From assembly GCA_903840415.1 (NCBI GenBank), contig CAIMFY010000017.1, positions 186,001 through 250,000 on the forward strand: a DNA stretch of 64,000 nt, in the 5' to 3' direction. The notes under the pieces are model-generated. The model saw only the letters and a list, made by a program, of their open reading frames with translations. It ran no database searches and was not told the origin of the DNA. A program made the translations under genes and the position numbers. This stretch comes from an uncultured Opitutia bacterium (GTDB taxonomy: Bacteria; Verrucomicrobiota; Verrucomicrobiia; Opitutales; Opitutaceae). Positions 1 through 64,000 of the stretch are shown one piece after another; position 1 is the stretch's first letter, and each line of letters starts with the position of its first letter.

Positions 1-819
1 GGTGTCGCCCGGTTTCAGCTGCGCGACGAGCGGCAAATCCACACTGATGACGTGTGCGATCTGCGGATAGCCGCCGATGGTCTGCGCGTCGGCCATCAGG
101 ATGATGGGCCGGCCGTCGGGCGGCACCTGCACCGTGCCCGGCACCACCGTGGACGAGATAAGTTCCGCCATGCCGGCGCGAGCGAGCGACGGTCCCATTA
201 GCCGGACGCCCATGCGATCGGATTTCGGGGAAACGGAAAATGCCTCGGTGAAAAAGGCCGCGCCGAACTCCTCCGCCTGCGCGCCATGCACCACCCGCGC
301 CACCGGCGCAGGACTGTAAGCGGGCAGGATGCGTTCGTCGATGTGCCAGCGACCCACGACGTGACGCGCGACGGTTGGCGCGTGCAGCACATCGCCGTCG
401 CGCAGAGCTCGCCCTTCGTGTCCACCGATCGCCGCGCGCAGAAAAGTGCTGCGACTGCCCAGCACGGGCGCCACTGCGAAGCCACCCGCGATCGCGAGGT
501 ATCCGCGGCAGCCTGTGCGCACTGCACCAAGCGCCAGCCGTCCACCGGCGGGCACCGTTACCGGTTGCCACAACGGCACCGCGCCAAACTCGCCGCCACC
601 CACCGCGATGATTGTTTCGGCGGAAAATTCCAATTCGGGCCCACGCAGTGTGAACTCAAGCGCGGCCGCGTTTTCTGGATTGCCTACGAGAAGATTGACG
701 ATGCGCAGCGCCAGCGGATCCATGGCGCCGCTGAGCGGCACGCCGGCGGCACGGTGACCAGCCCGGCCCAGATCCTGGACCGTCGTGAGCATGCCGGCGC
801 GCGTAACGGTTATTTCCAT
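1..819 (-). CDS. pxpC: 5-oxoprolinase subunit C (PxpC/KipA family), 3' end beyond window
   Basis: The frame opens at ATG 819 and stays open for 273 codons to the left edge, so the C-terminus is missing. The N-terminus reads TTVQDLGRAGH followed by GVPLSGAMDPLALRIVNLLV and then LEFTLRGPELEF, the typical start of the biotin-carboxylase-like KipA/PxpC family. With PxpA and PxpB this subunit is known to make the ATP-dependent enzyme that opens 5-oxoproline to glutamate. The start overlaps the end of pxpB by 10 bases, so the two are translationally coupled. The third subunit, PxpA, is not in the window and may lie beyond the left edge. Family assignment is firm; the substrate is inferred from the family. 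Confidence 0.88.
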   Translation of the reverse strand, partial: MEITVTRAGMLTTVQDLGRAGHRAAGVPLSGAMDPLALRIVNLLVGNPENAAALEFTLRGPELEFSAETIIAVGGGEFGAVPLWQPVTVPAGGRLALGAVRTGCRGYLAIAGGFAVAPVLGSRSTFLRAAIGGHEGRALRDGDVLHAPTVARHVVGRWHIDERILPAYSPAPVARVVHGAQAEEFGAAFFTEAFSVSPKSDRMGVRLMGPSLARAGMAELISSTVVPGTVQVPPDGRPIILMADAQTIGGYPQIAHVISVDLPLVAQLKPGDT

Positions 820-1484
820 GCGGCAAACTCCTCGGCGCCGATCGCGCGAAACTTCACCTGATCCCCAAAGCGCAGCAGCGCCGGCTCTGCGCGGGTCACA
901 TCAAAAAGCCGCAGCGGCGTGCGACCAATAAGGTTCCATCCGCCGGGCGTCGTGAGTGGATAGACGCCCGTCTGCTCGCCTCCGATTCCTACACTGCCCG
1001 CGGGAACGCTCGTGCGGGGAGTCGCACGGCGCGGCGTGTGAATTTTTTCCGGGAGGCCGCCAAGATAGGCGAATCCCGGGGCAAAGCCGACCGCGTGCAC
1101 CAGATAATGCGCGCCACTGTGCAACTCCACCACCCGCGCCTCGGTGAGTCCGCGTTGAGCCGCCACCACCGTAAGATCAGAGCCCAATTCGCCGCCGTAG
1201 CACACGGGAATCTCGACCATTCGCGATTCGAAGGTGAGCACACTCGCATCGGCCCGAGCGGCCAGCACCTCAATCGCAGCGCAAAGCTGAGCGTAGCTGC
1301 CGATGCGGGCCGGTTCGTAAAACAACGTCACACTCGCAAACGCCGGCACCACATCGACGACACCCACCGGCAAATCGCGGCCAAGCGCCTCGACCAGCGC
1401 GCGCACCCGTGGCAAAGCGAGGTCGTCGAGGCCGGTGCCAAGCGCGGCCACCACAGCAGAGTCGCCCAAGGGGGAGAGCGTCAT
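810..1484 (-). CDS. pxpB: 5-oxoprolinase subunit B (PxpB/KipI family)
   Basis: 224 residues, normal for the family. The core motif GFAPGFAYLGGLP, then PAGSVGIGGEQTGVYP and GGWNLIGRTPLRLFD, is diagnostic of the KipI/PxpB carboxyltransferase-like domain. ATG 1484 was chosen because it puts MTLSPLGDSAVVAALG at the N-terminus, matching family starts; an in-frame start 18 codons upstream would add an unconserved tail. It is the first gene of the pxpB-pxpC unit and overlaps pxpC. The role in 5-oxoproline cleavage follows from family knowledge (PxpABC); KipI itself was first named as a sporulation kinase inhibitor in Bacillus. Confidence 0.88.
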   Translation of the reverse strand: MTLSPLGDSAVVAALGTGLDDLALPRVRALVEALGRDLPVGVVDVVPAFASVTLFYEPARIGSYAQLCAAIEVLAARADASVLTFESRMVEIPVCYGGELGSDLTVVAAQRGLTEARVVELHSGAHYLVHAVGFAPGFAYLGGLPEKIHTPRRATPRTSVPAGSVGIGGEQTGVYPLTTPGGWNLIGRTPLRLFDVTRAEPALLRFGDQVKFRAIGAEEFAAWK

Positions 1485-1610
1485 GGTATTCTTATCAGTA
1501 ACCGGGAGCCTCACGGCAAAAGAAAAGCGGATTTGCACCCGAGTAAAACAGGTGCTAACTAGCCATCGGCGCCGCTAATCGGCTGGCCAGCAGCAGCTCA
1601 TAGTTCCTAG

Positions 1611-1637
1611 GTTTGGATTGAATAACGTCATCCAAAC
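1611..1637. promoter_or_regulatory. 8-bp perfect inverted repeat upstream of the cytochrome c biogenesis operon
   Basis: GTTTGGAT (1611-1618) and ATCCAAAC (1630-1637) are exact reverse complements separated by 11 bases, and lie 18 bases before the ATG at 1656. The spacing suits either an operator for a dimeric regulator or a short leader hairpin. No T-tract follows, so it is not a typical terminator. Confidence 0.35.
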
Positions 1638-1655
1638 AGAAACATCTTAACCTTT

Positions 1656-2312
1656 ATGCCCATTCGATCACTGCTTGCGGCGCTCGCCGCGCTCTCCTTG
1701 CTCCTCGTCGCTTGTCGCGACCAGAAAGTCTCGGCCTATCGCGTGCCGAAGGAAAAAGATCCGCAGATGCCCGGGGCCACGGCTCAGGCGCCGGCGGCAC
1801 CCGGGGCGACGGCCATGCCCTCGATGCCGGGAATGCCGGCCGGCGGCGGCGCCGGTATGGCCTCGACTCCGGTGCCAACCGCGACGGGCGCCGCCCTCGC
1901 CTGGACCGCCCCCGCGACTTGGAAAACGAAAACCGGCTCCTCCATGCGCAAGGGCAGCTACGCCGTCGGTGAGACCGGTGCTGAGGCGGATCTTTCGATC
2001 ACGGCCTTTCCGGGAGATGTCGGTGGTGAAGTGGCCAACGTCAACCGCTGGCGCGGCCAAGTCTCGCTCCCGCCGCTGCCCGAGGCGGAAGTCGCCGCCG
2101 CCGTCACGCGCGTCTCCGCGAATGGCCTCGCCCTGACGATCGTCGATTTCAGCGGCACGGGCGCCAACGCCCAACGCGTCCTCGGCGCGATCGTGCCCTT
2201 TGGCGAGGCTACGTGGTTTTTCAAATTGATCGGACCCGATGCGGTCGTCGCAAAGGCGCGGGAGGATTTTCTCGCGTTCGTCAAAACCGTGAAGGCCGCA
2301 CCCGCTCCATGA
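1656..2312 (+). CDS. Putative lipoprotein at head of the ccs operon
   Basis: 218 residues. The N-terminus has a positively charged start, a hydrophobic stretch and a lipobox LLVAC with the acceptor Cys at residue 20. A Pro/Ala/Gly/Met-rich linker (about residues 35-75) precedes a folded C-terminal region starting near TAPATWKTK. I do not recognise a named domain. The stop codon overlaps the ATG of the ResB-like gene by 4 bases (ATGA), so it is co-translated with the cytochrome c synthetase genes. A role beside haem delivery or apocytochrome handling is only guilt by association. Confidence 0.7.
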   Translation: MPIRSLLAALAALSLLLVACRDQKVSAYRVPKEKDPQMPGATAQAPAAPGATAMPSMPGMPAGGGAGMASTPVPTATGAALAWTAPATWKTKTGSSMRKGSYAVGETGAEADLSITAFPGDVGGEVANVNRWRGQVSLPPLPEAEVAAAVTRVSANGLALTIVDFSGTGANAQRVLGAIVPFGEATWFFKLIGPDAVVAKAREDFLAFVKTVKAAPAP

Positions 2313-3466
2313 ACGACGCGCTCCGCCAATTCCGCGATTTCTTCGTCTCGCTCAAGCTGACCGTCGTGCTGCTCGTGTTAGGCATGCTCCTGGTTTTCGC
2401 GGCCACGCTCGATCAGGTAAATCTTGGCATCTGGGCGGTGCAGGAAAAATATTTTCGCTCGTTCCTCGTGATGTGGCGCGCGGGCGACATCACCGTGCCC
2501 GTCTTTCCCGGCGGCTACCTCGTGGGCGGACTGTTGCTTTTCAACCTCGTCGGGGCGCACATTGATCGGTTCAAGTTTTCACTGCGAAAATCGGGGATTT
2601 TCCTCACCCACATCGGACTCATCATGCTGCTCGTCGGCGAACTGCTGACTGGACTGTGGCAGCAGGATTACAACCTCCGGTTGACCGAGGGTGAAACCAA
2701 AAACTACGCCGAAAGCTACCGCTTCAACGAAGTTGCCATCACCGACACCACCGACCCGAAATTCGACGATGTCGTCGCCCTTCCGGAGTCGGTCATCGCC
2801 CGCGGCGAAACAATTCAACACGCGAAACTACCCTTCAAGGTCGTCATCAAAGCTTACTATCCCAACGCTGCGCTCATGATGCGCGGCGCTGATACCGGTC
2901 CGTCGCTCGCCACGACTGGCATCGGCCAGCGCATCGCCGCCGCGCCGCAGCCGATGACCTACAAAGCCGATGAGCGCAACAATCCCGCCGCCTACCTCGA
3001 ACTCGTCGCACCCGAAGGCACGATCGGCACGTGGATGACCGCCGTCAGCTCCGAAATGGTCCCGCAGCACTTCGACTATGCCGGGCACTCGTGGAAAATC
3101 ACGTTTCGCGCCGAGCGTGTCTACAAGCCCTTCGCGCTCACGCTGCTGAAATTCAGTCACGACCGCTACGTCGGCACAGAGATCCCCAAGAATTTCTCCA
3201 GCCGCCTGCGCCTTACGACACCCGACGGCCGCGACGACCGAGAGGTGCTCATCTACATGAACAACCCGCTGCGCTATGCCGGCCTCACGTTTTACCAAGC
3301 TAGCTATGAAGGTGAGCAAACGACCGTCCTCCAAGTCGTGCGCAATCCCTCGTGGCAGATTCCTTATCTCGCCTGTGCGTTGATGACGCTCGGTCTCGTC
3401 ATCCAGTTCTGCATTCACCTCGCCAGTTTCATCGGCAAACGCCGCGCTGCGGTCGTCACCAAATGA
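2309..3466 (+). CDS. ResB/Ccs1-like cytochrome c biogenesis protein
   Basis: 385 residues. Predicted membrane helices lie near residues 15-35, 58-78, 90-110 and 355-378, with a large soluble domain between the third and fourth, the ResB/Ccs1 layout. NNPLRYAGLTFYQASY near the end of that domain is typical of ResB. In system II cytochrome c maturation ResB and CcsA carry haem across the membrane and attach it to apocytochrome CXXCH motifs. ATG 2309 overlaps the lipoprotein stop by 4 bases and the stop overlaps the ccsA start by 4 bases, showing tight coupling. A longer in-frame opening upstream would run inside the lipoprotein gene and was rejected. Confidence 0.88.
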   Translation: MNDALRQFRDFFVSLKLTVVLLVLGMLLVFAATLDQVNLGIWAVQEKYFRSFLVMWRAGDITVPVFPGGYLVGGLLLFNLVGAHIDRFKFSLRKSGIFLTHIGLIMLLVGELLTGLWQQDYNLRLTEGETKNYAESYRFNEVAITDTTDPKFDDVVALPESVIARGETIQHAKLPFKVVIKAYYPNAALMMRGADTGPSLATTGIGQRIAAAPQPMTYKADERNNPAAYLELVAPEGTIGTWMTAVSSEMVPQHFDYAGHSWKITFRAERVYKPFALTLLKFSHDRYVGTEIPKNFSSRLRLTTPDGRDDREVLIYMNNPLRYAGLTFYQASYEGEQTTVLQVVRNPSWQIPYLACALMTLGLVIQFCIHLASFIGKRRAAVVTK

Positions 3467-5307
3467 AAAAATATCTTTCTCTCCTCGTTCTGCTCGGTGC
3501 GCTCGCTTTCGTCGCGATGACGCTCCTCCCCGCGAAAAATCCTGGCGCCTACGACGTCAACGCCTTCGGCCGCCTGCCGGTCCTCGCCAACGGCCGCATC
3601 AAGCCGTTCGACACCATCGCCCGCAGCTCGCTGCTGCAATTCCAAGGCCGCCAGTCCGTCACGCGCCCCGACGGCCACCGCATCACGCCCTCCGAATGGC
3701 TGCTCGACGTGACCTTCCACTCCGATCTCGCCAACGAATATCAGACCTTTGAAATCACCCACCCCGACTTGCTCGCGCTCTTTGGACTCGCGGCCGAAGA
3801 CGGTGCCGGCGGGAAACGTTTCTCGTTCAGCCAACTCGGTCCAAAGCTCAACGAGTTGGAGCGCCAGGCCCGGCTCGCTGAACCGGTCGAGTCGGCGCAG
3901 CGCACGACCTTTCAACGTGCCGTCCTCCAGCTCTACGAAAATCTCATCCACTACCAGCGCCTGCGCAACGCGCTCGTCGCGCCCAACCGCGAGGATTTCC
4001 TCGGCGATCTGATCAAAATGCAGGACAAACTCCCCGCCGGGATCGCCGCCGTGCACGCCAAGCAGGCCGGCCAGAAATTCGATGAGGCCGCCGTCGCCTC
4101 GATGACCGAGATGGGCGAGCAGTTCATGGTCATGTCGGAGAGCACCAACCTCCTCGTGATCCCCGCCGACAACGGCGAAGTCACCGGCTGGAAGACGACA
4201 GGCAACGCGCTGCTCGAAACTTTCCAGCGCGGCAACGTGCCGCCCGATGCCCTCGCCTACGCCGGCCTCGCCCGCGCCTGGCGGCTCGGCCAGCCCGACA
4301 AGTTCAACGAGCTCCTCCGCCTCTTTCGCGCCTCGCTGGCCACACGCTATTCTCCCCAACTCGCCAAGAGCGACGCCGAGGCCCGCTTCAATTCCATTGC
4401 GCCGTTCTACTCCAGCATGACGCTCTACGCGTTCGCCTTCTTCCTCGCCGTGATTTCGTGGCTCGTGTGGCCCGACACGCTCGGCCGGTCCGCATTCTGG
4501 CTCACGCTGATTGCGTGGGTTCTCGCGACGGCTGGCATCGCCGCTCGCATGTGGCTCGAAGGCCGTCCGCCGGTCACGAATCTCTATTCCTCCGCGCTCT
4601 TCGTCGGCTGGGTCGCGGTCGCGTTCTGCCTCGGGCTGGAGTATTTTTACCGCAACGCCGTCGGCAGCGTCGCCGCCGGCGTGATCGGTTTCGCCACGCT
4701 AATTATCGGCCACTACCTCTCGCTCAGCGGCGACACGCTCGAGATGATGCGCGCCGTGCTCGACTCGAATTTCTGGCTCGCCACCCACGTCGTCACCGTC
4801 ACCGCCGGTTACGGCGCGACCGCGGTCGCCGGCTTCCTCGCGCTGATCTATGTTTTCCGCGGCCTATTCACGCGCTCGCTCGACAAGGCCACCGCCGATG
4901 CGCTCGCGCGGATGGTTTACGGCATCATCTGCTTCGCGACGCTCTTCAGCTTCGTCGGCACCGTGCTCGGCGGCATCTGGGCCGACCAATCGTGGGGCCG
5001 CTTCTGGGGCTGGGACCCAAAGGAAAACGGCGCGCTCATCATCGTCCTCTGGAATGCCATCATCCTCCACGCCCGCTGGGGCGGCATGATCAAGCAACGC
5101 GGCCTCATGAGCCTCGCGATCTTTGGCAACGTCGTCACCGCGTGGAGCTGGTTCGGTGTCAACATGCTCGGCGTCGGCCTGCATAGCTACGGTTTCACGG
5201 AGTCGGCATTTTTCTGGCTGGTCCTCTTCGTCACGAGCCAGCTGGTGGCCATCGCGATTGCCAATCTCCCGCTCGCCAAATGGCGAAGTTTCCAGGCCAA
5301 CGCCTGA
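3463..5307 (+). CDS. ccsA: CcsA/ResC-type cytochrome c assembly protein with long N-terminal extension
   Basis: 614 residues. An N-terminal hydrophobic segment (about 4-22) leads into a soluble region of roughly 280 residues, followed by a multi-helix CcsA domain. The haem-handling signature is clear: WGRFWGWDPKENGALIIVLW and then GVNMLGVGLHSYGF. Together with the upstream ResB-like gene this forms the system II cytochrome c synthetase. The extended N-terminal region makes it longer than many stand-alone CcsA proteins. ATG 3463 overlaps the preceding stop by 4 bases. The gene ends 6 bases before a strong inverted repeat (5313-5358). Confidence 0.92.
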   Translation: MKKYLSLLVLLGALAFVAMTLLPAKNPGAYDVNAFGRLPVLANGRIKPFDTIARSSLLQFQGRQSVTRPDGHRITPSEWLLDVTFHSDLANEYQTFEITHPDLLALFGLAAEDGAGGKRFSFSQLGPKLNELERQARLAEPVESAQRTTFQRAVLQLYENLIHYQRLRNALVAPNREDFLGDLIKMQDKLPAGIAAVHAKQAGQKFDEAAVASMTEMGEQFMVMSESTNLLVIPADNGEVTGWKTTGNALLETFQRGNVPPDALAYAGLARAWRLGQPDKFNELLRLFRASLATRYSPQLAKSDAEARFNSIAPFYSSMTLYAFAFFLAVISWLVWPDTLGRSAFWLTLIAWVLATAGIAARMWLEGRPPVTNLYSSALFVGWVAVAFCLGLEYFYRNAVGSVAAGVIGFATLIIGHYLSLSGDTLEMMRAVLDSNFWLATHVVTVTAGYGATAVAGFLALIYVFRGLFTRSLDKATADALARMVYGIICFATLFSFVGTVLGGIWADQSWGRFWGWDPKENGALIIVLWNAIILHARWGGMIKQRGLMSLAIFGNVVTAWSWFGVNMLGVGLHSYGFTESAFFWLVLFVTSQLVAIAIANLPLAKWRSFQANA

Positions 5308-5312
5308 AGAAA

Positions 5313-5358
5313 TCAGAAAGAAGAAACCGGTTCGTGATCGGCCGTTTCTTCTTTCTGA
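5313..5358. terminator. Bidirectional terminator between ccsA and recN
   Basis: A 15-bp perfect stem (5313-5327 with 5344-5358; arm TCAGAAAGAAGAAAC) with a 16-base loop sits exactly between the convergent stops of ccsA (5307) and recN (5366). The purine-rich/pyrimidine-rich arms give U-rich RNA on the 3' side when read on the plus strand. It is less GC-rich than a textbook terminator, but position and symmetry support the role. Confidence 0.6.
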
Positions 5359-5365
5359 AGTTTCC

Positions 5366-7036
5366 TCAGTTTCTACTTTGCCCGAGCAACTCCTCGGCGT
5401 GCGCCAGCGCGCTCTTCGCCTTGCTGTCGCCCAACATCCGCGCGAGCTCCGTCACGCGTGCCTTCCGGCTCGCCTGAATCGGTTCGATCGCAACTACCGC
5501 TCGATCCTTTGACTGGTCCTTCGTAACCACGACGTGACACGTCGCCTGCGCGGCGACCTGCGGCAGGTGCGTCACGCAGAGCACCTGATGATTCTTCGCA
5601 ATCGCCGCCATCTTCTCGCCGACGACATGACCGATCTCGCCTCCGACATTCGCGTCGACTTCGTCGAATACCAGCAGCGGCACCTCGTCCAAATCGGCCA
5701 GCACCGTCTTGAGCGCGAGCATCACGCGGGCGAGTTCGCCGCTCGACGCCACGCGATTCAACGGCAGCGGTGCTTCGCCAATGTTCGGTGAAAACAAAAA
5801 CTCGCAGCCGCAGTCTCCAGTCGGCCCGAGGTCCGCGAGCGGCACCACACGCACCGAAAAATCCGCCTTCTTGAACCCGAGCTGCGCAATTCCTTTCGCC
5901 GCCACCTTCGCCAGATCCTTCGCCGCCTTTTCGCGCAGCGTGCGCAACGCCGTCGCCTCTCGTTTCGCCGCCCGTTCCGCTTCAGCGATCTGTTTTTCCA
6001 GATTCGCCAGTGCGCCTGCCAAATCGCCCTGCGCCTCGATCCGCCGCCGCAGATCATCGCGTGCGGCGATGACGGCCGCCAGCTCGCCGCCATGCTTCCG
6101 TTTCAGTTCCAGCCAGGTGTTCATCCGCACCGTGAGTTGCTCGACGTGCTCCGGCTCGAACTGCAACTGCTGCCCCAGCGCCGCAAACTCCGCCCCGAGA
6201 TCGTTCAGCTCCACCGTCGCTGAAGCCAGCCGGTCCGCCAGCGGTTTGCTCGCCGGGTCGATAGCTTCGAGTTGCCGGGCTTCGCGCAGGAGCGCGGCGA
6301 GCCGCACCTGCATTCCGTCGTCGCCCGTCAGGCCGGCACTCAGCGTCTCCGCGAGCGTGGTGATTTCCTGCGCCCGGCTCATCCGCGAAAAATCCCGTTC
6401 CAGCGCCTCAATCGCCTCGTCCGTCAGCTCGAGCGCGTCGATTTTCACAAGCTGGTTGCGCAGAAATTCAATTTGATCGGGCGAGAGTTTCGTCTCGTTC
6501 GCCAGCCGCTCGCGCTCGGCAGTGCGCTCGCGCCAGACGCGAAATTTTTCCTGATAAGCCGCCAGCGCCCCACCCGCCCGCCCAAAAAGATCGAGCAGTT
6601 CGAGCTGGCAGGATTCCTTGAGGAGCCGCCGCGGCTCGCTTGGTCCGTGAAAATCCACCCAGTGCTCGCCCAGCCGTTGGAGCGCTGCGAGCGTCGCGAG
6701 GCTGCCGTTGACGGAAATCCGCGGCGCTTTCTCGCGCGGCAGGTTACGTTTCAGGATGAGCACGCCGTCCTCGGTCGGCGGCAAGTCGAGCGCCCCGAGC
6801 ACGGCATCGATCGTGCGCGCGTCCTCGAAAAACAAACTCGCCTCGACTTCGCACGCCGGCGCGCCCTGCCGGATGATCGTTTTGTCGGCCCGCTCCCCTG
6901 CGAGCAGGCTGAGCGCACCCAGCAAAATGCTCTTTCCGGCGCCCGTTTCGCCGGTGACGGCAGTGAAACCGGCCTCGAAATCGAGCGCGACCTCGTCGAG
7001 GAGGGCGAGATTGCGGATGCGGAGCGATTGCAGCAT
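5366..7036 (-). CDS. recN: DNA repair protein RecN
   Basis: 556 residues, the usual RecN size. SMC-like architecture: Walker A GETGAGKS at residues 29-36, a central coiled-coil region rich in Glu/Arg/Ala, the ABC signature-like ASSGELARVMLALK, and Walker B LLVFDEVDANVGG. RecN acts at DNA double-strand breaks together with RecA. The sequence after Walker A has HGPSEPRRLL where many RecN proteins carry HGQHEHQ, which may be a lineage trait. The gene stands alone, convergent with ccsA and divergent from the TetR gene. Confidence 0.95.
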   Translation of the reverse strand: MLQSLRIRNLALLDEVALDFEAGFTAVTGETGAGKSILLGALSLLAGERADKTIIRQGAPACEVEASLFFEDARTIDAVLGALDLPPTEDGVLILKRNLPREKAPRISVNGSLATLAALQRLGEHWVDFHGPSEPRRLLKESCQLELLDLFGRAGGALAAYQEKFRVWRERTAERERLANETKLSPDQIEFLRNQLVKIDALELTDEAIEALERDFSRMSRAQEITTLAETLSAGLTGDDGMQVRLAALLREARQLEAIDPASKPLADRLASATVELNDLGAEFAALGQQLQFEPEHVEQLTVRMNTWLELKRKHGGELAAVIAARDDLRRRIEAQGDLAGALANLEKQIAEAERAAKREATALRTLREKAAKDLAKVAAKGIAQLGFKKADFSVRVVPLADLGPTGDCGCEFLFSPNIGEAPLPLNRVASSGELARVMLALKTVLADLDEVPLLVFDEVDANVGGEIGHVVGEKMAAIAKNHQVLCVTHLPQVAAQATCHVVVTKDQSKDRAVVAIEPIQASRKARVTELARMLGDSKAKSALAHAEELLGQSRN

Positions 7037-7172
7037 GGGGCGATCAGGCGCAAAATCGGTCGGCTTTCAAGCGGCGTGTGCAACCGAAATCCACGTCACG
7101 ATGCTGGGCCGCAGCCGGGTCCGCGACTGGCGCGCCGTCCGGAAAACTTTCGCTTGCCGTGCGCGTTTCCTA

Positions 7173-7190
7173 TGCAAGTAATCACTTACA
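7173..7190. promoter_or_regulatory. Probable TetR-family operator overlapping the regulator's start codon
   Basis: TGCAAGTAATCACTTACA is an imperfect palindrome with half-sites TGCAAGT/ACTTACA (6 of 7 positions symmetric). It ends on the A of the ATG at 7190. Similar AAGT-N4-ACTT palindromes are common binding sites of TetR-family proteins. Position suggests negative autoregulation of the tetR-emrB-emrA unit. Confidence 0.6.
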
Positions 7191-7813
7191 TGCCAGTTCG
7201 CCGCTCCGCCTCTCCCGCCGACACCCGCCAGCGCCTGCTCGCGGCGGCGGCTCGCGTTTATGGGCGCAGCGGTCTCACCGGCGCGACCACCCGTGCCATC
7301 GCCGGCGAAGCCGGCGTCAACGAAGTCACGCTGTTCCGACATTTTCAGACAAAGGAACGCCTGCTCGCCGCCGTCGTGGGCCAGAATTTCAGCACTCATC
7401 CGACTGGACCGGAGCCGCCGCTGCCCGCCCCAACCACCGATCTGCGGGCGGACCTGCTGGTGCTGGCGCGACACTACGAAACGCTTTTGGCAGAAAATCT
7501 TCCGCTCGTGCGGGCCATGCTCGGCGAGATCCAACACCACGGTCGCGCGCACGAGAAAAATGTTTTTCGCGGCGTGTTTCGTCCCCTGAAAGAGGCGCTG
7601 GTGGCGCGACTGGAAATCGCCCGGTCGGCCGGCCAGGTGCGCGCGGAATTTTCCGGCGAGTTGCTGACCGATTTGCTCGGAGGGATGTTGTTCACTGGCG
7701 TATTGCGCCGGTCGATGCAGCACGTGAAACCGGATTACTCCCCCGCGGTTCACCTCGCCGCCGCGGTTGACCTCGTGCTCCGGGGCGCAGAGCCGGAGAA
7801 GCGAAAACCATGA
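7190..7813 (+). CDS. TetR-family transcriptional regulator
   Basis: 207 residues. The N-terminal helix-turn-helix is easily seen: DTRQRLLAAAARVYGRSG, TTRAIAGEAGVNEVTLFRHF and QTKERLLAAVV. The C-terminal ligand-binding half is not diagnostic. Two in-frame ATGs (7172 and 7190) are possible; 7190 fits family N-termini better. With either one the palindrome at 7173-7190 covers the start, so a repressor bound there could block initiation of its own operon. The stop overlaps the MFS pump ATG by 4 bases. Likely a drug or toxin sensor controlling the adjacent efflux pump. Confidence 0.9.
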   Translation: MPVRRSASPADTRQRLLAAAARVYGRSGLTGATTRAIAGEAGVNEVTLFRHFQTKERLLAAVVGQNFSTHPTGPEPPLPAPTTDLRADLLVLARHYETLLAENLPLVRAMLGEIQHHGRAHEKNVFRGVFRPLKEALVARLEIARSAGQVRAEFSGELLTDLLGGMLFTGVLRRSMQHVKPDYSPAVHLAAAVDLVLRGAEPEKRKP

Positions 7814-9423
7814 GCGCCACGCTTCGGGGACTCTACGGATCCGACCGCACGCTCCTCTCGCCTCTCGCCGCCCGGCTCGCCGATCGGGGCGTGCTCAAGT
7901 GGGTGATCGCGATCACGGCGGCGGTCGGCGCGATTCTTGAGGTGATCGACATGAGCATCATCAACGTCGCGATGCCGGATATTCAGGGCAACCTCGGCGC
8001 CACGCTCTCCGAGGTCGGCTGGATTTCGACCGGCTACTCGTGCGCCAACGTCGTCATGATTCCACTCACCGCGTGGCTCAGCGAGCGCTTCGGCCGCAAA
8101 CAATATCTGCTGTTTTCGCTGATCGGATTTACGGCGGCGTCGGTGTTGTGCGGTCTCTCGAATAGCCTGGGAATGCTCATCGCCTCCCGCGTGTTGCAGG
8201 GGTTGTGTGGCGGCGGGTTGCTGGCGAAGGCCCAGTCGCTCCTCTTCGAAACGTTTCCGCGGTCGGAGCAGCCTGCGGCCCAGGCGTTCTTCGGCATCGG
8301 CGTGATTGCCGGACCGGCGTTCGGTCCGGTGCTCGGCGGCTGGCTGACCGACACGCTCGGCTGGCGCTGGATTTTTTTCATCAACCTGCCGATCGGGATC
8401 GCCGCCGTGCTGATGACGATCGTCTTTCTGCCCCGCGACGTCGACGACGCGTCACCCGTTCGACCGGTTGATTGGGCGGGCATCGGGTTGCTGACGGTCG
8501 GCCTCGGCTGTTTTCAAACGATGCTCGAGGAGGGCCAGCAGGAAGACTGGTTCAGTTCGCGTTTTATCGTGACGATGGCCGTCGGCGCCGTGGCTGGCCT
8601 CGGATTTTTCGTCTGGCGCGAACTCACCATCGACCATCCCGCGGTCGATTTGCGCGTGCTGCGGCACCGCTCACTCGCGGCGGGCAGCGTTTACTCGCTC
8701 GTGCTCGGGATGGGGCTCTTCGGCGTGATGTTCGCGGTGCCCATTTTTGTGCAGGACTACCTGCATTTCACCGCAACGCAAAGCGGCCTGTTGCTGATGC
8801 CCGGCGCCCTGGGCTCCGCGGTCACGATGATCGTCGTGAGTAAAATCACCCGCCGGTTCGATCCCCGCGTGCTCATCGCCGCGGGAGCACTCCTCACTGT
8901 GACGACGGCGCTGATGCTCTCCCGCATCAATCCCGACACGAGCGTGGAAACTCTTCTCCTGCCTCTGATGATCCGTGGCCTCGGCACCGTCATGATGTTT
9001 CTGCCGCTCAGCCTCGCCGCCATCGGCGATCTGCCGAAACGCGACATCGGGGCAGGCTCGGGCTTTTACAGCCTCACCCGCCAACTGGGCAGCAGCATCG
9101 GGATCGCCATCATTACCACTGTGCTCGCGCACCACGAAGCCGCCCATCGCGCGGTGCTGGTGGAGAAAATTACCGCCTACTCGTCCGCAACCACCGCGCG
9201 CCTCCACCTGTTCACCGGCGCGTTCGTCCACCGCGGCGCCGATCCGGTGACGGCGAGGCAGCAGTCCTTCGCCGTTCTCGATGCCATCGTCAACAGTCAG
9301 GCGCTCCTCCTCTCGTTCGCCGACGTGTTTCGCTACGTCGCTTACGCTTTTATCGCCACGCTGCCGTTACTGCTCCTGCTCGGCAAAGGGGCCAACAAAG
9401 ACGCCGCCGCCGCGGCCCACTGA
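7810..9423 (+). CDS. EmrB/QacA-type MFS efflux transporter (DHA2 family, 14 TM)
   Basis: 537 residues with many hydrophobic segments consistent with 14 helices. Family marks are the acidic first-helix motif VIDMSIINVAMPDIQGNLG, the loop motif ERFGRKQYL, and GPAFGPVLGGWLTDTLGWRW (motif C). Such pumps export hydrophobic drugs with the proton gradient and work with an EmrA-type adaptor, which is encoded next. Translationally coupled to the TetR gene (ATGA overlap). Substrate unknown. Confidence 0.92.
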   Translation: MSATLRGLYGSDRTLLSPLAARLADRGVLKWVIAITAAVGAILEVIDMSIINVAMPDIQGNLGATLSEVGWISTGYSCANVVMIPLTAWLSERFGRKQYLLFSLIGFTAASVLCGLSNSLGMLIASRVLQGLCGGGLLAKAQSLLFETFPRSEQPAAQAFFGIGVIAGPAFGPVLGGWLTDTLGWRWIFFINLPIGIAAVLMTIVFLPRDVDDASPVRPVDWAGIGLLTVGLGCFQTMLEEGQQEDWFSSRFIVTMAVGAVAGLGFFVWRELTIDHPAVDLRVLRHRSLAAGSVYSLVLGMGLFGVMFAVPIFVQDYLHFTATQSGLLLMPGALGSAVTMIVVSKITRRFDPRVLIAAGALLTVTTALMLSRINPDTSVETLLLPLMIRGLGTVMMFLPLSLAAIGDLPKRDIGAGSGFYSLTRQLGSSIGIAIITTVLAHHEAAHRAVLVEKITAYSSATTARLHLFTGAFVHRGADPVTARQQSFAVLDAIVNSQALLLSFADVFRYVAYAFIATLPLLLLLGKGANKDAAAAAH

Positions 9424-9455
9424 ACGGTTACCAATCTCATTCGCCCTCTATCATC

Positions 9456-10619
9456 ATGAATTCCGCCACCGACTCCGCCGCGCCCCTCACACCGCCAAGT
9501 GACCTTCGCCCCACGCCCGAAATCGATCCGGCGATCCCGGTGGCGCGGACGCGTTACTTCACGCTTCGAGCGGTGTTGTTTGCGCTCCTCGGCCTCGGTG
9601 CTCTCGGCTGGGCCATCCAATACTGTCTGCATGCTTATCGCTTCGTGACGACCGAGGATGCCTACGTCACCGGCCACCTGCACCAAGTGAGCACCCAACT
9701 CGACGGGCAGGTGATAGAAGTGCTCGTGCAGGACAACCAAACCGTCCGCGCCGGCGACGTGCTGTTTCGGCTCGATCCGCTGGAGTTTCAAATCGCGCTC
9801 CAAAAAACCGAAGCTGGGTTTGCGCTGGCTCGCGCCCAGGAAGCGCAAACGGTCGCAGCGGCGAGCCAGGAAGCTGCCGCGCTCGACGAGGCCCGCGCCC
9901 GCGTCGCACAGGCTGAGGCCCAACTCGCCCAAGCCGATGCCCAACTTGCCCTGGCCCAGCTCACCCTTTCGCGCGACGAACTCCTCTTGAGCCACGACGG
10001 AGCTATCACCCGTTCCGACTTCGACAGCGCCCGCGCCGCCGCGCAAGTCGCCCAAGCCGCCAGCCGCGCCGCCCAGTCCAACCTCGTCGCCGCCCGCGCC
10101 GCTGTCGGTGCCGCCGAAGCCGCGCAATCCTCCGTCCGCGCCCAGATCGCCGCCGCTACCGCCAACACCGCCGCCGCCGAAGCCGCCCGCCGCGATGCCG
10201 AACGCAAACTCACGCAAGCCACCATCACCGCACCCGCGGCCGGCCGCATCGGCAGCAAGCACCTTGAACCGGGCGATCGCGTGCTCGCTGGCCAAGCGGT
10301 GCTCGCGCTCGCCGAAACCGATCCCTGGATTGTGGCGAACTTCAAAGAAACGCAGCTTGTCGGCATGACCGTCGGCCAATCGGTCGACCTGTCGATCGAT
10401 GCCCTGCCCGACCGCGCATTGCACGGCCAGATCGACAGTTTCTCGCCCGCGAGTGGCGCGCAGTTTGCCCTCCTGCCGCCCGATAATTCCACCGGAAACT
10501 TCAACAAAGTCGTCCAGCGAGTGCCCGTGAAAATCACCCTAGATGCCGAGAGCCGCACGCAAGTCGGCGACCGACTCCGCCTCGGCTTGTCTGCCGTAGT
10601 CGAAGTGCGCGTCCGCTAG
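9456..10619 (+). CDS. EmrA/HlyD-type membrane fusion protein
   Basis: 387 residues. One N-terminal membrane helix (about 35-58), a biotinyl-lipoyl-like segment (DGQVIEVLVQDNQTVRAGDV), a long Ala/Gln-rich alpha-helical hairpin (about 110-250) and a beta-barrel region with ATITAPAAGRIG and LEPGDRVLAGQAVL. It links the inner-membrane pump to an outer-membrane channel. No TolC-type gene lies next to it. Starts 32 bases after the pump stop, so it is the third gene of the regulated operon. Confidence 0.9.
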   Translation: MNSATDSAAPLTPPSDLRPTPEIDPAIPVARTRYFTLRAVLFALLGLGALGWAIQYCLHAYRFVTTEDAYVTGHLHQVSTQLDGQVIEVLVQDNQTVRAGDVLFRLDPLEFQIALQKTEAGFALARAQEAQTVAAASQEAAALDEARARVAQAEAQLAQADAQLALAQLTLSRDELLLSHDGAITRSDFDSARAAAQVAQAASRAAQSNLVAARAAVGAAEAAQSSVRAQIAAATANTAAAEAARRDAERKLTQATITAPAAGRIGSKHLEPGDRVLAGQAVLALAETDPWIVANFKETQLVGMTVGQSVDLSIDALPDRALHGQIDSFSPASGAQFALLPPDNSTGNFNKVVQRVPVKITLDAESRTQVGDRLRLGLSAVVEVRVR

Positions 10620-10666
10620 GCCTCTGGCTTGTGCTTGTTCGCACTTCGCGAACGGCATCGGCACGA

Positions 10667-10894
10667 TCAGCTCTTCGCCACTAACTCCAGTCCGATGCAC
10701 TTGTTCTGATCGTCGCACGTCAGCGCGAAATTTCCATTGATGCCTTCAGGACCGACAAACCTCTGCACGAGGGAGGCCGGAAATTGGACGCTTTCTCCCG
10801 TCGAGCAACGCACCACGATATGCCGCACTTTTCCCCGGTAGTAATCCAAATAGCGGCCCGGCGTCAGACGAAGTTCAAACTCATAGCGGTTCAT
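10667..10894 (-). CDS. DUF2835 family small protein
   Basis: 75 residues. The sequence YRGKVRHIVVRCSTGESVQF, then RFVGPEGINGNFALTCDDQN, matches the DUF2835 pattern (YY.G....V.R..DGR.VQFPA...RPF....GI.G.F.L..D). ATG 10894 was chosen because it gives the usual length of about 70 residues; a longer frame extends to 10954 but adds an unconserved Cys-rich piece. Function unknown in the family; stands alone at the end of the efflux operon on the opposite strand. Confidence 0.75.
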   Translation of the reverse strand: MNRYEFELRLTPGRYLDYYRGKVRHIVVRCSTGESVQFPASLVQRFVGPEGINGNFALTCDDQNKCIGLELVAKS

Positions 10895-11411
10895 GGGCGT
10901 GGTGAACGAGCAACTGTTGCGCACGGCGCAGTCACACTCGGCCATGTCGACCAACTAGAAATCGTGCGTCGGCCGCGGCAAAGGCCGATCAAGCGGAACC
11001 GGTCGAAACGCCCGAAGGAAACCGCGCCAATGGAAACGGATATGACCGAGGGCATCGCGGGTGAATTCCCAATAAGGAATTGCTCTCGCAGGGTGACAGC
11101 CGGGTAACAAGCCGGATGATTTGCAGGCCATATTGTTCAATTCGACACCGCAGCGGGAAAATTAAGCCCAACCTGTCGGTTCTTCGAGTGTGACAGATGC
11201 CTCCTTCGCGATGAAAACCGTCGAAGTTTTTTGCAGTAAATCGATTCGATTCGCGTGGTGGACGGGAAGCAGCCTCACCATCGATCGGGGGAAGGACTCG
11301 AATCCCACCTTCCAGTTTCGATTCGCCCGAGGGACCGCGCGAATTTGATTCGCTCGGCGTCAGATTTAAGAGACCGCTGCACCGCCAGTTTCTCGGTCGT
11401 GTCGGGTTACT
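10895..11411. other. Intergenic stretch with no convincing gene
   Basis: About 517 bases between the DUF2835 gene and the lipoprotein gene at 11412. It contains a small inverted repeat AATTCC/GGAATT near 11065-11083, several GATTCG repeats (11240-11365) and a hairpin GGAAGG/CCTTCC near 11300-11325. I see no coding pattern or RNA gene I can defend. Confidence 0.5.
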
Positions 11412-12209
11412 TCAACTTTTCGGCGGCACCGGTTGCGAGGCGGCGACGGTGCTGGGCGCCTCGTTCATCCCTTTGCGGATGAATTCCGTGATCTGCGACG
11501 GGTCCTTAATTTTGACCGTGCGCTGGTTCGTGGTATCTTTGCCGATGTAGTCGGCCGTCGCCGACGCGAGGATCGGCAGATACTTGCGCAGATCTTTGCT
11601 TTCATCCTCGGCGGAGACGTTGACGCTCCAAACTTCCGCGGGCGGACGGCCTTCGCTGGCTGGTTTGTTTTCGCGGGCGGTGATGCGGAGATACTTTTCG
11701 TAGATGGCCACCTGGCGCGGCACGTCGTCGAAGCCGACAAGCTCCGTGCGCGGAGGTTGATAGACGGCCACCGTGCGGAAACCGGTATTTCCTTTCGCGT
11801 CCGTCACCGCCACTTGCTCATAACGCACCCCGCCGCCGGCCTGCGCGTAAACGGGCACGCTGACGGTTTCGATCTTCGTCCGCGGCGAGTCCATGCCGTA
11901 GTCGAGTTCAACGATCATGTCGGCCCGATCCTGATTTACCGCTTCGTAGAGACCTTTGCTGGAAAGCGCGGTTTTGACGTAGTCGGCAGCTTCCCGGTAG
12001 CGGAGGCTTTCGTCGCCGAGCGCGGGATTCTTGCTCTTGAGTTTGTAGGATTGCGGCTCGCCGGAGGCCCCTGCGGTTGAGGCCGTCGCCCGCGACTTGC
12101 TGATCGAATCAACCTTCACTTCATAGGTGGAGGTCGCACATCCAGCGCCGAACAACACCAGCGAACTGGCGAGCACGACGGGATAAATTCGACGGGCAAC
12201 GCGGAGCAT
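11412..12209 (-). CDS. Putative outer-envelope lipoprotein (DUF4136-like)
   Basis: 265 residues. Signal peptide with lipobox FGAGC (Cys at residue 24). The mature region has the DUF4136-like pattern: a segment predicting one subunit repeat (RYREAADYVKTALSSKGLYE), then ADMIVELDYG and a later segment EVWSVNVSAEDESKDLRKYL. ATG 12209 was chosen because it gives a proper signal peptide; the frame is open further upstream but there it overlaps the next gene. The family name is tentative. It lies 82 bases after the glycine-zipper lipoprotein gene on the same strand and may share its promoter. Confidence 0.7.
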   Translation of the reverse strand: MLRVARRIYPVVLASSLVLFGAGCATSTYEVKVDSISKSRATASTAGASGEPQSYKLKSKNPALGDESLRYREAADYVKTALSSKGLYEAVNQDRADMIVELDYGMDSPRTKIETVSVPVYAQAGGGVRYEQVAVTDAKGNTGFRTVAVYQPPRTELVGFDDVPRQVAIYEKYLRITARENKPASEGRPPAEVWSVNVSAEDESKDLRKYLPILASATADYIGKDTTNQRTVKIKDPSQITEFIRKGMNEAPSTVAASQPVPPKS

Positions 12210-12291
12210 AATGGCTGCGGGCGGTTGGGATGGGACGGGGTAAACGATTATTCGCGGCGAGGGCCGCGGCAAGAGAGCAAGCGGCGGGCCA

Positions 12292-12999
12292 CTAAGATCC
12301 GGGCTTGACCGCAGCCGAGGGCGCGGGTGGGGCCGCCGGAGCGGCGGGCGCCGCATCGGATTTCTTGGCCGGGGTTGCGACGGTGGAGCGCGAGTTGGGA
12401 TCGTCGCTCTTCAGGCGGGCGAGTTCTTCCTCAAGGCGCGCAATTTCGGCTTCGTTGGTAAGTTGCTTTTCGTGCAACTCATCCAAGGTCTTTTTCCGGG
12501 CGAGCGCGGCGGCTTTTTCATTCTGCAACTTCTTCAGGCGATCCGAGGTGTCCTCCGTTTTTTTCTGCGCGTCGTTCAGCTCAAGATCGGAGATGCGGAA
12601 ACCTTGGGCGATGGCGAGTTCTTCGTCTTCGGCGGCTTTGCGCTTGGCCTCCTCGGATCGTTTCTTGGCGAGTTCCTGCTGGTAAGCGCGCTCCTGCGAG
12701 AGGCGGTCCTGCTCTTTCCGATCCTTAGCTTCTTGGACCATGCCAATGATGCCGCCGGTGATCGCGCCGAGGGCAGCGCCGCCGATGATGCCGGTGCCGG
12801 AACCCAAGCTGCTGTTGTTGCCGACGATCGCACCGGCCGCACCGCCCACCAAAGCACCGGTGCCCGCACCGCTGGCCGTCTTAGACGGCGCGACGCCGGA
12901 TGAGCAACCGCTGCCAGCGAGCACCGCCAAGGCGGTCGCCAGGCAGGCGAGTTTATTGAGCGAATAACCGGAACCAGTGAGGGGAAGCGTTGACTCCAT
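12292..12999 (-). CDS. Lipoprotein with glycine-zipper and coiled coil
   Basis: 235 residues. Lipobox LAGSGC (Cys near residue 32). Next comes a glycine-zipper segment (ALVGGAAGAIVGNN and GIIGGAALGAITGGIIG, about residues 48-86), then a long charged coiled coil (about 90-195, with Lys/Glu/Arg/Gln heptads) and a Pro/Ala-rich tail. Glycine zippers of this kind occur in outer-membrane-associated lipoproteins. It faces away from the MotA-like gene, with a shared 222-base intergenic region that contains a promoter-like site for this gene. Confidence 0.75.
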   Translation of the reverse strand: MESTLPLTGSGYSLNKLACLATALAVLAGSGCSSGVAPSKTASGAGTGALVGGAAGAIVGNNSSLGSGTGIIGGAALGAITGGIIGMVQEAKDRKEQDRLSQERAYQQELAKKRSEEAKRKAAEDEELAIAQGFRISDLELNDAQKKTEDTSDRLKKLQNEKAAALARKKTLDELHEKQLTNEAEIARLEEELARLKSDDPNSRSTVATPAKKSDAAPAAPAAPPAPSAAVKPGS

Positions 13000-13057
13000 A
13001 AGATTAAGAAAAAAACAGAAAATCGAAAGTGCCGTTGCGGAGAATTAGACTCGCACT

Positions 13058-13085
13058 ATGCTAGAGGTGTTCGCTTTTTTATCAA
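13058..13085 (-). promoter_or_regulatory. Sigma70-like promoter for the lipoprotein gene at 12999
   Basis: On the minus strand TTGATA (13085-13080) and TAGCAT (13063-13058) are separated by 16 bases. This predicts a transcript start near 13050 and a leader of about 50 bases before ATG 12999. A T6 run lies just inside the spacer. Confidence 0.4.
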
Positions 13086-13221
13086 ATCAGGATGCGATTC
13101 TTGCAACTCATCTCCTCGCGCTCCCGGCTGGTTCGGCGAGCGGAGTGCTGACTTCGAATTTCAACCCGGCCCGCATTTGGCTCCCTCACGTCTGTAACCA
13201 CCCGCGCAACTTCCCCGATCT

Positions 13222-14076
13222 ATGATTTCACGCAACAAGGGATTTTTCTCCGTCGAATTCATGGTGCCCATTCTCGCGTTCCTCGTCGCGCTCATCAGCG
13301 TCGAGATTTTCTACGCGACCTATGTGCGGCCGAACGCGAAGGACTTCATGGTCAAACGCCAAATCCTTATGTCGCAGGGCTCCGGCGGCGACTTCGTCCG
13401 GGAGCGCCCCATATACATCATCATCAAGGATCATGAGCCGCAGATGGAAATCGTCTTCTGTCTTTGGGGCATGATGGTGCTCGGCTATAAGTTCATCCAA
13501 GTCACGAAGGAGCGGGCGCTCTTCAAGCAGAACTTCATCCGCGTGCAACCGGGCGAACGCATCATCCCCGAGGACGCGCTCGATCGTTACAAGGAACTCC
13601 GGACCGCCGTGGAGCGCGAGTCGCGCTGGCGCGAGCGCCTGCTCCCCGAATGTCTCCTCGCTGCGCTGCACCGCTTCCACGCCAGCAGTTCGATCCAGGA
13701 CGCGGCCAACGCCATCCGCGAACGCGCCGAACTCGCCGGCGACCGCCTCGACTCGCAGCTTTCGCTCGTGCGCTACATCGCGTGGGCGATTCCGGCCATC
13801 GGCTTCATCGGCACGGTGCGCGGAATCGGCGATGCGCTCAACTTTGCCGAGCAGGCGATCCACGGCGACATCTCGTCGGTCACGACCGGCCTCGGCCTCG
13901 CCTTCAACTCCACCTTTGTCGGTCTCAGCATGTGCATCGTCCTGATGTTCTTCCTGCACATGGTGCAGCAACGGCAGGAAGCCTTCGTCATTGAGACGCA
14001 AACTTACTGTCGCGACAAATTGATCGACACGATGAAGGTCCCGACAAAGGACGAAGCCACCGGCACGTTTGCCTGA
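13222..14076 (+). CDS. MotA/TolQ/ExbB-type proton-channel protein
   Basis: 284 residues. Four hydrophobic helices are predicted near 13-35, 74-93, 184-203 and 225-248, with a cytoplasmic region between the second and third. The conserved core IPAIGFIGTVRGIGDAL (190-206) and VTTGLGLAFNSTFVGLSM (220-237) carries the pore threonines typical of ExbB/TolQ/MotA. Such proteins form a pentamer around two B-subunit helices and convert proton flow into movement. No ExbD, TolR or MotB gene is adjacent; the two VWA proteins downstream have a matching membrane Asp and are the likely partners. First gene of a plus-strand run to 17698. Confidence 0.9.
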   Translation: MISRNKGFFSVEFMVPILAFLVALISVEIFYATYVRPNAKDFMVKRQILMSQGSGGDFVRERPIYIIIKDHEPQMEIVFCLWGMMVLGYKFIQVTKERALFKQNFIRVQPGERIIPEDALDRYKELRTAVERESRWRERLLPECLLAALHRFHASSSIQDAANAIRERAELAGDRLDSQLSLVRYIAWAIPAIGFIGTVRGIGDALNFAEQAIHGDISSVTTGLGLAFNSTFVGLSMCIVLMFFLHMVQQRQEAFVIETQTYCRDKLIDTMKVPTKDEATGTFA

Positions 14077-14096
14077 GCCCCTCGGCCCACCGCACC

Positions 14097-15590
14097 ATGC
14101 CCACCCTTGGAATCGAACTATGCGACGCCGCGTTGCGCGCCGCCAACTGCACCAACTCCGAGGTTCGGCTCCTCGATGTCACCAGTCAGGATGGCGCCAC
14201 CGAGTGGCCCGGATTCGCCTACCACGAAGGCGCGACCTTCTCCTTCGGTCGCGCCGCCGAGGATATGTGGTTCGTGCACCCGCGCCGAGTCGTCCACACG
14301 TTTTGGGCAAAGCTCGCGCACGATTCCGCGTCCTCGCTCAACGTCGCCAACCGCTCGCCGTCCTTCTCAGAACTCGCCTACTTTTTTCTCCGAGAATATT
14401 CCGGCCGCATCGCCGCGACCGCCGGCGCGCCGTCCAGCGTCGTCTTCGCAGTGCCCGGCTCCTACCTGAAGGATCAAGCCCACGAAGACGAAAAAATCGG
14501 CCTGCTCCTCGGCATGGCTGCCGAGCTCAAACTCCCGCTCGCGGGTATCGTCGATCTGGCCTGCGCCGCTCTCTGCGATCCCCGCGCTCCGGGATTCAAC
14601 CCCACCCTGCCCGTCGTCGTCGTCGATGTGCAACTCGAAGGGGCCGACCTCACGCTCCTCGCCGTCGACGAGAAGCTCGAACGAAAACATTTTCTCCATC
14701 TCCCGAATTCCGGTTACGCGCAGCTCCTCAAGCATCTCACCGCCACGATGGGCAACCGCTTCCTGCGCGCGACGGCGTTCGACATCCTCGAGGACGGCCG
14801 CGTCGAACAGACGTTTTTCCGGCAGACGAAAGATTTTCTGGAGAGCGGCGCCGACGAGCATCGCTACCAACTCAACACCGCCACCCGCAACTACGAGATG
14901 ATCGCGAAACACGATCAACTTGTCGGCGACTTGCAGGGCTACGTCTCCACGCTCGTCCAAGGCCTGCACGCGTTCATCGATCACACCGCCCACGCCCCCG
15001 GCCTGTGCACGGTGGCGCTGACTGCTCGCACCGCGGCGCTCCCCGGCCTCGCGGCCCGGCTACGCGTCGCCGGATTCACACGGCAACTGCGACTGCCGGC
15101 CGGTGCCGCGGCAGCCGGTGCCGCTCGGATCGGCGAGCAGCGTCTGCGCCCGCTCCCCGATGTGGCCGATGTGCCGGTCGAGACCGCCGTCCCGCTCTCC
15201 GATACGCGCCGGATGACGACCACCGTCTGGGAAGCGCGCCTGCAAAAATCCCGCCGCGCCGAACCGCGCCTCGTGCCCACGCACGCCATTCTCGATGGCA
15301 TCGGTCACGCGCTCGGCGGCCATAATCGGTTTACGATCGGCCTCGCAATCGACGGCGCCAATCTCGTTCTCCCCGACGCCTTTAACACTATCGACGACTG
15401 CCTCGTGCCGCTGCTCCGCGAAAACAGCCGGCTCTGGTTCGTCGATCCGGCGCCACCGGGCGATGCGCCCGCGGCCAGCCCGGCGCCCCGCGTCTCCATC
15501 GACGCCGGCGATCGGCTCACCATTCGGTGCGGCCCCGCCTCGGCCGAGGTGATCTTCGCCCATTGCGCTGTCCCCGGCGCTCCCGGCTGA
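14097..15590 (+). CDS. Hsp70/actin-fold-like protein with degenerate ATP site
   Basis: 497 residues, no signal peptide. The N-terminal part resembles the Hsp70/actin fold: a phosphate-1-like start (TLGIELCDAALRAA, 3-16), the segment SVVFAVPGSYLKDQA (114-128) equivalent to the Hsp70 VITVPAYF region, and GIVDLACAALCDP (150-162) in the place of NEPTAAALA. The phosphate-2 loop, normally DxGGGTxD, reads VVDVQLEGADLTLL (175-188) and lacks the glycines, so ATP hydrolysis is doubtful. The last 120 residues form a separate region with a beta-rich look. Located between the channel gene and the VWA genes, it is probably a cytoplasmic partner of that system. The fold assignment is by eye. Confidence 0.6.
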   Translation: MPTLGIELCDAALRAANCTNSEVRLLDVTSQDGATEWPGFAYHEGATFSFGRAAEDMWFVHPRRVVHTFWAKLAHDSASSLNVANRSPSFSELAYFFLREYSGRIAATAGAPSSVVFAVPGSYLKDQAHEDEKIGLLLGMAAELKLPLAGIVDLACAALCDPRAPGFNPTLPVVVVDVQLEGADLTLLAVDEKLERKHFLHLPNSGYAQLLKHLTATMGNRFLRATAFDILEDGRVEQTFFRQTKDFLESGADEHRYQLNTATRNYEMIAKHDQLVGDLQGYVSTLVQGLHAFIDHTAHAPGLCTVALTARTAALPGLAARLRVAGFTRQLRLPAGAAAAGAARIGEQRLRPLPDVADVPVETAVPLSDTRRMTTTVWEARLQKSRRAEPRLVPTHAILDGIGHALGGHNRFTIGLAIDGANLVLPDAFNTIDDCLVPLLRENSRLWFVDPAPPGDAPAASPAPRVSIDAGDRLTIRCGPASAEVIFAHCAVPGAPG

Positions 15591-15620
15591 GCGGCGCGCA
15601 GTTGTCGTTCCCGCCCCGCC

Positions 15621-16688
15621 ATGTCCATCGCGAACAAACGCCGTGAAACCGAGGTCTTCAGCCTCGCGTTCCTCGACTGCATTTGCTGCGGCTTCGGCGC
15701 GGTCATCCTCGTCTTCATCCTCACGATTTCGCAGAAGCAAAAGATCGATCAAACTGACATCGACGAACTCCGCGACCGCGTCCACCAAATGGCCGCCCGG
15801 ATCACGACCAGCGAACAGGATCTCGACCGACTCGCGCGGGTCCTCGCCGCCGCGCAACTCGAGTTGCAGGACGTCAACGCGAAGAACAACCAGGACGAGC
15901 TCAAGCTCTCCGAGCGCCGCCGCGAACTGCTCCTCATGCTCCAGCAAACCGGGGCGATGAAGGACGCACTCCACACTCTGCTCGGCGAAAAGAAAAATCT
16001 CCCGACCGAGGATCACGCGCCGATCCCAATCCCCAACGTCGATCGCCGCCAATACCTCACCGGCGTGCGGCTCAACGGAAATTTCGTCGTGTTCGTCGTC
16101 CGCATGTCCGGCTCGATGCTCGGCGAAACCATCGACGATGCCGCCTCGCGCCTCGGTGAGACCGATGAGAAGAAACGCGAGTCGCCGAAATGGCAGCGTG
16201 CGATCCATTCACTGGAATGGATGATCGCCTCGCTCGGCCCCGAGACGCATTTCCAAATCCTCTTCTTCAACGAAGACGTCGTCCCCGTGCTCCCCGATCG
16301 CGCCGACGAGTGGTTCAGCACCACCGACAAAAAGACTGTCGCCGAAATTGTGAAACGCCTGCACCAGGTTGTCCCCAGCGGCGGCGCCAATCTCGAGCGC
16401 GCCTTCGCCTCCGTGCGCTACCTGCCTCGCCTGCCCGACAGCATTGTGCTCTTCACCGATGGCCTCCCGACCAAGAGCGAGACGCTCCCCTATGACGGCG
16501 AAGTCGGCGAGGAGCAGCGCATCCGCTTCTTCGAACTCGCCGTCAAGCAACTCCCGCCCCGCATCCCGGTGAGCACGATCATGTTTCCGATGAACGGCGA
16601 TCCGGCCGGACCCGCGGAATACTGGATGCTCGCCAACGCCAGCCGCGGCGCCTTCGTCAGCCCCTCGAAAAGCTGGCCCGACACATGA
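15621..16688 (+). CDS. Membrane-anchored VWA protein 1 (MIDAS Asp replaced)
   Basis: 355 residues. The N-terminus VFSLAFLDCICCGFGAVILV (12-31) is a single membrane helix with an Asp at residue 19, as in TolR/ExbD/MotB. A coiled coil (about 40-125) leads to a VWA domain (about 150-345). The metal-ion site motif expected as DxSxS reads RMSGS (161-165), Arg replacing the first Asp (codon CGC at 16101). Later VWA elements are present: SGGANLERAFASV and DSIVLFTDGLPTKS. The coiled coil and VWA domain probably face the periplasm. It overlaps VWA protein 2 by 4 bases, so the two are made together. Confidence 0.85.
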   Translation: MSIANKRRETEVFSLAFLDCICCGFGAVILVFILTISQKQKIDQTDIDELRDRVHQMAARITTSEQDLDRLARVLAAAQLELQDVNAKNNQDELKLSERRRELLLMLQQTGAMKDALHTLLGEKKNLPTEDHAPIPIPNVDRRQYLTGVRLNGNFVVFVVRMSGSMLGETIDDAASRLGETDEKKRESPKWQRAIHSLEWMIASLGPETHFQILFFNEDVVPVLPDRADEWFSTTDKKTVAEIVKRLHQVVPSGGANLERAFASVRYLPRLPDSIVLFTDGLPTKSETLPYDGEVGEEQRIRFFELAVKQLPPRIPVSTIMFPMNGDPAGPAEYWMLANASRGAFVSPSKSWPDT

Positions 16689-17698
16689 TCCGCCGCCGCC
16701 AAACCAGCGTCTTCAGCCTCGCGTTCCTCGACTGCATTTGCTGTGGCTTCGGCGCGATCATCCTCATCTTCGTCCTCAGCATTGACTCGAAGGAAAAGGA
16801 CAAACTCGCGCTGCTCGCTGACCTCCGCAAAGTCATGGCCGCGCAGCTCGCGTCGATGGCCAAGCTCAGTTCCAGCAAGGAAGATCTCACCCGCAGCAAC
16901 GCCCGCATTTCGACCCTCGTCACCGACGCCCGGATTCGCAACGATTCGACCCACGCGCTCCTCGACGAACTGGAGGCGCAACTCTCATCCGAGAAAAAAG
17001 GCCAGGAGGCGATGCTCGTCGACATCGACGACCTGAAAAAAGAAATCGCCGCTCGTCAGAAGAAACCCGAGATGGTGCTGCCCGAGGAAAAGCCCGCGCC
17101 AGTGGGCCTGACGATTGGCAGCAACTACCTCGCCTTCGTCATCGACACCTCCGGCTCGATGCGCGACCCCAACACCGATGGAGTGTGGGGTATCGCCATT
17201 CGGAAGATCGGTGAGGTGCTCGACGTCTACCCGCAAGTCGAAGGCGTGCAGGTGTTGGATGCCGACGGCCGCTTCGTGCTGAATGCCGGTCGCAACGGCG
17301 CGATGACCTGGCTGCCCGACACCCGCGACACCCGCGATTCCATTACCCGCACGCTCCGTCGCTACAACGCTGAGACGATCAGCAATCCCGTCCCCGGCAT
17401 CCTGCGCGCCATTCGCGCGCTCTATGACGCGAACAACCCGAACATGAAGATGGGCATCTACGTCTTCGGCGACGAATTCAGCACGAGCGAATCCGCCGAC
17501 TCCGTGATGCGCACACTCGACCAACTAAATCCTGCCGACGAAAACGGTAACCGTCGGATAGTGATCAACGCGGTGCTTTTCCCCACGACGATTCGTTACA
17601 CCTTTTCGATGGGCAATACCGGCCTCCGCCTTGCGAACCTGATGCGCGAAGTCTGCTACGTTCACGGCGGCACTTTAATCGCCCTGCAAGATTTGTGA
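16685..17698 (+). CDS. Membrane-anchored VWA protein 2 (intact MIDAS)
   Basis: 337 residues, paralogue of the preceding protein. The N-terminal helix SVFSLAFLDCICCGFGAIIL (8-27) is almost identical, with Asp at residue 16. A coiled coil spans about 35-125. The VWA domain begins with YLAFVIDTSGSM, giving an intact DTSGS metal site (154-158), and ends with the strand GTLIAL. It is the last gene of the plus-strand run. Two paralogous B-type subunits with one channel protein suggests a heterodimeric arrangement, an inference from gene order and motifs only. Confidence 0.88.
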   Translation: MIRRRQTSVFSLAFLDCICCGFGAIILIFVLSIDSKEKDKLALLADLRKVMAAQLASMAKLSSSKEDLTRSNARISTLVTDARIRNDSTHALLDELEAQLSSEKKGQEAMLVDIDDLKKEIAARQKKPEMVLPEEKPAPVGLTIGSNYLAFVIDTSGSMRDPNTDGVWGIAIRKIGEVLDVYPQVEGVQVLDADGRFVLNAGRNGAMTWLPDTRDTRDSITRTLRRYNAETISNPVPGILRAIRALYDANNPNMKMGIYVFGDEFSTSESADSVMRTLDQLNPADENGNRRIVINAVLFPTTIRYTFSMGNTGLRLANLMREVCYVHGGTLIALQDL

Positions 17699-17743
17699 GC
17701 CGGCGCTAGGATGCAGCCGGACCGCCCGATTGAGCGGTGGCGC

Positions 17744-18775
17744 TTAGAGGCCGAGAATCATTCGGAGCAGCGTGACGACGACTTGCAGCGGATTGCCGCC
17801 ACCGCCGCCGGACGAACCACCCCCACCGCCACCAGATTGACCGCTTTGGCCACCCGACGAACCACCGCCGCCGGACGAACCACCACCCTGTGAACCCGAC
17901 TGGCCGGACTGGCCTCCCTGCTGTCCGCCTTGCTGGCCACCTTGCTGGCCACCTTGGCCGCCCGACGAACCACCGCTCTGTCCACCGCTACTGCCACCAC
18001 CGCCGCTGGCCGACGCGACTTTCTGCAGTCCACCCTGACCCGCACCGACGATCCCATTCGGATCGTTGCCGCCGGACCCATCGCTCGAACCATCGCCCGA
18101 GCCGCTGCCGCTCGTGCCGCTTTTCCCACTACCACTCTTGCCGCCTTTGCCACCAGCGCCCGAACCATCGGCGCCGGCACCACCACTTTGATCGCCGGTG
18201 CCGTCGCCACCCGCGAGTTTACTGCCGTCGGCACTGGTGCCAGAGCCATCGCCATTTCCGGAGCCGTCCTTGCCCCCGGCACCCGTGCCATCCTTTCCGC
18301 CCGCACCGGAACCGTCCTTGCCGTCACCCGCGCCACCGCCAGAACCGTTGGCATCGTTGCCTGAACCTGAGCCGTCCTTGCCGCCGCCTTTGCCGTAGAC
18401 GCCGGAGTAAGTGAACTTCACGTAGTCAACCTTGCTGCTGGTGAGCGCGGGGCGGTTGCGAATCGCGGCGTCGCGCACGGCTTCCAGCTCCCATTTCTTT
18501 TTTTTCGCCGCCTCGCTGTCGGCAAGCGGGCCAAACATGTAGGTGAGATTCTCGTGACGGTAGCGGACATACCAACCCTCGTCACTCGGGCCGAGGCCGG
18601 TGATGTTGATGCCGGCATATTTCGTCTTGAAATCGTCGGCCTGCAAATTCCACAAATCGTCGATGGCCTCGACGGGGTAAATCACGGTGGTCGCCCGGGC
18701 GCACCCGAGGGAGGCGAACCACAGTGCGAGCCAAAGCCTAAAGCGGAGATTTTTCACTGGGGAATTCGCGCGCAT
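17744..18775 (-). CDS. Secreted Gly/Ser-rich low-complexity protein
   Basis: 343 residues. Signal-peptide-like N-terminus (about 1-29), a compact conserved-looking domain (about 30-120, with VEAIDDLWNLQADDFKTKY and GWYVRYRHENLTYMFGPLAD), then about 200 residues almost entirely Gly, Ser, Gln, Asp and Lys in short repeats (GSGAGGKDG, GGQQ), ending in a hydrophobic helix NPLQVVVTLLRMILGL. The frame is consistent and the low complexity is on the amino-acid level, so it is coding and not a simple DNA repeat. It converges with the VWA operon and is likely envelope-exposed. No named family recognised. Confidence 0.75.
   Translation of the reverse strand: MRANSPVKNLRFRLWLALWFASLGCARATTVIYPVEAIDDLWNLQADDFKTKYAGINITGLGPSDEGWYVRYRHENLTYMFGPLADSEAAKKKKWELEAVRDAAIRNRPALTSSKVDYVKFTYSGVYGKGGGKDGSGSGNDANGSGGGAGDGKDGSGAGGKDGTGAGGKDGSGNGDGSGTSADGSKLAGGDGTGDQSGGAGADGSGAGGKGGKSGSGKSGTSGSGSGDGSSDGSGGNDPNGIVGAGQGGLQKVASASGGGGSSGGQSGGSSGGQGGQQGGQQGGQQGGQSGQSGSQGGGSSGGGGSSGGQSGQSGGGGGGSSGGGGGNPLQVVVTLLRMILGL
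17917..17952. repeat. 12-bp tandem repeat inside the Gly-rich gene
   Basis: CTTGCTGGCCAC is present twice exactly (17929-17940, 17941-17952), preceded by a diverged copy. It encodes the repeated GGQQ units of the protein read on the minus strand. Slippage here would change repeat number without breaking the frame. Confidence 0.7.
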
Positions 18776-18781
18776 CGAAAA

Positions 18782-19579
18782 TTACAACCCCGCCGGCATT
18801 GTGCGGCCCTTCTCGACGCCACGGCCAGTGTTACTCGGGCTGGTCGTGCCAGCGCCACCGCCGGAACCTTTGCCGATCTTGCTTTCCATTTGCTGCGTGC
18901 TGCCAGCCGCCACCTGACCCACCACTCCCGACGAATTCGCTTCCGATTTTATCTGCATCGACGAGTCGCCGATGGCCACCTGCTGCGGCTTGGGGACGTT
19001 ATCACCCGGGGCGCCACCGCCACCGGACTGGCCGGAAGCGGCGTCGCCTTCCAAGCCGGCAACTTGAATGCCTTCGGCCTTTCCATTCGGATCGCCACCC
19101 TGTGCGCCGCCTTGGCTGCCGCCGGCGCCCTGACCGTTTTGATTCGCCTGCTGATCGCCTCCGGCGGCTCCGCCACCGCCTTGCTGTGCGCCTTGGTTGG
19201 CAGATTGCTGGCCCTGCGATCCGCCGCCGCCTTGGGGCAAACCCGCCATCTGGCCGCCGCCGCCCTGCTGACCTTGTTGAGATTGATTCTGCTGCTGGCC
19301 GCCGCCCCCGCCGGATTGATTCGGATTTTGCTGGCCGCCCACATTGCCGCCCTTCGCGTTTTCGTCGCCCGGCATTTCAAAATCTCCGAGCATGCCGTAA
19401 TCCGGGTGCTTCTCCGCCGGCTGAGTCGATCCGTCGAGCAACACCGGATCGGGTAGCGGTCCCTTGGCGCCGGATCGCACCGCGGCTCGCGGTGCGGTGC
19501 CTGAACTGGCCGAGGTTTGCGCGCGACCGGACGCGAGCAGGAGCGAGGCAAAGCAGAGCAGGAGCAGACGACAGCGCAT
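18782..19579 (-). CDS. Secreted Gly/Gln-rich low-complexity protein
   Basis: 265 residues. Signal peptide at the N-terminus (MRCRLLLLCFASLLLASGRA). A short ordered start (PDPVLLDGSTQPAEKHPDYG) is followed by a Gly/Gln/Asn-rich region (about 75-195) and a tail (VAIGDSSMQIKSEANSSGVV) with Ser/Gly. It lies 6 bases upstream of the Gly/Ser-rich gene and 8 bases after the TPR gene on the same strand, so the three are one operon. Composition is prion-like or matrix-like; function unknown. Confidence 0.75.
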   Translation of the reverse strand: MRCRLLLLCFASLLLASGRAQTSASSGTAPRAAVRSGAKGPLPDPVLLDGSTQPAEKHPDYGMLGDFEMPGDENAKGGNVGGQQNPNQSGGGGGQQQNQSQQGQQGGGGQMAGLPQGGGGSQGQQSANQGAQQGGGGAAGGDQQANQNGQGAGGSQGGAQGGDPNGKAEGIQVAGLEGDAASGQSGGGGAPGDNVPKPQQVAIGDSSMQIKSEANSSGVVGQVAAGSTQQMESKIGKGSGGGAGTTSPSNTGRGVEKGRTMPAGL

Positions 19580-19587
19580 GGGGAAAA

Positions 19588-21297
19588 TCAGAGACCGTTG
19601 GAGGCGAAATTACAGACGACGGTGACCGACGGAGGCGGGACTCCGTTCCGCACCTGCAGCAGAATATGCACATCCTGATAGCCCTTCCGCCGGCCGATGA
19701 TCGCGTAGTCGCCGGGGAGCATCTTGATCGAGCTCGTTTCAAATTGGCTCGGCAGCCGGTAATTCTCGATGGAGAACCACGTCTTCCCGTCGGACTTGAA
19801 CGTGACTTCCACGGGTTTGTTCTGAGTCATCAGCATTTCGTGGAGTTGCTGCACCTTCTCGCTGTTGACGAGGTAGGCGGGCTTGACCGACATCGCCTGA
19901 TTAAAAATGCGGATCGCCGCCTGAAATTCTGCCTTGGCCGCAAATTGCTCGGCGTCCTTCACGTAGCGTTCGTATTGGAGGAGCGACCGGATCATGGTGC
20001 TGGCGCGGATCAGGCCCTCCTTCGCGTCAGTGTGGGTTGGCTCGAGTTGCAACGTTTCGCGGTAGGCGTCGAGCGCGGACTTCCATTGGTGCTCGTTCTC
20101 GTAGGCGTAGGCTTTGTTGAGCGCCTTCTTCACCGCATCGGTGTGGGCGTTTTCCCGGGCGGACTTCAGCATGGTCGAAACGTCGCTCCGCTGCGGATAA
20201 ACTTTCAGCGCGTTCTGGCACTCGGTCACGACCTTATCCCACTCGCGCCGCTTGAACGCCCCCTGCGCCGCCGTGAAGGCCGCATCGAACTTGGTTTCCT
20301 TTTCGAGCCGAGCCGCGCGCGCCTGTCCCTGTTGGGCGAGCGCCGACATCGCATCGAGCGCAAACGCCTTCGAGTAGGAGTCCGCCGCCTGTGCATATTG
20401 CGCCTTCTTTTCGAACTCCTCACCTTGTAGCAGCAGCGCGAAAACCCGATCGATGTTTTCCGCGCGTTTGAGTCCGCGCATCGCGTCCTCGTTCCCCGGC
20501 GATTTTTCGAGCGCCGCGTTAAACGCTGCCTTCGCCGCATCGCGTTGGCCCTTTGCGAGCGCCTGCTGACCCCGGACCAGACTCTCCTGCACGTGCCGCG
20601 CGAGCGCGTCGGATGCCTTCTTTAATTCCGCGAAACCGTGGTCGAACACTTCCTTGGCGCCGGTGAAATTGCCGTCGTTGAGCAGGCGCCGACCCTCCGC
20701 CGCATTTTCCATCGCCGCCTCCAAGGTGCCTGGGGCAAGGTTGCGGGCGATCTCCAAATCTTTCATGCGCACTTGGATGTTGCCGTCCGCCTGCTGCGCA
20801 TCTTGCCGAGCTTTGACGTTTTTGGCGAATGCATCGATCTCTTTGTTGAGCGCATCGAAGGCCAGAAACGCGCGCGAAAATTCACGCCCACGCAACAGCG
20901 CCTCGCCGTCCTGAAACGCTTTTTCAAGGAGGATGAGTCGCTGCAGCTGCACCGGGTGATCCGTTGGCAGGCGCCGCAATCCAGCGAGCTGCTTCGACGA
21001 AGTTTCATGGGCAAATTCCGCCTTCGTCTCGCTGATGTATCCCGAATTCGCCTCCGCCGCCGTGCCCGCGCCGGCCACCAGTTCGGAGCGCGGCCGGAAG
21101 ATGTCGGGGCCGAGGATGAGTTTGGCGACACGAATGACGATGCCAGCGGCAAACAACAGCCCGAAAAAGCCGCCGACTGACCACGCGACGATGCGTTTCC
21201 ACGTCCACGGCGATTTCACCGGCTCGCGATCAGCTTCGGGATTCCAGTGGATCACCCGGCGTTTTTTACCGGGGTTCGCGTCGTTTTGCTCAGCCAT
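19588..21297 (-). CDS. Membrane-anchored TPR protein with PEGA-like C-terminus
   Basis: 569 residues. A membrane helix near 34-58 (IVAWSVGGFFGLLFAAGIVI) anchors a large soluble part. It has tetratricopeptide-like helical repeats (for example ALAKGQRDAAKAAFNAALEK and YAYENEHQWKSALDAYRETL, about 110-480). The last 80 residues resemble a PEGA-type beta domain (WFSIENYRLPSQF, MLPGDYAIIGRRKGYQDV). ATG 21297 was chosen because the upstream in-frame codons lack conservation marks. First gene of the minus-strand operon opposite the channel/VWA operon; probably a scaffold in the same envelope complex. Confidence 0.75.
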   Translation of the reverse strand: MAEQNDANPGKKRRVIHWNPEADREPVKSPWTWKRIVAWSVGGFFGLLFAAGIVIRVAKLILGPDIFRPRSELVAGAGTAAEANSGYISETKAEFAHETSSKQLAGLRRLPTDHPVQLQRLILLEKAFQDGEALLRGREFSRAFLAFDALNKEIDAFAKNVKARQDAQQADGNIQVRMKDLEIARNLAPGTLEAAMENAAEGRRLLNDGNFTGAKEVFDHGFAELKKASDALARHVQESLVRGQQALAKGQRDAAKAAFNAALEKSPGNEDAMRGLKRAENIDRVFALLLQGEEFEKKAQYAQAADSYSKAFALDAMSALAQQGQARAARLEKETKFDAAFTAAQGAFKRREWDKVVTECQNALKVYPQRSDVSTMLKSARENAHTDAVKKALNKAYAYENEHQWKSALDAYRETLQLEPTHTDAKEGLIRASTMIRSLLQYERYVKDAEQFAAKAEFQAAIRIFNQAMSVKPAYLVNSEKVQQLHEMLMTQNKPVEVTFKSDGKTWFSIENYRLPSQFETSSIKMLPGDYAIIGRRKGYQDVHILLQVRNGVPPPSVTVVCNFASNGL

Positions 21298-21566
21298 GGG
21301 GAGGAGGAGAGGCCTGTCGGAGATGGTTGCGATTCCGAGAATGGAGCGAGTTAGACGAACCAATCGTCAACCCGTTCAGTTCCCGTCGGAGATACAGCAG
21401 CCACCATGCAACGTTCCGAAAAAAATGCAAAGGGCATCTTCGTCACCCTTGGCAATTTCCGTTTACGGCGGCATCCCGGGCCGTTCCGCCCGCACACTTG
21501 CCAATCACAGCGACCGCGTTATCTGTTCGATCACGCTCTGGCTTTCGCTTCGCTGAGAATCGCACC

Positions 21567-22391
21567 ATGATGAAATCGCTCCCCGCTCTTACCGCCCTGG
21601 CGGCTGTGTCGCTCTTCGCCGGCTGCTATCAGGTGCCGGTCACGGGCCGCCACGCGCTCAGCCTCGTGGATGACCGGGAAGTCACCAAGATGAGCATCGC
21701 GACGTTCGATGAGATGAAAGCGCATACGAAAATCTCGAACGACAAGGCCCGCAACGAGCAACTCCAGCGCGTCGGCGAACGCATTCAGCACGCCGTGCCG
21801 ATTTGGGACATGCCCGATGCGGACTGGGAATTTGTCGTGTTCGACTCACCCGACATCAACGCCTTCGCGATGGCCGGCGGTAAAGTCGGCGTGTTCATGG
21901 GCCTCTTTAAAATCGTCGAGAACGACGACCAACTCGCGTCAGTCATCGGTCACGAAATCGGCCACGTCACCGCCAAGCACGTCCACGAAAATCTCTCGCA
22001 GCAGCTCGCGATGCAGACTGGCGGTATGATTGGCGGTATCGCGATGCTGGGCACCGGCGCGGGGTTGCTCGGCACGGAGGCGGTCATGTCCGCCTACGGT
22101 CTCGGCGCTCAGGGCATGGGCGCCGCCTTTGATCGCAAAAAGGAAAAAGAAGCCGACCACATCGGCCTGATGTATATGGCCCACGCCGGCTACGATCCGG
22201 AAGAAGCGATCAAAGTGTTGGAGAAACTCGAGGAGGAAACGGGCCAGCAAGCCGCGTCGCAGTCGAGCTTCACCTCGACCCATCCCTCGAACCCCGAGCG
22301 CATTCAGCAGTTGCGCGACTTGATGCCGCAGGCGATCAAGGCGCGGGAGCAAAGCGGCCTCGCGCCACCGCCTCCCGTGATCATGAAGTGA
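21567..22391 (+). CDS. M48-family zinc metallopeptidase lipoprotein
   Basis: 274 residues. Lipobox LFAGC (Cys 20). The zinc motif HEIGH is at 129-133, followed by the third-ligand region KEKEADHIGLMYMAHAGYDP. SFTSTHPSNPERIQQLRDL near the end is characteristic of LoiP/YcaL/BepA-type M48 peptidases. These work in the periplasm on misfolded or misassembled outer-membrane proteins. Two adjacent ATGs (21567 and 21570) are possible. The gene stands 269 bases from the TPR operon and is transcribed away from it. Confidence 0.92.
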   Translation: MMKSLPALTALAAVSLFAGCYQVPVTGRHALSLVDDREVTKMSIATFDEMKAHTKISNDKARNEQLQRVGERIQHAVPIWDMPDADWEFVVFDSPDINAFAMAGGKVGVFMGLFKIVENDDQLASVIGHEIGHVTAKHVHENLSQQLAMQTGGMIGGIAMLGTGAGLLGTEAVMSAYGLGAQGMGAAFDRKKEKEADHIGLMYMAHAGYDPEEAIKVLEKLEEETGQQAASQSSFTSTHPSNPERIQQLRDLMPQAIKAREQSGLAPPPPVIMK

Positions 22392-22401
22392 GTCGGACCG
22401 C

Positions 22402-23130
22402 TCAGTCGCGGCGCGACGAAATCAGGTAAAGCAAGTAAAGCAGCGAACTCACGAACGCCGCCACGTAGGTCAGCGCCGCCGCATCGAGCGTCTCGTCCAC
22501 GCCCTTCATCTCGTCGCGATCGAGGATGCCGAGTTCCACGAGCTGCACCTTCGCGCGCCGGCTGGCATCATACTCGACCGGCAGCGTAACCAGTTGAAAC
22601 AGCGTGATCACCGCATAGCAGATGATGGCGACGTCGAGTATCGGCCCGACAAAATTACGCGCCACGAAGAAGCCCGCCAGCATCACGACCGGCAGCGCCC
22701 GCGAAACGAAGTTCGTCGCCGGCACCAGCGCCATGCGGAAATGCAGCATCGAGTAGCCAATCTTGTGCTGGATGGCGTGGCCCGCCTCGTGGGTCGCCAC
22801 TCCGAGCGCCGCAAGACTCGTGCCGCGGTAATTTTCCTCGGACAGCACCAACTGCTTGTTGATCGGATCGTAGTGATCGGTGAGGTGGCCCTCGGTCATC
22901 TCGATGGTGACGTCGGTGATGCCAGCGCGGTTCATCACGGCTTCGGCGGCTTCTTTGCCGGTGATGCCGCCGCGCGAGGGAATCTCGGCGTTCCGGCGGT
23001 AAGTGCTCGACACGCGAAATTGCGCCCAGAGCGAAACCGGAATCATGACGATCACGAGGATCAGCAGGATGCCCGGCGGAAGAAATCCCCCGCTCAAGAG
23101 CGAGGCGGCGAAGAAGGTGGACGTGATCAT
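22402..23130 (-). CDS. YugP-type neutral zinc metallopeptidase
   Basis: 242 residues. Membrane helices at both ends and the motif VATHEAGHAIQHK give a zincin site; LPVEYDASRRAKVQL and AALTYVAAFVSSLLYLLYLI are typical of the YugP/DUF zinc-peptidase family. ATG 23130 gives the family N-terminus (short membrane helix); upstream in-frame codons were left out. Its stop converges with the M48 gene, leaving 10 bases. Substrate unknown. Confidence 0.9.
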   Translation of the reverse strand: MITSTFFAASLLSGGFLPPGILLILVIVMIPVSLWAQFRVSSTYRRNAEIPSRGGITGKEAAEAVMNRAGITDVTIEMTEGHLTDHYDPINKQLVLSEENYRGTSLAALGVATHEAGHAIQHKIGYSMLHFRMALVPATNFVSRALPVVMLAGFFVARNFVGPILDVAIICYAVITLFQLVTLPVEYDASRRAKVQLVELGILDRDEMKGVDETLDAAALTYVAAFVSSLLYLLYLISSRRD

Positions 23131-23277
23131 GGTGAAAAGAAGACCGAGAGTGAGTTGGATTGTTGCGTGAAGCGCACCGACGGAAGCCGGGCGCACCGCA
23201 CACCTTAAACAAAACCCGCGATTTGCCAGTGCAAATCGTGAGTTTGGAAACGAGGCGAGAATTTTCTATGTCGGCGA

Positions 23278-24426
23278 TTAGCCGAGCTTCGGCACGTCGA
23301 CCCAGCGGCGTTCGGCCCACGACTTGAGGCCCAGTTCCGCGAGTTGCACGCCCTTCGCCCCTTCATGCAGCGACCAAGGAAATGGATCGCCCTTCACTAC
23401 GTGCCGCAGGAAAAGCTCCCACTGCACCTTGAACGCGTTGTCGTAAACGCCTTGGTCCGGCACGCGCGTCCAGCCGTCGAAAAACTTGATCGGGCTGTCG
23501 ATGTCGGGATTCCACACGCAGCGCGGCGTCGCCGAGAGGTGCTGCGCCGTGCAATCGCGCAGGCCGGCGACCGCCGAGCCGTGCGTGCCGTCGACTTGGA
23601 GCGTCAGCAAATCGTCGCGCCGCACCCGCACATCCCACGACGAGTTGAAGTGACAAATCACGCCATTCACCAACTCGAAAGTCGCATAGGCTGAATCGTC
23701 CGCGGTGCATTTGTAGGGTTTGCCCGCTTCGTCCCAGCGCTGCGGGAGGTGGGTCGCGCCGAGGCACGTGAGCGACTTCACCTCGCCGAAAAGATTCTGA
23801 ATCACATACTGCCAGTGGCAGAGCATATCGACGATGATGCCGCCGTCATCTTCCTTGCGGTAATTCCATGAGGGCCGCTGCAACTTTTCGTGCTCGCCGG
23901 TGAACACCCAGTAGCCGAACTCGCCGCGCACCGACAAAATTTTTCCAAAAAATCCGGTGTCGATGAGATACTTCAATTTCAACAATCCCGGCAGCCAGAG
24001 CTTATCCTGCACGACGCCGTTCTTGAGTCCCGCCGCCGTGACTTCCTTCGCGAGCGCCAGCGCCTCGGCCGAGGTCGTCGCGGTCGGCTTCTCGCAGTAA
24101 ATGTGTTTCTTCGCCGCGATGGCCTTGCGCACTCCGATCGGGCGTTGACCAGTGAGCGTAGCATCGAAGTAAATCTGGTTCGCCGGATCGGCGAGCGCCG
24201 CGTCGAGGTTGGTCGAGCAGCGTTTCACGTTCGCACGAGCCGCCAGAGCCGCGAGCTTGCTTTCGCTGCGCCCAATCAAAATCGGATCGGGCATGATGAC
24301 TTCCGTGTCGCCAAGCCTGATGCCGCCCTGATCGATGATGGCCTTGATCGAGCGCAGCAGGTGCTGGTTGGTGCCCATGCGTCCCGTGACGCCGTTCATG
24401 ATGATGCCGACTTTGTGGGTGGTCAT
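23278..24426 (-). CDS. Gfo/Idh/MocA-family NAD(P)-dependent oxidoreductase
   Basis: 382 residues. N-terminal Rossmann-like start (KVGIIMNGVTGRMGTNQHLL) with a Gly-rich nucleotide loop, then the family motif YCEKPTATTSAEALALAKEV where the Lys of EKP is catalytic. The C-terminal half is the Gfo/Idh/MocA alpha/beta domain. Members oxidise or reduce sugars and inositols; the substrate cannot be told from sequence here. Single gene located between the zinc peptidase and the SRP RNA, all on the minus strand. Confidence 0.9.
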   Translation of the reverse strand: MTTHKVGIIMNGVTGRMGTNQHLLRSIKAIIDQGGIRLGDTEVIMPDPILIGRSESKLAALAARANVKRCSTNLDAALADPANQIYFDATLTGQRPIGVRKAIAAKKHIYCEKPTATTSAEALALAKEVTAAGLKNGVVQDKLWLPGLLKLKYLIDTGFFGKILSVRGEFGYWVFTGEHEKLQRPSWNYRKEDDGGIIVDMLCHWQYVIQNLFGEVKSLTCLGATHLPQRWDEAGKPYKCTADDSAYATFELVNGVICHFNSSWDVRVRRDDLLTLQVDGTHGSAVAGLRDCTAQHLSATPRCVWNPDIDSPIKFFDGWTRVPDQGVYDNAFKVQWELFLRHVVKGDPFPWSLHEGAKGVQLAELGLKSWAERRWVDVPKLG

Positions 24427-24574
24427 GTCGTGGATGGTGAAAGAAGGGGCGAAATCGAAAGCGGGAACTCCCCGCTAATCCACGCTAATTTTCGCGAATC
24501 GGAATACCGCGGACTGATCGGCTCTGGCTTCTGGCAGGGCTGGGTTTCCGACCCAGCGCGCATAAAGAAAAAAA

Positions 24575-24673
24575 GTGGCCAGGCACTCCACGGCACTAAG
24601 AGAACGTCGTTGCCGTTGCTACCTTCCGGTCCTGGCGGAGTTCACGCGCCTGCTCATGCATGGCACCTGGCCG
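24575..24673 (-). ncRNA. ffs: Signal recognition particle RNA (4.5S-type, small bacterial form)
   Basis: About 99 nt on the minus strand. The universal SRP core is present: GCCAGGACCGGAAGGTAGCA, with the GGAA tetraloop closed by ACC/GGT and the CAGG/AGCA internal loop. In E. coli the closing pairs are TCC/GGA, so the first pair has changed on both sides, a compensatory change. The terminal stem GGCCAGG (5') with CCTGGCC (3') closes the RNA, and seven Ts follow immediately (24574-24568) as a terminator. The RNA binds Ffh and targets membrane proteins. Ends are set by the stem and T-run and may be off by 1-3 nt. It lies 37 bases after the Spy-like gene. Confidence 0.92.
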
Positions 24674-24710
24674 ACGCGCACAGTGGGTCGCTTCGCGCCG
24701 TGCGCAACTC

Positions 24711-25355
24711 CTATTTATTCGTGCCGTCGGATGGCTTCGCAGCGGGCGCAGGCGGCGCTTGGGTGTTCGTCGCGGGCGATTTTACGCTGGCATCAACAGT
24801 TGATTTGGCCGCGGGCGCAGGCGGCACTGGCGCTTCGCCGGCCGGCTTTGGCTGGCCCGGCGTTTCACTGCGGCGCTGCGCCAAAGCTTCCGCTTGGCGT
24901 TGCCGCAATAGATCGAGCTGTTTTGTCCACAGGTCGTCGAGGCGCTTCTGCTGCTCCTGAGTCAATTCGAGGCCGATGTCCTGCTTCAGGCGCTGAAGGA
25001 GAAAGCCATTCTCGCGGGCGAAATTCTGCTGCTGCCGCCAGAAGTCCTGCAGCGCCCGATCGATAACCGGCGTGATGCGCTCGCGTTGCGTGCGAGTCAG
25101 ATTGAGCTGGTTAGTGACTCGGCGCAGGAGTTGTGCGGATTGCACCGACTGGGGCGCGGGTGGCGGCGGCACAGGCTGACCCGGCGCGACCGCGGGGGCT
25201 GCCGGCACGAGGGTTGGCAGGGAGGGTTTGGCGGCTGGTGGCGCCTCTATCTCCCAAATGCGTCGACCAATGCCCAACGAAAAAAATCCACCGAACACCG
25301 CCCCGGCGATGAACACGCCGAGAAACGCCAGGATGACTTTCCAAGGCTTTTCCAT
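24711..25355 (-). CDS. Spy/CpxP-like periplasmic stress protein, membrane-anchored
   Basis: 214 residues. One N-terminal helix (about 6-28), a Pro-rich linker, then two helical segments rich in Gln/Arg (LNLTRTQRERITPVIDRAL and ELTQEQQKRLDDLWTKQLDL) as in LTXXQ/Spy-type or heavy-metal-resistance proteins, and a Pro/Ala-rich tail. Such proteins often sit with ECF sigma genes and work as chaperone or sensor. ATG 25355 was chosen; it begins 2 bases after the upstream gene's stop. Third gene of the sigma operon. Confidence 0.7.
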   Translation of the reverse strand: MEKPWKVILAFLGVFIAGAVFGGFFSLGIGRRIWEIEAPPAAKPSLPTLVPAAPAVAPGQPVPPPPAPQSVQSAQLLRRVTNQLNLTRTQRERITPVIDRALQDFWRQQQNFARENGFLLQRLKQDIGLELTQEQQKRLDDLWTKQLDLLRQRQAEALAQRRSETPGQPKPAGEAPVPPAPAAKSTVDASVKSPATNTQAPPAPAAKPSDGTNK

Positions 25356-25357
25356 AC

Positions 25358-25663
25358 TCAATCCACGCTCAGCAACTGTGCCATCGATTCTTCCTCCGTG
25401 ATTTGTTCTTCCACCGCAACTGTCCGGCTGAGGACCGAATAGTTCACGACCACGCTCAGAATCGCGAGCAGGCCGGCAACACCAACAGCGCGCCACGCAA
25501 AACGCTCGAAAAGAGAAACGGTCAGTCTGGGTTCATTCGCGAAGCCGAGCGCCACGACGCGCGTGGCAAAGCCGTGCGGCGCCGCGTTGTCGCGGTCATC
25601 GGTCATGGTGCGGGCGGCGGCGGTCAGCCGGGCCCACGGATGCTTGGGATCATTCGCTTTCAT
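25358..25663 (-). CDS. Small single-pass membrane protein, probable anti-sigma factor
   Basis: 101 residues. A cytoplasmic N-terminal half of about 55 residues is followed by one helix (AVGVAGLLAILSVVVNYSVL) and a short acidic tail. It overlaps the ECF sigma gene by 4 bases, the usual place of an anti-sigma factor. No zinc-binding HxxxCxxC motif is present, so the assignment rests on position and topology. Confidence 0.6.
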   Translation of the reverse strand: MKANDPKHPWARLTAAARTMTDDRDNAAPHGFATRVVALGFANEPRLTVSLFERFAWRAVGVAGLLAILSVVVNYSVLSRTVAVEEQITEEESMAQLLSVD

Positions 25664-26253
25664 ACGCGTTCATCTTGTTCTAATTCGTGAAAGAGTTTTT
25701 GCAATTTCCGTCTGGCGCGAAACGCCCGGACCTTGACGAGCGACTGGTTCCAGCCGGTAATCGCGCTGATCTCGGCGATGGTCTTCTGCTCCAAGTCGAG
25801 GAGTCGAATCACGAGTTGATCGTCAGGCTTCAGCTGGGCCAGCAATTTATGGACGATTTCGTGCGCAGCCATCGCGTCATTCGCGGGGACGTCATTTTCG
25901 TTGGTGATGACGTTGTCGAGCACCTCAGCCTCGGTCTCCGACAAATCGGCCCAGCGAAACTCCGGCCGGCGTTTCTGCGCGCGCAGGTGGTCGATGCATG
26001 TCGTCACCGCGATGCGCGACACCCAGTGTGGAAAGGGCACGGCGCCTTGATACTGTGCGAGCCGGGTAAACATCTTCAGAAAGATTTCCTGTGACAGATC
26101 CTCTTCGGCCACGCGGCGGGGCAGATGAGATCGAACGATGCGGATGACCAAGGGGTGCAGATGCTCGACCAGTTCGCGCGCCGCCGCCTGATCGCGATGA
26201 CGCACCCGTTCGAGGCAGTCAGCCAGATCGAACGGAGGGTTGTCGTCAGGCAT
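25660..26253 (-). CDS. ECF-type RNA polymerase sigma factor
   Basis: 197 residues, normal for the group. Region 2 is seen at EEDLSQEIFLKMFTRLAQYQ with WVSRIAVTTCIDHLRAQKRR after it; region 4 has the helix-turn-helix TIAEISAITGWNQSLVKVRA followed by FRARRKLQKLF. It directs polymerase to a specific regulon, probably envelope stress given the downstream membrane protein and Spy-like gene. First gene of a three-gene minus-strand operon. Confidence 0.93.
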   Translation of the reverse strand: MPDDNPPFDLADCLERVRHRDQAAARELVEHLHPLVIRIVRSHLPRRVAEEDLSQEIFLKMFTRLAQYQGAVPFPHWVSRIAVTTCIDHLRAQKRRPEFRWADLSETEAEVLDNVITNENDVPANDAMAAHEIVHKLLAQLKPDDQLVIRLLDLEQKTIAEISAITGWNQSLVKVRAFRARRKLQKLFHELEQDERV

Positions 26254-26296
26254 GGGGACATGGAGGCAAGGTCATGCACAGCAGGCAAGACGTGGT

Positions 26297-26312
26297 TAAC
26301 CGCACCCGGTTA
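26297..26312. promoter_or_regulatory. Inverted repeat TAACCG-CACC-CGGTTA between the sigma and leuA units
   Basis: A perfect 6+6 palindrome with a 4-base centre, placed 44 bases upstream of the sigma gene start and 31 bases before the leu promoter -35. A second small palindrome ACAGC-TTG-GCTGT follows directly. Candidate operator for either unit. Confidence 0.3.
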
Positions 26313-26342
26313 CAGCTTGGCTGTGGCAGGGCGAACCACCCC

Positions 26343-26371
26343 TTGACTTTTAGTGCGGCGCGCCGATACGA
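26343..26371 (+). promoter_or_regulatory. Promoter for the leuA leader
   Basis: TTGACT (26343-26348) is a near-consensus -35. The -10 is weaker: GATACG (26365-26370, 16-base spacer) or TACGAG (18-base spacer). Transcription would begin near 26377, a few bases before the small leader frame at 26384. Confidence 0.45.
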
Positions 26372-26383
26372 GTAACGCACCTA

Positions 26384-26419
26384 ATGCGAGCTTCGCTCCA
26401 GGCCCTTCGACTTACGTAA
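26384..26419 (+). CDS. Possible leucine leader peptide (11 residues)
   Basis: Reads MRASLQALRLT then stop. Three of eleven residues are Leu, two encoded by CTT, a codon that appears rare in the surrounding genes, which prefer CTC and CTG. It begins just after the predicted transcript start and ends one base before a strong hairpin. This is the arrangement of an attenuation leader peptide ahead of a leucine biosynthesis gene. There is no Shine-Dalgarno and the Leu codons are not adjacent, so it is a candidate only. Confidence 0.4.
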   Translation: MRASLQALRLT

Positions 26420-26504
26420 GCGCACGACCCCCAAAGGACGCCGCCTAGCGGCTGGTCGTGCGTAGGCCTGATGTTTCCTCTGTCGCCGCCCAGGTGCGGC
26501 GGCA
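26420..26504 (+). promoter_or_regulatory. Structured leuA leader, candidate attenuator
   Basis: First hairpin: CGCACGACC (26421-26429) with GGTCGTGCG (26454-26462), enclosing an inner GCCGC-CTA-GCGGC hairpin (26440-26452). Second hairpin: TGTCGCCGC (26481-26489) with GCGGCGGCA (26496-26504), one G-T pair, followed by TTTCGT. The GCGGC of the first can pair alternatively with GCCGC of the second. The second hairpin could act as terminator, but its T-run is short. Confidence 0.45.
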
Positions 26505-26563
26505 TTTCGTCGGCTCGCTTCCCACCGTTTCATTGTTCAACCTTTTCCTTTCCGTCTTCCGTC

Positions 26564-28231
26564 ATGCAACCCGCACCTGTCACGAAATACCGCCCTTTCC
26601 CGCCCATCGCCCTGCCCAACCGCCAGTGGCCCGATCGCTCGCACACCCGCGCCCCTATCTGGTGCAGCGTCGATCTCCGCGACGGCAACCAAGCCCTCGC
26701 CCAGCCCATGAGCGTCGAGGAGAAACTCGAGTATTTCGAGATGCTCGTGAAAATCGGCTTCAAGGAAATCGAGGTCGGCTTCCCTTCGGCCTCCCAGATC
26801 GAGTTCGATTTCTGCCGCCGGCTCATCGAGGAAAACCGCATCCCCGGCGACGTCGCGATCCAGATTCTCTGCCAGTGCCGCGAAGAGCTCATCACCCGCA
26901 GCATCGAGGCGATGCGCGGCGCGAAGAACGCCATTTTCCATCTTTACAACTCCACCTCGCCGTCGCAGCGGAAACACGTCTTCAAAGCCACGCGCGACGA
27001 CATCAAGGCCATCGCCGTGCAGGGCACGAAATGGGTGAAGCAGCATTCCGCGCCGCTCGTCGCCGCCGGCACGCGGATGCGTTTTGAATATTCCCCGGAA
27101 AGCTTCACGAGCACCGAGCTCGAATTTGCACTCGAGGTCTGCGAAGCCGTCACCGACGTCTGGCAGCCGACTGTCTCCGATAAAATCATCCTCAACCTCC
27201 CGGCGACCGTCGAATACGCCACGCCGAACATCCACGCCGACCAGATCGAGTGGATGTGCACGCACCTCACGCGCCGCGACCGCACGCTCGTCTCGCTGCA
27301 CACGCACAACGATCGCGGCACCGGCATCGCAGCCACAGAGTTGGCGATGCTCGCCGGCGCCGACCGCGTCGAAGGCACGCTCTTCGGCAACGGAGAACGC
27401 ACCGGCAACGTCGACCTCGTGACCATCGCAATGAACCTCTACACGCACGGCATCCACCCGGGTCTCGATTTCTCGAACATCAACGAAATCCGCGAAGTCT
27501 ACGAGCGCACCACGCGCCTCGAAGTCCCGCCGCGCCTGCCCTACGCTGGCGAGTTGGTTTTCACCGCCTTCAGCGGCTCGCATCAGGATGCTATTAACAA
27601 ATCCTGGGCCGCCCAAAAACCCGACGCCCCGTGGGACGTGCTCTACATTCCACTCGATCCCGCCGACATCGGTCGCAGCTACAAGGCGATCATCCGCATC
27701 AACTCGCAGTCGGGCAAAGGCGGCGTTGCCTACATGCTCGAACACGAGTTCGGCTATGCGCTGCCGAAGCTCATGCACAAGGAGATCGGCAAGATCATCA
27801 ACGATTTTGCCGATGCGAAAGGCACCGAACTCACGTCCGCGCAGGTCCACGAGGTCTTCCTCAGCGAATATCTCGAACGCACGGAGCCCGTTTCGCTCCA
27901 GCATTTCAAAACCACCGAGCGCGACAGCACGGTGCAATGCGAAGCCACGCTCACACTCGACGGCCACACGCACAAACTCACCGGCTCTGGCAACGGCCCG
28001 ATCGACGCCTTCGTCCATGCGCTGGGCTCGACGAGTCTCCCAAAGTTCGAAGTCCTCTCCTACTCCGAGCACTCGCTAGGCAAAGGCTCCGAGGCGCGCG
28101 CCGTGAGCTACATCCAGATCAAAACCGATCGGAACCACACGCTCTTCGGCGCCGGCATCGACACGAACATCGAACTCGCCTCCATCAAAGCCATCGTCAG
28201 CGCGCTCAATCGCACGCTCGCGAAGAAATAG
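26564..28231 (+). CDS. leuA: 2-isopropylmalate synthase
   Basis: 555 residues, matching the longer LeuA2 form. The catalytic start WCSVDLRDGNQAL, the HTHNDRGTGIAATELAMLAG metal site and GNGERTGNVDLVT are all present. The C-terminal part (about 430-555) is the leucine-binding regulatory domain. It condenses acetyl-CoA with 2-oxoisovalerate, the first step of leucine synthesis. ATG 26564 was chosen because MQPAPVTKYRPFPPIALPNR is the family start. It has its own promoter and a structured leader and ends at a terminator, so it is monocistronic. Confidence 0.95.
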   Translation: MQPAPVTKYRPFPPIALPNRQWPDRSHTRAPIWCSVDLRDGNQALAQPMSVEEKLEYFEMLVKIGFKEIEVGFPSASQIEFDFCRRLIEENRIPGDVAIQILCQCREELITRSIEAMRGAKNAIFHLYNSTSPSQRKHVFKATRDDIKAIAVQGTKWVKQHSAPLVAAGTRMRFEYSPESFTSTELEFALEVCEAVTDVWQPTVSDKIILNLPATVEYATPNIHADQIEWMCTHLTRRDRTLVSLHTHNDRGTGIAATELAMLAGADRVEGTLFGNGERTGNVDLVTIAMNLYTHGIHPGLDFSNINEIREVYERTTRLEVPPRLPYAGELVFTAFSGSHQDAINKSWAAQKPDAPWDVLYIPLDPADIGRSYKAIIRINSQSGKGGVAYMLEHEFGYALPKLMHKEIGKIINDFADAKGTELTSAQVHEVFLSEYLERTEPVSLQHFKTTERDSTVQCEATLTLDGHTHKLTGSGNGPIDAFVHALGSTSLPKFEVLSYSEHSLGKGSEARAVSYIQIKTDRNHTLFGAGIDTNIELASIKAIVSALNRTLAKK

Positions 28232-28236
28232 AATCT

Positions 28237-28267
28237 GGCGCGGACTATGGCCCGCGCCCTTCTTTTT
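28237..28267 (+). terminator. Rho-independent terminator of leuA
   Basis: Stem GGCGCGG (28237-28243) with CCGCGCC (28252-28258), loop of 8, then CTTCTTTTTA. It begins 5 bases after the leuA stop. An ATG inside its loop (28247) is in frame with the next gene but is unlikely to be used. Confidence 0.75.
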
Positions 28268-29314
28268 ATGCAGAGCCTCCCCGCCCCACTCTGTTACTTT
28301 CGAGTTGGGCTGATTGCTTCCGTGCTTTTCACACTTGCCGCTCCTGTGAACGCAGCCGACACCCGCGCGGACTTCCTTAAGCTCATCGATCGCCCGCGCG
28401 TCGCGCTCGCCGCTGAGATTAAGGAAACGCCATCGGCCGACGGCCTCACACACTTCGCGTTTTCCTTCGTGGCCGACGCCGACAATCGCGTTCCCGGTCT
28501 CCTCGTAAAGTCTCCTGCGATGACCGGGCGCCATCCCGCAGTGATCGTGCTCCATGGCACCGGCGGCACCAAGGAAGGCGAGATGCCCTTCATGGTCGAA
28601 CTCGCCCGCACTGGCTTCGTCGCAGTCAGCATTGACGGCCGCTACCACGGCGCGCGTTCCAAAGTCGGAAAAGGCTCGGTCGAATACGTCGACGCGATCC
28701 TCCGCACCTTTCGCGGGGCCAGAGAACATCCGTTTTTCTATGACACCGCATGGGACGTGATGCGGCTCATCGACTGGCTCGAAACCCGCGATGACATTGA
28801 TCCCAACCGCATCGGCCTGTTCGGCGTCTCGAAAGGTGGCATCGAAACCTACCTTACCGCCGCCGTCGATCCGCGGGTGGCCGTCGCGGTGCCATGCATC
28901 GGCGTGGAGAGCTTCCGCTGGGCCGCCGAAAACAATTCGTGGCAATCGCGCATCGGCACTGTGCAAGTGGCCTTCGACGCCGCCGCGAAAGATAGCAGCG
29001 TCGCCACTCCCGGCGGCGACTTCGTGCATGTATTCTACTCGCGCATCGCGCCCGGTCTCGATCGCGAGTTCGACGGCCCTGCGATGTTACCGTTGATCGC
29101 GCCCCGTCCGCTCCTCTCCATCAACGGCGAAATCGATCCGCGCACGCCGCGCCCCGGCCTCGATCTCTGCGTCGACGCCGCCCGCACGGCCTACAAAGCC
29201 GCCGGCGCCGAAGAAAAATTTGTCCTCCGCATCCAGCCAAACACCGCCCACAAAGTTTTGCCCGAGTCGCTTGTCCTTGCGCGCGAATGGTTCGTTCGTT
29301 GGTTGAAGCCCTGA
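28268..29314 (+). CDS. Secreted alpha/beta-hydrolase (dienelactone hydrolase / esterase type)
   Basis: 348 residues from ATG 28268. A signal peptide (about 1-30, ending near APVNAADT) leads into an alpha/beta-hydrolase fold: HPAVIVLHGTGGTKEGE (oxyanion region), the nucleophile elbow GLFGVSKGGIET (GxSxG), an Asp region INGEIDPRTP and a C-terminal His in PNTAHKVLP. ATG 28268 is preferred over 28247, which lies in the leuA terminator loop. The stop overlaps the rlmN start by one base. Substrate unknown; acetyl-ester or lactone hydrolysis is possible. Confidence 0.85.
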   Translation: MQSLPAPLCYFRVGLIASVLFTLAAPVNAADTRADFLKLIDRPRVALAAEIKETPSADGLTHFAFSFVADADNRVPGLLVKSPAMTGRHPAVIVLHGTGGTKEGEMPFMVELARTGFVAVSIDGRYHGARSKVGKGSVEYVDAILRTFRGAREHPFFYDTAWDVMRLIDWLETRDDIDPNRIGLFGVSKGGIETYLTAAVDPRVAVAVPCIGVESFRWAAENNSWQSRIGTVQVAFDAAAKDSSVATPGGDFVHVFYSRIAPGLDREFDGPAMLPLIAPRPLLSINGEIDPRTPRPGLDLCVDAARTAYKAAGAEEKFVLRIQPNTAHKVLPESLVLAREWFVRWLKP

Positions 29315-30438
29315 TGCCGACCAAGTTCACGCCCGCCAAACCGCCGCTCACCGGCGAGACGCTCGCCACGCTCACCGCGCGATTGGCGGAGCGCGGCGAG
29401 CCGGCGTTTCGCGCGAAACAGATTCTCGACTGGCTCTACAAGAAGCGCGCTCGCTCGTGGGACGAGATGACCAACCTCTCGAAGCCGCTCCGCACGTGGC
29501 TCGCCGACACCTTCGATCTCCTCGGCGCGGAACTTGTCCTCGGTAAACAATCTACCGACGTCACCGATAAGCTCCTCCTCGAACTCGGCGACAAATCGCT
29601 GATTGAGACCGTCATCATCCGCGTGCCGCAGGAAGGAGTCGGCGTCGAACATTCGCGCAAAACGATCTGCATCTCGACTCAGGTCGGCTGCGCGATGGGC
29701 TGCGTGTTTTGCGCCAGCGGACTCGCCGGTCTCAAGCGCGATCTTTCCGCCGGCGAAATCGTCGCGCAGCTCCTGCATGTCTGCTACCGCGAGGATGCCC
29801 GCACGCCGCGCGCCCGCATGGAACTCGCCTCGTTCGACAACATCGTCGTCATGGGCATGGGCGAACCGCTCGCCAACTACGACGCCCTCCTCCGCTCCCT
29901 CACCATCCTCAACGCCGACTGGGGCCTCGGCTTCGGCGCGCGCCGCATCACGATTTCCACGAGCGGCCTCGTGCCGAAAATCCTTCAGCTCGCCGAGGAA
30001 AATCTCGGCTTCCGCCTCGCCATTTCACTCCACGGCGCGACAGACGAAGTCCGCGAAAAAATTATGCCGGTGAACAAAGCGTTCCCACTCGCCAAACTCA
30101 TTCCGGCCGTCCGCGCGTTTTCCGAAAAACACGGCCGCATGGTCACGCTCGAATTCATCCTCATCGACGCGATCAACGACTCGCTCGATCAGGCCCGCAT
30201 CCTCCGCGACATCGCGCTCGATCTCCACGCTCATGTGAACCTCATTCCTTACAACACCGTCGAGGGCCTCCCGTGGAAACGCCCGTCGATCACGCGGCAG
30301 GAAAAATTCGCCGACGTGCTTCGCGCCGCCCGCGTGTCCGTCACGCTCCGTCGCGAAAAGGGCCACGACATCGACGCCGCCTGCGGCCAGCTCCGGCTCA
30401 AGACCGAGAAAGAGCGAGAACTCGCGTCAGTCGCATGA
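29314..30438 (+). CDS. rlmN: 23S rRNA (A2503-C2)-methyltransferase RlmN
   Basis: 374 residues. Radical-SAM motif CAMGCVFC supplies the three cluster cysteines (CxxxCxxC), followed by GEIVAQLLHVCYR, VVMGMGEPLANYD, RRITISTSGLVPKI and the C-terminal region VSVTLRREKGHDIDAACGQL with the catalytic Cys. RlmN adds a methyl group to A2503 of 23S rRNA and A37 of some tRNAs. The ATG overlaps the hydrolase stop by one base (TGATG). The stop overlaps the next ATG by 4 bases. Confidence 0.96.
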   Translation: MPTKFTPAKPPLTGETLATLTARLAERGEPAFRAKQILDWLYKKRARSWDEMTNLSKPLRTWLADTFDLLGAELVLGKQSTDVTDKLLLELGDKSLIETVIIRVPQEGVGVEHSRKTICISTQVGCAMGCVFCASGLAGLKRDLSAGEIVAQLLHVCYREDARTPRARMELASFDNIVVMGMGEPLANYDALLRSLTILNADWGLGFGARRITISTSGLVPKILQLAEENLGFRLAISLHGATDEVREKIMPVNKAFPLAKLIPAVRAFSEKHGRMVTLEFILIDAINDSLDQARILRDIALDLHAHVNLIPYNTVEGLPWKRPSITRQEKFADVLRAARVSVTLRREKGHDIDAACGQLRLKTEKERELASVA

Positions 30439-31676
30439 GTTCCGCCCCCTCGCCAGTTCCGGCCAGCGCCTCCACGGCTCCGGCGACCACCGCTGTGCGC
30501 GTCATCCTCGCGATCAGCGCGGGGCACTTGCTTAACGACACGATTCAATCGCTGCTACCCGCGATCTACCCGGTATTGAAAAGCGAACTCAGGCTGACCT
30601 TCGCGCAAATCGGTCTGATCACGCTCGCGTTTCAAATCACGGCGTCGCTGCTCCAACCCGTCGTCGGCATCTACACCGATCACCGGCCGCAGCCGTTCTC
30701 GCTCGCCGCCGGGATGATCTTTACACTCGTCGGAGTCGTGCTGCTGTCGTTCGCGGGCACGTTCGCCGCAGTGCTGGTCGCGGGCTCGCTCATCGGCTTG
30801 GGCTCGTCGGTGTTTCATCCGGAGGCATCGCGCGTGGCACGAATGGCGTCGGGCGGACGCCACGGTTTTGCCCAGTCGCTTTTTCAAGTCGGTGGCAACG
30901 CCGGCAGCGCGCTCGGTCCGCTGCTCGCGGCCTTGGTGCTCGCGCAGCGCGGTCAGGCCCGCATCGCGTGGTTCGCGATTCTGCCGCTGCTGGGCATCGC
31001 GCTGCTGGTGCGCGTCGGCCGCTGGTATCGCGCGCAACTCGCCGCCCATCACGCCAGTGGAGCAGCCCGCCGTGCCGCGCGCCCGTCGACGTTGAGCCGA
31101 GGTCGCATCGTCGCGACGCTCGTCGTTCTCGCCGTGCTAATCTTCTCGAAATATTTCTACCTCGCGAGCCTAAGCAGCTACTACACGTTTTATCTCATTC
31201 ACAAATTCCACGTCTCGGTCCGCGAGGCGCAGCTCTTCCTCTTCCTGTTTCTCGCCGCCGTCGCCGCCGGCACGATCATCGGCGGGCCGGTCGGCGATCG
31301 CATCGGGCGCAAATACGTCATCTGGGTTTCGATCCTTGGCGTCGCGCCGTTTTCGCTCGTGCTGCCCTACGCCAATTTGTTTTGGACGGCGGCACTGACG
31401 GTCGTCATCGGCATCGTGCTCGCGTCGGCGTTTTCGGCGATTTTGGTTTACGCGCAGGAACTCATCCCGAACCGCGTCGGCCTCGTCACGGGGATTTTCT
31501 TCGGCTTCGCGTTTGGGATGGGCGGCATCGGCTCAGCGCTGCTCGGCTCGCTCGCAGACCGTTCGGGCATCGATTACGTCTATCATGTCTGCTCGTTTCT
31601 GCCGCTAATCGGATTACTGACGGCGTTTCTGCCCGATATGGGCAACCGCGCAGCGGGGGCGACAACCAAGACGTGA
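30435..31676 (+). CDS. MFS transporter, fosmidomycin-resistance (Fsr) type
   Basis: 413 residues with about 12 hydrophobic helices. The first helix region ISAGHLLNDTIQSLLPAIYP and GLGSSVFHPEASRVARMASG are hallmarks of the Fsr family, as is GGNAGSALGPLL. Fsr in E. coli exports fosmidomycin; other members carry different substrates. It overlaps rlmN by 4 bases and is last of a three-gene unit. Confidence 0.88.
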   Translation: MSSAPSPVPASASTAPATTAVRVILAISAGHLLNDTIQSLLPAIYPVLKSELRLTFAQIGLITLAFQITASLLQPVVGIYTDHRPQPFSLAAGMIFTLVGVVLLSFAGTFAAVLVAGSLIGLGSSVFHPEASRVARMASGGRHGFAQSLFQVGGNAGSALGPLLAALVLAQRGQARIAWFAILPLLGIALLVRVGRWYRAQLAAHHASGAARRAARPSTLSRGRIVATLVVLAVLIFSKYFYLASLSSYYTFYLIHKFHVSVREAQLFLFLFLAAVAAGTIIGGPVGDRIGRKYVIWVSILGVAPFSLVLPYANLFWTAALTVVIGIVLASAFSAILVYAQELIPNRVGLVTGIFFGFAFGMGGIGSALLGSLADRSGIDYVYHVCSFLPLIGLLTAFLPDMGNRAAGATTKT

Positions 31677-31827
31677 GCCGCACGAGCCGAAAACCGCCGG
31701 AAAATTTTTGGCTTGCCGACCCCCCGTCGTTTTTTTTTAGGACGGAACCTTCACTCTCTTTCGATATCACACTCGCCACCGAAACCGTTTCCTGCCGTTT
31801 TCGTCATTTCCGCTTTCACCACCACTC

Positions 31828-32550
31828 ATGATCGAAGTCAAAGGCTTGGTTAAGACCTATGGCGCCAACCGCGCCGTCGACGGCATCAGCTTCTCCGTCT
31901 CACGCGGAGAAATCCTCGGCTTCCTCGGCCCCAACGGCGCCGGCAAGTCCACGACGATGAAAATGATTACCGGTTTCATCCGTCCCGATGCCGGCACCGC
32001 CACCGTCGATGGCATCGACGTTACCGCCGATCCGGTCGCCGTGAAGCGCAAGCTCGGCTATCTGCCTGAAAGTGCGCCGGCCTATCCGGAGATGACAGTC
32101 GAGGAGTTTCTCGGCTTCATCGCCGAAGTCCGCGGCTTTCGCGCCGCCGAAGCCAAACGGGTCCAGGTCGATCGGGCCATCACGCTCACCCACCTCTCAC
32201 CGGTTCGCCGGCAGACGATCGAAACGCTCTCGAAGGGCTTCAAGCAGCGTGTCGGCTTCGCGCAGGCGCTGCTCCACGATCCGCCGGCGCTCGTCCTCGA
32301 CGAACCGACGGACGGCCTCGATCCAAACCAAAAAATCGAGGTGCGCTCGCTCATCAAGAGCATGGCCGCGACAAAAACGATCATCCTCTCCACCCACATC
32401 CTCGAAGAGGTCGAGGCGATCTGCACACGCGTCATCATCATTTCGCGCGGCAAGGTCGTCGTCGACGAAACGCCCGCCGCCCTGCGCTCCCGCCAACCCG
32501 GCGCGCGGCTCGACGAAATCTTCCGCTCGCTCACCGCCTCCGACGTCTGA
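31828..32550 (+). CDS. ABC transporter ATP-binding protein (GldA-like)
   Basis: 240 residues. Walker A GPNGAGKST, a signature-like LSKGFKQRVGFAQAL, Walker B ALVLDEPTDGLDPNQ and the switch His in ILSTHILEE. The following permease and GldG-like genes make this the ATPase of a Gld-type ABC exporter. In Bacteroidota that complex is needed for gliding; here the function is unknown. First gene of a four-gene operon. Confidence 0.92.
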   Translation: MIEVKGLVKTYGANRAVDGISFSVSRGEILGFLGPNGAGKSTTMKMITGFIRPDAGTATVDGIDVTADPVAVKRKLGYLPESAPAYPEMTVEEFLGFIAEVRGFRAAEAKRVQVDRAITLTHLSPVRRQTIETLSKGFKQRVGFAQALLHDPPALVLDEPTDGLDPNQKIEVRSLIKSMAATKTIILSTHILEEVEAICTRVIIISRGKVVVDETPAALRSRQPGARLDEIFRSLTASDV

Positions 32551-32561
32551 GCCCGCCCGCC

Positions 32562-33287
32562 ATGAAACAGATTACACCCATTTTCAAACGTGAGTTCCTC
32601 GGCTATTTCCGGGCGCCTGTCGCCTACGTCTTCCTCGTGTCGTTTCTCGTCATCTCGGTCTCGCTGGCGTTTTCGCGCTATGGCGGCTTTTTCAAAGCCG
32701 GCACCGCGGGCCTCGAAAGCTATTTCGTGTTTTTTCCGTGGCTCTTCATGTTCATCGTGCCGGCCATCGGCATGAGACTCTGGTCGGAGGAAAAGCGCTC
32801 GGGCACCGTCGAACTCCTCTTCACGCTCCCCGTCACGACACTCGAGGCCGTGCTCGGAAAATTTCTCGCCGGCTGGGCGTTTCTCGCCCTCGCCATTGTG
32901 CTGAGCTTCCCGATGGCCATGACCATCGCCTATCTTGGCTCACCGGACTGGGGCGTCGTCACCACGACTTATCTCGGAGCGATCTTAATGGGCGGTTCCT
33001 ATCTCGGAGTCTGCTCCCTCACGTCGGCACTCACGAAAAACCAGGTCATTAGCTTTGTCCTCAGTCTCGGAGCGTGCGCGGTGCTACTCTTCCTCGGCTT
33101 TAGCAGCTTCACCGATTCACTGGAGCACGTGCTGCCGCTGCCAGTAGCCGACGCGCTCGCAAATTTCAGCTTCATCACCCATTTCGACGCGTTCACGAAG
33201 GGCATCGTCGATCCGAAGGATGTCGTGTTCTTCCTTTCGCTGACGGGCTTCACGCTCTTCCTCAACGTCGTCGCCCTCGAACGCTAA
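32562..33287 (+). CDS. ABC-2 type permease (GldF-like)
   Basis: 241 residues with about six membrane helices (for example YVFLVSFLVISVSLAFS and VISFVLSLGACAVLLFLGF). The segment RLWSEEKRSGTVELLFTLPV is the ABC-2 permease signature. Starts 11 bases after the ATPase stop and is followed by the GldG-like protein, matching the order gldA-gldF-gldG. Confidence 0.9.
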   Translation: MKQITPIFKREFLGYFRAPVAYVFLVSFLVISVSLAFSRYGGFFKAGTAGLESYFVFFPWLFMFIVPAIGMRLWSEEKRSGTVELLFTLPVTTLEAVLGKFLAGWAFLALAIVLSFPMAMTIAYLGSPDWGVVTTTYLGAILMGGSYLGVCSLTSALTKNQVISFVLSLGACAVLLFLGFSSFTDSLEHVLPLPVADALANFSFITHFDAFTKGIVDPKDVVFFLSLTGFTLFLNVVALER

Positions 33288-33304
33288 CCCTGTCGCCGCC
33301 CACC

Positions 33305-35212
33305 ATGAAACTCGGCAGCAAAGCCCTCGCCATCGCCCTCCTCTTCGTCGGCCTCGTCCTCGTCAACTTCCTCGCGTCGTCGATCCCGGCGCGCCTCGAT
33401 GCCACCGCCGAATCGATCTACTCGCTCTCGCCCGGCACGAAAAAACTCCTCGGAAAAATCGAGGAGCCCGTCGTCCTCGACCTCTATTTCTCGAAGGACG
33501 CCACCGGGCTGCCCATAGCCTACAAGAATTACGCGGCGCGCGTCACCGAGATGTTGCGGCAATACGTCCGCGCCTCACACGGCAAGCTCACGCTCAATGT
33601 CATCAACCCGCAGGCCGACACGCCGCAGGAGGAAAAAGCCACCGCCGCCGGTCTCACGCCGCAGGTTTCCCAGCAGGGCGGCGATCAGTTTTTCTTCGGC
33701 CTCGTCGTCACGCAGGCCGACCAGCAGAAAAACATACCGGCCTTCACGCCGCAACGCGAGCAGTTCCTGGAATACGATCTCTCGAAGCTCATCTACGGCG
33801 TCCAGCAACTCGACAAGCCGAAGCTCGGCCTCCTTACGAGCCTGCCGATCCAAGGCACCGATCCGCAGCAGATGCAAATGATGATGATGATGCGCCAGCA
33901 GCCGCAGCCTGGCCAATACGTCGCCGACGAATGGGCGCAGTCGTTCAACCTCGTCAAGGTGGAGCAGACCGCCACCGAACTCCCCGCCGGCCTCGATTCG
34001 CTCGCCATCATCCATCCGGAAAACGTCTCACCGAAACTCCAGTTCGCGATCGACCAGTTCCTGCTCAGCGGCAAACCCGTCTTCCTCGCCGTCGATCCGT
34101 CGTCGCAATATTTCAAGCGCCAGGGCGGCCAGCAGGCCATGATGGGCGGCCCGACGCCGAACGTCTCCAGCGATCTGCCCGTGCTGCTCAACGCCTACGG
34201 CATCACCTACGACCCGCAGAAAGTCGTCGGCGACCTAGAGAACGCCACACAGGTCCAGACCGGAGCGGGCGGCGTCGCGCGGTATCCGATCTGGCTGAGC
34301 CTGCGCAAAAACAACTTTAGCGCGAAGTCGCTCCCGACGGCGCAACTCAGCTCTGCGATGTTCATCGAATCCGGCAGCGTCGCGCAGAAGACCGGCAGCA
34401 ACCTGACGTTCACGCCGCTCGTGCAGACTTCCGACCAGTCAGGCGACATCGCCAGCATGATGCTCCAGTTCGCCCAACCCGACGACGTCGCCAAGCAAAT
34501 CACGCCGAGCGGCAAGAAAACGATCGCCGCGCTCGTCACTGGTAAATTCAAGAGCGCGTTTCCCGACGGCGCCCCGAAGGACGAGGAGAAGAAAGACGAC
34601 GCCGCGAAGCCCGACGAAAAGAAGGACGCGAAAAAGCCAGAACCGAAAGCCGCCGACTCGCTCAAGGAATCGAAGACAACCTCGACGCTCTTCGTCATCG
34701 CCGACACCGACTGGCTCTTCGACGACTACTCGCTTCGCAAGTTCAACTTCTTCGGCCAAAGCGCCGCCGAACCGTTCAACGACAATCTCGCGTTTGCCTC
34801 CAACACCGTCGAATTCCTCGGTGGTTCGCAGGATCTGATTTCGATCCGCGGCAAGGGCACGTCGCTCCGCCCGTTTGATGTCGTGCGCAAGATGGAGGTC
34901 GAGGCGCAGAAACAATATCAGGACAAACTCACCGCACTCGATGCCCGCCTACAGCAGGTGCAGACGAAACTCACCGAACTCCAGGGAAAGAAGTCCGAGG
35001 GCAACCGGCTTGTCGCCTCACCCGAAGTCGCAAAGGCCATTGAGGATTTCCAGAAGCAGTCAGCGCAAATGCGCGGCGAACGCCGCGAAATCCGTCGCGC
35101 CCTCCGCGAGGACATCGATGCCCTCGAAAACCGTCTACTCGTGATCAACCTCCTCGCCTCGCCGCTGCTCGTCGGCGCATTCGGCTTCTGGTTCTACCGC
35201 AGCCGCAAATAA
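33305..35212 (+). CDS. GldG-like ABC exporter auxiliary protein
   Basis: 635 residues. An N-terminal helix (about 7-24), a large periplasmic region with the GldG/ABC_transp_aux pattern (IYSLSPGTKKLLGKIEEPVV, DLSKLIYGVQ), a Lys/Asp/Pro-rich linker, a coiled coil (about 530-600) and a C-terminal helix (LLVINLLASPLLVGAFGFW). A Met/Gln-rich stretch QQMQMMMMMRQQPQPGQ (about 187-203) interrupts the first domain. Probably forms the transmembrane/periplasmic partner of the permease. Confidence 0.88.
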   Translation: MKLGSKALAIALLFVGLVLVNFLASSIPARLDATAESIYSLSPGTKKLLGKIEEPVVLDLYFSKDATGLPIAYKNYAARVTEMLRQYVRASHGKLTLNVINPQADTPQEEKATAAGLTPQVSQQGGDQFFFGLVVTQADQQKNIPAFTPQREQFLEYDLSKLIYGVQQLDKPKLGLLTSLPIQGTDPQQMQMMMMMRQQPQPGQYVADEWAQSFNLVKVEQTATELPAGLDSLAIIHPENVSPKLQFAIDQFLLSGKPVFLAVDPSSQYFKRQGGQQAMMGGPTPNVSSDLPVLLNAYGITYDPQKVVGDLENATQVQTGAGGVARYPIWLSLRKNNFSAKSLPTAQLSSAMFIESGSVAQKTGSNLTFTPLVQTSDQSGDIASMMLQFAQPDDVAKQITPSGKKTIAALVTGKFKSAFPDGAPKDEEKKDDAAKPDEKKDAKKPEPKAADSLKESKTTSTLFVIADTDWLFDDYSLRKFNFFGQSAAEPFNDNLAFASNTVEFLGGSQDLISIRGKGTSLRPFDVVRKMEVEAQKQYQDKLTALDARLQQVQTKLTELQGKKSEGNRLVASPEVAKAIEDFQKQSAQMRGERREIRRALREDIDALENRLLVINLLASPLLVGAFGFWFYRSRK

Positions 35213-35221
35213 TTTCCCACG

Positions 35222-36445
35222 ATGAAACTCCGCACTCTCATCGTCTATGTCGTCATCCTCGCCGCGCTTTCGGGGCTGGTATTTTTTCTACAGCGTCCCG
35301 CGCCGCCGCCGTCAGCGGATGCGCGACTCGGCCAGGCTCTCGTCAACACAGCCACAATCGAAAAAGCCGCAAAGCTCCGCCTCACCGATCAAGGCAAGTC
35401 TGTCACCGTTGTCCGCCAGCCGGACGGCACTTGGCGAGTGCCCGGGTATTTCGATTTCCCGGCCGACTTTTCGAAAGTCTCCGGGATCATCGGAAACCTC
35501 ACCGAGGCCAAACTCGATCGCCTTGTTACCAGCAGCGCCGATCGCATCGCGCGACTCGAATTCAAAGACACGAAAATCGAACTGCTCGATTCCACCGACA
35601 AGGTAGTCTGGTCCGTCACACTCGGCAAAAACCCGGATTCTGGTGGCGGCCGCTTCGTCCGCTTCGGCGCCGAGCAAAAAGCGTTTCTCGCCACCCTTAA
35701 CGCTTGGCTCGACACCGAGCCTAAGAATTGGGCCAACAGCGAACTCCTCAACCTCAAGCCCGACGACATCGCGAAGATTGAGATTCCGTTCGCCGAGGGC
35801 GGCCCAGTCACCGTGTCGCGCGCAAAGAAGGACGACTCATGGACCGCTGACAAGACGCCCGCTGGACAAAAAGTGAAGACCGACAAAATTTCCTCCCTGC
35901 TCAGTTCGATCGGCAATATCCGTTTCTCCGACACTAACGATCTCACCGACGCCAATTTCACCGCCGCCAAGGCAAGCGAGCGGCTCTTCAAACTCGAAAC
36001 CTTCGATCACAAAGTCATCAAGGTTGCTCTCGGACGGAAACCCGAGGAGAAGAAACTGAAACCGCCTGCCGCGACCACCGATGGCAAAACCGGACCGGCC
36101 GCTCTCGGTTCGATGGCCGACCTCACCAAGAAGGACGACAAGCCGAAGGAGGCCGATGCCAAGGCCGGCGACGAAAAGAAATCCGATGAGCCGAAGCCGC
36201 TCGCACCGGAATACGAGACGATTCCCGCGGGCCCGGTGTTTGTGACGATCTCTCATGGCGACGGCGCCGCAGCCCAGGTCAATGCGCTCATGGCGAAGCG
36301 CGCTTTTCAGGTTTCGGAATATACGTTCACCGGTCTTCCGCAGAAAGCCGACGAACTCTTCGAACCTGCGCCGCCTCCGGAGGCACCGAAATCCGAGAAG
36401 AAAAAGCCGGACGACGCGAAGCCGGCTGAATCGAAGCAGGAGTAG
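35222..36445 (+). CDS. DUF4340 domain protein
   Basis: 407 residues. An N-terminal helix (LIVYVVILAALSGLVFFLQ), then a repeated beta-rich pattern (KLRLTDQGKSVTVVRQPDGT, DKVVWSVTLGKNP, FKDTKIELLD-type) typical of DUF4340, and a Lys/Asp/Pro/Glu-rich tail. DUF4340 genes regularly follow GldG-like genes. Starts 9 bases after the GldG-like stop. Likely periplasmic part of the same exporter; substrate unknown. Confidence 0.85.
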   Translation: MKLRTLIVYVVILAALSGLVFFLQRPAPPPSADARLGQALVNTATIEKAAKLRLTDQGKSVTVVRQPDGTWRVPGYFDFPADFSKVSGIIGNLTEAKLDRLVTSSADRIARLEFKDTKIELLDSTDKVVWSVTLGKNPDSGGGRFVRFGAEQKAFLATLNAWLDTEPKNWANSELLNLKPDDIAKIEIPFAEGGPVTVSRAKKDDSWTADKTPAGQKVKTDKISSLLSSIGNIRFSDTNDLTDANFTAAKASERLFKLETFDHKVIKVALGRKPEEKKLKPPAATTDGKTGPAALGSMADLTKKDDKPKEADAKAGDEKKSDEPKPLAPEYETIPAGPVFVTISHGDGAAAQVNALMAKRAFQVSEYTFTGLPQKADELFEPAPPPEAPKSEKKKPDDAKPAESKQE

Positions 36446-36515
36446 CGCACTCGGGCGGCTAGACCGCATTCGCCGCTTTACGCCTTGCAGCGTTTTCATT
36501 TCCGTCGGTGCTCCC

Positions 36516-37394
36516 ATGACACCTGACCGACCGATCTCCGAACTCTTCGCGCAAAAACGTCCGCTGCGGTCGCTGGAGTTTTTCCCACCGAAGGACGACG
36601 CCGGCGTCGAATCGCTGCGCGCCACCGCCACCGCGCTCCGCCGGATGAATCCCGATTTCGTTTCCGTCACCTATGGCGCTGGCGGCACGACGCGCGACCG
36701 CACGGCGCAAGTCAGCGCACTGCTGAAAACCGATCTCGGTTTCACCGTCATGCCTCACCTCACCTGTGTCGGCCACACTCGCGCCGAACTCGCCGATGTC
36801 GCCGATCGCATCCACGCCGGCGGTTTCCGCAACATCATGACGCTCCGCGGCGATCCGCCGAAGGGCGAGACGACCTTTACGCCCTTCAAAGATGGCCTCC
36901 GGTATGCGAGTGATCTCGTGGCTCTGCTCAAGTCTCGCCACGCCGACTTTTGCCTCGGTGTCGGCGGTTATCCAGAGAAACATCCCGAGTCGCCCAACGC
37001 CGCCGTCGATCTCGACCACTTGAAACGCAAGGTCGACGCCGGCGCCGCGTTCATCACCACCCAACTCTTCTTCGACAACGCCATCTTTTACCGCTTCGTC
37101 GAAAAGTGCCGCGCCGCCGGCATCACCGTTCCGATCGTGCCGGGCATCATGCCCGTGCTCTCGCTGAAGCAAATCAAACGGTTCACCGACATGTGCGGCA
37201 CGCACCTGCCACCCGCACTCGAAACCCGCCTGGAAGTCGCCGCCGAAAATCCCGACGTCGTCGAAATCATCGGCGTCGATTGGGCCCTTGATCAAATCCG
37301 CGGCCTCCTCGCGAACGGCGCGCCGGGCTACCATCTCTACATTTTAAATCGCGCGAAGGCCGCGCTGGCGTTGACCGCCGGACTGGCCGCCTAA
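36516..37394 (+). CDS. metF: 5,10-methylenetetrahydrofolate reductase
   Basis: 292 residues. LEFFPPKDDAGVESL, VSVTYGAGGTTRDRT, HLTCVGHTRAEL, IMTLRGDPPKGE, GVGGYPEKHPES and TQLFFDNAIFYRF are all family motifs; the Glu of EFFPPK and Asp of LRGD are catalytic or substrate-binding. It makes 5-methyl-THF for methionine synthesis with a flavin cofactor. ATG 36516 was chosen because it puts this first motif near residue 20. Confidence 0.95.
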   Translation: MTPDRPISELFAQKRPLRSLEFFPPKDDAGVESLRATATALRRMNPDFVSVTYGAGGTTRDRTAQVSALLKTDLGFTVMPHLTCVGHTRAELADVADRIHAGGFRNIMTLRGDPPKGETTFTPFKDGLRYASDLVALLKSRHADFCLGVGGYPEKHPESPNAAVDLDHLKRKVDAGAAFITTQLFFDNAIFYRFVEKCRAAGITVPIVPGIMPVLSLKQIKRFTDMCGTHLPPALETRLEVAAENPDVVEIIGVDWALDQIRGLLANGAPGYHLYILNRAKAALALTAGLAA

Positions 37395-37441
37395 AGTAAT
37401 TTTGCGTGCGCCTCGCGCGCCGGCCAGCGTGCCGTCCTCGC

Positions 37442-39433
37442 ATGAACTCACCCCGCCTTTTGCTGGCCGCCTGCTGGACACTGGCGTGCGCTCCACTCTT
37501 CGCCGCGCCGCGGTTGCCGATCGAAGATTTTGCGCGCGAGCCTGACACTTCACGTGCCCGGCTCTCACCCGACGGAAAGTTCCTGGCGTTCGTCCGCAAC
37601 TATTCCGGCCGTCCCCAACTCCACGTCGTCGACATCGACGCGAAGAAGACCTCGTGGCTCGACCTCGGTGAAGCCGCCGCCGCCAACGGCGCGACCAAGG
37701 AAGTCGGCCCGTTCGAGTGGGTCAGCGACCACCGCCTCATCATCACCACGCTCGTGTGGGACAATATCTACGGCGTCGTCGCCGCTGACCGGAACGGCGA
37801 TCACGCGGCGCCCATCAGCGGCTATGAGGACAATCTTGTCGCGGTGACGGGCACTAAAATCTGGGCGCGCGAAGTCATTCATCGCTTCTTCGATCCGGAT
37901 CAACGCGTGCTGATGCTCGACCGGCATGAAGGAGGCGCCGGTGCGCCGAACCGCCCCGACGTGCTTGAGGTCAACACCACCGACGGCATGGCGAGCACGC
38001 TCGTGAAAAATCCCGGCGAGGTCGGTGCGTGGGGCGTCGATGCGCAGGGCGTCGTGCGGCTCGGCCTGCTCTCGCACGGCGAACTCTCCGGCGCGATCTA
38101 TCGCGAGACGGACCGCGCGCCGTGGCGCACGATCCTGCCGTTGAAAAATCGCCACGGCCAGTTGCGCCCCATCGGGTTCGACGCCGCGAACAACCGCATC
38201 TTCATCGCCGCCCAGACCGAGCAGAAACGCTGGACTATCTTTCCCATGGATCCCGTCAGCGGCGCGCTGGGCGAACCGCTCCTCTCCGATCCAGAATACG
38301 ATATTTTCCCGGAGCATTTCGTGCCGAGCATCGATGGCCACGCCTTGTCCGCCCCGATTTTCTCGCCGAAAAAGGACGCCTTGCTCGGCGTGCGCTACGT
38401 GACCGACGCGCCCCGCGTAAAGTGGTTCGACCGCGAATTTGTTCGCAACCAGCTCGCCGTCGACCACGCCGCGCCCGCCACCGTCAATCTGCTCGTCGAC
38501 CTCTCGCTCGATGGAAAACGCATGCTGTGGTTCGGCTACTCGGATCAAAATCCGGGCGTATATTTTCTGGCCGACATGGAGAAGCATTCCTTCAAGGCGC
38601 TCGCCGCCGTCCGCAGCTGGATTAAACCGGCCGCGATGGCGCCGATGCTCGCGATCAAATATCAGACGCGCGACGGCCTGCTGATCCACGGTTTTCTGAC
38701 CGTGCCGGTGGGTCACGAGCCGAAGAAGTTGCCGCTGATCATCATGCCGCACGGCGGACCGTGGGTGCGCGATGTCTGGGGCTACGATCCGCTCGTGCAG
38801 TTGCTCGCAAATCGCGGTTACGCGGTCCTGCAGATGAATTACCGCGGCTCGCCCGGCTACGGCGAAGAACTTTACGCTAACGCGAAACGCCAAATCGGCC
38901 GGCAGATTCAGGACGACATCGAGGACGCCACGCGCTGGGCCATCGCCGCCGGCGTCGCCGACCCCACGCGCATCGCCATCCTCGGCATGAGCTACGGCGG
39001 TTACTCGGCGTTGTTCGCCCTCGGCCACAATCCAGAACTCTATCGCTGCGGCGTCTCCTTTGCCGGCGTCACCGACTGGCCCGCGATCTACAACAACGGC
39101 GAAGTAGCGGAATACAAAGCCTCGCTCCGCTACTGGCGCGAACAGATCGGCGATCCCGACAAGGACAAGGAAATGCTCCAGACGATTTCTCCGGTAAACT
39201 TCGCCGCGAAGATCACTGCGCCGGTGTTGATCATCCAGGGCAAGGAAGACCGCCGTGTGCCGCCCGATCAGGCGAAGCGCATGATCGCCGCGCTGGAAAA
39301 AAGCGGCCACCCGGCGGAAAGCCTGTTTGTCGCCGGGGTCGCCCACAACTTCGGCCGCGAGAAAAACCGGATCGAAATTTATCAGCGCATCGTGGACTTT
39401 CTGGCGAAGCAGCTCGGGCCGGGCGTCGAGTAG
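37442..39433 (+). CDS. S9-family serine peptidase (prolyl oligopeptidase / acylaminoacyl-peptidase type), secreted
   Basis: 663 residues. A signal peptide (about 1-21) is followed by a beta-propeller region and a C-terminal alpha/beta-hydrolase domain. The nucleophile Ser lies in ILGMSYGGYSALFAL, the Asp in IIQGKEDRRVPPDQA, and the His in GVAHNFGREKN. QMNYRGSPGYGEELYANA is typical of dipeptidyl/acylaminoacyl peptidases. It cleaves short peptides in the periplasm or outside. ATG 37442 is needed to give the signal peptide. No obvious link to metF or hypE. Confidence 0.92.
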   Translation: MNSPRLLLAACWTLACAPLFAAPRLPIEDFAREPDTSRARLSPDGKFLAFVRNYSGRPQLHVVDIDAKKTSWLDLGEAAAANGATKEVGPFEWVSDHRLIITTLVWDNIYGVVAADRNGDHAAPISGYEDNLVAVTGTKIWAREVIHRFFDPDQRVLMLDRHEGGAGAPNRPDVLEVNTTDGMASTLVKNPGEVGAWGVDAQGVVRLGLLSHGELSGAIYRETDRAPWRTILPLKNRHGQLRPIGFDAANNRIFIAAQTEQKRWTIFPMDPVSGALGEPLLSDPEYDIFPEHFVPSIDGHALSAPIFSPKKDALLGVRYVTDAPRVKWFDREFVRNQLAVDHAAPATVNLLVDLSLDGKRMLWFGYSDQNPGVYFLADMEKHSFKALAAVRSWIKPAAMAPMLAIKYQTRDGLLIHGFLTVPVGHEPKKLPLIIMPHGGPWVRDVWGYDPLVQLLANRGYAVLQMNYRGSPGYGEELYANAKRQIGRQIQDDIEDATRWAIAAGVADPTRIAILGMSYGGYSALFALGHNPELYRCGVSFAGVTDWPAIYNNGEVAEYKASLRYWREQIGDPDKDKEMLQTISPVNFAAKITAPVLIIQGKEDRRVPPDQAKRMIAALEKSGHPAESLFVAGVAHNFGREKNRIEIYQRIVDFLAKQLGPGVE

Positions 39434-39493
39434 CGGATTGGACGCGCGAGGTTTTTTCTCGGCGCAGCGCCGGAGTGCGCCTAACTTGCCCGC

Positions 39494-40558
39494 GTGTCCG
39501 ACCCTGCGTCCGTTGCATCCGCGTCATCCAGTTGTCCCGTGCCGTTGCCACACCGCACCGAAATCACCGTCGGCCACGGCGGCGGCGGCCAGCTCACGCA
39601 GGAATTAATCGACCGGGTTTTCCGGCCGGTCTTCGCCAATGCCTCGCTCGAAGCAAAGCACGACGGCGCGACGCTGGCGACTGGGGGTGCGCGGCTCGCG
39701 TTCACCACCGACTCGCATGTGGTGAGTCCGCTCTTTTTCCCCGGCAGCGACATCGGCCAGCTCGCCGTCAATGGCACGGTGAACGATCTCTGCATGTGCG
39801 GGGCGCGGCCGTTGTGGCTGAGCGCGGGCTTCATCCTCGAGGAAGGCTTCGCCATCGCGACGCTCGAGCGCGTGGTCGCTTCGATGCGCGATGCCGCGAA
39901 GGCCGCCGGCGTCACGATTGTCACCGGCGACACCAAGGTCGTCGAACGCGGCAAGGGCGACGGGCTCTACGTCACGACTGCCGGCGTCGGGGTGATCGAA
40001 CACTCGCTCGTGATCGCGCCGACGAGCATTCGCGCCGGCGACGCCGTGATCCTGAGCGGCGATCTCGGCCGACACGGCATGGCGATCATGGCGACGCGCG
40101 CGAATCTGTCGTTCGAGAGCGCCATCGAGAGCGACTGCGCACCGCTCGTGGCACCGGTGCAGGCGTTGCTCCGCGATGGGCTGGAGCTGCACTGCCTGCG
40201 GGATCTCACGCGCGGTGGCCTGGCGACGGCGCTGGTGGAATTGGCGGAGACGGCCAAACTTTCGATCGGCATTGACGAAGCCGCCGTGCCCGTCACCGAA
40301 CTCGTCCGCGGGGCGTGCGAACTTCTCGGGCTCGAACCGCTCTTCGTCGCGAACGAGGGTCGCTTCGTCTGCATTTTGCCAGAGGCGCAGGCGGCGCGCG
40401 CCGTCGAGGTGATTTCACGGACTGCGCCCGGTGGACCCGCGGCGATCATCGGCCGGGTGCGGCCGGGACCGGCCGGTCAGGTAACGCTCCGCAACACGAT
40501 CGGCGCCGAACGGATCCTCGATCGGATGAGCGGCGAGCAACTCCCGCGGATTTGCTAA
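39494..40558 (+). CDS. hypE: Hydrogenase maturation protein HypE
   Basis: 354 residues from a GTG start. Motifs: [17 protein letters not shown] at the N-terminus, [28 protein letters not shown] and a C-terminus ending PRIC, whose final Cys is the one carbamoylated and dehydrated to thiocyanate as the CN donor. HypE works with HypF to make the CN ligands of [NiFe]-hydrogenase. It is on the plus strand while the other five hyp genes are on minus; its stop overlaps that of hypD by 3 bases. Confidence 0.95.
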
Positions 40559-41664
40559 ACCGCGATCGTCGCGGTGGCGGTGCGGCTGCGGTAGCGATAA
40601 TATGCGGCGCACGCACCTTCGCTGGAGACCATCGGCGCGCCGACGGGATGCTCGGGCCGGCAAGTGGTGCCGAAGGCCGGGCAGTCGTGCGGTTTTTTCA
40701 CGCCGCGCATGATTTCGCCGCTGATGCAAATCGTGTCGGGCCGGCCGGCCGATCGGGAGAGTTGAAAGCGTTTCGCGGCGTCGAACTCCGCCAACTCAGG
40801 CCGCACTTCCAGTCCGCTGCGCGGAATGAGACCGAGGCCGCGCCAATTGCGATCCGCCACGGCGAACACCGCTTCGACGACGTGCCGCGCATGGACGTTG
40901 CCCTCGGTTTTGACGGCACGGGCATAGGCATTTTCGACCTCGGCTCGGCCAGTCTCGAGTTGTTGCACGCAGCGGAAAACTCCCTCGAGGATATCCACCG
41001 GCTCAAAGCCCGTGACGACGATCGGCACGCGGTGTTCGCGCGCGATGGGTCCATATTCGGCAAGGCCCATGATCGTGCAGACGTGGCCGGCGGCGAGGAA
41101 ACCTTGCACGAGATTGTCCGGCGCCGAGAGCAGCGCACGCATGGCGGGAGGCACGAGCACATGCGATGTCAGCAGCGAAAAATTCCGCACGCCTTCGCGC
41201 TGGGCGCGCTGGACCGACAGGGCGTTGGCCGGCGCGGTCGTTTCGAAACCGACCGCAAAAAAGACAATTTCCCGCGTCGGGTTTTCCTTCGCGACCGTGA
41301 CGGCATCGAGCGGCGAATAAACGATGCGCACATCGCCGCCGCGCGCCTTCGCCGTGAGCAAGTCGATGCCGGCGCCCGGCACGCGCAGCATGTCGCCGAA
41401 CGAGCAGAGCGTGACGTTCGGGCGCAGGGCGAGCGCGACGGCGTGATCGATGATTTCCGCGGGTGTGACGCACACCGGGCAACCCGGCCCGTGAACGAGC
41501 GTGATGGTGCGCGGCAGCAATTCATCGAGACCAAACTTCACGATGGCGTGCGTCTGGCCGCCGCAGATTTCCATGATCGTCCAAGGCCGGGTTGCGAGCC
41601 GGGCAATCGCGCCCGCCAGTTGATGCACGAGAGCGGCGTCGCGATACTCATCGACGTATTTCAT
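40555..41664 (-). CDS. hypD: Hydrogenase maturation protein HypD
   Basis: 369 residues. [20 protein letters not shown] and [12 protein letters not shown] hold the redox cysteines; [14 protein letters not shown] and the C-terminal Cys-rich [4Fe-4S] region (CAAYYRY preceded by CPAFGTTC) follow. HypD with HypC assembles the Fe(CN)2CO unit. ATG 41664 overlaps the hypC stop by 4 bases. Last gene of the hypABFCD run. Confidence 0.95.
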
Positions 41665-41930
41665 GGCGACGCGCCCTCGGGCGACGGCATTTCAAGACCG
41701 TCGAGTTCCCCCATTTGCCGAAGATACTTGAACGTTTCCGCCGCCTCCTCCGGATCGACGACGCTGATCGCGACGCCGACATGCACGAGCACGTAGTCAC
41801 CGAGTTTTGCCTCTGGCACACAGGTGAGGCTGATCATTTTGACGACGCCAGCGAAGCTGACGCGCGCCGAGCGCAGGAGCGGATCGTCGCCGAGGACTTC
41901 GATTACTTTACCGGGGACAGCGAGGCACAT
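41661..41930 (-). CDS. hypC: Hydrogenase maturation chaperone HypC
   Basis: 89 residues. Starts [12 protein letters not shown], with the essential Cys at position 2, which requires ATG 41930; the frame is open further upstream but those codons overlap hyp[21 protein letters not shown] is the second family motif. HypC shuttles the Fe complex from HypD to the hydrogenase large subunit. The stop overlaps hypD. Confidence 0.95.
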
Positions 41931-41949
41931 GGGAGCAGCGGGTTGAGGA

Positions 41950-44274
41950 TTAAGGGAGCAGGACGTCGGTGAGATTCCAGAGTGCGCCGAGCGCCTGACC
42001 GGCTGCAATATTACCATCGTTCGGCGGCAATTCGCGGTGCGTGAGAACGGTGAATCCGGCCGACTGCAGTTCGGTGACGGCGAGCTCGAGCAGCAGCGTA
42101 TTTTGAAAACACCCACCCGTCAGCGCCACGGTGCCGACACCAGCGCGTCGTGCCACTTCGACCATGCCCCGAGCTAGCGCGAGATGGAACGACGCCGCGA
42201 GCACGCTCGCCTCACCACCGAGCGCGCGGAGCGAAAGCAATGTTTCGACGAGTGGCTGCCAGTCGAGTTCGCACACCGCGCCACCTCCAGCGGCGACATC
42301 GCGCAGAGGCAACGGCAACGCGAGAAGCTTGCCAGGCGTCGACACGGCCGCGGCTTCGACGGCGAGCGGCGTCTGGCCTTCAAACTGATTTCGCAGGCCG
42401 AGTCCCAGCAACGCGCCGACGGCGTCGAACAGCCGTCCCGCACTCGAGGCGACGGGCGAATTCAGGTCGCGCCTCAGCATCGTGCGGAGAACTTCGCTGT
42501 CGCTTTGGCTGAAGCCAAAGGTGGCGGCGAGTTCGCCGAATCGATCGTCGTGCATCTCGTGCAGCAGGCCCAGCGCCACGCGCCGTGGCTCCCGCACCGC
42601 CGCCTCTCCGCCCACGAGGCGGAACGGCCGAATCCGCGCAAACCGCCGTGCCACGTTTTTTTCGAGCAGGAGAAATTCCCCGCCCCACACCGTGCCGTCT
42701 TCGCCGTAACCGGTGCCGTCCCACGCGATTCCGAGCACGCCGTCGGCGGGTTGGCGATGTTCTAGCAGGCAGGCGAGCACATGCGCGAGGTGATGTTGCA
42801 CCGCGACGCGCGGCAGGCCGGTGGCTTGCGCAAACCGTGTCGAGGCGTAGTCGGGATGCTTGTCGCACGCAACCGCAGTGAACACCGTGCCGTGGAGTTC
42901 GCACAGCATGTCGACAGTGCGCCGGTAAACTTCCAATGTGGCCGCGCCATCCAGATCGCCGATGTGCGGACTGAGCACGAGCTGCTGACCTACCGCGACG
43001 GCAAGCGTGCTTTTCATCTGCGCGCCCGTGCAAAGCCAGTGGCCGGCCAGCGGCGCGGGCAATCGCAGCGGCACCGGCGCATAACCGCGCGCGCGGCGCA
43101 GCATCACCGGGGCGCCGTGCGCGAGGCGCACCACCGAGTCGTCCACCGGATGCGCGATCGGCCGGTCGTGATCGAGAAACGCGTCGGCGATACCGGCGAG
43201 GCGCGTGTGCGCTTCGGCGGTGTCAGCGCACAGAGGTTCCTCGGCGAGGTTCGCGCTTGTCGCGACCAGCGGATGTTTCGCCGCCTGTAACAACAGCACA
43301 TGCAGTGGCGCATATGGCAGCAGCGCGCCGAGCCACGGATTGCCCGGCGCCACACCTGGGGCTAACGGCGCATCCGCGAAACGCCGCAGGAGCACAATCG
43401 GCGCGGCGGACGAGGCCAGCAAACGTGCCGCGTCCACGGACACCTCGGCATACCGATCGAGCGCGGCGAGATCGCGAAACATCACGGCAAACGGTTTCTC
43501 TGCGCGCTGTTTGCGGCGGCGCAACTCCGCGACAGCCGATTCGCTCGTCGCATCGACCATCAGGTGATAGCCGCCGACGCCCTTCACCGCGACGATCTTA
43601 CTGGCCGCGAGCATGTGCGCGGCGAGGCGCACAGCGTGATCAAGTTGCGCGAGCTCGTTACCCGTCGCATCGGTCAGGCGGGCTTGCGGCCCGCAGATTG
43701 GACAAGCGTTGGGTTGCGCATGAAAGCGGCGACTTGCCGGGTCGCCATACTCGCGCTGGCACTCGGGGCACATCCGAAACGCACGCATCGTCGTGCGGGG
43801 ACGATCGTAGGGCAGGCTTTCCAAAATCGAATAACGCGGTCCGCACTGCGTGCAGTTGATGAAAGGATAACGATGTCGCCGGTCGTGCGGATCGATCAAC
43901 TCGCGGCGGCAGTCGGCGCACAGCGCGAGATCAGGTGGCACCGCGGCCTCGACGGCGTCACCGGGTTTTTCACTCGCGACAATGACGAAATTTGCGCCGA
44001 CCAGTGGGCCCGCGATGTCGACCAACTCAAGCTCGACCGAGTGCACCCGCGCCGCCGGCGGTGCGTCGTGATGGAGGGCGAAACGCAGCGAAGCGATGTC
44101 CGCCGTCGCGCCGACGGCGCGAATCAAAACGCCCCGCGAATCGTTGCGCACCCAGCCGCGCAGATGCAGCGACGACGCGGCGCGATGCACGAACGGCCGG
44201 AAGCCCACGCCTTGCACGACACCGCGCACGCGCAGCATCACATCGGCTTCGAGGGTGGCGGTGGAGTCGGGCAC
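41950..44274 (-). CDS. hypF: Carbamoyltransferase HypF
   Basis: 774 residues, full length. Domain order: acylphosphatase-like (LRVRGVVQGVGFRPFVHRAA), two zinc fingers (CADCRREL, CTQCGPRYS then CPECQREY, CPICGPQ), a YrdC-like domain (RRKQRAEKPFAVMFRD) and a Kae1-like domain with AVQHHLAHVLACLLEH and GIAWDGTGYGEDGTVWGGEF. HypF transfers the carbamoyl group to the HypE C-terminal Cys. The start is GTG 44274; ATG 44238 just before the first motif is an alternative. Confidence 0.95.
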   Translation of the reverse strand: MPDSTATLEADVMLRVRGVVQGVGFRPFVHRAASSLHLRGWVRNDSRGVLIRAVGATADIASLRFALHHDAPPAARVHSVELELVDIAGPLVGANFVIVASEKPGDAVEAAVPPDLALCADCRRELIDPHDRRHRYPFINCTQCGPRYSILESLPYDRPRTTMRAFRMCPECQREYGDPASRRFHAQPNACPICGPQARLTDATGNELAQLDHAVRLAAHMLAASKIVAVKGVGGYHLMVDATSESAVAELRRRKQRAEKPFAVMFRDLAALDRYAEVSVDAARLLASSAAPIVLLRRFADAPLAPGVAPGNPWLGALLPYAPLHVLLLQAAKHPLVATSANLAEEPLCADTAEAHTRLAGIADAFLDHDRPIAHPVDDSVVRLAHGAPVMLRRARGYAPVPLRLPAPLAGHWLCTGAQMKSTLAVAVGQQLVLSPHIGDLDGAATLEVYRRTVDMLCELHGTVFTAVACDKHPDYASTRFAQATGLPRVAVQHHLAHVLACLLEHRQPADGVLGIAWDGTGYGEDGTVWGGEFLLLEKNVARRFARIRPFRLVGGEAAVREPRRVALGLLHEMHDDRFGELAATFGFSQSDSEVLRTMLRRDLNSPVASSAGRLFDAVGALLGLGLRNQFEGQTPLAVEAAAVSTPGKLLALPLPLRDVAAGGGAVCELDWQPLVETLLSLRALGGEASVLAASFHLALARGMVEVARRAGVGTVALTGGCFQNTLLLELAVTELQSAGFTVLTHRELPPNDGNIAAGQALGALWNLTDVLLP

Positions 44275-44300
44275 AGGCTAAGCGGCATCGAAGCGCGCGT

Positions 44301-45098
44301 TCAGGATTTGAACAGATGCGCGCTCAGCAGCGCATACCACTCGGCAAGGCCTTCGCCACTGCGCGCGGAGAGCTGGATAAGTTTCGCCTGTGGAGCGATG
44401 CGACGGATGTTTTCCGCCGCGAGCGCCCGATCGAAACCCAGCGCATCGGCGACGTCGATCTTGGTCAGGAGCACGACGTGAGCGGTCTTGAAAATCGGCG
44501 GATACTTCAGCGGCTTTTCTTCGCCCTCGGTCGTCGAGAGCAGCACGACGCGCAGTTCCTCGCCGAGATCGAATTCCGCCGGGCACACAAGATTGCCGAC
44601 GTTCTCGATGAACAACACCCGCACGCCCGTGAGGTCGAGCGAATCGGCGCTCTTCGCCACCATCCCGGCATCAAGGTGACATGCCGTGCCGGTGGTGATT
44701 TGCGCGACGGGCGCGTGGGGCCGGGCGAGCCGGCGCGCGTCGTTGTCCGTCTCCAGATCACCGACGACGACAGCGCATTTGGTCGTGAGGCCAAATTCGT
44801 CTAGGGTGCGGGAGAGCAACGTCGTCTTGCCCGCACCAGGCGAGGACACGAGGTTCAGCGCGAGGATTTTTCGTGCGCGGAAATTCGCTCGATTGCCCGC
44901 CGCGATCTGATCGTTTTTTGCGAGCAAAGGCACGCGCAGATCGACCGTCTCCCTGACTGCGGCCACATTGGCTCCGACCAGCGGTGCCGGTTGCTCCACG
45001 GCCGGCAAGGTGTTCGCCCGCAGGATGCCCGGCGCCACGAAGCGCAGCACTTTGATGCCAAAGGGCATCGGTTGATCACAGCCGCATTCGATGCACAT
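44301..45098 (-). CDS. hypB: Nickel insertion GTPase HypB
   Basis: 265 residues. Begins MCIECGCDQP, a CxxCGC high-affinity nickel site. The GTPase P-loop is SSPGAGKTTLLSRTL, followed by VVVGDLETDNDARR, TGTACHLDAGMV, LFIENVGNLVCPAEFDLGEE and LLTKIDVADALG. It supplies Ni to the hydrogenase with HypA. ATG 45098 is required for the nickel site. It begins 5 bases after the hypA stop. Confidence 0.95.
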   Translation of the reverse strand: MCIECGCDQPMPFGIKVLRFVAPGILRANTLPAVEQPAPLVGANVAAVRETVDLRVPLLAKNDQIAAGNRANFRARKILALNLVSSPGAGKTTLLSRTLDEFGLTTKCAVVVGDLETDNDARRLARPHAPVAQITTGTACHLDAGMVAKSADSLDLTGVRVLFIENVGNLVCPAEFDLGEELRVVLLSTTEGEEKPLKYPPIFKTAHVVLLTKIDVADALGFDRALAAENIRRIAPQAKLIQLSARSGEGLAEWYALLSAHLFKS

Positions 45099-45103
45099 AA
45101 AGG

Positions 45104-45448
45104 TTAGGACATTTCGATTTGAGCCAGCTCGAGTTCGCGGCCTTGGCGCAGGTCGCACGACAATTGTCCACACGTGGGACACGAGAAAACATAGTCCATA
45201 CCAGCGTCGAATTCCGCGGCACATACCGGGCAGAAGGCCCGCGCCGGCACCGCTTCCAGCTGGAGCGTCGAGCCCGCCGCGAGGGTATCGCGCGTGACCA
45301 CCTCGAACGCAAACCGCAGCGCCTCCGGCTCCACTCCCGCCAGCGCCCCGATACGCAGCACGATGCGATGCACGCGGTTTGCGCCGCGGGTGCGGGCTTG
45401 TTGGAGCACCGCGTCCATCGCTGACGTCATGATGCCGAGCTCGTGCAC
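45104..45448 (-). CDS. hypA: Nickel metallochaperone HypA
   Basis: 114 residues. The family start MHELGIM (with the Ni-binding His at 2) is found at GTG 45448 as VHELGIMTSAMDAV; the frame continues upstream without conservation. The zinc site is CPVCAAEF plus CPTCGQLS. HypA binds Ni and hands it to HypB. First gene of the minus-strand hyp run. Confidence 0.92.
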   Translation of the reverse strand: MHELGIMTSAMDAVLQQARTRGANRVHRIVLRIGALAGVEPEALRFAFEVVTRDTLAAGSTLQLEAVPARAFCPVCAAEFDAGMDYVFSCPTCGQLSCDLRQGRELELAQIEMS

Positions 45449-45574
45449 GGGAAGAGTGGCTATAGTCGACCATGCGCAGGCGAGCGAAAGCGTCGAGCCC
45501 TGACCGCGCTTCCAACAAGAACTGCATAGCCTTCGCCAACGAGCGCACGATCTGCGCATACAATCCCTGTTAGC

Positions 45575-45598
45575 GTGCCGGCGCCAAAAGCCGGGCAC
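45575..45598 (+). promoter_or_regulatory. Leader hairpin before the UreH-type transporter
   Basis: GTGCC-GGC (45575-45582) pairs with GCC-GGCAC (45590-45598, one bulged G), loop GCCAAAA. It lies 28 bases before ATG 45626 in the divergent hypA/transporter region. Too small for a known NiCo riboswitch; role unknown. Confidence 0.25.
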
Positions 45599-45625
45599 TA
45601 AAATCTCGCTGCTGCCAAACCACCC

Positions 45626-46318
45626 ATGCACGCCGACATCACTCTCCTCATGATCAACGCCGGCGTGGTCGGTGCGATTCACACGCTCGTCGGCCCGGAT
45701 CACTACCTGCCGTTCATCGTGCTCTCGAAAGCGCGCAAATGGTCGCTGCCGAAGACGGCGTGGGTTACCTTCGCGTGCGGCGTCGGCCATGTCGGCAGCT
45801 CGATTGTCATCGGACTGATCGGCTACGCACTCGGCGCGAGCCTGAAGCACCTCAATTTCATCGAAGCAATCCGCGGTCAGGTCGCTGCCTGGATTCTAAT
45901 CGCGTTCGGGCTGGTTTACGCGGCTTGGGGGTTGCACCGCGCGCGCCGCACCGGACCCGATGGCCACACGCACTCGCACGGCGGCTTCCTCCATTCGGCC
46001 GACCACGTCCACGATCCCAAGACCGGCGAAACGATCAATCTCACGCCGTGGATTCTGTTTATCATCTTCGCGTTTGGGCCGTGCGAGCCGCTGATTCCGC
46101 TCTTCATTTACCCGGCCGCGACGAGCGGATGGGCCTCCGCGTTCCTGGTCGCGGCGGTGTTCTCCGGGGCGACGCTCGCGGTGATGCTATCCGTCGTGCT
46201 CGCGTCGTCGTTTGGACTGGAACGCATTCCACTGCGCACGTGGGGCCGCTACAGCCACGCGCTCGCCGGCGCCAGCATCGCGCTCACCGGCGGTGCGATC
46301 CAAGTCTTCGGACTCTGA
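45626..46318 (+). CDS. UreH-type membrane protein, probable nickel transporter
   Basis: 230 residues, about six helices. INAGVVGAIHTLVGPDHYLP with its His and Asp residues and GVGHVGSSIVIGL are typical of UreH/HupE/NicO-like metal transporters. A His-rich loop HTHSHGGFLHSADHVHD (about 113-129) suits metal binding. It diverges from hypA, so nickel supply for hydrogenase is the natural reading, though cobalt or other metals are possible. Confidence 0.8.
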   Translation: MHADITLLMINAGVVGAIHTLVGPDHYLPFIVLSKARKWSLPKTAWVTFACGVGHVGSSIVIGLIGYALGASLKHLNFIEAIRGQVAAWILIAFGLVYAAWGLHRARRTGPDGHTHSHGGFLHSADHVHDPKTGETINLTPWILFIIFAFGPCEPLIPLFIYPAATSGWASAFLVAAVFSGATLAVMLSVVLASSFGLERIPLRTWGRYSHALAGASIALTGGAIQVFGL

Positions 46319-46327
46319 CCGACGCGG

Positions 46328-46723
46328 TCACCCACCGGCATAGACCGGACGGAATCCCGCCTCCGCCAAGATCGCCGCGATTTTTTCGCGCTGATCGCCC
46401 TGTATCTCGATCGCGCCATCCTTAACTGTGCCGCCGCAACCGCAGGCGTTGCGCATTTTCTTCGCGAGCGCCTCTTTTTCCGGCAGGCCAATCCCGACGA
46501 AACCATCGATTACTGTCACAGTTTTTCCACCGCGGTTTCCCGTCTCCCGACGTAGATCGACGCGACCGCGATTCTTCTTGGTTTCAGGCTTGCGGGCCGT
46601 CGCTGCCGCGATCGCGGGTGGTCGAGCCGCCGCCACCGGCAAGCCAGCACTACTCAACGCGGCAAAAGGATTTTGCCCGAATCTACCACCGCCGTCCGTC
46701 GGAATTTTTTCACCGCTGGCCAT
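46328..46723 (-). CDS. SUI1/YciH-type translation initiation factor
   Basis: 131 residues. The C-terminal half is a SUI1 domain: GGKTVTVIDGFVGIGL, MRNACGCGGTVKDGAIEIQG and DQREKIAAILAEAGFRP. YciH-type proteins influence initiation accuracy. The N-terminal part is Ala/Pro/Lys-rich. ATG 46723 begins 2 bases after the stop of the upstream small gene; the two are coupled. Confidence 0.9.
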   Translation of the reverse strand: MASGEKIPTDGGGRFGQNPFAALSSAGLPVAAARPPAIAAATARKPETKKNRGRVDLRRETGNRGGKTVTVIDGFVGIGLPEKEALAKKMRNACGCGGTVKDGAIEIQGDQREKIAAILAEAGFRPVYAGG

Positions 46724-46725
46724 GA

Positions 46726-46977
46726 TTACGCTCCCGCGATTTTGCCCGCTCGTCCGCCACAAGCGCCGACCGGGATGGCAGTGTCGCCGCCGAGAAACAT
46801 TAGCGCCTTCGGGTAGCTGCGATTTTCCAGAAAGTGCACAAGTTGCGACGGCAAGTTCGCCCGACCCCGCTCGATGGCCTCGTCAAGTCGCGACATTTCG
46901 TCAGCGATGACTTGACCGTCGCCCGACTTGATGCCGGCGAGGAGCGCGATGAGAGAAGATTTTATTTGTGTTTCCAT
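46726..46977 (-). CDS. Small conserved-looking protein coupled to YciH, function unknown
   Basis: 83 residues from ATG 46977. N-terminal helix METQIKSSLIALLAGIKSGD and ERGRANLPSQLVHFLENRSY suggest a helical fold; the C-terminus is GGDTAIPVGACGGRAGKI. No family recognised. The frame has clear codon bias and its stop lies 2 bases before the yciH start, supporting a real gene. Confidence 0.65.
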   Translation of the reverse strand: METQIKSSLIALLAGIKSGDGQVIADEMSRLDEAIERGRANLPSQLVHFLENRSYPKALMFLGGDTAIPVGACGGRAGKIAGA

Positions 46978-47061
46978 GGTGAGCGGGCGCAACGACTCCT
47001 GCCGCTGTTACGCACGGTCAGTCCGTTTGCAACTCCTCTTGCGGGTGGGGTCACGCTTAAA

Positions 47062-47089
47062 TTGACGCCACTTCCTCATGCGATCTATT
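47062..47089 (+). promoter_or_regulatory. Promoter for the ATP-grasp/transglutaminase operon
   Basis: TTGACG (47062-47067), 16-base spacer, TCTATT (47084-47089). Predicted start near 47096, leaving about 95 bases of leader before GTG 47193. Confidence 0.45.
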
Positions 47090-47192
47090 CGACGACCGGG
47101 CGGGGCTGCGCCATTGACCCACCGCATGGGCGTTGAAAGCGTGGTTCTGGCAAGCCTCCTGCTATGCCCACTCCTTCGCCCAAAACCCACCC

Positions 47193-48638
47193 GTGTCGAT
47201 TCTCCACTCCCACTACGACTCCGGCAATTTCTTCGATGAGATGTTTGCGCCCGGCGGCGCCACCCGGCCGCACTACCAACGGCTGGGCGAGCGGCTGGGC
47301 TCCCTAACGCAGCAAGAATTCGACGAGCGGCGGGCCGCCGTCGATCTCGCGTTTCTGCGTCGCGGCGTGACATTCACCGTTTATCACGACAACGCCGGCA
47401 CCGAGCGCATCTTCCCGTTCGATCTCATGCCGCGCATCATCCCCAACGCCGAGTGGCAGCGCATCGAAGCCGGGCTCGTCCAGCGCATCACTGCGCTCAA
47501 CCTGTTCCTCGACGACGTCTATCATGGCCAAAAGGTGCTGAAAGATAAAATCGTCCCGCCCGCCCTCGTCCTCGGGGCGAAGCATTTCCGGCGCGAGTTC
47601 ATGAACTTCACCGTGCCGCGCGGCATCTACGTCCACATCTGCGGCACCGATCTCATCCGCGACGCGCAGGGCAACTACCTTGTGCTCGAGGACAACCTGC
47701 GCTGCCCTTCCGGCGCCAGCTACATGATCGAGAACCGCTCCGCGATGCGCCGCGCGTTTCCGAATCTCTTTCAGAGCTACGGCGTCCGCCCGGTCGAGAG
47801 CTACGCCGATGATTTGGTGAAAGCGCTCCTGCACCTCGCGCCCGATCAGCACGACAAGCCCAACGTCGTCCTCCTAACCCCCGGCGTGTTCAACAGCGCC
47901 TACTTTGAGCACTGCTTCCTAGCGCGCCAGATGGGCATTCCCATCGTCGAAGGCCGCGACCTGGTCGTGCGCGACTCCCGCGTGTTCATGCGGACGACCG
48001 CCGGCCTCGTCGCAGTCGATGTCATCTATCGGCGCATCGACGACGATTTTCTCGACCCGACCGTCTTTCGTGCCGACTCGATGCTCGGCGTGCCGGGCCT
48101 CGTCGCCGCCTACCGAGCCGGCAACGTCGCCCTCGCCAACTCCATCGGCACCGGCATCGCCGACGACAAAGTCATCTACGCCTACGTCCCGCAGCTCATC
48201 AAATATTACCTCGATCAGGATCCGATCCTGCCGAACGTGAAGACCTACCTCGCCTCCGAGCCGCTCGACCGAAAATTCATTCTCGAAAACATCGAAAAAC
48301 TTGTCGTGAAGTCCGCCAACGAAGCCGGCGGCTACGGCATGTTGATCGGTCCAGCTTCGACGAAGGAGGAATGCAGTCAGTTCCGCAACCAGGTCGCCGC
48401 CAACCCGCGCAACTTCATCGCCCAAGATCCGATCATGCTCTCGCGCTCGCCTACTTGGTGCGACGGCCAGCTCGAGGGCCGCCACATCGATCTGCGCCCC
48501 TACATCCTTTACGGCGACAAGATCACCGTCACGCCCGGCGGCCTCACCCGGGTCGCCCTTCGCAAGGGCTCGCTCGTCGTCAACTCCTCCCAAGGCGGCG
48601 GCTCGAAGGACACCTGGGTCTTGCAAGGAGACGAATAG
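47193..48638 (+). CDS. Circularly permuted ATP-grasp protein (type 2)
   Basis: 481 residues. Starts [20 protein letters not shown] and continues [40 protein letters not shown] and [15 protein letters not shown], all family motifs of the COG2308 ATP-grasp group. GTG 47193 was chosen because it gives the family N-terminus; a TTG 20 codons upstream is unlikely. Such enzymes are predicted to form peptide bonds with ATP. First gene of a five-gene cluster with alpha-E and transglutaminase genes. Confidence 0.9.
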
Positions 48639-48640
48639 CC

Positions 48641-49699
48641 ATGGCCTCGCCCAAAAATTCCGCCCCACTCCCGCCTCGCCCCCAGGCCACCGTGATGCTC
48701 TCCCGCGTCGCGCATTCGCTCTACTGGATGAGCCGCTACATCGAGCGCGCCGAAAATTTCGCGCGCCTGCTCGACGTCAACCTCCAGCTTCTCCTCGATT
48801 TTCAAGGCGTCACCACCACCGCGGTGGAAGAACATTGGGACTCGATTCTGCTCAGCTCCGGCGACGAGAAGCTGTTTGAGGAACACTACGAACTCGCGGA
48901 CAGCCGCAGCGTCACCGAATTTTTTGCCTTCGATCGGCGCAATCCGAACTCGATCCTCTCCTGCGTCGATTCCGCCCGCGAAAACGCCCGCATGATCCGC
49001 GACCAGATCTCGCAGGAAATGTGGGAGACGATCAACGAGCTCTACCTCTATCTCCACGATCGCACCTCGGATGAGATCTGGGCCACCGGCGCGGCGGAAT
49101 TTTTCAACAACGTGAAGCGCAGCGCCCATCTCTTTCAAGGCCTGGTGGCCTCCACCTACTCGCGCAACGAGGGCTGGGAATTCCTCCAGTTCGGCTGCCT
49201 GCTCGAGCGCGCCGACAAGACGACCCGCATCCTCGACGTCAAATACCACATTCTCCTGCCCAGCGCGGCCGATGTGGGCGGCGCCGTCGATACCGCGCAA
49301 TGGCAGGCGGTGCTCCGCTCCGCGAGTGCGCTCGAGGCCTACCGGCGTTTCTACGTGCGCGAAATCCTCCCATGGAAAGTCGCCGAGTTCCTCATCTTTT
49401 CCGACTCGTTTCCGCGCTCGCTGCATTTTTGCGTCGCCGAGATCGACACGTTTCTCCGGCGCATCCTCGGCGAGACCGGCGCGCGTCCGCGCACCGAAGC
49501 CGCCCGCCTCTCGCGCCGTCTGCTCGCCGACCTGCAGTCGCTCGCGATCACCGATGTGCTCGAGGACGGTCTCCATGAATTTTTGCTTGAGGCGCAGAAA
49601 GCCCTTGACCGGATCGGCGAGGAGGTGGTTCAGACGACGATGTTTTATCCCGCCGAATCGGAGTTGGGTGAGCAGCAGCAGCAACAAATCCAGCAGTGA
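48641..49699 (+). CDS. Alpha-E domain protein
   Basis: 352 residues. VMLSRVAHSLYWMSRYIERA and ENFARLLDVNLQLLLDFQGV are the alpha-E (COG2307) signature; all-helical. An AAGGAG ribosome site lies 10 bases before ATG 48641, one of few seen in this window. Alpha-E proteins regularly occur with permuted ATP-grasp and transglutaminase proteins and probably act in the same peptide reaction. Starts 2 bases after the ATP-grasp stop. Confidence 0.9.
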   Translation: MASPKNSAPLPPRPQATVMLSRVAHSLYWMSRYIERAENFARLLDVNLQLLLDFQGVTTTAVEEHWDSILLSSGDEKLFEEHYELADSRSVTEFFAFDRRNPNSILSCVDSARENARMIRDQISQEMWETINELYLYLHDRTSDEIWATGAAEFFNNVKRSAHLFQGLVASTYSRNEGWEFLQFGCLLERADKTTRILDVKYHILLPSAADVGGAVDTAQWQAVLRSASALEAYRRFYVREILPWKVAEFLIFSDSFPRSLHFCVAEIDTFLRRILGETGARPRTEAARLSRRLLADLQSLAITDVLEDGLHEFLLEAQKALDRIGEEVVQTTMFYPAESELGEQQQQQIQQ

Positions 49700-49729
49700 C
49701 GCCCGCGGCCCGTGTGGCCGCCTCCGTCC

Positions 49730-50593
49730 ATGATTCTCCATCTTCTCCATCGCACGACGTTTGCCTACGCCGGCACCGCTCGGGACAGTTTTAACGAGGC
49801 GCGCCTCCGGCCCGTCACGGACGACTTGCAGACGTGCCGGAATTTCACCCTGCGGATTTCACCCAACATCAACCCGCGCGAATACCGCGATTTCTACGGC
49901 AACACGGTCCACTATTTCGATATTACCGCGCCGCACCGCAAACTCGTCATCGAGGCCGAGTCGGAAATCGAAACCGTCCCTGACCTCGTGCGCCCCGTCG
50001 TGCCCGTCGTGCCTTTCGCCGACCTCGCGACCTTTCCCGATCGGGATTTCCACTTGGAGTTCCTAGGACCATCACACTACGTCCCGGAAGACGTGACGCT
50101 GTGGCACGAGGCGAAAGTCGCCCTCGGCGACACCCGCACGGACGTGTTTGCCGACGTAGTGCGCATTGCGCATCACGTGTTCACGAAATTCACCTACAAG
50201 CCGAATTCCACCGGCGTGAGCACCAAGGCGCCCGATGCGCTCAAGTTAAAAACCGGTGTTTGCCAGGATTACGCGCATGTCATGCTCGGCCTCTGCCGGC
50301 AGTCCGGAATTCCCGCCCGCTACGTCAGCGGATATTTTTTTAACAGCCGCCGTCGGCCCAATGAAAACGAGGCGTCGCACGCGTGGGTCGAGGTCATGGT
50401 CCCCGGTCACGGCTGGACCGCCTACGATCCCACGCACGACCGCCGCGCCGACGAACGCTACGTCAAGATCGCCACCGGCCGCGACTACGCCGACATCCGG
50501 CCCGTCAGCGGCACCTACAAAGGCGCACCCACGCGCTCGCTCAAAGTCGAGGTCGCCGTCCGCGAGGCGAGCGCCGCCGTGACCGCGGATTGA
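49730..50593 (+). CDS. Transglutaminase-like cysteine protease-fold protein 1
   Basis: 287 residues. N-terminal beta domain (LHRTTFAYAGTARDSFNEAR) and a transglutaminase-like core with Cys in TGVCQDYAHVMLGLCRQSGI, His in NEASHAWVEVMVPG and Asp in GWTAYDPTHDR, so the triad is complete. Acts on peptides or isopeptides; target unknown. Confidence 0.9.
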   Translation: MILHLLHRTTFAYAGTARDSFNEARLRPVTDDLQTCRNFTLRISPNINPREYRDFYGNTVHYFDITAPHRKLVIEAESEIETVPDLVRPVVPVVPFADLATFPDRDFHLEFLGPSHYVPEDVTLWHEAKVALGDTRTDVFADVVRIAHHVFTKFTYKPNSTGVSTKAPDALKLKTGVCQDYAHVMLGLCRQSGIPARYVSGYFFNSRRRPNENEASHAWVEVMVPGHGWTAYDPTHDRRADERYVKIATGRDYADIRPVSGTYKGAPTRSLKVEVAVREASAAVTAD

Positions 50594-50648
50594 GCGCTTT
50601 CCCAACTGTTCGGCACGCCAGCCGCTAGGCAGTCGATCCACCTTTCGT

Positions 50649-51518
50649 ATGTTCCTCCGCGTCACCCACGTCACCCGCTACGATTACTCGCAGCCAGTGT
50701 CGTTCGCGCCCCACGCCCTCTACCTCCGTCCGCGCGAGACGCCGCGCCAGCGCCTGCATAGCTTCGACCTTACGCTCACACCGACCGCCCGCCGCGTCGC
50801 CACTAACGACGCTGAAGACAATGCCCTCGACTGGGCCTATTTCGACACTGCCACGCGTTCGGCCTCGCTGGAGTTTCGCTCGGAGTTTCTCGTCGAGACG
50901 CTCGACACCAATCCCTTCGATTTTTTCCTGAAACCGACCGCACTCGCGTTTCCGTTTGCCTACGACGCTGCCGAGACCTTCGCCCTCGGCCCCTGCTTCG
51001 CCGCGCCGGCCGGCACTGATAGCGCACAACTCCACACTTGGCTCGCGGCGCACCTGCCCGTGCCGCCAGCCGATACGATGGCGTTGCTCACCGCGCTCAA
51101 CTCCGCCGTCCGAAACGCACTCCGCTACAATCGCCGCGACGAGCCCGGCATCCAGACTCCCTCCGAAACGATCGCCAGCGGCGGCGGCTCCTGTCGCGAC
51201 TTCGCCGTTTTTTTCCTCGCGCTCTGCCGGCAGCTCGGCCTCGCCGCCCGCTTTGTCAGCGGCTACCTGCACGAGCCGCCCGATCCCGCTGTCTCGCACC
51301 CCTCGCCACCCGCGATGCACGCGTGGGCTGAAGTCTATCTGCCCGGCGCCGGCTGGCGCGGCCTCGATCCCACACGCGGAATTTTCTGCGACGACTCGTT
51401 CGTCCCCGTCGCCCACACTGCGCTCGCCGAATCCGTGAATCCGATTCAGGGTAATTTTTTCGGCGCCGGCCCGACGACCTCGACGCTCACCACGCGGCTC
51501 ACGCTCGATAAATTCTGA
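50649..51518 (+). CDS. Transglutaminase-like protein 2
   Basis: 289 residues. N-terminal beta domain (VTRYDYSQPVSFAPHALYLR) followed by the core: Cys in ASGGGSCRDFAVFFLALCRQ, His in AMHAWAEVYLPG and Asp in GLDPTRG. Paralogous in layout to the preceding gene but only moderately similar. Ends 2 bases before the DUF2126 gene. In many bacteria this core is fused to DUF2126; here they are separate. Confidence 0.9.
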   Translation: MFLRVTHVTRYDYSQPVSFAPHALYLRPRETPRQRLHSFDLTLTPTARRVATNDAEDNALDWAYFDTATRSASLEFRSEFLVETLDTNPFDFFLKPTALAFPFAYDAAETFALGPCFAAPAGTDSAQLHTWLAAHLPVPPADTMALLTALNSAVRNALRYNRRDEPGIQTPSETIASGGGSCRDFAVFFLALCRQLGLAARFVSGYLHEPPDPAVSHPSPPAMHAWAEVYLPGAGWRGLDPTRGIFCDDSFVPVAHTALAESVNPIQGNFFGAGPTTSTLTTRLTLDKF

Positions 51519-51520
51519 CC

Positions 51521-53734
51521 ATGACCGCGCCCTACTCCGCATCCGTTTGGCCCGAAATCCTCGCGTGCGGAAACGCAGTTGAAACTTCCCTCGCGCGATC
51601 GAACGTGCTGCTCACCATGGGTGGCGAGCCCACGTTTGTCCCCCTCGCCCCCGCCGGCGCCGAATGGCAGACCGCCGCGCTCGGTCCGACGAAACTCGCC
51701 TATGCCCGCAAACTCGCCCGCGAACTGGTCCGTTCTGCCTTTCCCGGCTCCGTCATCCTCGAAACTTCTGGCAAACACTACCCCGGCGAACCGCTCCCGC
51801 GCTGGGCATTGCTCATCCAGCGCCGAGCCGACGGCGCGCCGCTCTGGCACGACACCACGCGCCTCCGCGCCGACACCGCGCCCGGTGCGCACACGCCGGC
51901 CGACGCGAAAAAATTCGCCAGCGCCCTCGCGAAAGCTCTAGCCGTCGATTCCACGCACTGCCTCCCGCTGGCCGAGTCCATTCCTGCCACCGAGTCCACT
52001 GCCAGCATCACCGGCTACGTCCTCCCCCTTGATCACAGCGGCACTGCATGGATCACCGATGACTGGACAAAGGCTCTCGGTGCCGATCCGTTGCCGCTTT
52101 TTCCCGGTGAAAGCCCAGCCGGCCTCCGTCTCCCGCTCGCAAAACTCGGCGAAAAAAATCTCCGGCGCGCGCTGACCGCCGAAATCCGCGCTGGCACACT
52201 CACGATTTTCATTCCGCCGCTCTTGCTCCCCGCCTATTGCGCGCTGCTCACGAAAATCGAGGACACGATCGTCGGGCTCAAACTCTCCGACGCCGTGCTC
52301 GCCGGCTACGCGCCGCCACCCGACGCCGCGCTCCCCACGGTCGGCCTCGCGAGCGATCCTGGCGTCCTCGAAGTTAATGTTTCGCCGTGCGCCACGTGGG
52401 CCGACTATGACACGCAACTCAGCCAAATCTTCACGGCTGCGCGCGCCTGCGGCCTCTGCGCACGGAAGCTTCAGTTCAACGGCCGCGAGGTCGGCACCGG
52501 CGGCGGTGCGCACCTGGTCTTCGGCGGCCCCGCCGGACTGCTCTCGCCGTTCTTCGCGTTCCCCGCGCTGCTCCCCTCGATCATCCGCTACTGGCAGCAT
52601 CACCCCGCGCTCAGCTACGCATTCACTGGTGCCTACATGGGCCCGAGCTCGCAGGCGCCGCGCATCGACGAGTCCACCTTCGAGGCGCTCTACGAACTCG
52701 AACTCGCATGCGCTGGCGCCGAAAACCTCGGCTCGCCGCAAAACCTCGCGCTCTTCGATCTCCTCTTTCGCGACCTCCTGATGGATCGTTCAGGCAACAC
52801 CCACCGCGCCGAAATCAGCGTCGACAAACTCTGGAATCCCTGGGCGCCCAACGGCCGGCTCGGCCTCGTCGAATTCCGCGCCTTTGAATCGCATCCGGCC
52901 GCAGCCGTCCAATCCGTCACCGCGCTCTTCGTTCGCGCCATCCTTGCGCGTCTCGCCGCCGATTCATTCAAGGCACCCTTCATCCGCTGGGCCGGCGAAC
53001 TCCACGACCGCTTCTTCCTCCCCGCCTTCGTCTGGGAAGATCTTTCTACGATCTGCGACGATCTCAAGAAACATGACATCCCCTTCAACCCCGAGTGGCT
53101 CCGCGCGCCGTGGGAATTTCGCTTTCCGAAACTCGGTGAGTTTGCGCTCAAATTCCAGAAGCCCCTCCCACCCGACGCGCCGAAGAACAAGAAGCCCGAA
53201 GAAGAAAGCTTCTCGATCGAGTTTCGCCAGGCGCTCGAAGCATGGCCGCTTCTCGGCGAATCGCCCAACGCCGGCACCGTCGCCCGCACCGTCGACTCCA
53301 GCGTCGACCGGATCGAAGCGCGCATCTCCGACAAAAAATTCCTCGAAGGCGGACTCCTCCTCGTCAACGGCCTCCTCTGCGAATTCCGGGCCACCGCTGA
53401 CGGCGCCGCCGCCTGCGGCATCCGTTACCGCGCGTTTTATCTCACGCCTTCGCTGCAACCCCACGTGCCCGTCCACGCGCCGTTGCTTCTCGAATGGGTC
53501 GATCGCGCGACGCTCGTGGTCGTCGCTGCTGCGCGCTGGCATGTTTGGAACAAGACCAACGCTCAATACCCCGCCGCGCCCGCCGACGACAAGGACGCAG
53601 GCGCGCGCCGTGCCGAGCGCTGGGAAAACTGGCCACACACGATTGGTCAGGCACGCTTCGTCCCAAAAATCGATTTCCCGCCAGAAGGAAAACACACCCT
53701 CGACCTCCGCCGTTACCCCGCGCAAGCGCGGTAA
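51521..53734 (+). CDS. Stand-alone DUF2126 protein
   Basis: 737 residues. The family motif NVLLTMGGEPTFVPL is near the N-terminus, with VLEVNVSPCATWADY, GTGGGAHLVFGGP and the later segment LVEFRAFESHPAAAVQSVTA, resembling a glutamine-synthetase-like/amidoligase fold. In other genomes this domain follows a transglutaminase core in one long protein (about 1100 residues). Here the split is clean, with 2 bases between stop and ATG. Probable ligase of the cluster; product unknown. Confidence 0.85.
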   Translation: MTAPYSASVWPEILACGNAVETSLARSNVLLTMGGEPTFVPLAPAGAEWQTAALGPTKLAYARKLARELVRSAFPGSVILETSGKHYPGEPLPRWALLIQRRADGAPLWHDTTRLRADTAPGAHTPADAKKFASALAKALAVDSTHCLPLAESIPATESTASITGYVLPLDHSGTAWITDDWTKALGADPLPLFPGESPAGLRLPLAKLGEKNLRRALTAEIRAGTLTIFIPPLLLPAYCALLTKIEDTIVGLKLSDAVLAGYAPPPDAALPTVGLASDPGVLEVNVSPCATWADYDTQLSQIFTAARACGLCARKLQFNGREVGTGGGAHLVFGGPAGLLSPFFAFPALLPSIIRYWQHHPALSYAFTGAYMGPSSQAPRIDESTFEALYELELACAGAENLGSPQNLALFDLLFRDLLMDRSGNTHRAEISVDKLWNPWAPNGRLGLVEFRAFESHPAAAVQSVTALFVRAILARLAADSFKAPFIRWAGELHDRFFLPAFVWEDLSTICDDLKKHDIPFNPEWLRAPWEFRFPKLGEFALKFQKPLPPDAPKNKKPEEESFSIEFRQALEAWPLLGESPNAGTVARTVDSSVDRIEARISDKKFLEGGLLLVNGLLCEFRATADGAAACGIRYRAFYLTPSLQPHVPVHAPLLLEWVDRATLVVVAAARWHVWNKTNAQYPAAPADDKDAGARRAERWENWPHTIGQARFVPKIDFPPEGKHTLDLRRYPAQAR

Positions 53735-53805
53735 CGCAGATTCGAAGAATCGGCGGCTACTTTTGCTCGCCTCGCAGGACCGACCCCGACTGCCTCTTAA
53801 CCTCG

Positions 53806-54483
53806 TTGAAAACACTTTTACTCTGGGACATCGACGGCACGCTCATCGCTTCCGGCGGCGCCGGCATGCAGGCCATGCAAATTGGCCTGCGCCACGCCCT
53901 CGGGATCGAGGGCAAACTCGATGACATCGACTTCGCCGGCCGCACCGACCGCTGGATCGTCCGGCGCGTTTTCGAGAAATACTCCGTGCCGCACACCGAA
54001 GAAAATTTCGCGGCTTACATCGACGGTTATATCGCCGCACTGCCTGCCACCCTCGCCAATCCGCGCGCCCGGGTTCTCCCTGGCGTGCGCGAAATCCTCA
54101 CCGCCGCCGAAGCCCGCGATGACGTTGCGCAGGGCCTGCTCACCGGCAACCTCCGCCGCGGCGCGCAGACCAAACTCGGCCACCACGGTCTCTGGGAATT
54201 TTTTCCGTTCGGCGGTTTCGCCGACGACGGTGAACTCCGCAATGACATCAGCCCGCACGCCCTGCGTCGTGCCCACGAACACGCCAAGGTCATCTTCGCG
54301 CCCGAATGCGTCTGGGTGATCGGCGACACGCCGCACGACATCGAATGCGCCCGCGTGATCGGGGCCCGCGCGCTCGCCGTCGCGACCGGCGGTCACAGCA
54401 TCGCGCAGCTTACGGCGCACCGACCCGACGCGGTGTTGCCCGATCTTGCCGACGCCGCCGCGTTCTGGAAAATCGTCGGATAA
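53806..54483 (+). CDS. HAD-superfamily hydrolase
   Basis: 225 residues from a TTG start. KTLLLWDIDGTLIASGGAGM places the catalytic DxD motif at residues 8-10 when TTG 53806 is used; no suitable ATG exists nearby. Later: GLLTGNLRRGAQTKL (motif II Thr) and VWVIGDTPHDIECARVIGA (motif IV). Phosphatase or phosphoglycolate-phosphatase-like; substrate not clear. Confidence 0.85.
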   Translation: MKTLLLWDIDGTLIASGGAGMQAMQIGLRHALGIEGKLDDIDFAGRTDRWIVRRVFEKYSVPHTEENFAAYIDGYIAALPATLANPRARVLPGVREILTAAEARDDVAQGLLTGNLRRGAQTKLGHHGLWEFFPFGGFADDGELRNDISPHALRRAHEHAKVIFAPECVWVIGDTPHDIECARVIGARALAVATGGHSIAQLTAHRPDAVLPDLADAAAFWKIVG

Positions 54484-54501
54484 CGTTTTCAATTTTCTCT
54501 C

Positions 54502-54942
54502 ATGCCAACTCTGTTCTCCATCGCCATCGGCTCCGATCACGCCGGCTTCGCCTACAAGGAAGCTCTAAAGACTGCGCTCCTCGCCGACGGCCACACCGTC
54601 CGCGATTTCGGCACGCACTCGGATGCGAGCTGCGACTATCCTGATTTCATCCGCCCCGTTGCCGAGGCGGTCGCGCGCGGCGACTTTCAGCGCGGCATCG
54701 TGCTCGGCGGCTCTGGCAACGGCGAAGCGATCGTCGCCAACCGCGTGCGCGGCATCCGCTGTGGTGTCGTATGGAATGAGCAGGTCGCAATTTGGAACCG
54801 CTCGCACAACGACGCCAACGTCATCTCCCTTGGCCAGCGCACGATCACCGAAGCCGAAGCGATTGCACTGGTGCGCGTGTGGCTCGCGACGCCGTTCGAG
54901 GGCGGCCGTCACCTCATCCGCATCAACAAGATCGACGCCTGA
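54502..54942 (+). CDS. rpiB: Ribose-5-phosphate isomerase B
   Basis: 146 residues. IAIGSDHAGFAYKEAL, GIVLGGSGNGEAIVANRVRG and HNDANVISLGQRTITEAEA match RpiB. The active-site segment GGSGNGE, with Glu instead of the catalytic Cys seen in E. coli RpiB, is the type known from Mycobacterium. Converts ribulose 5-phosphate and ribose 5-phosphate. Confidence 0.93.
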   Translation: MPTLFSIAIGSDHAGFAYKEALKTALLADGHTVRDFGTHSDASCDYPDFIRPVAEAVARGDFQRGIVLGGSGNGEAIVANRVRGIRCGVVWNEQVAIWNRSHNDANVISLGQRTITEAEAIALVRVWLATPFEGGRHLIRINKIDA

Positions 54943-55000
54943 TAAACAGCGTGCGACGCCTCGCTTGCGTTTCACGCATTCCGTCGCACGGTGCGCGCGC

Positions 55001-55930
55001 ATGAAACTGCTCGGGCTCCACCATATCACCGCGATCGCCGCCGATCCGAAGGGCAACGTCGATTTCTACACCCGCGTGCTCGGGCTGCGCTTCGTCAAGA
55101 AGTCGGTCAATCAGGACGACCCCGGCACCTACCACCTCTATTACGGCGACAACACCGGTTCTCCCGGCACCGCGCTCACGTTTTTCCCTTGGATCGGCAT
55201 GCGCCGCGGCCGACCGGGTCAGGGACAAGCTTACGCCACGGGATTTTCCATCGCGGCCGGCTCACTTGAGTTTTGGCGCGAGCGACTGGCGCGACTGAAA
55301 ATCGAAACCGGTCCGCTCGAAACCCGCTTCAACGACCAGGTGCTGCCCGTCTTCGACGGCGATGGGTTGCGGCTCGATCTCGTGTTCACTGCTGAGCCCG
55401 ACGCACGGACACCCGCGCCCTCTGCCGACGTGCCCGCGAAGCATGGAATCCGCGGATTTCATAGCGCCACGCTAGCGCTCGCGTCGCCCGGCGCGACCAT
55501 CGCGCTGCTCACGGAAACGATGGGCTATCGCCTCGCAGGCGAGTCCGGCGATCGCGCACGCTACACCGTCGCCACCGGAGGGCCCGGGACCTACGTTGAT
55601 ATTCTGACCGATCAATCCCTGCCCCGCGGGCTCAACGGCGCCGGCACCGTGCATCACATCGCGTTTCGCGTGGCCGACGACGCCGCACAATTTGCCGCGC
55701 ACACCGAGATCGAACGACGTGGACTCGGCATTAGCCCGGTCATCGATCGCGCCTATTTTAAATCGATCTACTACCGCGAACCGGGCGGCGTGCTATTCGA
55801 AATCGCGACCGATCAACCCGGTTTCACCTTCGACGAGTCGGTCGAAACGCTCGGCACCACGCTCTCCCTGCCGCCGCGCCTCGAACCGCACCGCGCCGAA
55901 ATCGAAGCCGCGCTGCCGCCGCTGACCTGA
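55001..55930 (+). CDS. VOC-family ring-cleaving dioxygenase (MhqO-like)
   Basis: 309 residues with two VOC modules. The metal ligands appear in LLGLHHITAIAADP, GAGTVHHIAFRVAD and GGVLFEIATDQPG. KKSVNQDDPGTYHLYYGDN is typical of the MhqO/MhqA group, which cleaves hydroquinones. Next to an MhqD-like esterase gene, 1 base downstream, supporting quinone detoxification. ATG 55001 chosen. Confidence 0.85.
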   Translation: MKLLGLHHITAIAADPKGNVDFYTRVLGLRFVKKSVNQDDPGTYHLYYGDNTGSPGTALTFFPWIGMRRGRPGQGQAYATGFSIAAGSLEFWRERLARLKIETGPLETRFNDQVLPVFDGDGLRLDLVFTAEPDARTPAPSADVPAKHGIRGFHSATLALASPGATIALLTETMGYRLAGESGDRARYTVATGGPGTYVDILTDQSLPRGLNGAGTVHHIAFRVADDAAQFAAHTEIERRGLGISPVIDRAYFKSIYYREPGGVLFEIATDQPGFTFDESVETLGTTLSLPPRLEPHRAEIEAALPPLT

Positions 55931-55931
55931 C

Positions 55932-56570
55932 ATGTCAGTCGATTCCTACGTCCACGTCTTCGAGCCCGGCACCGACTCCAACGCCGCGCCACTGCTGCTG
56001 CTCCACGGGACCGGCGGCAACGAGCGCGATCTGCTCCGCGTTGGTCGCACCCTCTCGCCCGAGTCCGCGTTGCTCAGTCCCCGCGGCAACGTGAGCGAAG
56101 GCGGCGGCGCGTTGCGCTTTTTTAAGCGGCTGGCGGAAGGTGTTTTCGATCCCGCCGAAGTCACGCAGCGCACGCACGCGCTCGCCGATTGGATCGATGC
56201 CGCTACCAAAAAATACGGCCTCGATCCCGCCCAACTGCTCGCCGTCGGATTTTCCAACGGTGCCAACATCGCGGCGACGCTCCTGCAACTTCGCCCCGCG
56301 TCCCTCGGCGGCGGAGTGCTCCTCCGCCCGATGGTCGTGCTCGATCAACCGGCTGCACCCGGCTCCCTCGTTGGCAAACGCGCGCTCCTGCTCAACGGCA
56401 CCGTCGATCCCATCGTGCCGCTCGATCATCCGCCACGGCTCGCCGCGTTGCTGCGCTCCGGCAGCGCCGCAGTCACGCAGCAGTTTATTGCAGCCAGCCA
56501 CAATCTCACGCCCACCGATGTCTCCGCCGCGCAGACGTGGCTGCGGGGCGGGTCGACAATTAGTCGTTAG
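55932..56570 (+). CDS. MhqD-like carboxylesterase
   Basis: 212 residues. APLLLLHGTGGNERDLL, LLAVGFSNGANIAATLL (GxSxG nucleophile), VDPIVPLDHPP and a final SHNLTP His region give a complete alpha/beta-hydrolase. GNVSEGGGALRFFKRLAEGV matches the MhqD group. Likely works with the upstream dioxygenase on quinone-derived compounds; the substrate is inferred. Confidence 0.85.
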   Translation: MSVDSYVHVFEPGTDSNAAPLLLLHGTGGNERDLLRVGRTLSPESALLSPRGNVSEGGGALRFFKRLAEGVFDPAEVTQRTHALADWIDAATKKYGLDPAQLLAVGFSNGANIAATLLQLRPASLGGGVLLRPMVVLDQPAAPGSLVGKRALLLNGTVDPIVPLDHPPRLAALLRSGSAAVTQQFIAASHNLTPTDVSAAQTWLRGGSTISR

Positions 56571-56601
56571 ACTTTCCACACTGCTCCCTCAACTTCCTCG
56601 T

Positions 56602-57594
56602 ATGAGCATGCTCTACCGTCCTCTAGGCAAATCCGGTCTGCAAGTCAGCGCGCTGTCCTTTGGCGCCTGGGTCACATTCGGAAAACAAATCGGCGACCCG
56701 GTCGCGAAACAGCTCCTGCACGCCGCCTACGACGCCGGGATCAATTTTTTCGACAACGCCGAAGCCTACGCCGACGGCCAGGCCGAACTCGTGATGGGGG
56801 CCATCCTGAAAAAATCCGGCTGGCGCCGCAGCAGCTACGTCGTCTCCAGCAAAGTTTTTTTCGGCTGCGAGGACGACAAGCCCAACCAGTCCGGCCTTTC
56901 GCGCAAACACGTGATCGAGGCCTGTCACGACGCACTCCGCCGCCTCCAAGTTGACTACCTCGATCTCTATTACTGCCACCGACCCGACGACTCGGTGCCA
57001 GTCCTTGAGACCGCTCGCGCGATGCACGATCTCATTGCGGAGGGCAAGGTGCTCTACTGGGGCACCAGCGAATGGAGCGGCGCCCAGATCGCCGCTGCCC
57101 AGCGCGCGTGTGCGGAGCACAATCTCCACGCGCCGATCGTCGAGCAGCCGCAATACAATCTCCTCCACCGCGCTCGCGTCGAAAAGGAATATGGCTCGCT
57201 TTACGAATCCGCCATCGGCCTCGGCACCACGATCTGGTCGCCGCTCGCCTCCGGCCTCCTCACTGGCAAATATAATGCGGGCGTCCCGAAAAATTCGCGC
57301 CTCGACGCCCCCGGCATGGAGTGGCTCCGCGATCTCATTCTCAAACAACCCGGCATCGAGAAAAAACTCGCCGCGGTCCCGAAGTTCGCCGCTGTTGCCG
57401 CCGAGCTCGAGACCTCGCTGCCCCGGCTCGCGATCGCCTGGTGCCTGAAAAATCCGCGCATCAGCACCGTGATTCTCGGCGCCTCTCGCGTCGAACAGCT
57501 CACAGAAAACCTCGGCGCGCTCGACGTCGTGGCCAAACTCACGCCGGCGGTGATGAAGAAACTCGACGCCATTTCGAAGCCCGTCGCCGACTGA
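56602..57594 (+). CDS. Aldo/keto reductase (AKR6/YghZ-like)
   Basis: 330 residues. YRPLGKSGLQVSALSFGAW, NFFDNAEAYADGQAELVMG (Asp, Tyr), YVVSSKVFFG (Lys), YYCHRPDD (His) form the catalytic tetrad, and WGTSEWSGAQI and STVILGASRVEQLTENLGAL are family motifs. NADPH-dependent reduction of aldehydes or ketones. Starts 31 bases after the esterase gene and may extend the detoxification set. Confidence 0.92.
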   Translation: MSMLYRPLGKSGLQVSALSFGAWVTFGKQIGDPVAKQLLHAAYDAGINFFDNAEAYADGQAELVMGAILKKSGWRRSSYVVSSKVFFGCEDDKPNQSGLSRKHVIEACHDALRRLQVDYLDLYYCHRPDDSVPVLETARAMHDLIAEGKVLYWGTSEWSGAQIAAAQRACAEHNLHAPIVEQPQYNLLHRARVEKEYGSLYESAIGLGTTIWSPLASGLLTGKYNAGVPKNSRLDAPGMEWLRDLILKQPGIEKKLAAVPKFAAVAAELETSLPRLAIAWCLKNPRISTVILGASRVEQLTENLGALDVVAKLTPAVMKKLDAISKPVAD

Positions 57595-57649
57595 GACGCC
57601 GCCGGGCACCGACCGTCGCGTTGTTCTCGTCGCACTCATCCTGCGAGCC

Positions 57650-58333
57650 ATGCGCCTCACCTATTTCGGCCACTCGTGTTTTCTCCTCGAAGTCGAGGGC
57701 GCACGAATCGTCCTCGATCCTTATCTGAAGGACAACCCACACGGTCGCGTGAAGCCCGCGAAGGTGCCGTGCGACTTCATCCTCTGCTCGCACGCCCACG
57801 AGGACCACATTTGCGATGCGGTCGAACTCTCCAAACTCCACGGTGCGACCATCGTCGCGCCCTACGAACTCGCCGAATATTTTGATTCTCAAAACACCAA
57901 GGCTCTTGACCTCATGCCCGGCGGCGGCGTCAACCTCCCGTGGGGCCGGATCGACATGACGCCCGCGATTCACAGCTCGGCGCTCGAGTTGCCCGCCGGA
58001 AAAAACCGCCACATGGGCGCGCCCTGCGGCTACGTCATTCGCGCTGAGGAAAAATCCGTCTATCACGCCGGCGATACCGCGCTCTTCGGCGACATGAAAC
58101 TGATCGGCCGTCATGGCCTCGACGCTGCGCTCGTCCCAATCGGCGATCGCTACACGATGGGTCCAGCCGACGCCGTCGAGGCGCTCAATCTGCTCCGACC
58201 GAAACTCGCCGTGCCGATGCACTACGACACCACGGACAAAATCCGCCAGAACCCGCACGCTTTCGGCGCGAGCGCCCTCGCCGCCGGCCACACCGTCCGC
58301 GTGATGGGAGCCGGCGAGACGATCGACGTGTAA
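57650..58333 (+). CDS. UPF0173 metallo-beta-lactamase-fold hydrolase
   Basis: 227 residues. RLTYFGHSCFLLEVEGARIV, SHAHEDHICDAVE (HxHxDH), VYHAGDTALFGDMKLI and VPMHYDTTDKI are the UPF0173 motifs. A metal-dependent hydrolase of unknown substrate. Converges with the MFS gene, 7 bases apart. Confidence 0.93.
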   Translation: MRLTYFGHSCFLLEVEGARIVLDPYLKDNPHGRVKPAKVPCDFILCSHAHEDHICDAVELSKLHGATIVAPYELAEYFDSQNTKALDLMPGGGVNLPWGRIDMTPAIHSSALELPAGKNRHMGAPCGYVIRAEEKSVYHAGDTALFGDMKLIGRHGLDAALVPIGDRYTMGPADAVEALNLLRPKLAVPMHYDTTDKIRQNPHAFGASALAAGHTVRVMGAGETIDV

Positions 58334-58340
58334 GCGCGAC

Positions 58341-59678
58341 TCACATCGCGGTTCCCGTTTGCGGACGGCTCGTCCACGTCAACGCCAGCAGCGCACAACC
58401 GATCACCGCCGAGCCGCCGTAGAACCACAGCACGCCGTCCCAGCCGAACCGGTCCGCGAGCACGCCAGTCGTCACGCCACACACGCTGGCCCCAAGGTAT
58501 CCAAGAAGACCCGTGAGCCCGACTGCGCTCGAGGCGGCGGCCTTCGTCGCAAAATCCGCCGCCGCGACCGCGATTAACATTTGCGGGCCGTAGACGAAAA
58601 ATCCGAGCGCCACCAGCACCACGCCCATCGTCATCACTTGCCCGCGCGGCACGGCGAAGAGCGCCGCGACCGCCACGATCAGAAACAGCATGAACGCCAC
58701 CGACACCGGACCGCGCTGGCCCTTGAACACTTTGTCTGACAACCACCCCGCCGCATATGCGCCGAAGATGCCCGCCACCTCAAAACCCGAGAGCGACCAG
58801 CCGGCCTCGCTTAGTTTGAAGCCTTTCGCCTCCTGCAAATATTTTGGCGCCCAGTCGAGGATGCCGATGCGCACGATGTAGACAAAAAAGTTCGCGATGC
58901 TCACGAGCCACACGTCGGGATTCGCCAGAATGTAGCGCTTGAACAAACCCCAGAACGGCGCATTTACGTCCGCCACTGATCCAGCCGGCGCGCCCTCGCG
59001 ATAAATCTCCACCGCCGGCAGTCCCATCGACTCCGGCGAATCGGTGAGCCGATTGAGCAGCCAAAACGCACCGACCACGCACACAAGTGCCGGAACCCAA
59101 AACGCGGAGCGCCACCCATAGTGCGTCACGAGCCAGCCCGCCCACACCGCGATCACCGCGCCACCGATTTGGTGCGAAGCGTTCCACATGCCCCATGCGC
59201 GGCCGATTTCCTTCGGGCTATACCAACTCGTCAGCAACCGCACGCACGGCGGCACGCCCGCGCCTTGGAAGAGATTATTGATCGCCCAGAGCACGATGAA
59301 AAATCCGAGGCTCGCCCCGAAGCCGAAGAACAAATTCACGATCGCCGAACCCAGCAGGCCCAGGGCGAGCAGGTAGCGCGGGTTCGCCCGGTCCCCGACG
59401 ACGCCGCTGAAGAATTTCGAAAACGCATAGACAATGGTCGCGACGCTAAGGACGACGCCCCACTGGGTGTTGCTGAAATGAAATTCGTCGGTGATCGCCT
59501 TCGCGGCCATCGAGAGATTTTTCCGCAGGAAATAAAACAGCGCGTAGCCGGTCGTCATCGCATACATCACGCGCAGCCGCCAGTGCCGGTAGAGCCGATC
59601 GATCTCCGCGCGATCGGTGCGCACCGGGATCGGCGGCTGGGCGCGGAGTTCGGCGGCGATCGTGGCGAGCAGGCTCAT
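58341..59678 (-). CDS. MFS transporter, GlpT/UhpC (organophosphate antiporter) type
   Basis: 445 residues, about 12 helices. ALFYFLRKNLSMAAKAIT, QWGVVLSVATIVYAFSKF and SVVGDRANPRYLLALGL-like segments, GAGVPPCVRLLTSWYSPKE and GRAWGMWNASHQIGG are typical of the GlpT/UhpT/UhpC group. It may carry or sense a phosphorylated sugar. ATG 59678 was chosen; in-frame codons upstream are unlike the family. Diverges from the E1 gene. Confidence 0.88.
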   Translation of the reverse strand: MSLLATIAAELRAQPPIPVRTDRAEIDRLYRHWRLRVMYAMTTGYALFYFLRKNLSMAAKAITDEFHFSNTQWGVVLSVATIVYAFSKFFSGVVGDRANPRYLLALGLLGSAIVNLFFGFGASLGFFIVLWAINNLFQGAGVPPCVRLLTSWYSPKEIGRAWGMWNASHQIGGAVIAVWAGWLVTHYGWRSAFWVPALVCVVGAFWLLNRLTDSPESMGLPAVEIYREGAPAGSVADVNAPFWGLFKRYILANPDVWLVSIANFFVYIVRIGILDWAPKYLQEAKGFKLSEAGWSLSGFEVAGIFGAYAAGWLSDKVFKGQRGPVSVAFMLFLIVAVAALFAVPRGQVMTMGVVLVALGFFVYGPQMLIAVAAADFATKAAASSAVGLTGLLGYLGASVCGVTTGVLADRFGWDGVLWFYGGSAVIGCALLALTWTSRPQTGTAM

Positions 59679-59865
59679 GGCGGCGGGGTGGCGAGGGTAG
59701 GAAAATGACCGGTGTCGTTTGTGCCGGCGCCATCGGGACGAGGCGATGCGCAAGTTGATGTTGCCGCCGATCGCGACGCTGAGTGGGGCGCGGATAGCTG
59801 TCCTTGGCCCAGAAATCTCTCGCTTGCCCGCGCCATCCGGCGGCGTCACCGTCGGACCCAAGTTC

Positions 59866-61919
59866 ATGGCCTTTCCGAATCCTCCCAGCATTCTCACGTC
59901 GCACGATCTGCGCCTTGCGGATCTCGACCATAATTCCCCTGCCGCGCTCCTGCGGATTTATGCGTGGATGCACCTCGCTCGCACCGCCGATAACCGGATC
60001 CTCGACCTCTTTCGCCAAGGCCTGATCAAGGGCACCGTCTGCGGCGGACAGGGCAACGAGGCGCTCGTCGTCCCGCTGGCGCTGCTCGCCGACAAAGCCC
60101 TCGATGTTGTCTCGTTTTCCCATCGCGGCTTTGGCGGCCATCTCGTCTGGAGCGGACACCTCTGCGATCACCTCAACCAATATTTTGCCAACGTCGCCAG
60201 CCCCACCCGGGCCCGCGAGGGCAACATCCACCACGGCGATCCGGCGCACCGCTCGCTCCCGATGATCAGTCATCTCGGCGCGATGCTCTCAAATGTCGCC
60301 GGCGCCACCGATTCCCAGCGCCGCTTTGGGCGCCCGGCCGTGGGTTTCGCGTTTTTCGGCGATGGCTCGTCCAGCACGGGCGATATCCACGAGTCGCTCA
60401 ACCTCGCCTCGCTCCTCTCTCTGCCCGTCATCTTCGTCATCGAGAACAACCGTTACGCTTACTCGACGCCGACGAGCGAGCAATTCGCCCCGGGCACCGA
60501 ACTGTGGCAACGCGCCGCCGGCTACGGCTTGGACGGCTTCGCGCTCGACTGCAGTGATCCTGCATCGGTTGCGCGCATCCTCGCCGCGACGATCGAAAAA
60601 GTCCGCGCCGCCTCGCGCCCGATTCTCATCGAGGCGCACACGCTGCGGCTGCGCGGCCACGCCGCCTACGACACCTGCGACTACCTGAAGCCCGGAGAGA
60701 GCGAGGCGTTCTTCGCCGCCGATGCGCTCCCGAAGTTCCGCGCGCAACTCGCCACTACACTTGGCGGCGCGCAGATCGATGCGCTCGACGCGGAACTCAA
60801 CGCGTTCATCGAAGTGTGCATCAAAACCTCCCTCGCCACGCCGCGGCCGTCGCCCGCAGGCATGGAAGCCGACCTCTTCGCGCCGCCTGCGCCATCGCTG
60901 CCGTGGGTGCCGAGCGTCACCTCTGAAATCCAAGATCCAAAATCTGAAATCCAAAATCTCAACGCCGCCCAAGCGATCAATCACGGTCTCCGCAAAATCC
61001 TCACTGAGCGCCCCGAGTCGATCGTGATGGGGCAGGACATCGGGGTTTATGGCGGCGCGTTCAAAGTCACGGAGAATCTGCTGAAGGAGTTTGGCCGCCT
61101 GCGCGTCTTCAACACTCCTCTCGCCGAGAGCGCCTGCACCGGTTACGCCATCGGCCTCGCGCTCAACGGCCACCGCCCCATCGAGGAGTTTCAATTCGCG
61201 GATTTCTCCTCGGAAGCGTTTACGCAGCTCACGCTCAACGCCGCAACGATGCACTTCCGCTCCGGCGCCAAATGCCCGCTCGTCATCCGCCTGCCGTGTG
61301 GCGGCGGCCTCACTTTCGGCTCGTTTCACTCGCAGGAGCTTGAGTCAGTGCTGCTCGCCATGCCCGGCCTCAAGGCCCTCTACCCGAGCACGCCGCAAGA
61401 CGCGTTCAACGCCATTCTCGCCGCTTACGAAGACGACAATCCCGTGCTCCTCTTCGAGCACAAGGCACTCTACCGCCGCGGCCGCGCGCCCGTCACATGG
61501 GATCCGAACTACCGTACCGTGTGGTCGCCGAAAAAACTCCGCACCGGTGATTACGCGACCTTCGTCACCTACGGTGAGATGACTTACCTCGCCGACGAGG
61601 CCTGCACCTACTTCGCCGAGGAATACGAAAAAGCTTTCGACCTCTTCGATTTGCGCGGACTCGCGCCGTTGCAACTCGACGCGATCGAAGCCTCGCTCGC
61701 GCGCACCGGCCGACTCCTAGTGCTCCACGAAGGCCGCCGCACCCACGGCTTCGGCGCCGAACTGGTCGCGCGTCTGACCGAGAAACATTTCGCGTCGCTG
61801 AAAGCCGCCCCGCTGCGCCTCGCCTCGCTCGACTTGCCGGTGCCCTTCGCTCCAGAATTGGAAACCGCCTTCCGCCCAACAAAAGAGAAAATCATCGACC
61901 GCATCGCGGCGTGGATCGG

Positions 61920-61923
<4 letters not shown>
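59866..61923 (+). CDS. 2-oxoacid dehydrogenase E1, alpha and beta subunits fused
   Basis: 685 residues. The alpha part (1-350) has the thiamine diphosphate motif FFGDGSSSTGDIHESLNLAS ... FVIENN, and RTADNRILDLFRQGLIKGTV. The beta part (about 370-685) has VMGQDIGVYGGAFKVTENLL, FNTPLAESACTGYAIGLAL and LRLASLDLPVPFAP. It fits branched-chain or pyruvate-type E1, with alpha and beta in one chain. The linker includes SEIQDPKSEIQNLN from an AT-rich tandem repeat (60922-60963). No E2 or E3 gene is near. The stop overlaps kdsC by 4 bases. Confidence 0.9.
60922..60963 (+). repeat. 21-bp tandem repeat at the E1 alpha-beta junction
   Basis: TCTGAAATCCAAGA (60922-60935) recurs as TCTGAAATCCAAAA (60943-60956), period 21, so it adds seven codons per unit and keeps the frame. 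The stretch is AT-rich in a GC-rich gene, like the short tandem repeats that insert in intergenic DNA of some bacteria. It encodes the interdomain linker. Confidence 0.7.
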
Positions 61924-62429
<506 letters not shown>

Positions 62430-62442
62430 TGCTCCACTCCCC

Positions 62443-62904
62443 TTGAAGCGCTCCCTTCTTTTTCTCGTTTCGGTCGCCGCCGGCGTCGTCTGCGCGCAGT
62501 CACCGGCGCCGGCCAGCGTCACACCCGGCGATGGCATCGCTGGACCGCCGGCCAGAAACTGGGTGCTCCCGCTCTTCACTGATTCGGAAGGTTACCGCGC
62601 GATGACCCTCCGCGGTTCCGAGGCGCACGCGGTCGGCGCCGACCGCATCGACATCATCGATCTCAACATTACGGCATTTTCCGGCGACGTCGCCGCGCGG
62701 GTCGAAACCCTGCTGCTTAGCCCGACCGCCCATTTTTATCCCAACGAAAAACGCGCCGCCGGAGAAAAATCCGTGCGCTTCATCCGCGACGAAATGGAAA
62801 TCACCGGCGAGCGCTGGAACTTCCATCAGGTTGAGAAAAGAGTTTTGATCGATCAAAACGTACGCGTAGTTTTGCACGCCCCGCTGCACGCCATCCTAAA
62901 ATGA
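62443..62904 (+). CDS. lptC: LptC-like LPS export protein
   Basis: 153 residues from TTG 62443. Signal-like N-terminus (KRSLLFLVSVAAGVVCAQS) and a short beta-rich body (LFTDSEGYRAMTLRGSEAHA, ITGERWNFHQVEKRVLIDQN) like LptC's beta-jellyroll. Identity rests partly on its place between kdsC and lptA. The stop overlaps the lptA start by 4 bases. Confidence 0.7.
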   Translation: MKRSLLFLVSVAAGVVCAQSPAPASVTPGDGIAGPPARNWVLPLFTDSEGYRAMTLRGSEAHAVGADRIDIIDLNITAFSGDVAARVETLLLSPTAHFYPNEKRAAGEKSVRFIRDEMEITGERWNFHQVEKRVLIDQNVRVVLHAPLHAILK

Positions 62905-63479
62905 CTCCTCTCTTCCGCGCCCTCGCCGGTCTTTTCCTCGGCGCCAGCCTCTTCGCCGCCGAACCCGCCCTCGAGGATACTGTGCTCACCAGCGATCACC
63001 TCGATTCGCGCGGCACCGACAAGGAAGTGTTCACCATCCTTTGGGACCGCGTCACCGTCACTGGCACCAATCTTCGGATCACGTGTGATCGTGCGGAGTT
63101 GGTTTCGCTGCGCGCCGGCGATGGCGCGCAAATCGTCGCGAAACAGAACCGCTTCAAATCCCTCGTCGCCACCGGTCACGTCAACATCTTCCAGATCGAC
63201 AGTAACCGCGTGGCCACCTGCGGCCGCGCCGAGGTGTTGCCTGGCGAAGATCGCATCACGCTCACCGACAGCCCGAAGGTGGTCGATCTCGACAAGGCGG
63301 GCAAAGCCGAGTGGACGTGGACCGGCGACAAACTGATCCTGCTGCGGGGCGAGCGCCGCGTGCAGGGCGACAACGTCCGGATCACCGCTCCCGCGATCAA
63401 GGATCTCGGCTTCGACAAGAACAAGCCCGGCCCCGTCGGCGACCCTTCCCCGGCTCCGAAACCGGAGTCGCCGAAATGA
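62901..63479 (+). CDS. lptA: LptA-like periplasmic LPS transport protein
   Basis: 192 residues. Signal peptide (about 1-20). Repeating beta-strand pattern with TSDHLDSRGTDKEVFTIL, GTNLRITCDRAEL, VATGHVNIFQID and RVQGDNVRITAPAI is the OstA/LptA type. It forms the periplasmic bridge for LPS from LptBFGC to LptD. A Pro/Lys tail ends the protein. The stop overlaps the lptB start by 4 bases. Confidence 0.85.
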   Translation: MTPLFRALAGLFLGASLFAAEPALEDTVLTSDHLDSRGTDKEVFTILWDRVTVTGTNLRITCDRAELVSLRAGDGAQIVAKQNRFKSLVATGHVNIFQIDSNRVATCGRAEVLPGEDRITLTDSPKVVDLDKAGKAEWTWTGDKLILLRGERRVQGDNVRITAPAIKDLGFDKNKPGPVGDPSPAPKPESPK

Positions 63480-64000
63480 GCGCAGCCGGCTCGCCCACCT
63501 CGCAGATTCAGACCGAGCGCCTCGTGAAGACGTTTGGTTCGCGCACCGTCGTGGACGGCGTCAACCTCCACTTCCGCGCCGGCGAGGTCGTCGGTCTGCT
63601 CGGCCCGAATGGTGCCGGCAAGACGACCACTTTCTACATGATCGTCGGGTTGGTGCCGGCCACCGCGGGCGTCGTCCGGCTCGACGGCACCGACATCACG
63701 CGCCTGCGGATGCACGAACGCGCACGCCACGGCATCGGTTACCTGCCGCAGGAACCCTCCGTGTTTCGCAAACTCACCGTCACCGAAAACCTCCTCGCGA
63801 TCGTCGAGGCCATCGGCGTGCCGCGCCGCGATCGCGCCGCACTCGTCCAAGCTCACCTCGACGAACTCCACCTCAGCCATGTCGCGACGCAAAAGGCGTA
63901 CACCCTTTCCGGCGGCGAACGCCGCCGCCTCGAAATCGCCCGCGCCCTCGTCACCCGCCCGAAGTTTCTCCTGATGGACGAACCCTTTGCCGCCATCGAT
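63476..64000 (+). CDS. lptB: LPS export ABC ATPase LptB, 3' end beyond window
   Basis: 175 codons to the right edge. Walker A LLGPNGAGKTTTFYMIVGLV, the Q-loop GIGYLPQEPSVFRKLTV, signature LSGGERRRLEIARAL and Walker B LLMDEPFAAID are exactly LptB-like. It powers LPS extraction from the inner membrane. The C-terminal part is missing. Coupled to lptA by the 4-base overlap. Confidence 0.95.
   Translation, partial: MSAAGSPTSQIQTERLVKTFGSRTVVDGVNLHFRAGEVVGLLGPNGAGKTTTFYMIVGLVPATAGVVRLDGTDITRLRMHERARHGIGYLPQEPSVFRKLTVTENLLAIVEAIGVPRRDRAALVQAHLDELHLSHVATQKAYTLSGGERRRLEIARALVTRPKFLLMDEPFAAID

What the first reader, a model, noticed from the sequence alone, without database searches (positions are those of the whole stretch)
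13222..21297. Candidate proton-driven envelope machine with VWA-type B subunits
Seven genes in two facing operons: a MotA/TolQ/ExbB-type channel, an Hsp70/actin-fold protein, two paralogous membrane VWA proteins, two secreted Gly/Gln-rich proteins and a membrane TPR/PEGA-like protein. No ExbD, TolR, MotB or TonB gene is present. The VWA proteins carry a stator-like membrane Asp, so they may be the B subunits, with a VWA domain in the periplasm where MotB has its peptidoglycan-binding domain. I know of no described system with this composition. Seen: motifs and order. Known: the channel family works as a 5:2 rotary stator. Inferred: that these genes form one machine.
Basis: partly seen in the sequence, partly recalled or inferred. 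Interest (0 to 1): 0.85.

Follow-up and report, generated by a model that had tools for sequence, protein, structure and literature searches.

The report
Proton-driven envelope motor with vWA axle
This is a conserved set of bacterial genes that appears to build a proton-powered motor in the inner membrane whose moving part carries von Willebrand-type binding domains; the motor core was predicted in print in 2025, while the wider list of partner genes found here does not appear in the text of that paper that was read.

Summary
The seven genes are real and correctly placed. The central idea, that two membrane vWA proteins replace ExbD/TolR/MotB as B subunits of a TolQ-like channel, is well supported but not new: PMC12204202 (2025) describes unlike vWA pairs beside tolQ, without tolR/exbD, with the transmembrane Asp and AF3 models. 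Added here: the Asp is invariant (92 of 92 VWA1, 96 of 96 VWA2), as are two channel threonines (84 of 84); VWA1 and VWA2 are two separate clades; each of the six other channels found in this genome has ExbD or MotB beside it. The set behaves as one system: TPR occurs in 20 of 23 vWA-positive and 0 of 14 vWA-negative genomes searched, often unlinked from the motor genes and then mostly with GLY genes beside it. The 'actin/Hsp70' protein is an Hsp70 fold with an FHA domain. Proteobacterial operons add PEGA/sulfatase-modifying-factor, lipoprotein-like and M48 genes. Against: no profile homology of the vWA helix to ExbD, low model confidence at the Asp, no complex modelled here, biological output unknown.

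The parts
13222..14076 (+). CHAN: MotA/TolQ/ExbB-type channel, 284 aa, four hydrophobic segments, pore threonines T198 and T231
   Evidence: Pfam PF01618 1.6e-15; aligned to TolQ structures with both Thr on TolQ Thr; T198 and T231 84 of 84; hydropathy
14097..15590 (+). ACT: protein with Hsp70-type ATPase fold and C-terminal FHA domain, 497 aa, taken to be cytosolic (inference); phosphate loop degenerate
   Evidence: profile vs PDB, AF2 pLDDT 92.6, Foldseek Hsp70 8.7e-19, motif columns
15621..16688 (+). VWA1: one transmembrane helix with Asp19, coil, vWA domain; first MIDAS Asp replaced here (R161)
   Evidence: Pfam VWA_3 1.1e-8; Asp 92 of 92
16685..17698 (+). VWA2: one transmembrane helix with Asp16, predicted helical stalk to residue 124, vWA domain with intact DTSGSM
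   Evidence: AF2 model, Foldseek vWA 1.4e-7, Asp 96 of 96 and MIDAS D/S/S 96 of 96
17744..18775 (-). GLY1: probably secreted protein, conserved N-terminal region and Gly/Ser-rich tail
   Evidence: homologues beside TPR in linked and unlinked modules
18782..19579 (-). GLY2: probably secreted Gly/Gln-rich protein with a short N-terminal motif of the loose type DPxxxD(G/A)
   Evidence: motif read by eye, with variants, in the 10 homologues printed; the script's own pattern matched only 1 of the 10
19588..21297 (-). TPR: one N-terminal transmembrane segment, TPR repeats, conserved C-terminal domain (PEGA-like, weak)
   Evidence: Pfam TPR_2 6.3e-9; hydropathy; in 20 of 23 vWA-positive and 0 of 14 vWA-negative genomes
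21567..22391 (+). M48 metalloprotease with lipoprotein-like start, divergent from TPR; probable accessory part
   Evidence: Pfam M48 5.8e-40; in 11 of 37 verrucomicrobial loci, all 11 beside TPR, and in 3 of 8 unlinked TPR stretches; start
12292..12999 (-). lipoprotein-like glycine-zipper protein, divergent from CHAN; probable accessory part
   Evidence: Pfam Gly-zipper_YMGG 1e-4, below cut-off; clustered in 23 of 37 verrucomicrobial loci
11412..12209 (-). lipoprotein-like protein, no Pfam family; probable accessory part
   Evidence: no Pfam match; clustered in 21 of 37 verrucomicrobial loci; start

Best explanation
A proton-driven inner-membrane motor of the TolQ/ExbB/MotA kind in which one VWA1 and one VWA2 form the B subunits. 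Inferred mechanism: five CHAN subunits surround the two vWA transmembrane helices; the Asp of each helix takes up protons beside the channel threonines and the vWA pair turns or tilts, as in 5:2 motors. A helical stalk (predicted for VWA2, about 85 residues beyond the membrane, roughly 12-13 nm if straight) carries the vWA domains towards peptidoglycan and outer membrane, where they grip a ligand, VWA2 through its metal site. The Hsp70-FHA protein is a cytosolic scaffold or switch, possibly reading a phosphothreonine. The second module (TPR, GLY1, GLY2, often M48) supplies the periplasmic or surface target. Most likely output: pulling on or remodelling outer-membrane or surface structures, comparable to Tol-Pal or Agl-Glt. 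Shown: gene content, conservation, co-occurrence, predicted folds of ACT and VWA2. Inferred: pore insertion, rotation, stoichiometry, proton flow, output.
For: Transmembrane Asp invariant: VWA1 92 of 92, VWA2 96 of 96; channel T198 and T231 84 of 84, counts including 3 loci held twice. Both Thr align with TolQ Thr. In this genome 7 channels were found: five have ExbD beside them, one has MotB, CHAN alone has none; all 7 ExbD found sit beside those five. Across 93 loci the only ExbD hit is in L040, beside another, TolQ-like channel. VWA1/VWA2 split cleanly, support 1.0, 188 sequences. Of 57 relatives, 22 have strong VWA2 hits and all 22 have a strong CHAN; one further genome (G049, 82% complete, hit at a contig end) has CHAN only. 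Named loci with enough flank: CHAN in 62 of 64, and the two exceptions have CHAN elsewhere in their genomes. TPR 20 of 23 vs 0 of 14, ACT 21 of 23 vs 0 of 14. In 8 unlinked TPR stretches, GLY1 homologues lie beside TPR in 6, GLY2-like genes in 6, M48 in 3. CHAN-VWA1-VWA2 without ACT between them in L081, L087, L098, L100, L102, L113, L115 and in G029 and G047, where ACT was sought genome-wide, suggest the motor core. Independent AF3 complex models in print (PMC12204202).
Against: Profile comparison of the vWA transmembrane segments with 15 ExbD proteins gave no signal above control membrane segments, so descent from ExbD/MotB is not shown. No complex was modelled here, and the VWA2 monomer model is least sure around the Asp (mean pLDDT 49-53 over residues 1-20, 73 over 21-30). 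The hydropathy cut found four segments in only 20 of 85 CHAN sequences (3 in 58, 2 in 7), so topology is not firm. TPR was not found in 3 of 23 positive genomes: G028 (84% complete), G033 (83% complete) and G430. G038 has a weak VWA2 hit (E 2.6e-4) without any CHAN; by score I take it for another protein. The first MIDAS Asp is absent in 38 of 92 VWA1. I know of no measurement of proton flux or phenotype.
Confidence: 0.68

Rival explanations
1. The vWA proteins are TolA/TonB-like transducers bound at the edge of a channel that uses an ordinary ExbD/TolR pair encoded elsewhere.
For: A separate vWA family of this type, with its own tolR pair, is proposed in PMC12204202.
Against: No free ExbD found in this genome: all 7 lie beside other channels. 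The helix has an invariant Asp; PMC12204202 says this second family lacks the SHLS motif of edge-bound transducers; I did not test that motif myself.
Confidence: 0.08
2. Channel and vWA pair form a static scaffold or signalling complex: the Asp is structural, and the vWA domains act as metal-dependent adhesion or chaperone modules without proton-driven movement.
For: No homology of the vWA helix to ExbD by profile; an invariant Cys four residues after the Asp and Gly-rich residues behind it that the 15 ExbD N-termini printed do not have at that place.
Against: Both pore threonines and the TM3 Pro are invariant, as expected if the proton path is under selection.
Confidence: 0.16
3. The genes are neighbours by chance or by general envelope clustering, not one system.
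For: In some genomes the TPR/GLY module is unlinked.
Against: The unlinked module is kept in vWA-positive genomes and was not found in the vWA-negative genomes searched (20 of 23 vs 0 of 14); the motor set recurs across phyla.
Confidence: 0.03
4. The machine drives gliding or surface motility like Agl-Glt rather than envelope upkeep or surface assembly.
For: Same outline as Agl-Glt (passages of PMC3169522): channel, two unlike B subunits, cytosolic FHA, TPR proteins, separate envelope clusters; some loci add an OmpA-family or a weak TonB_C protein.
Against: No motility data; the B subunits and the secreted proteins are different families.
Confidence: 0.2

Closest known systems
[quoted passage not shown] 2025, PMC12204202, section 8 and Fig. 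4 legend read)
   Same: Channel plus a pair of unlike vWA genes, no tolR/exbD, conserved transmembrane Asp, Proteobacteria and Verrucomicrobia
   Different: That section and legend do not name an Hsp70-FHA protein, PEGA-sulfatase-type, lipoprotein or M48 genes; a TPR gene is named only for its other vWA family. The figure itself and the supplement were not seen, so the drawn clusters may show some of these. Identity by sequence with its Idiomarina family was not tested.
TolQR, ExbBD, MotAB
   Same: Channel family and pore threonines; single-pass partner with an Asp in the helix
   Different: Partner ends in a vWA domain instead of an ExbD/TolR or OmpA-type domain (recalled), and comes as two old paralogues; no profile homology of the helix to ExbD
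Agl-Glt gliding machinery of Myxococcus (PMC3169522, passages seen)
   Same: Channel with two unlike B subunits, FHA and TPR proteins, clusters at separate places
   Different: AglQ and AglS are ExbD/TolR proteins; no vWA axle; I saw no Hsp70-FHA protein in the passages
Zorya (ZorA/ZorB)
   Same: Channel domain weakly similar (PADLOC ZorA 1.6e-6)
   Different: No other Zorya subunit matched among the seven proteins

Membership tests
MotA/TolQ/ExbB channel family | PF01618 domain over cut-off | tested here: met
   57.4 bits, cut-off 22.9
MotA/TolQ/ExbB channel family | Conserved Thr in the two pore-lining helices | tested here: met
   84 of 84; aligned on TolQ Thr
vWA-axle motor family of PMC12204202 | Pair of unlike vWA genes beside tolQ without tolR/exbD | tested here: met
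vWA-axle motor family of PMC12204202 | Asp in the transmembrane helix | tested here: met
   92 of 92 and 96 of 96
vWA-axle motor family of PMC12204202 | Helices predicted inside the pentamer | not testable with these tools
   only monomers can be predicted here; AF3 in print
vWA-axle motor family of PMC12204202 | Sequence relation to the Idiomarina family used there | not tested
   no Idiomarina record among the named loci; Bowmanella (L127) is the nearest named relative seen (kinship recalled)
vWA-axle motor family of PMC12204202 | No SHLS motif | not tested
   stated in the paper for its family, not checked here
ExbD/TolR (PF02472) | Sequence homology of the B subunit | tested here: not met
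   no Pfam match, no profile signal above controls (short segments, low power)
Agl-Glt | ExbD/TolR-type AglQ and AglS | tested here: not met
Zorya | ZorB, ZorC, ZorD/E present | tested here: not met
   no matches among the seven proteins
MoxR-vWA conflict systems (PMC7159879) | MoxR-type AAA+ ATPase partner | tested here: not met
   none among the seven proteins; 'MotA' and 'ExbB' do not occur in that paper's main text

The most novel reading that the evidence does not exclude
A two-module envelope machine in which a pseudo-Hsp70-FHA protein switches a proton motor whose unequal vWA pair grips, through the VWA2 metal site, the secreted low-complexity proteins GLY1/GLY2 or the TPR protein and pulls them through or along the envelope: a catch-and-pull device unlike TolA/TonB.
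Probability: 0.2. Interest if true: 0.85.

Novelty: new member of a known kind. Interest (0 to 1): 0.6.

Why it matters
If right, the known set of proton-driven rotary motors gains a branch in which the axle itself ends in a ligand-binding vWA domain. The parts list here (Hsp70-FHA, TPR, GLY1/GLY2, M48, lipoprotein-like proteins) turns a one-paragraph published prediction into a testable system, with named strains among its hosts (Microbulbifer, Bowmanella, Seongchinamella; titles). It is not rare: 28 of 369 sampled genomes of the class reached from the Microbulbifer genome carry strong VWA2 hits.

Tried and rejected
Tried without result: profile comparison of vWA helices with ExbD (no signal above controls); VWA2 relatives in viral contigs (none confirmed) and plasmids (none); promoter and terminator scan (no more than in shuffles); NCBIfam (no family over its cut-off). 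Rejected: Zorya (only the channel domain is similar), MoxR-vWA conflict systems, chance neighbourhood.

Rows dropped and cautions. My working label 'DUF4136' for the gene at 11412-12209 was recalled and is not supported by Pfam; I do not use it. The 'CHAN' rows contain spurious antisense ORFs, so channel counts come. L084, L099 and L129 were dropped before counting VWA1, because the hit there was the VWA2 gene; L049 and L050 were dropped from the family sets (L050 is still in the hydropathy count of 85). The sets hold three loci twice (L031/L054, L035/L060, L041/L067, judged by equal contig lengths). The 93 loci leave out L031, L038, L043, L044, L049, L050, L060, L067, L125 and L127 as duplicates, split copies, second copies or non-members; L192 and L193 stand in for L125 and L127, and L194-L196 were not added. 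In some searches, G032 (vWA-positive, partial) was left out, and the 14 negatives were chosen by me from the 34 relatives without a match. Vertebrate-style significance for shared ancestry was not corrected.

Full report
Observation. The seven genes are present at the stated places: CHAN 13222-14076, ACT 14097-15590, VWA1 15621-16688, VWA2 16685-17698 on the + strand; GLY1 17744-18775, GLY2 18782-19579, TPR 19588-21297 on the - strand. Pfam confirms the channel, one vWA and the TPR protein. VWA2 and ACT needed structure. The VWA2 AF2 model (mean pLDDT 84.3, pTM 0.59) shows a helix 21-124 followed by an alpha/beta domain that Foldseek matches to vWA (4fx5, E 1.4e-7); the stretch around the Asp is of low confidence (mean pLDDT 49-53 over residues 1-20). 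The ACT model (pLDDT 92.6) matches Hsp70 (E 8.7e-19), and the family profile matches Hsp70 (3.7e-7) and, at its C-terminus, chains that I recall as FHA domains (KIF13B 1.3e-5 and others). In the window protein the DLGGGT-type phosphate loop of Hsp70 (motif recalled) is not kept, and the aligned columns in relatives do not restore it, so ATP hydrolysis is doubtful (inference).

Core motor. In 84 CHAN, 92 VWA1 and 96 VWA2 sequences (3 loci held twice), the two pore threonines and the transmembrane Asp never vary. CHAN aligns to TolQ structures (E 0.0014) with both Thr on Thr. VWA1 and VWA2 fall in two fully separate clades, support 1.0, 188 sequences: an old duplication kept as a pair. In VWA2 the metal-site D, S and S are invariant (96 of 96); in VWA1 the first Asp is kept in 54 of 92, so the two partners are probably not equal in function.

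No other B subunit. In this genome (98% complete, 124 contigs) 7 MotA_ExbB channels and 7 ExbD were found. Five channels have ExbD directly beside them, and a sixth stands beside a MotB gene (read from the sequence). All 7 ExbD lie beside those five channels. CHAN is the only channel left without one. Over 93 loci, one ExbD hit was found, in L040, beside another TolQ-like channel.

Co-occurrence. Of 57 relatives, 23 have a VWA2 match at E 0.001: 22 strong ones and G038 (E 2.6e-4), which by score is another protein and has no CHAN. All 22 have a strong CHAN hit; one more genome, G049, 82% complete, has CHAN only, cut at a contig end. The two exceptions, L119 and L129, have CHAN elsewhere in their genomes. 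ACT lies upstream in 59 of 67 with at least 3 kb of flank. For TPR and ACT I searched 23 vWA-positive genomes (the 22 relatives without G032, plus the genomes of L119 and L129) and 14 of the 34 vWA-negative relatives, each at least 96% complete: TPR 20 of 23 against 0 of 14 (Fisher p 1e-7); ACT 21 of 23 against 0 of 14. The negatives were picked by me, not at random, and shared ancestry is not corrected for, so the p-value is only indicative. The genomes with hits were not searched for CHAN, ACT or TPR.

Two modules. Eight stretches around TPR genes that lie away from the motor genes were read: L206-L212 and L215 (in L209 the motor is about 60 kb away on the same contig; in the draft genomes the distance across contigs is unknown). 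GLY1 homologues lie beside TPR in 6 of 8 (L206-L210, L212); GLY2-like genes, by model or by eye, in 6 of 8 (L206, L207, L208, L210, L211, L212); M48 in 3 of 8 (L206, L207, L208). L215 showed none of these. Verrucomicrobial loci also keep a glycine-zipper lipoprotein-like gene (23 of 37) and a second lipoprotein-like gene (21 of 37) beside CHAN. In the other 56 loci the operon holds TPR (44), a PEGA plus sulfatase-modifying-factor-domain protein (45), a lipoprotein-like protein (44), a Gln/Ser-rich protein (28), two further lipoprotein-like proteins (29 and 28) and M48 (22) (denominators include cut contigs; domains of the Microbulbifer copies). With at least 7.6 kb of upstream flank, 43 of 43 of the non-verrucomicrobial named loci hold TPR; in verrucomicrobial named loci with 4.5 kb downstream it is linked in 5 of 17. 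Seven named loci have CHAN-VWA1-VWA2 without ACT between them (L081, L087, L098, L100, L102, L113, L115), as do G029 and G047, where ACT was not found genome-wide; this suggests the minimal motor.

Spread. Strong hits (E at or below 1e-80): 23 of 387 genomes of the window's phylum (34 of 387 at E 0.001), 28 of 369 of the class of the Microbulbifer genome (46 of 369 at E 0.001). Titles of named loci include Opitutales, Kiritimatiellae, Gammaproteobacteria, Desulfobacterales, Myxococcales and Vicinamibacteria. No VWA2 relative in viral contigs or plasmids.

Prior work. PMC12204202 (section 8 and Fig. 4 legend read in full; [quoted passage not shown] Searches of its main text for actin, Hsp70, M48 and FHA gave nothing on this family. 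Figures are not held and supplements were not available, so I cannot say what its gene diagrams show. Other searches (open part of PubMed Central only) showed no other description of the system in the titles and abstract starts listed (one search listed 25 of 39). Passages only were seen of PMC12505986, PMC9389320, PMC12905483, PMC7159879, PMC8195603 and PMC3169522.

Against. The profile test for descent of the vWA helix from ExbD was negative, with short segments and low power. The complex was not modelled here. Hydropathy gave varying helix counts for CHAN. The biological output is a guess from parts: outer-membrane or surface work like Tol-Pal or Agl-Glt.

Verdict. Real, conserved and interesting; the core is a published prediction; the wider system is the new part.

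Noticed in passing
window 15621-17698, motif after the TM Asp: A Cys four residues after the Asp is invariant in VWA1 (92 of 92) and VWA2 (96 of 96), with Gly at +7 also invariant. A disulfide, metal or packing role is open.
   Followed up: partly
L037 and L038 (genome G009): This genome carries a second, diverged copy of the motor on contig C300, with a weaker TPR hit on the same contig.
   Followed up: no
L214 and L129 (genome G430): CHAN and VWA1 lie on one contig and VWA2 at another place without them, so the pair can be split.
   Followed up: no
L192:3142-4530 and L193:18882-19901: A TPR protein with a weak TonB C-terminal match (E 2.2e-4, below cut-off) stands upstream of the operon in Microbulbifer; a similar protein in Bowmanella.
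   Followed up: partly
L113:11072-11692: OmpA-family protein directly after VWA2 (E 3.2e-15), a possible peptidoglycan anchor.
   Followed up: no
L050:6077-7078 (genome G053) and hits in G037: More distant channel relatives (about 30% identity, E 1e-15 to 1e-18) without a VWA2 hit in those genomes; their partners were not studied.
   Followed up: no
window 24574-24672: Small SRP RNA gene on the - strand.
   Followed up: no
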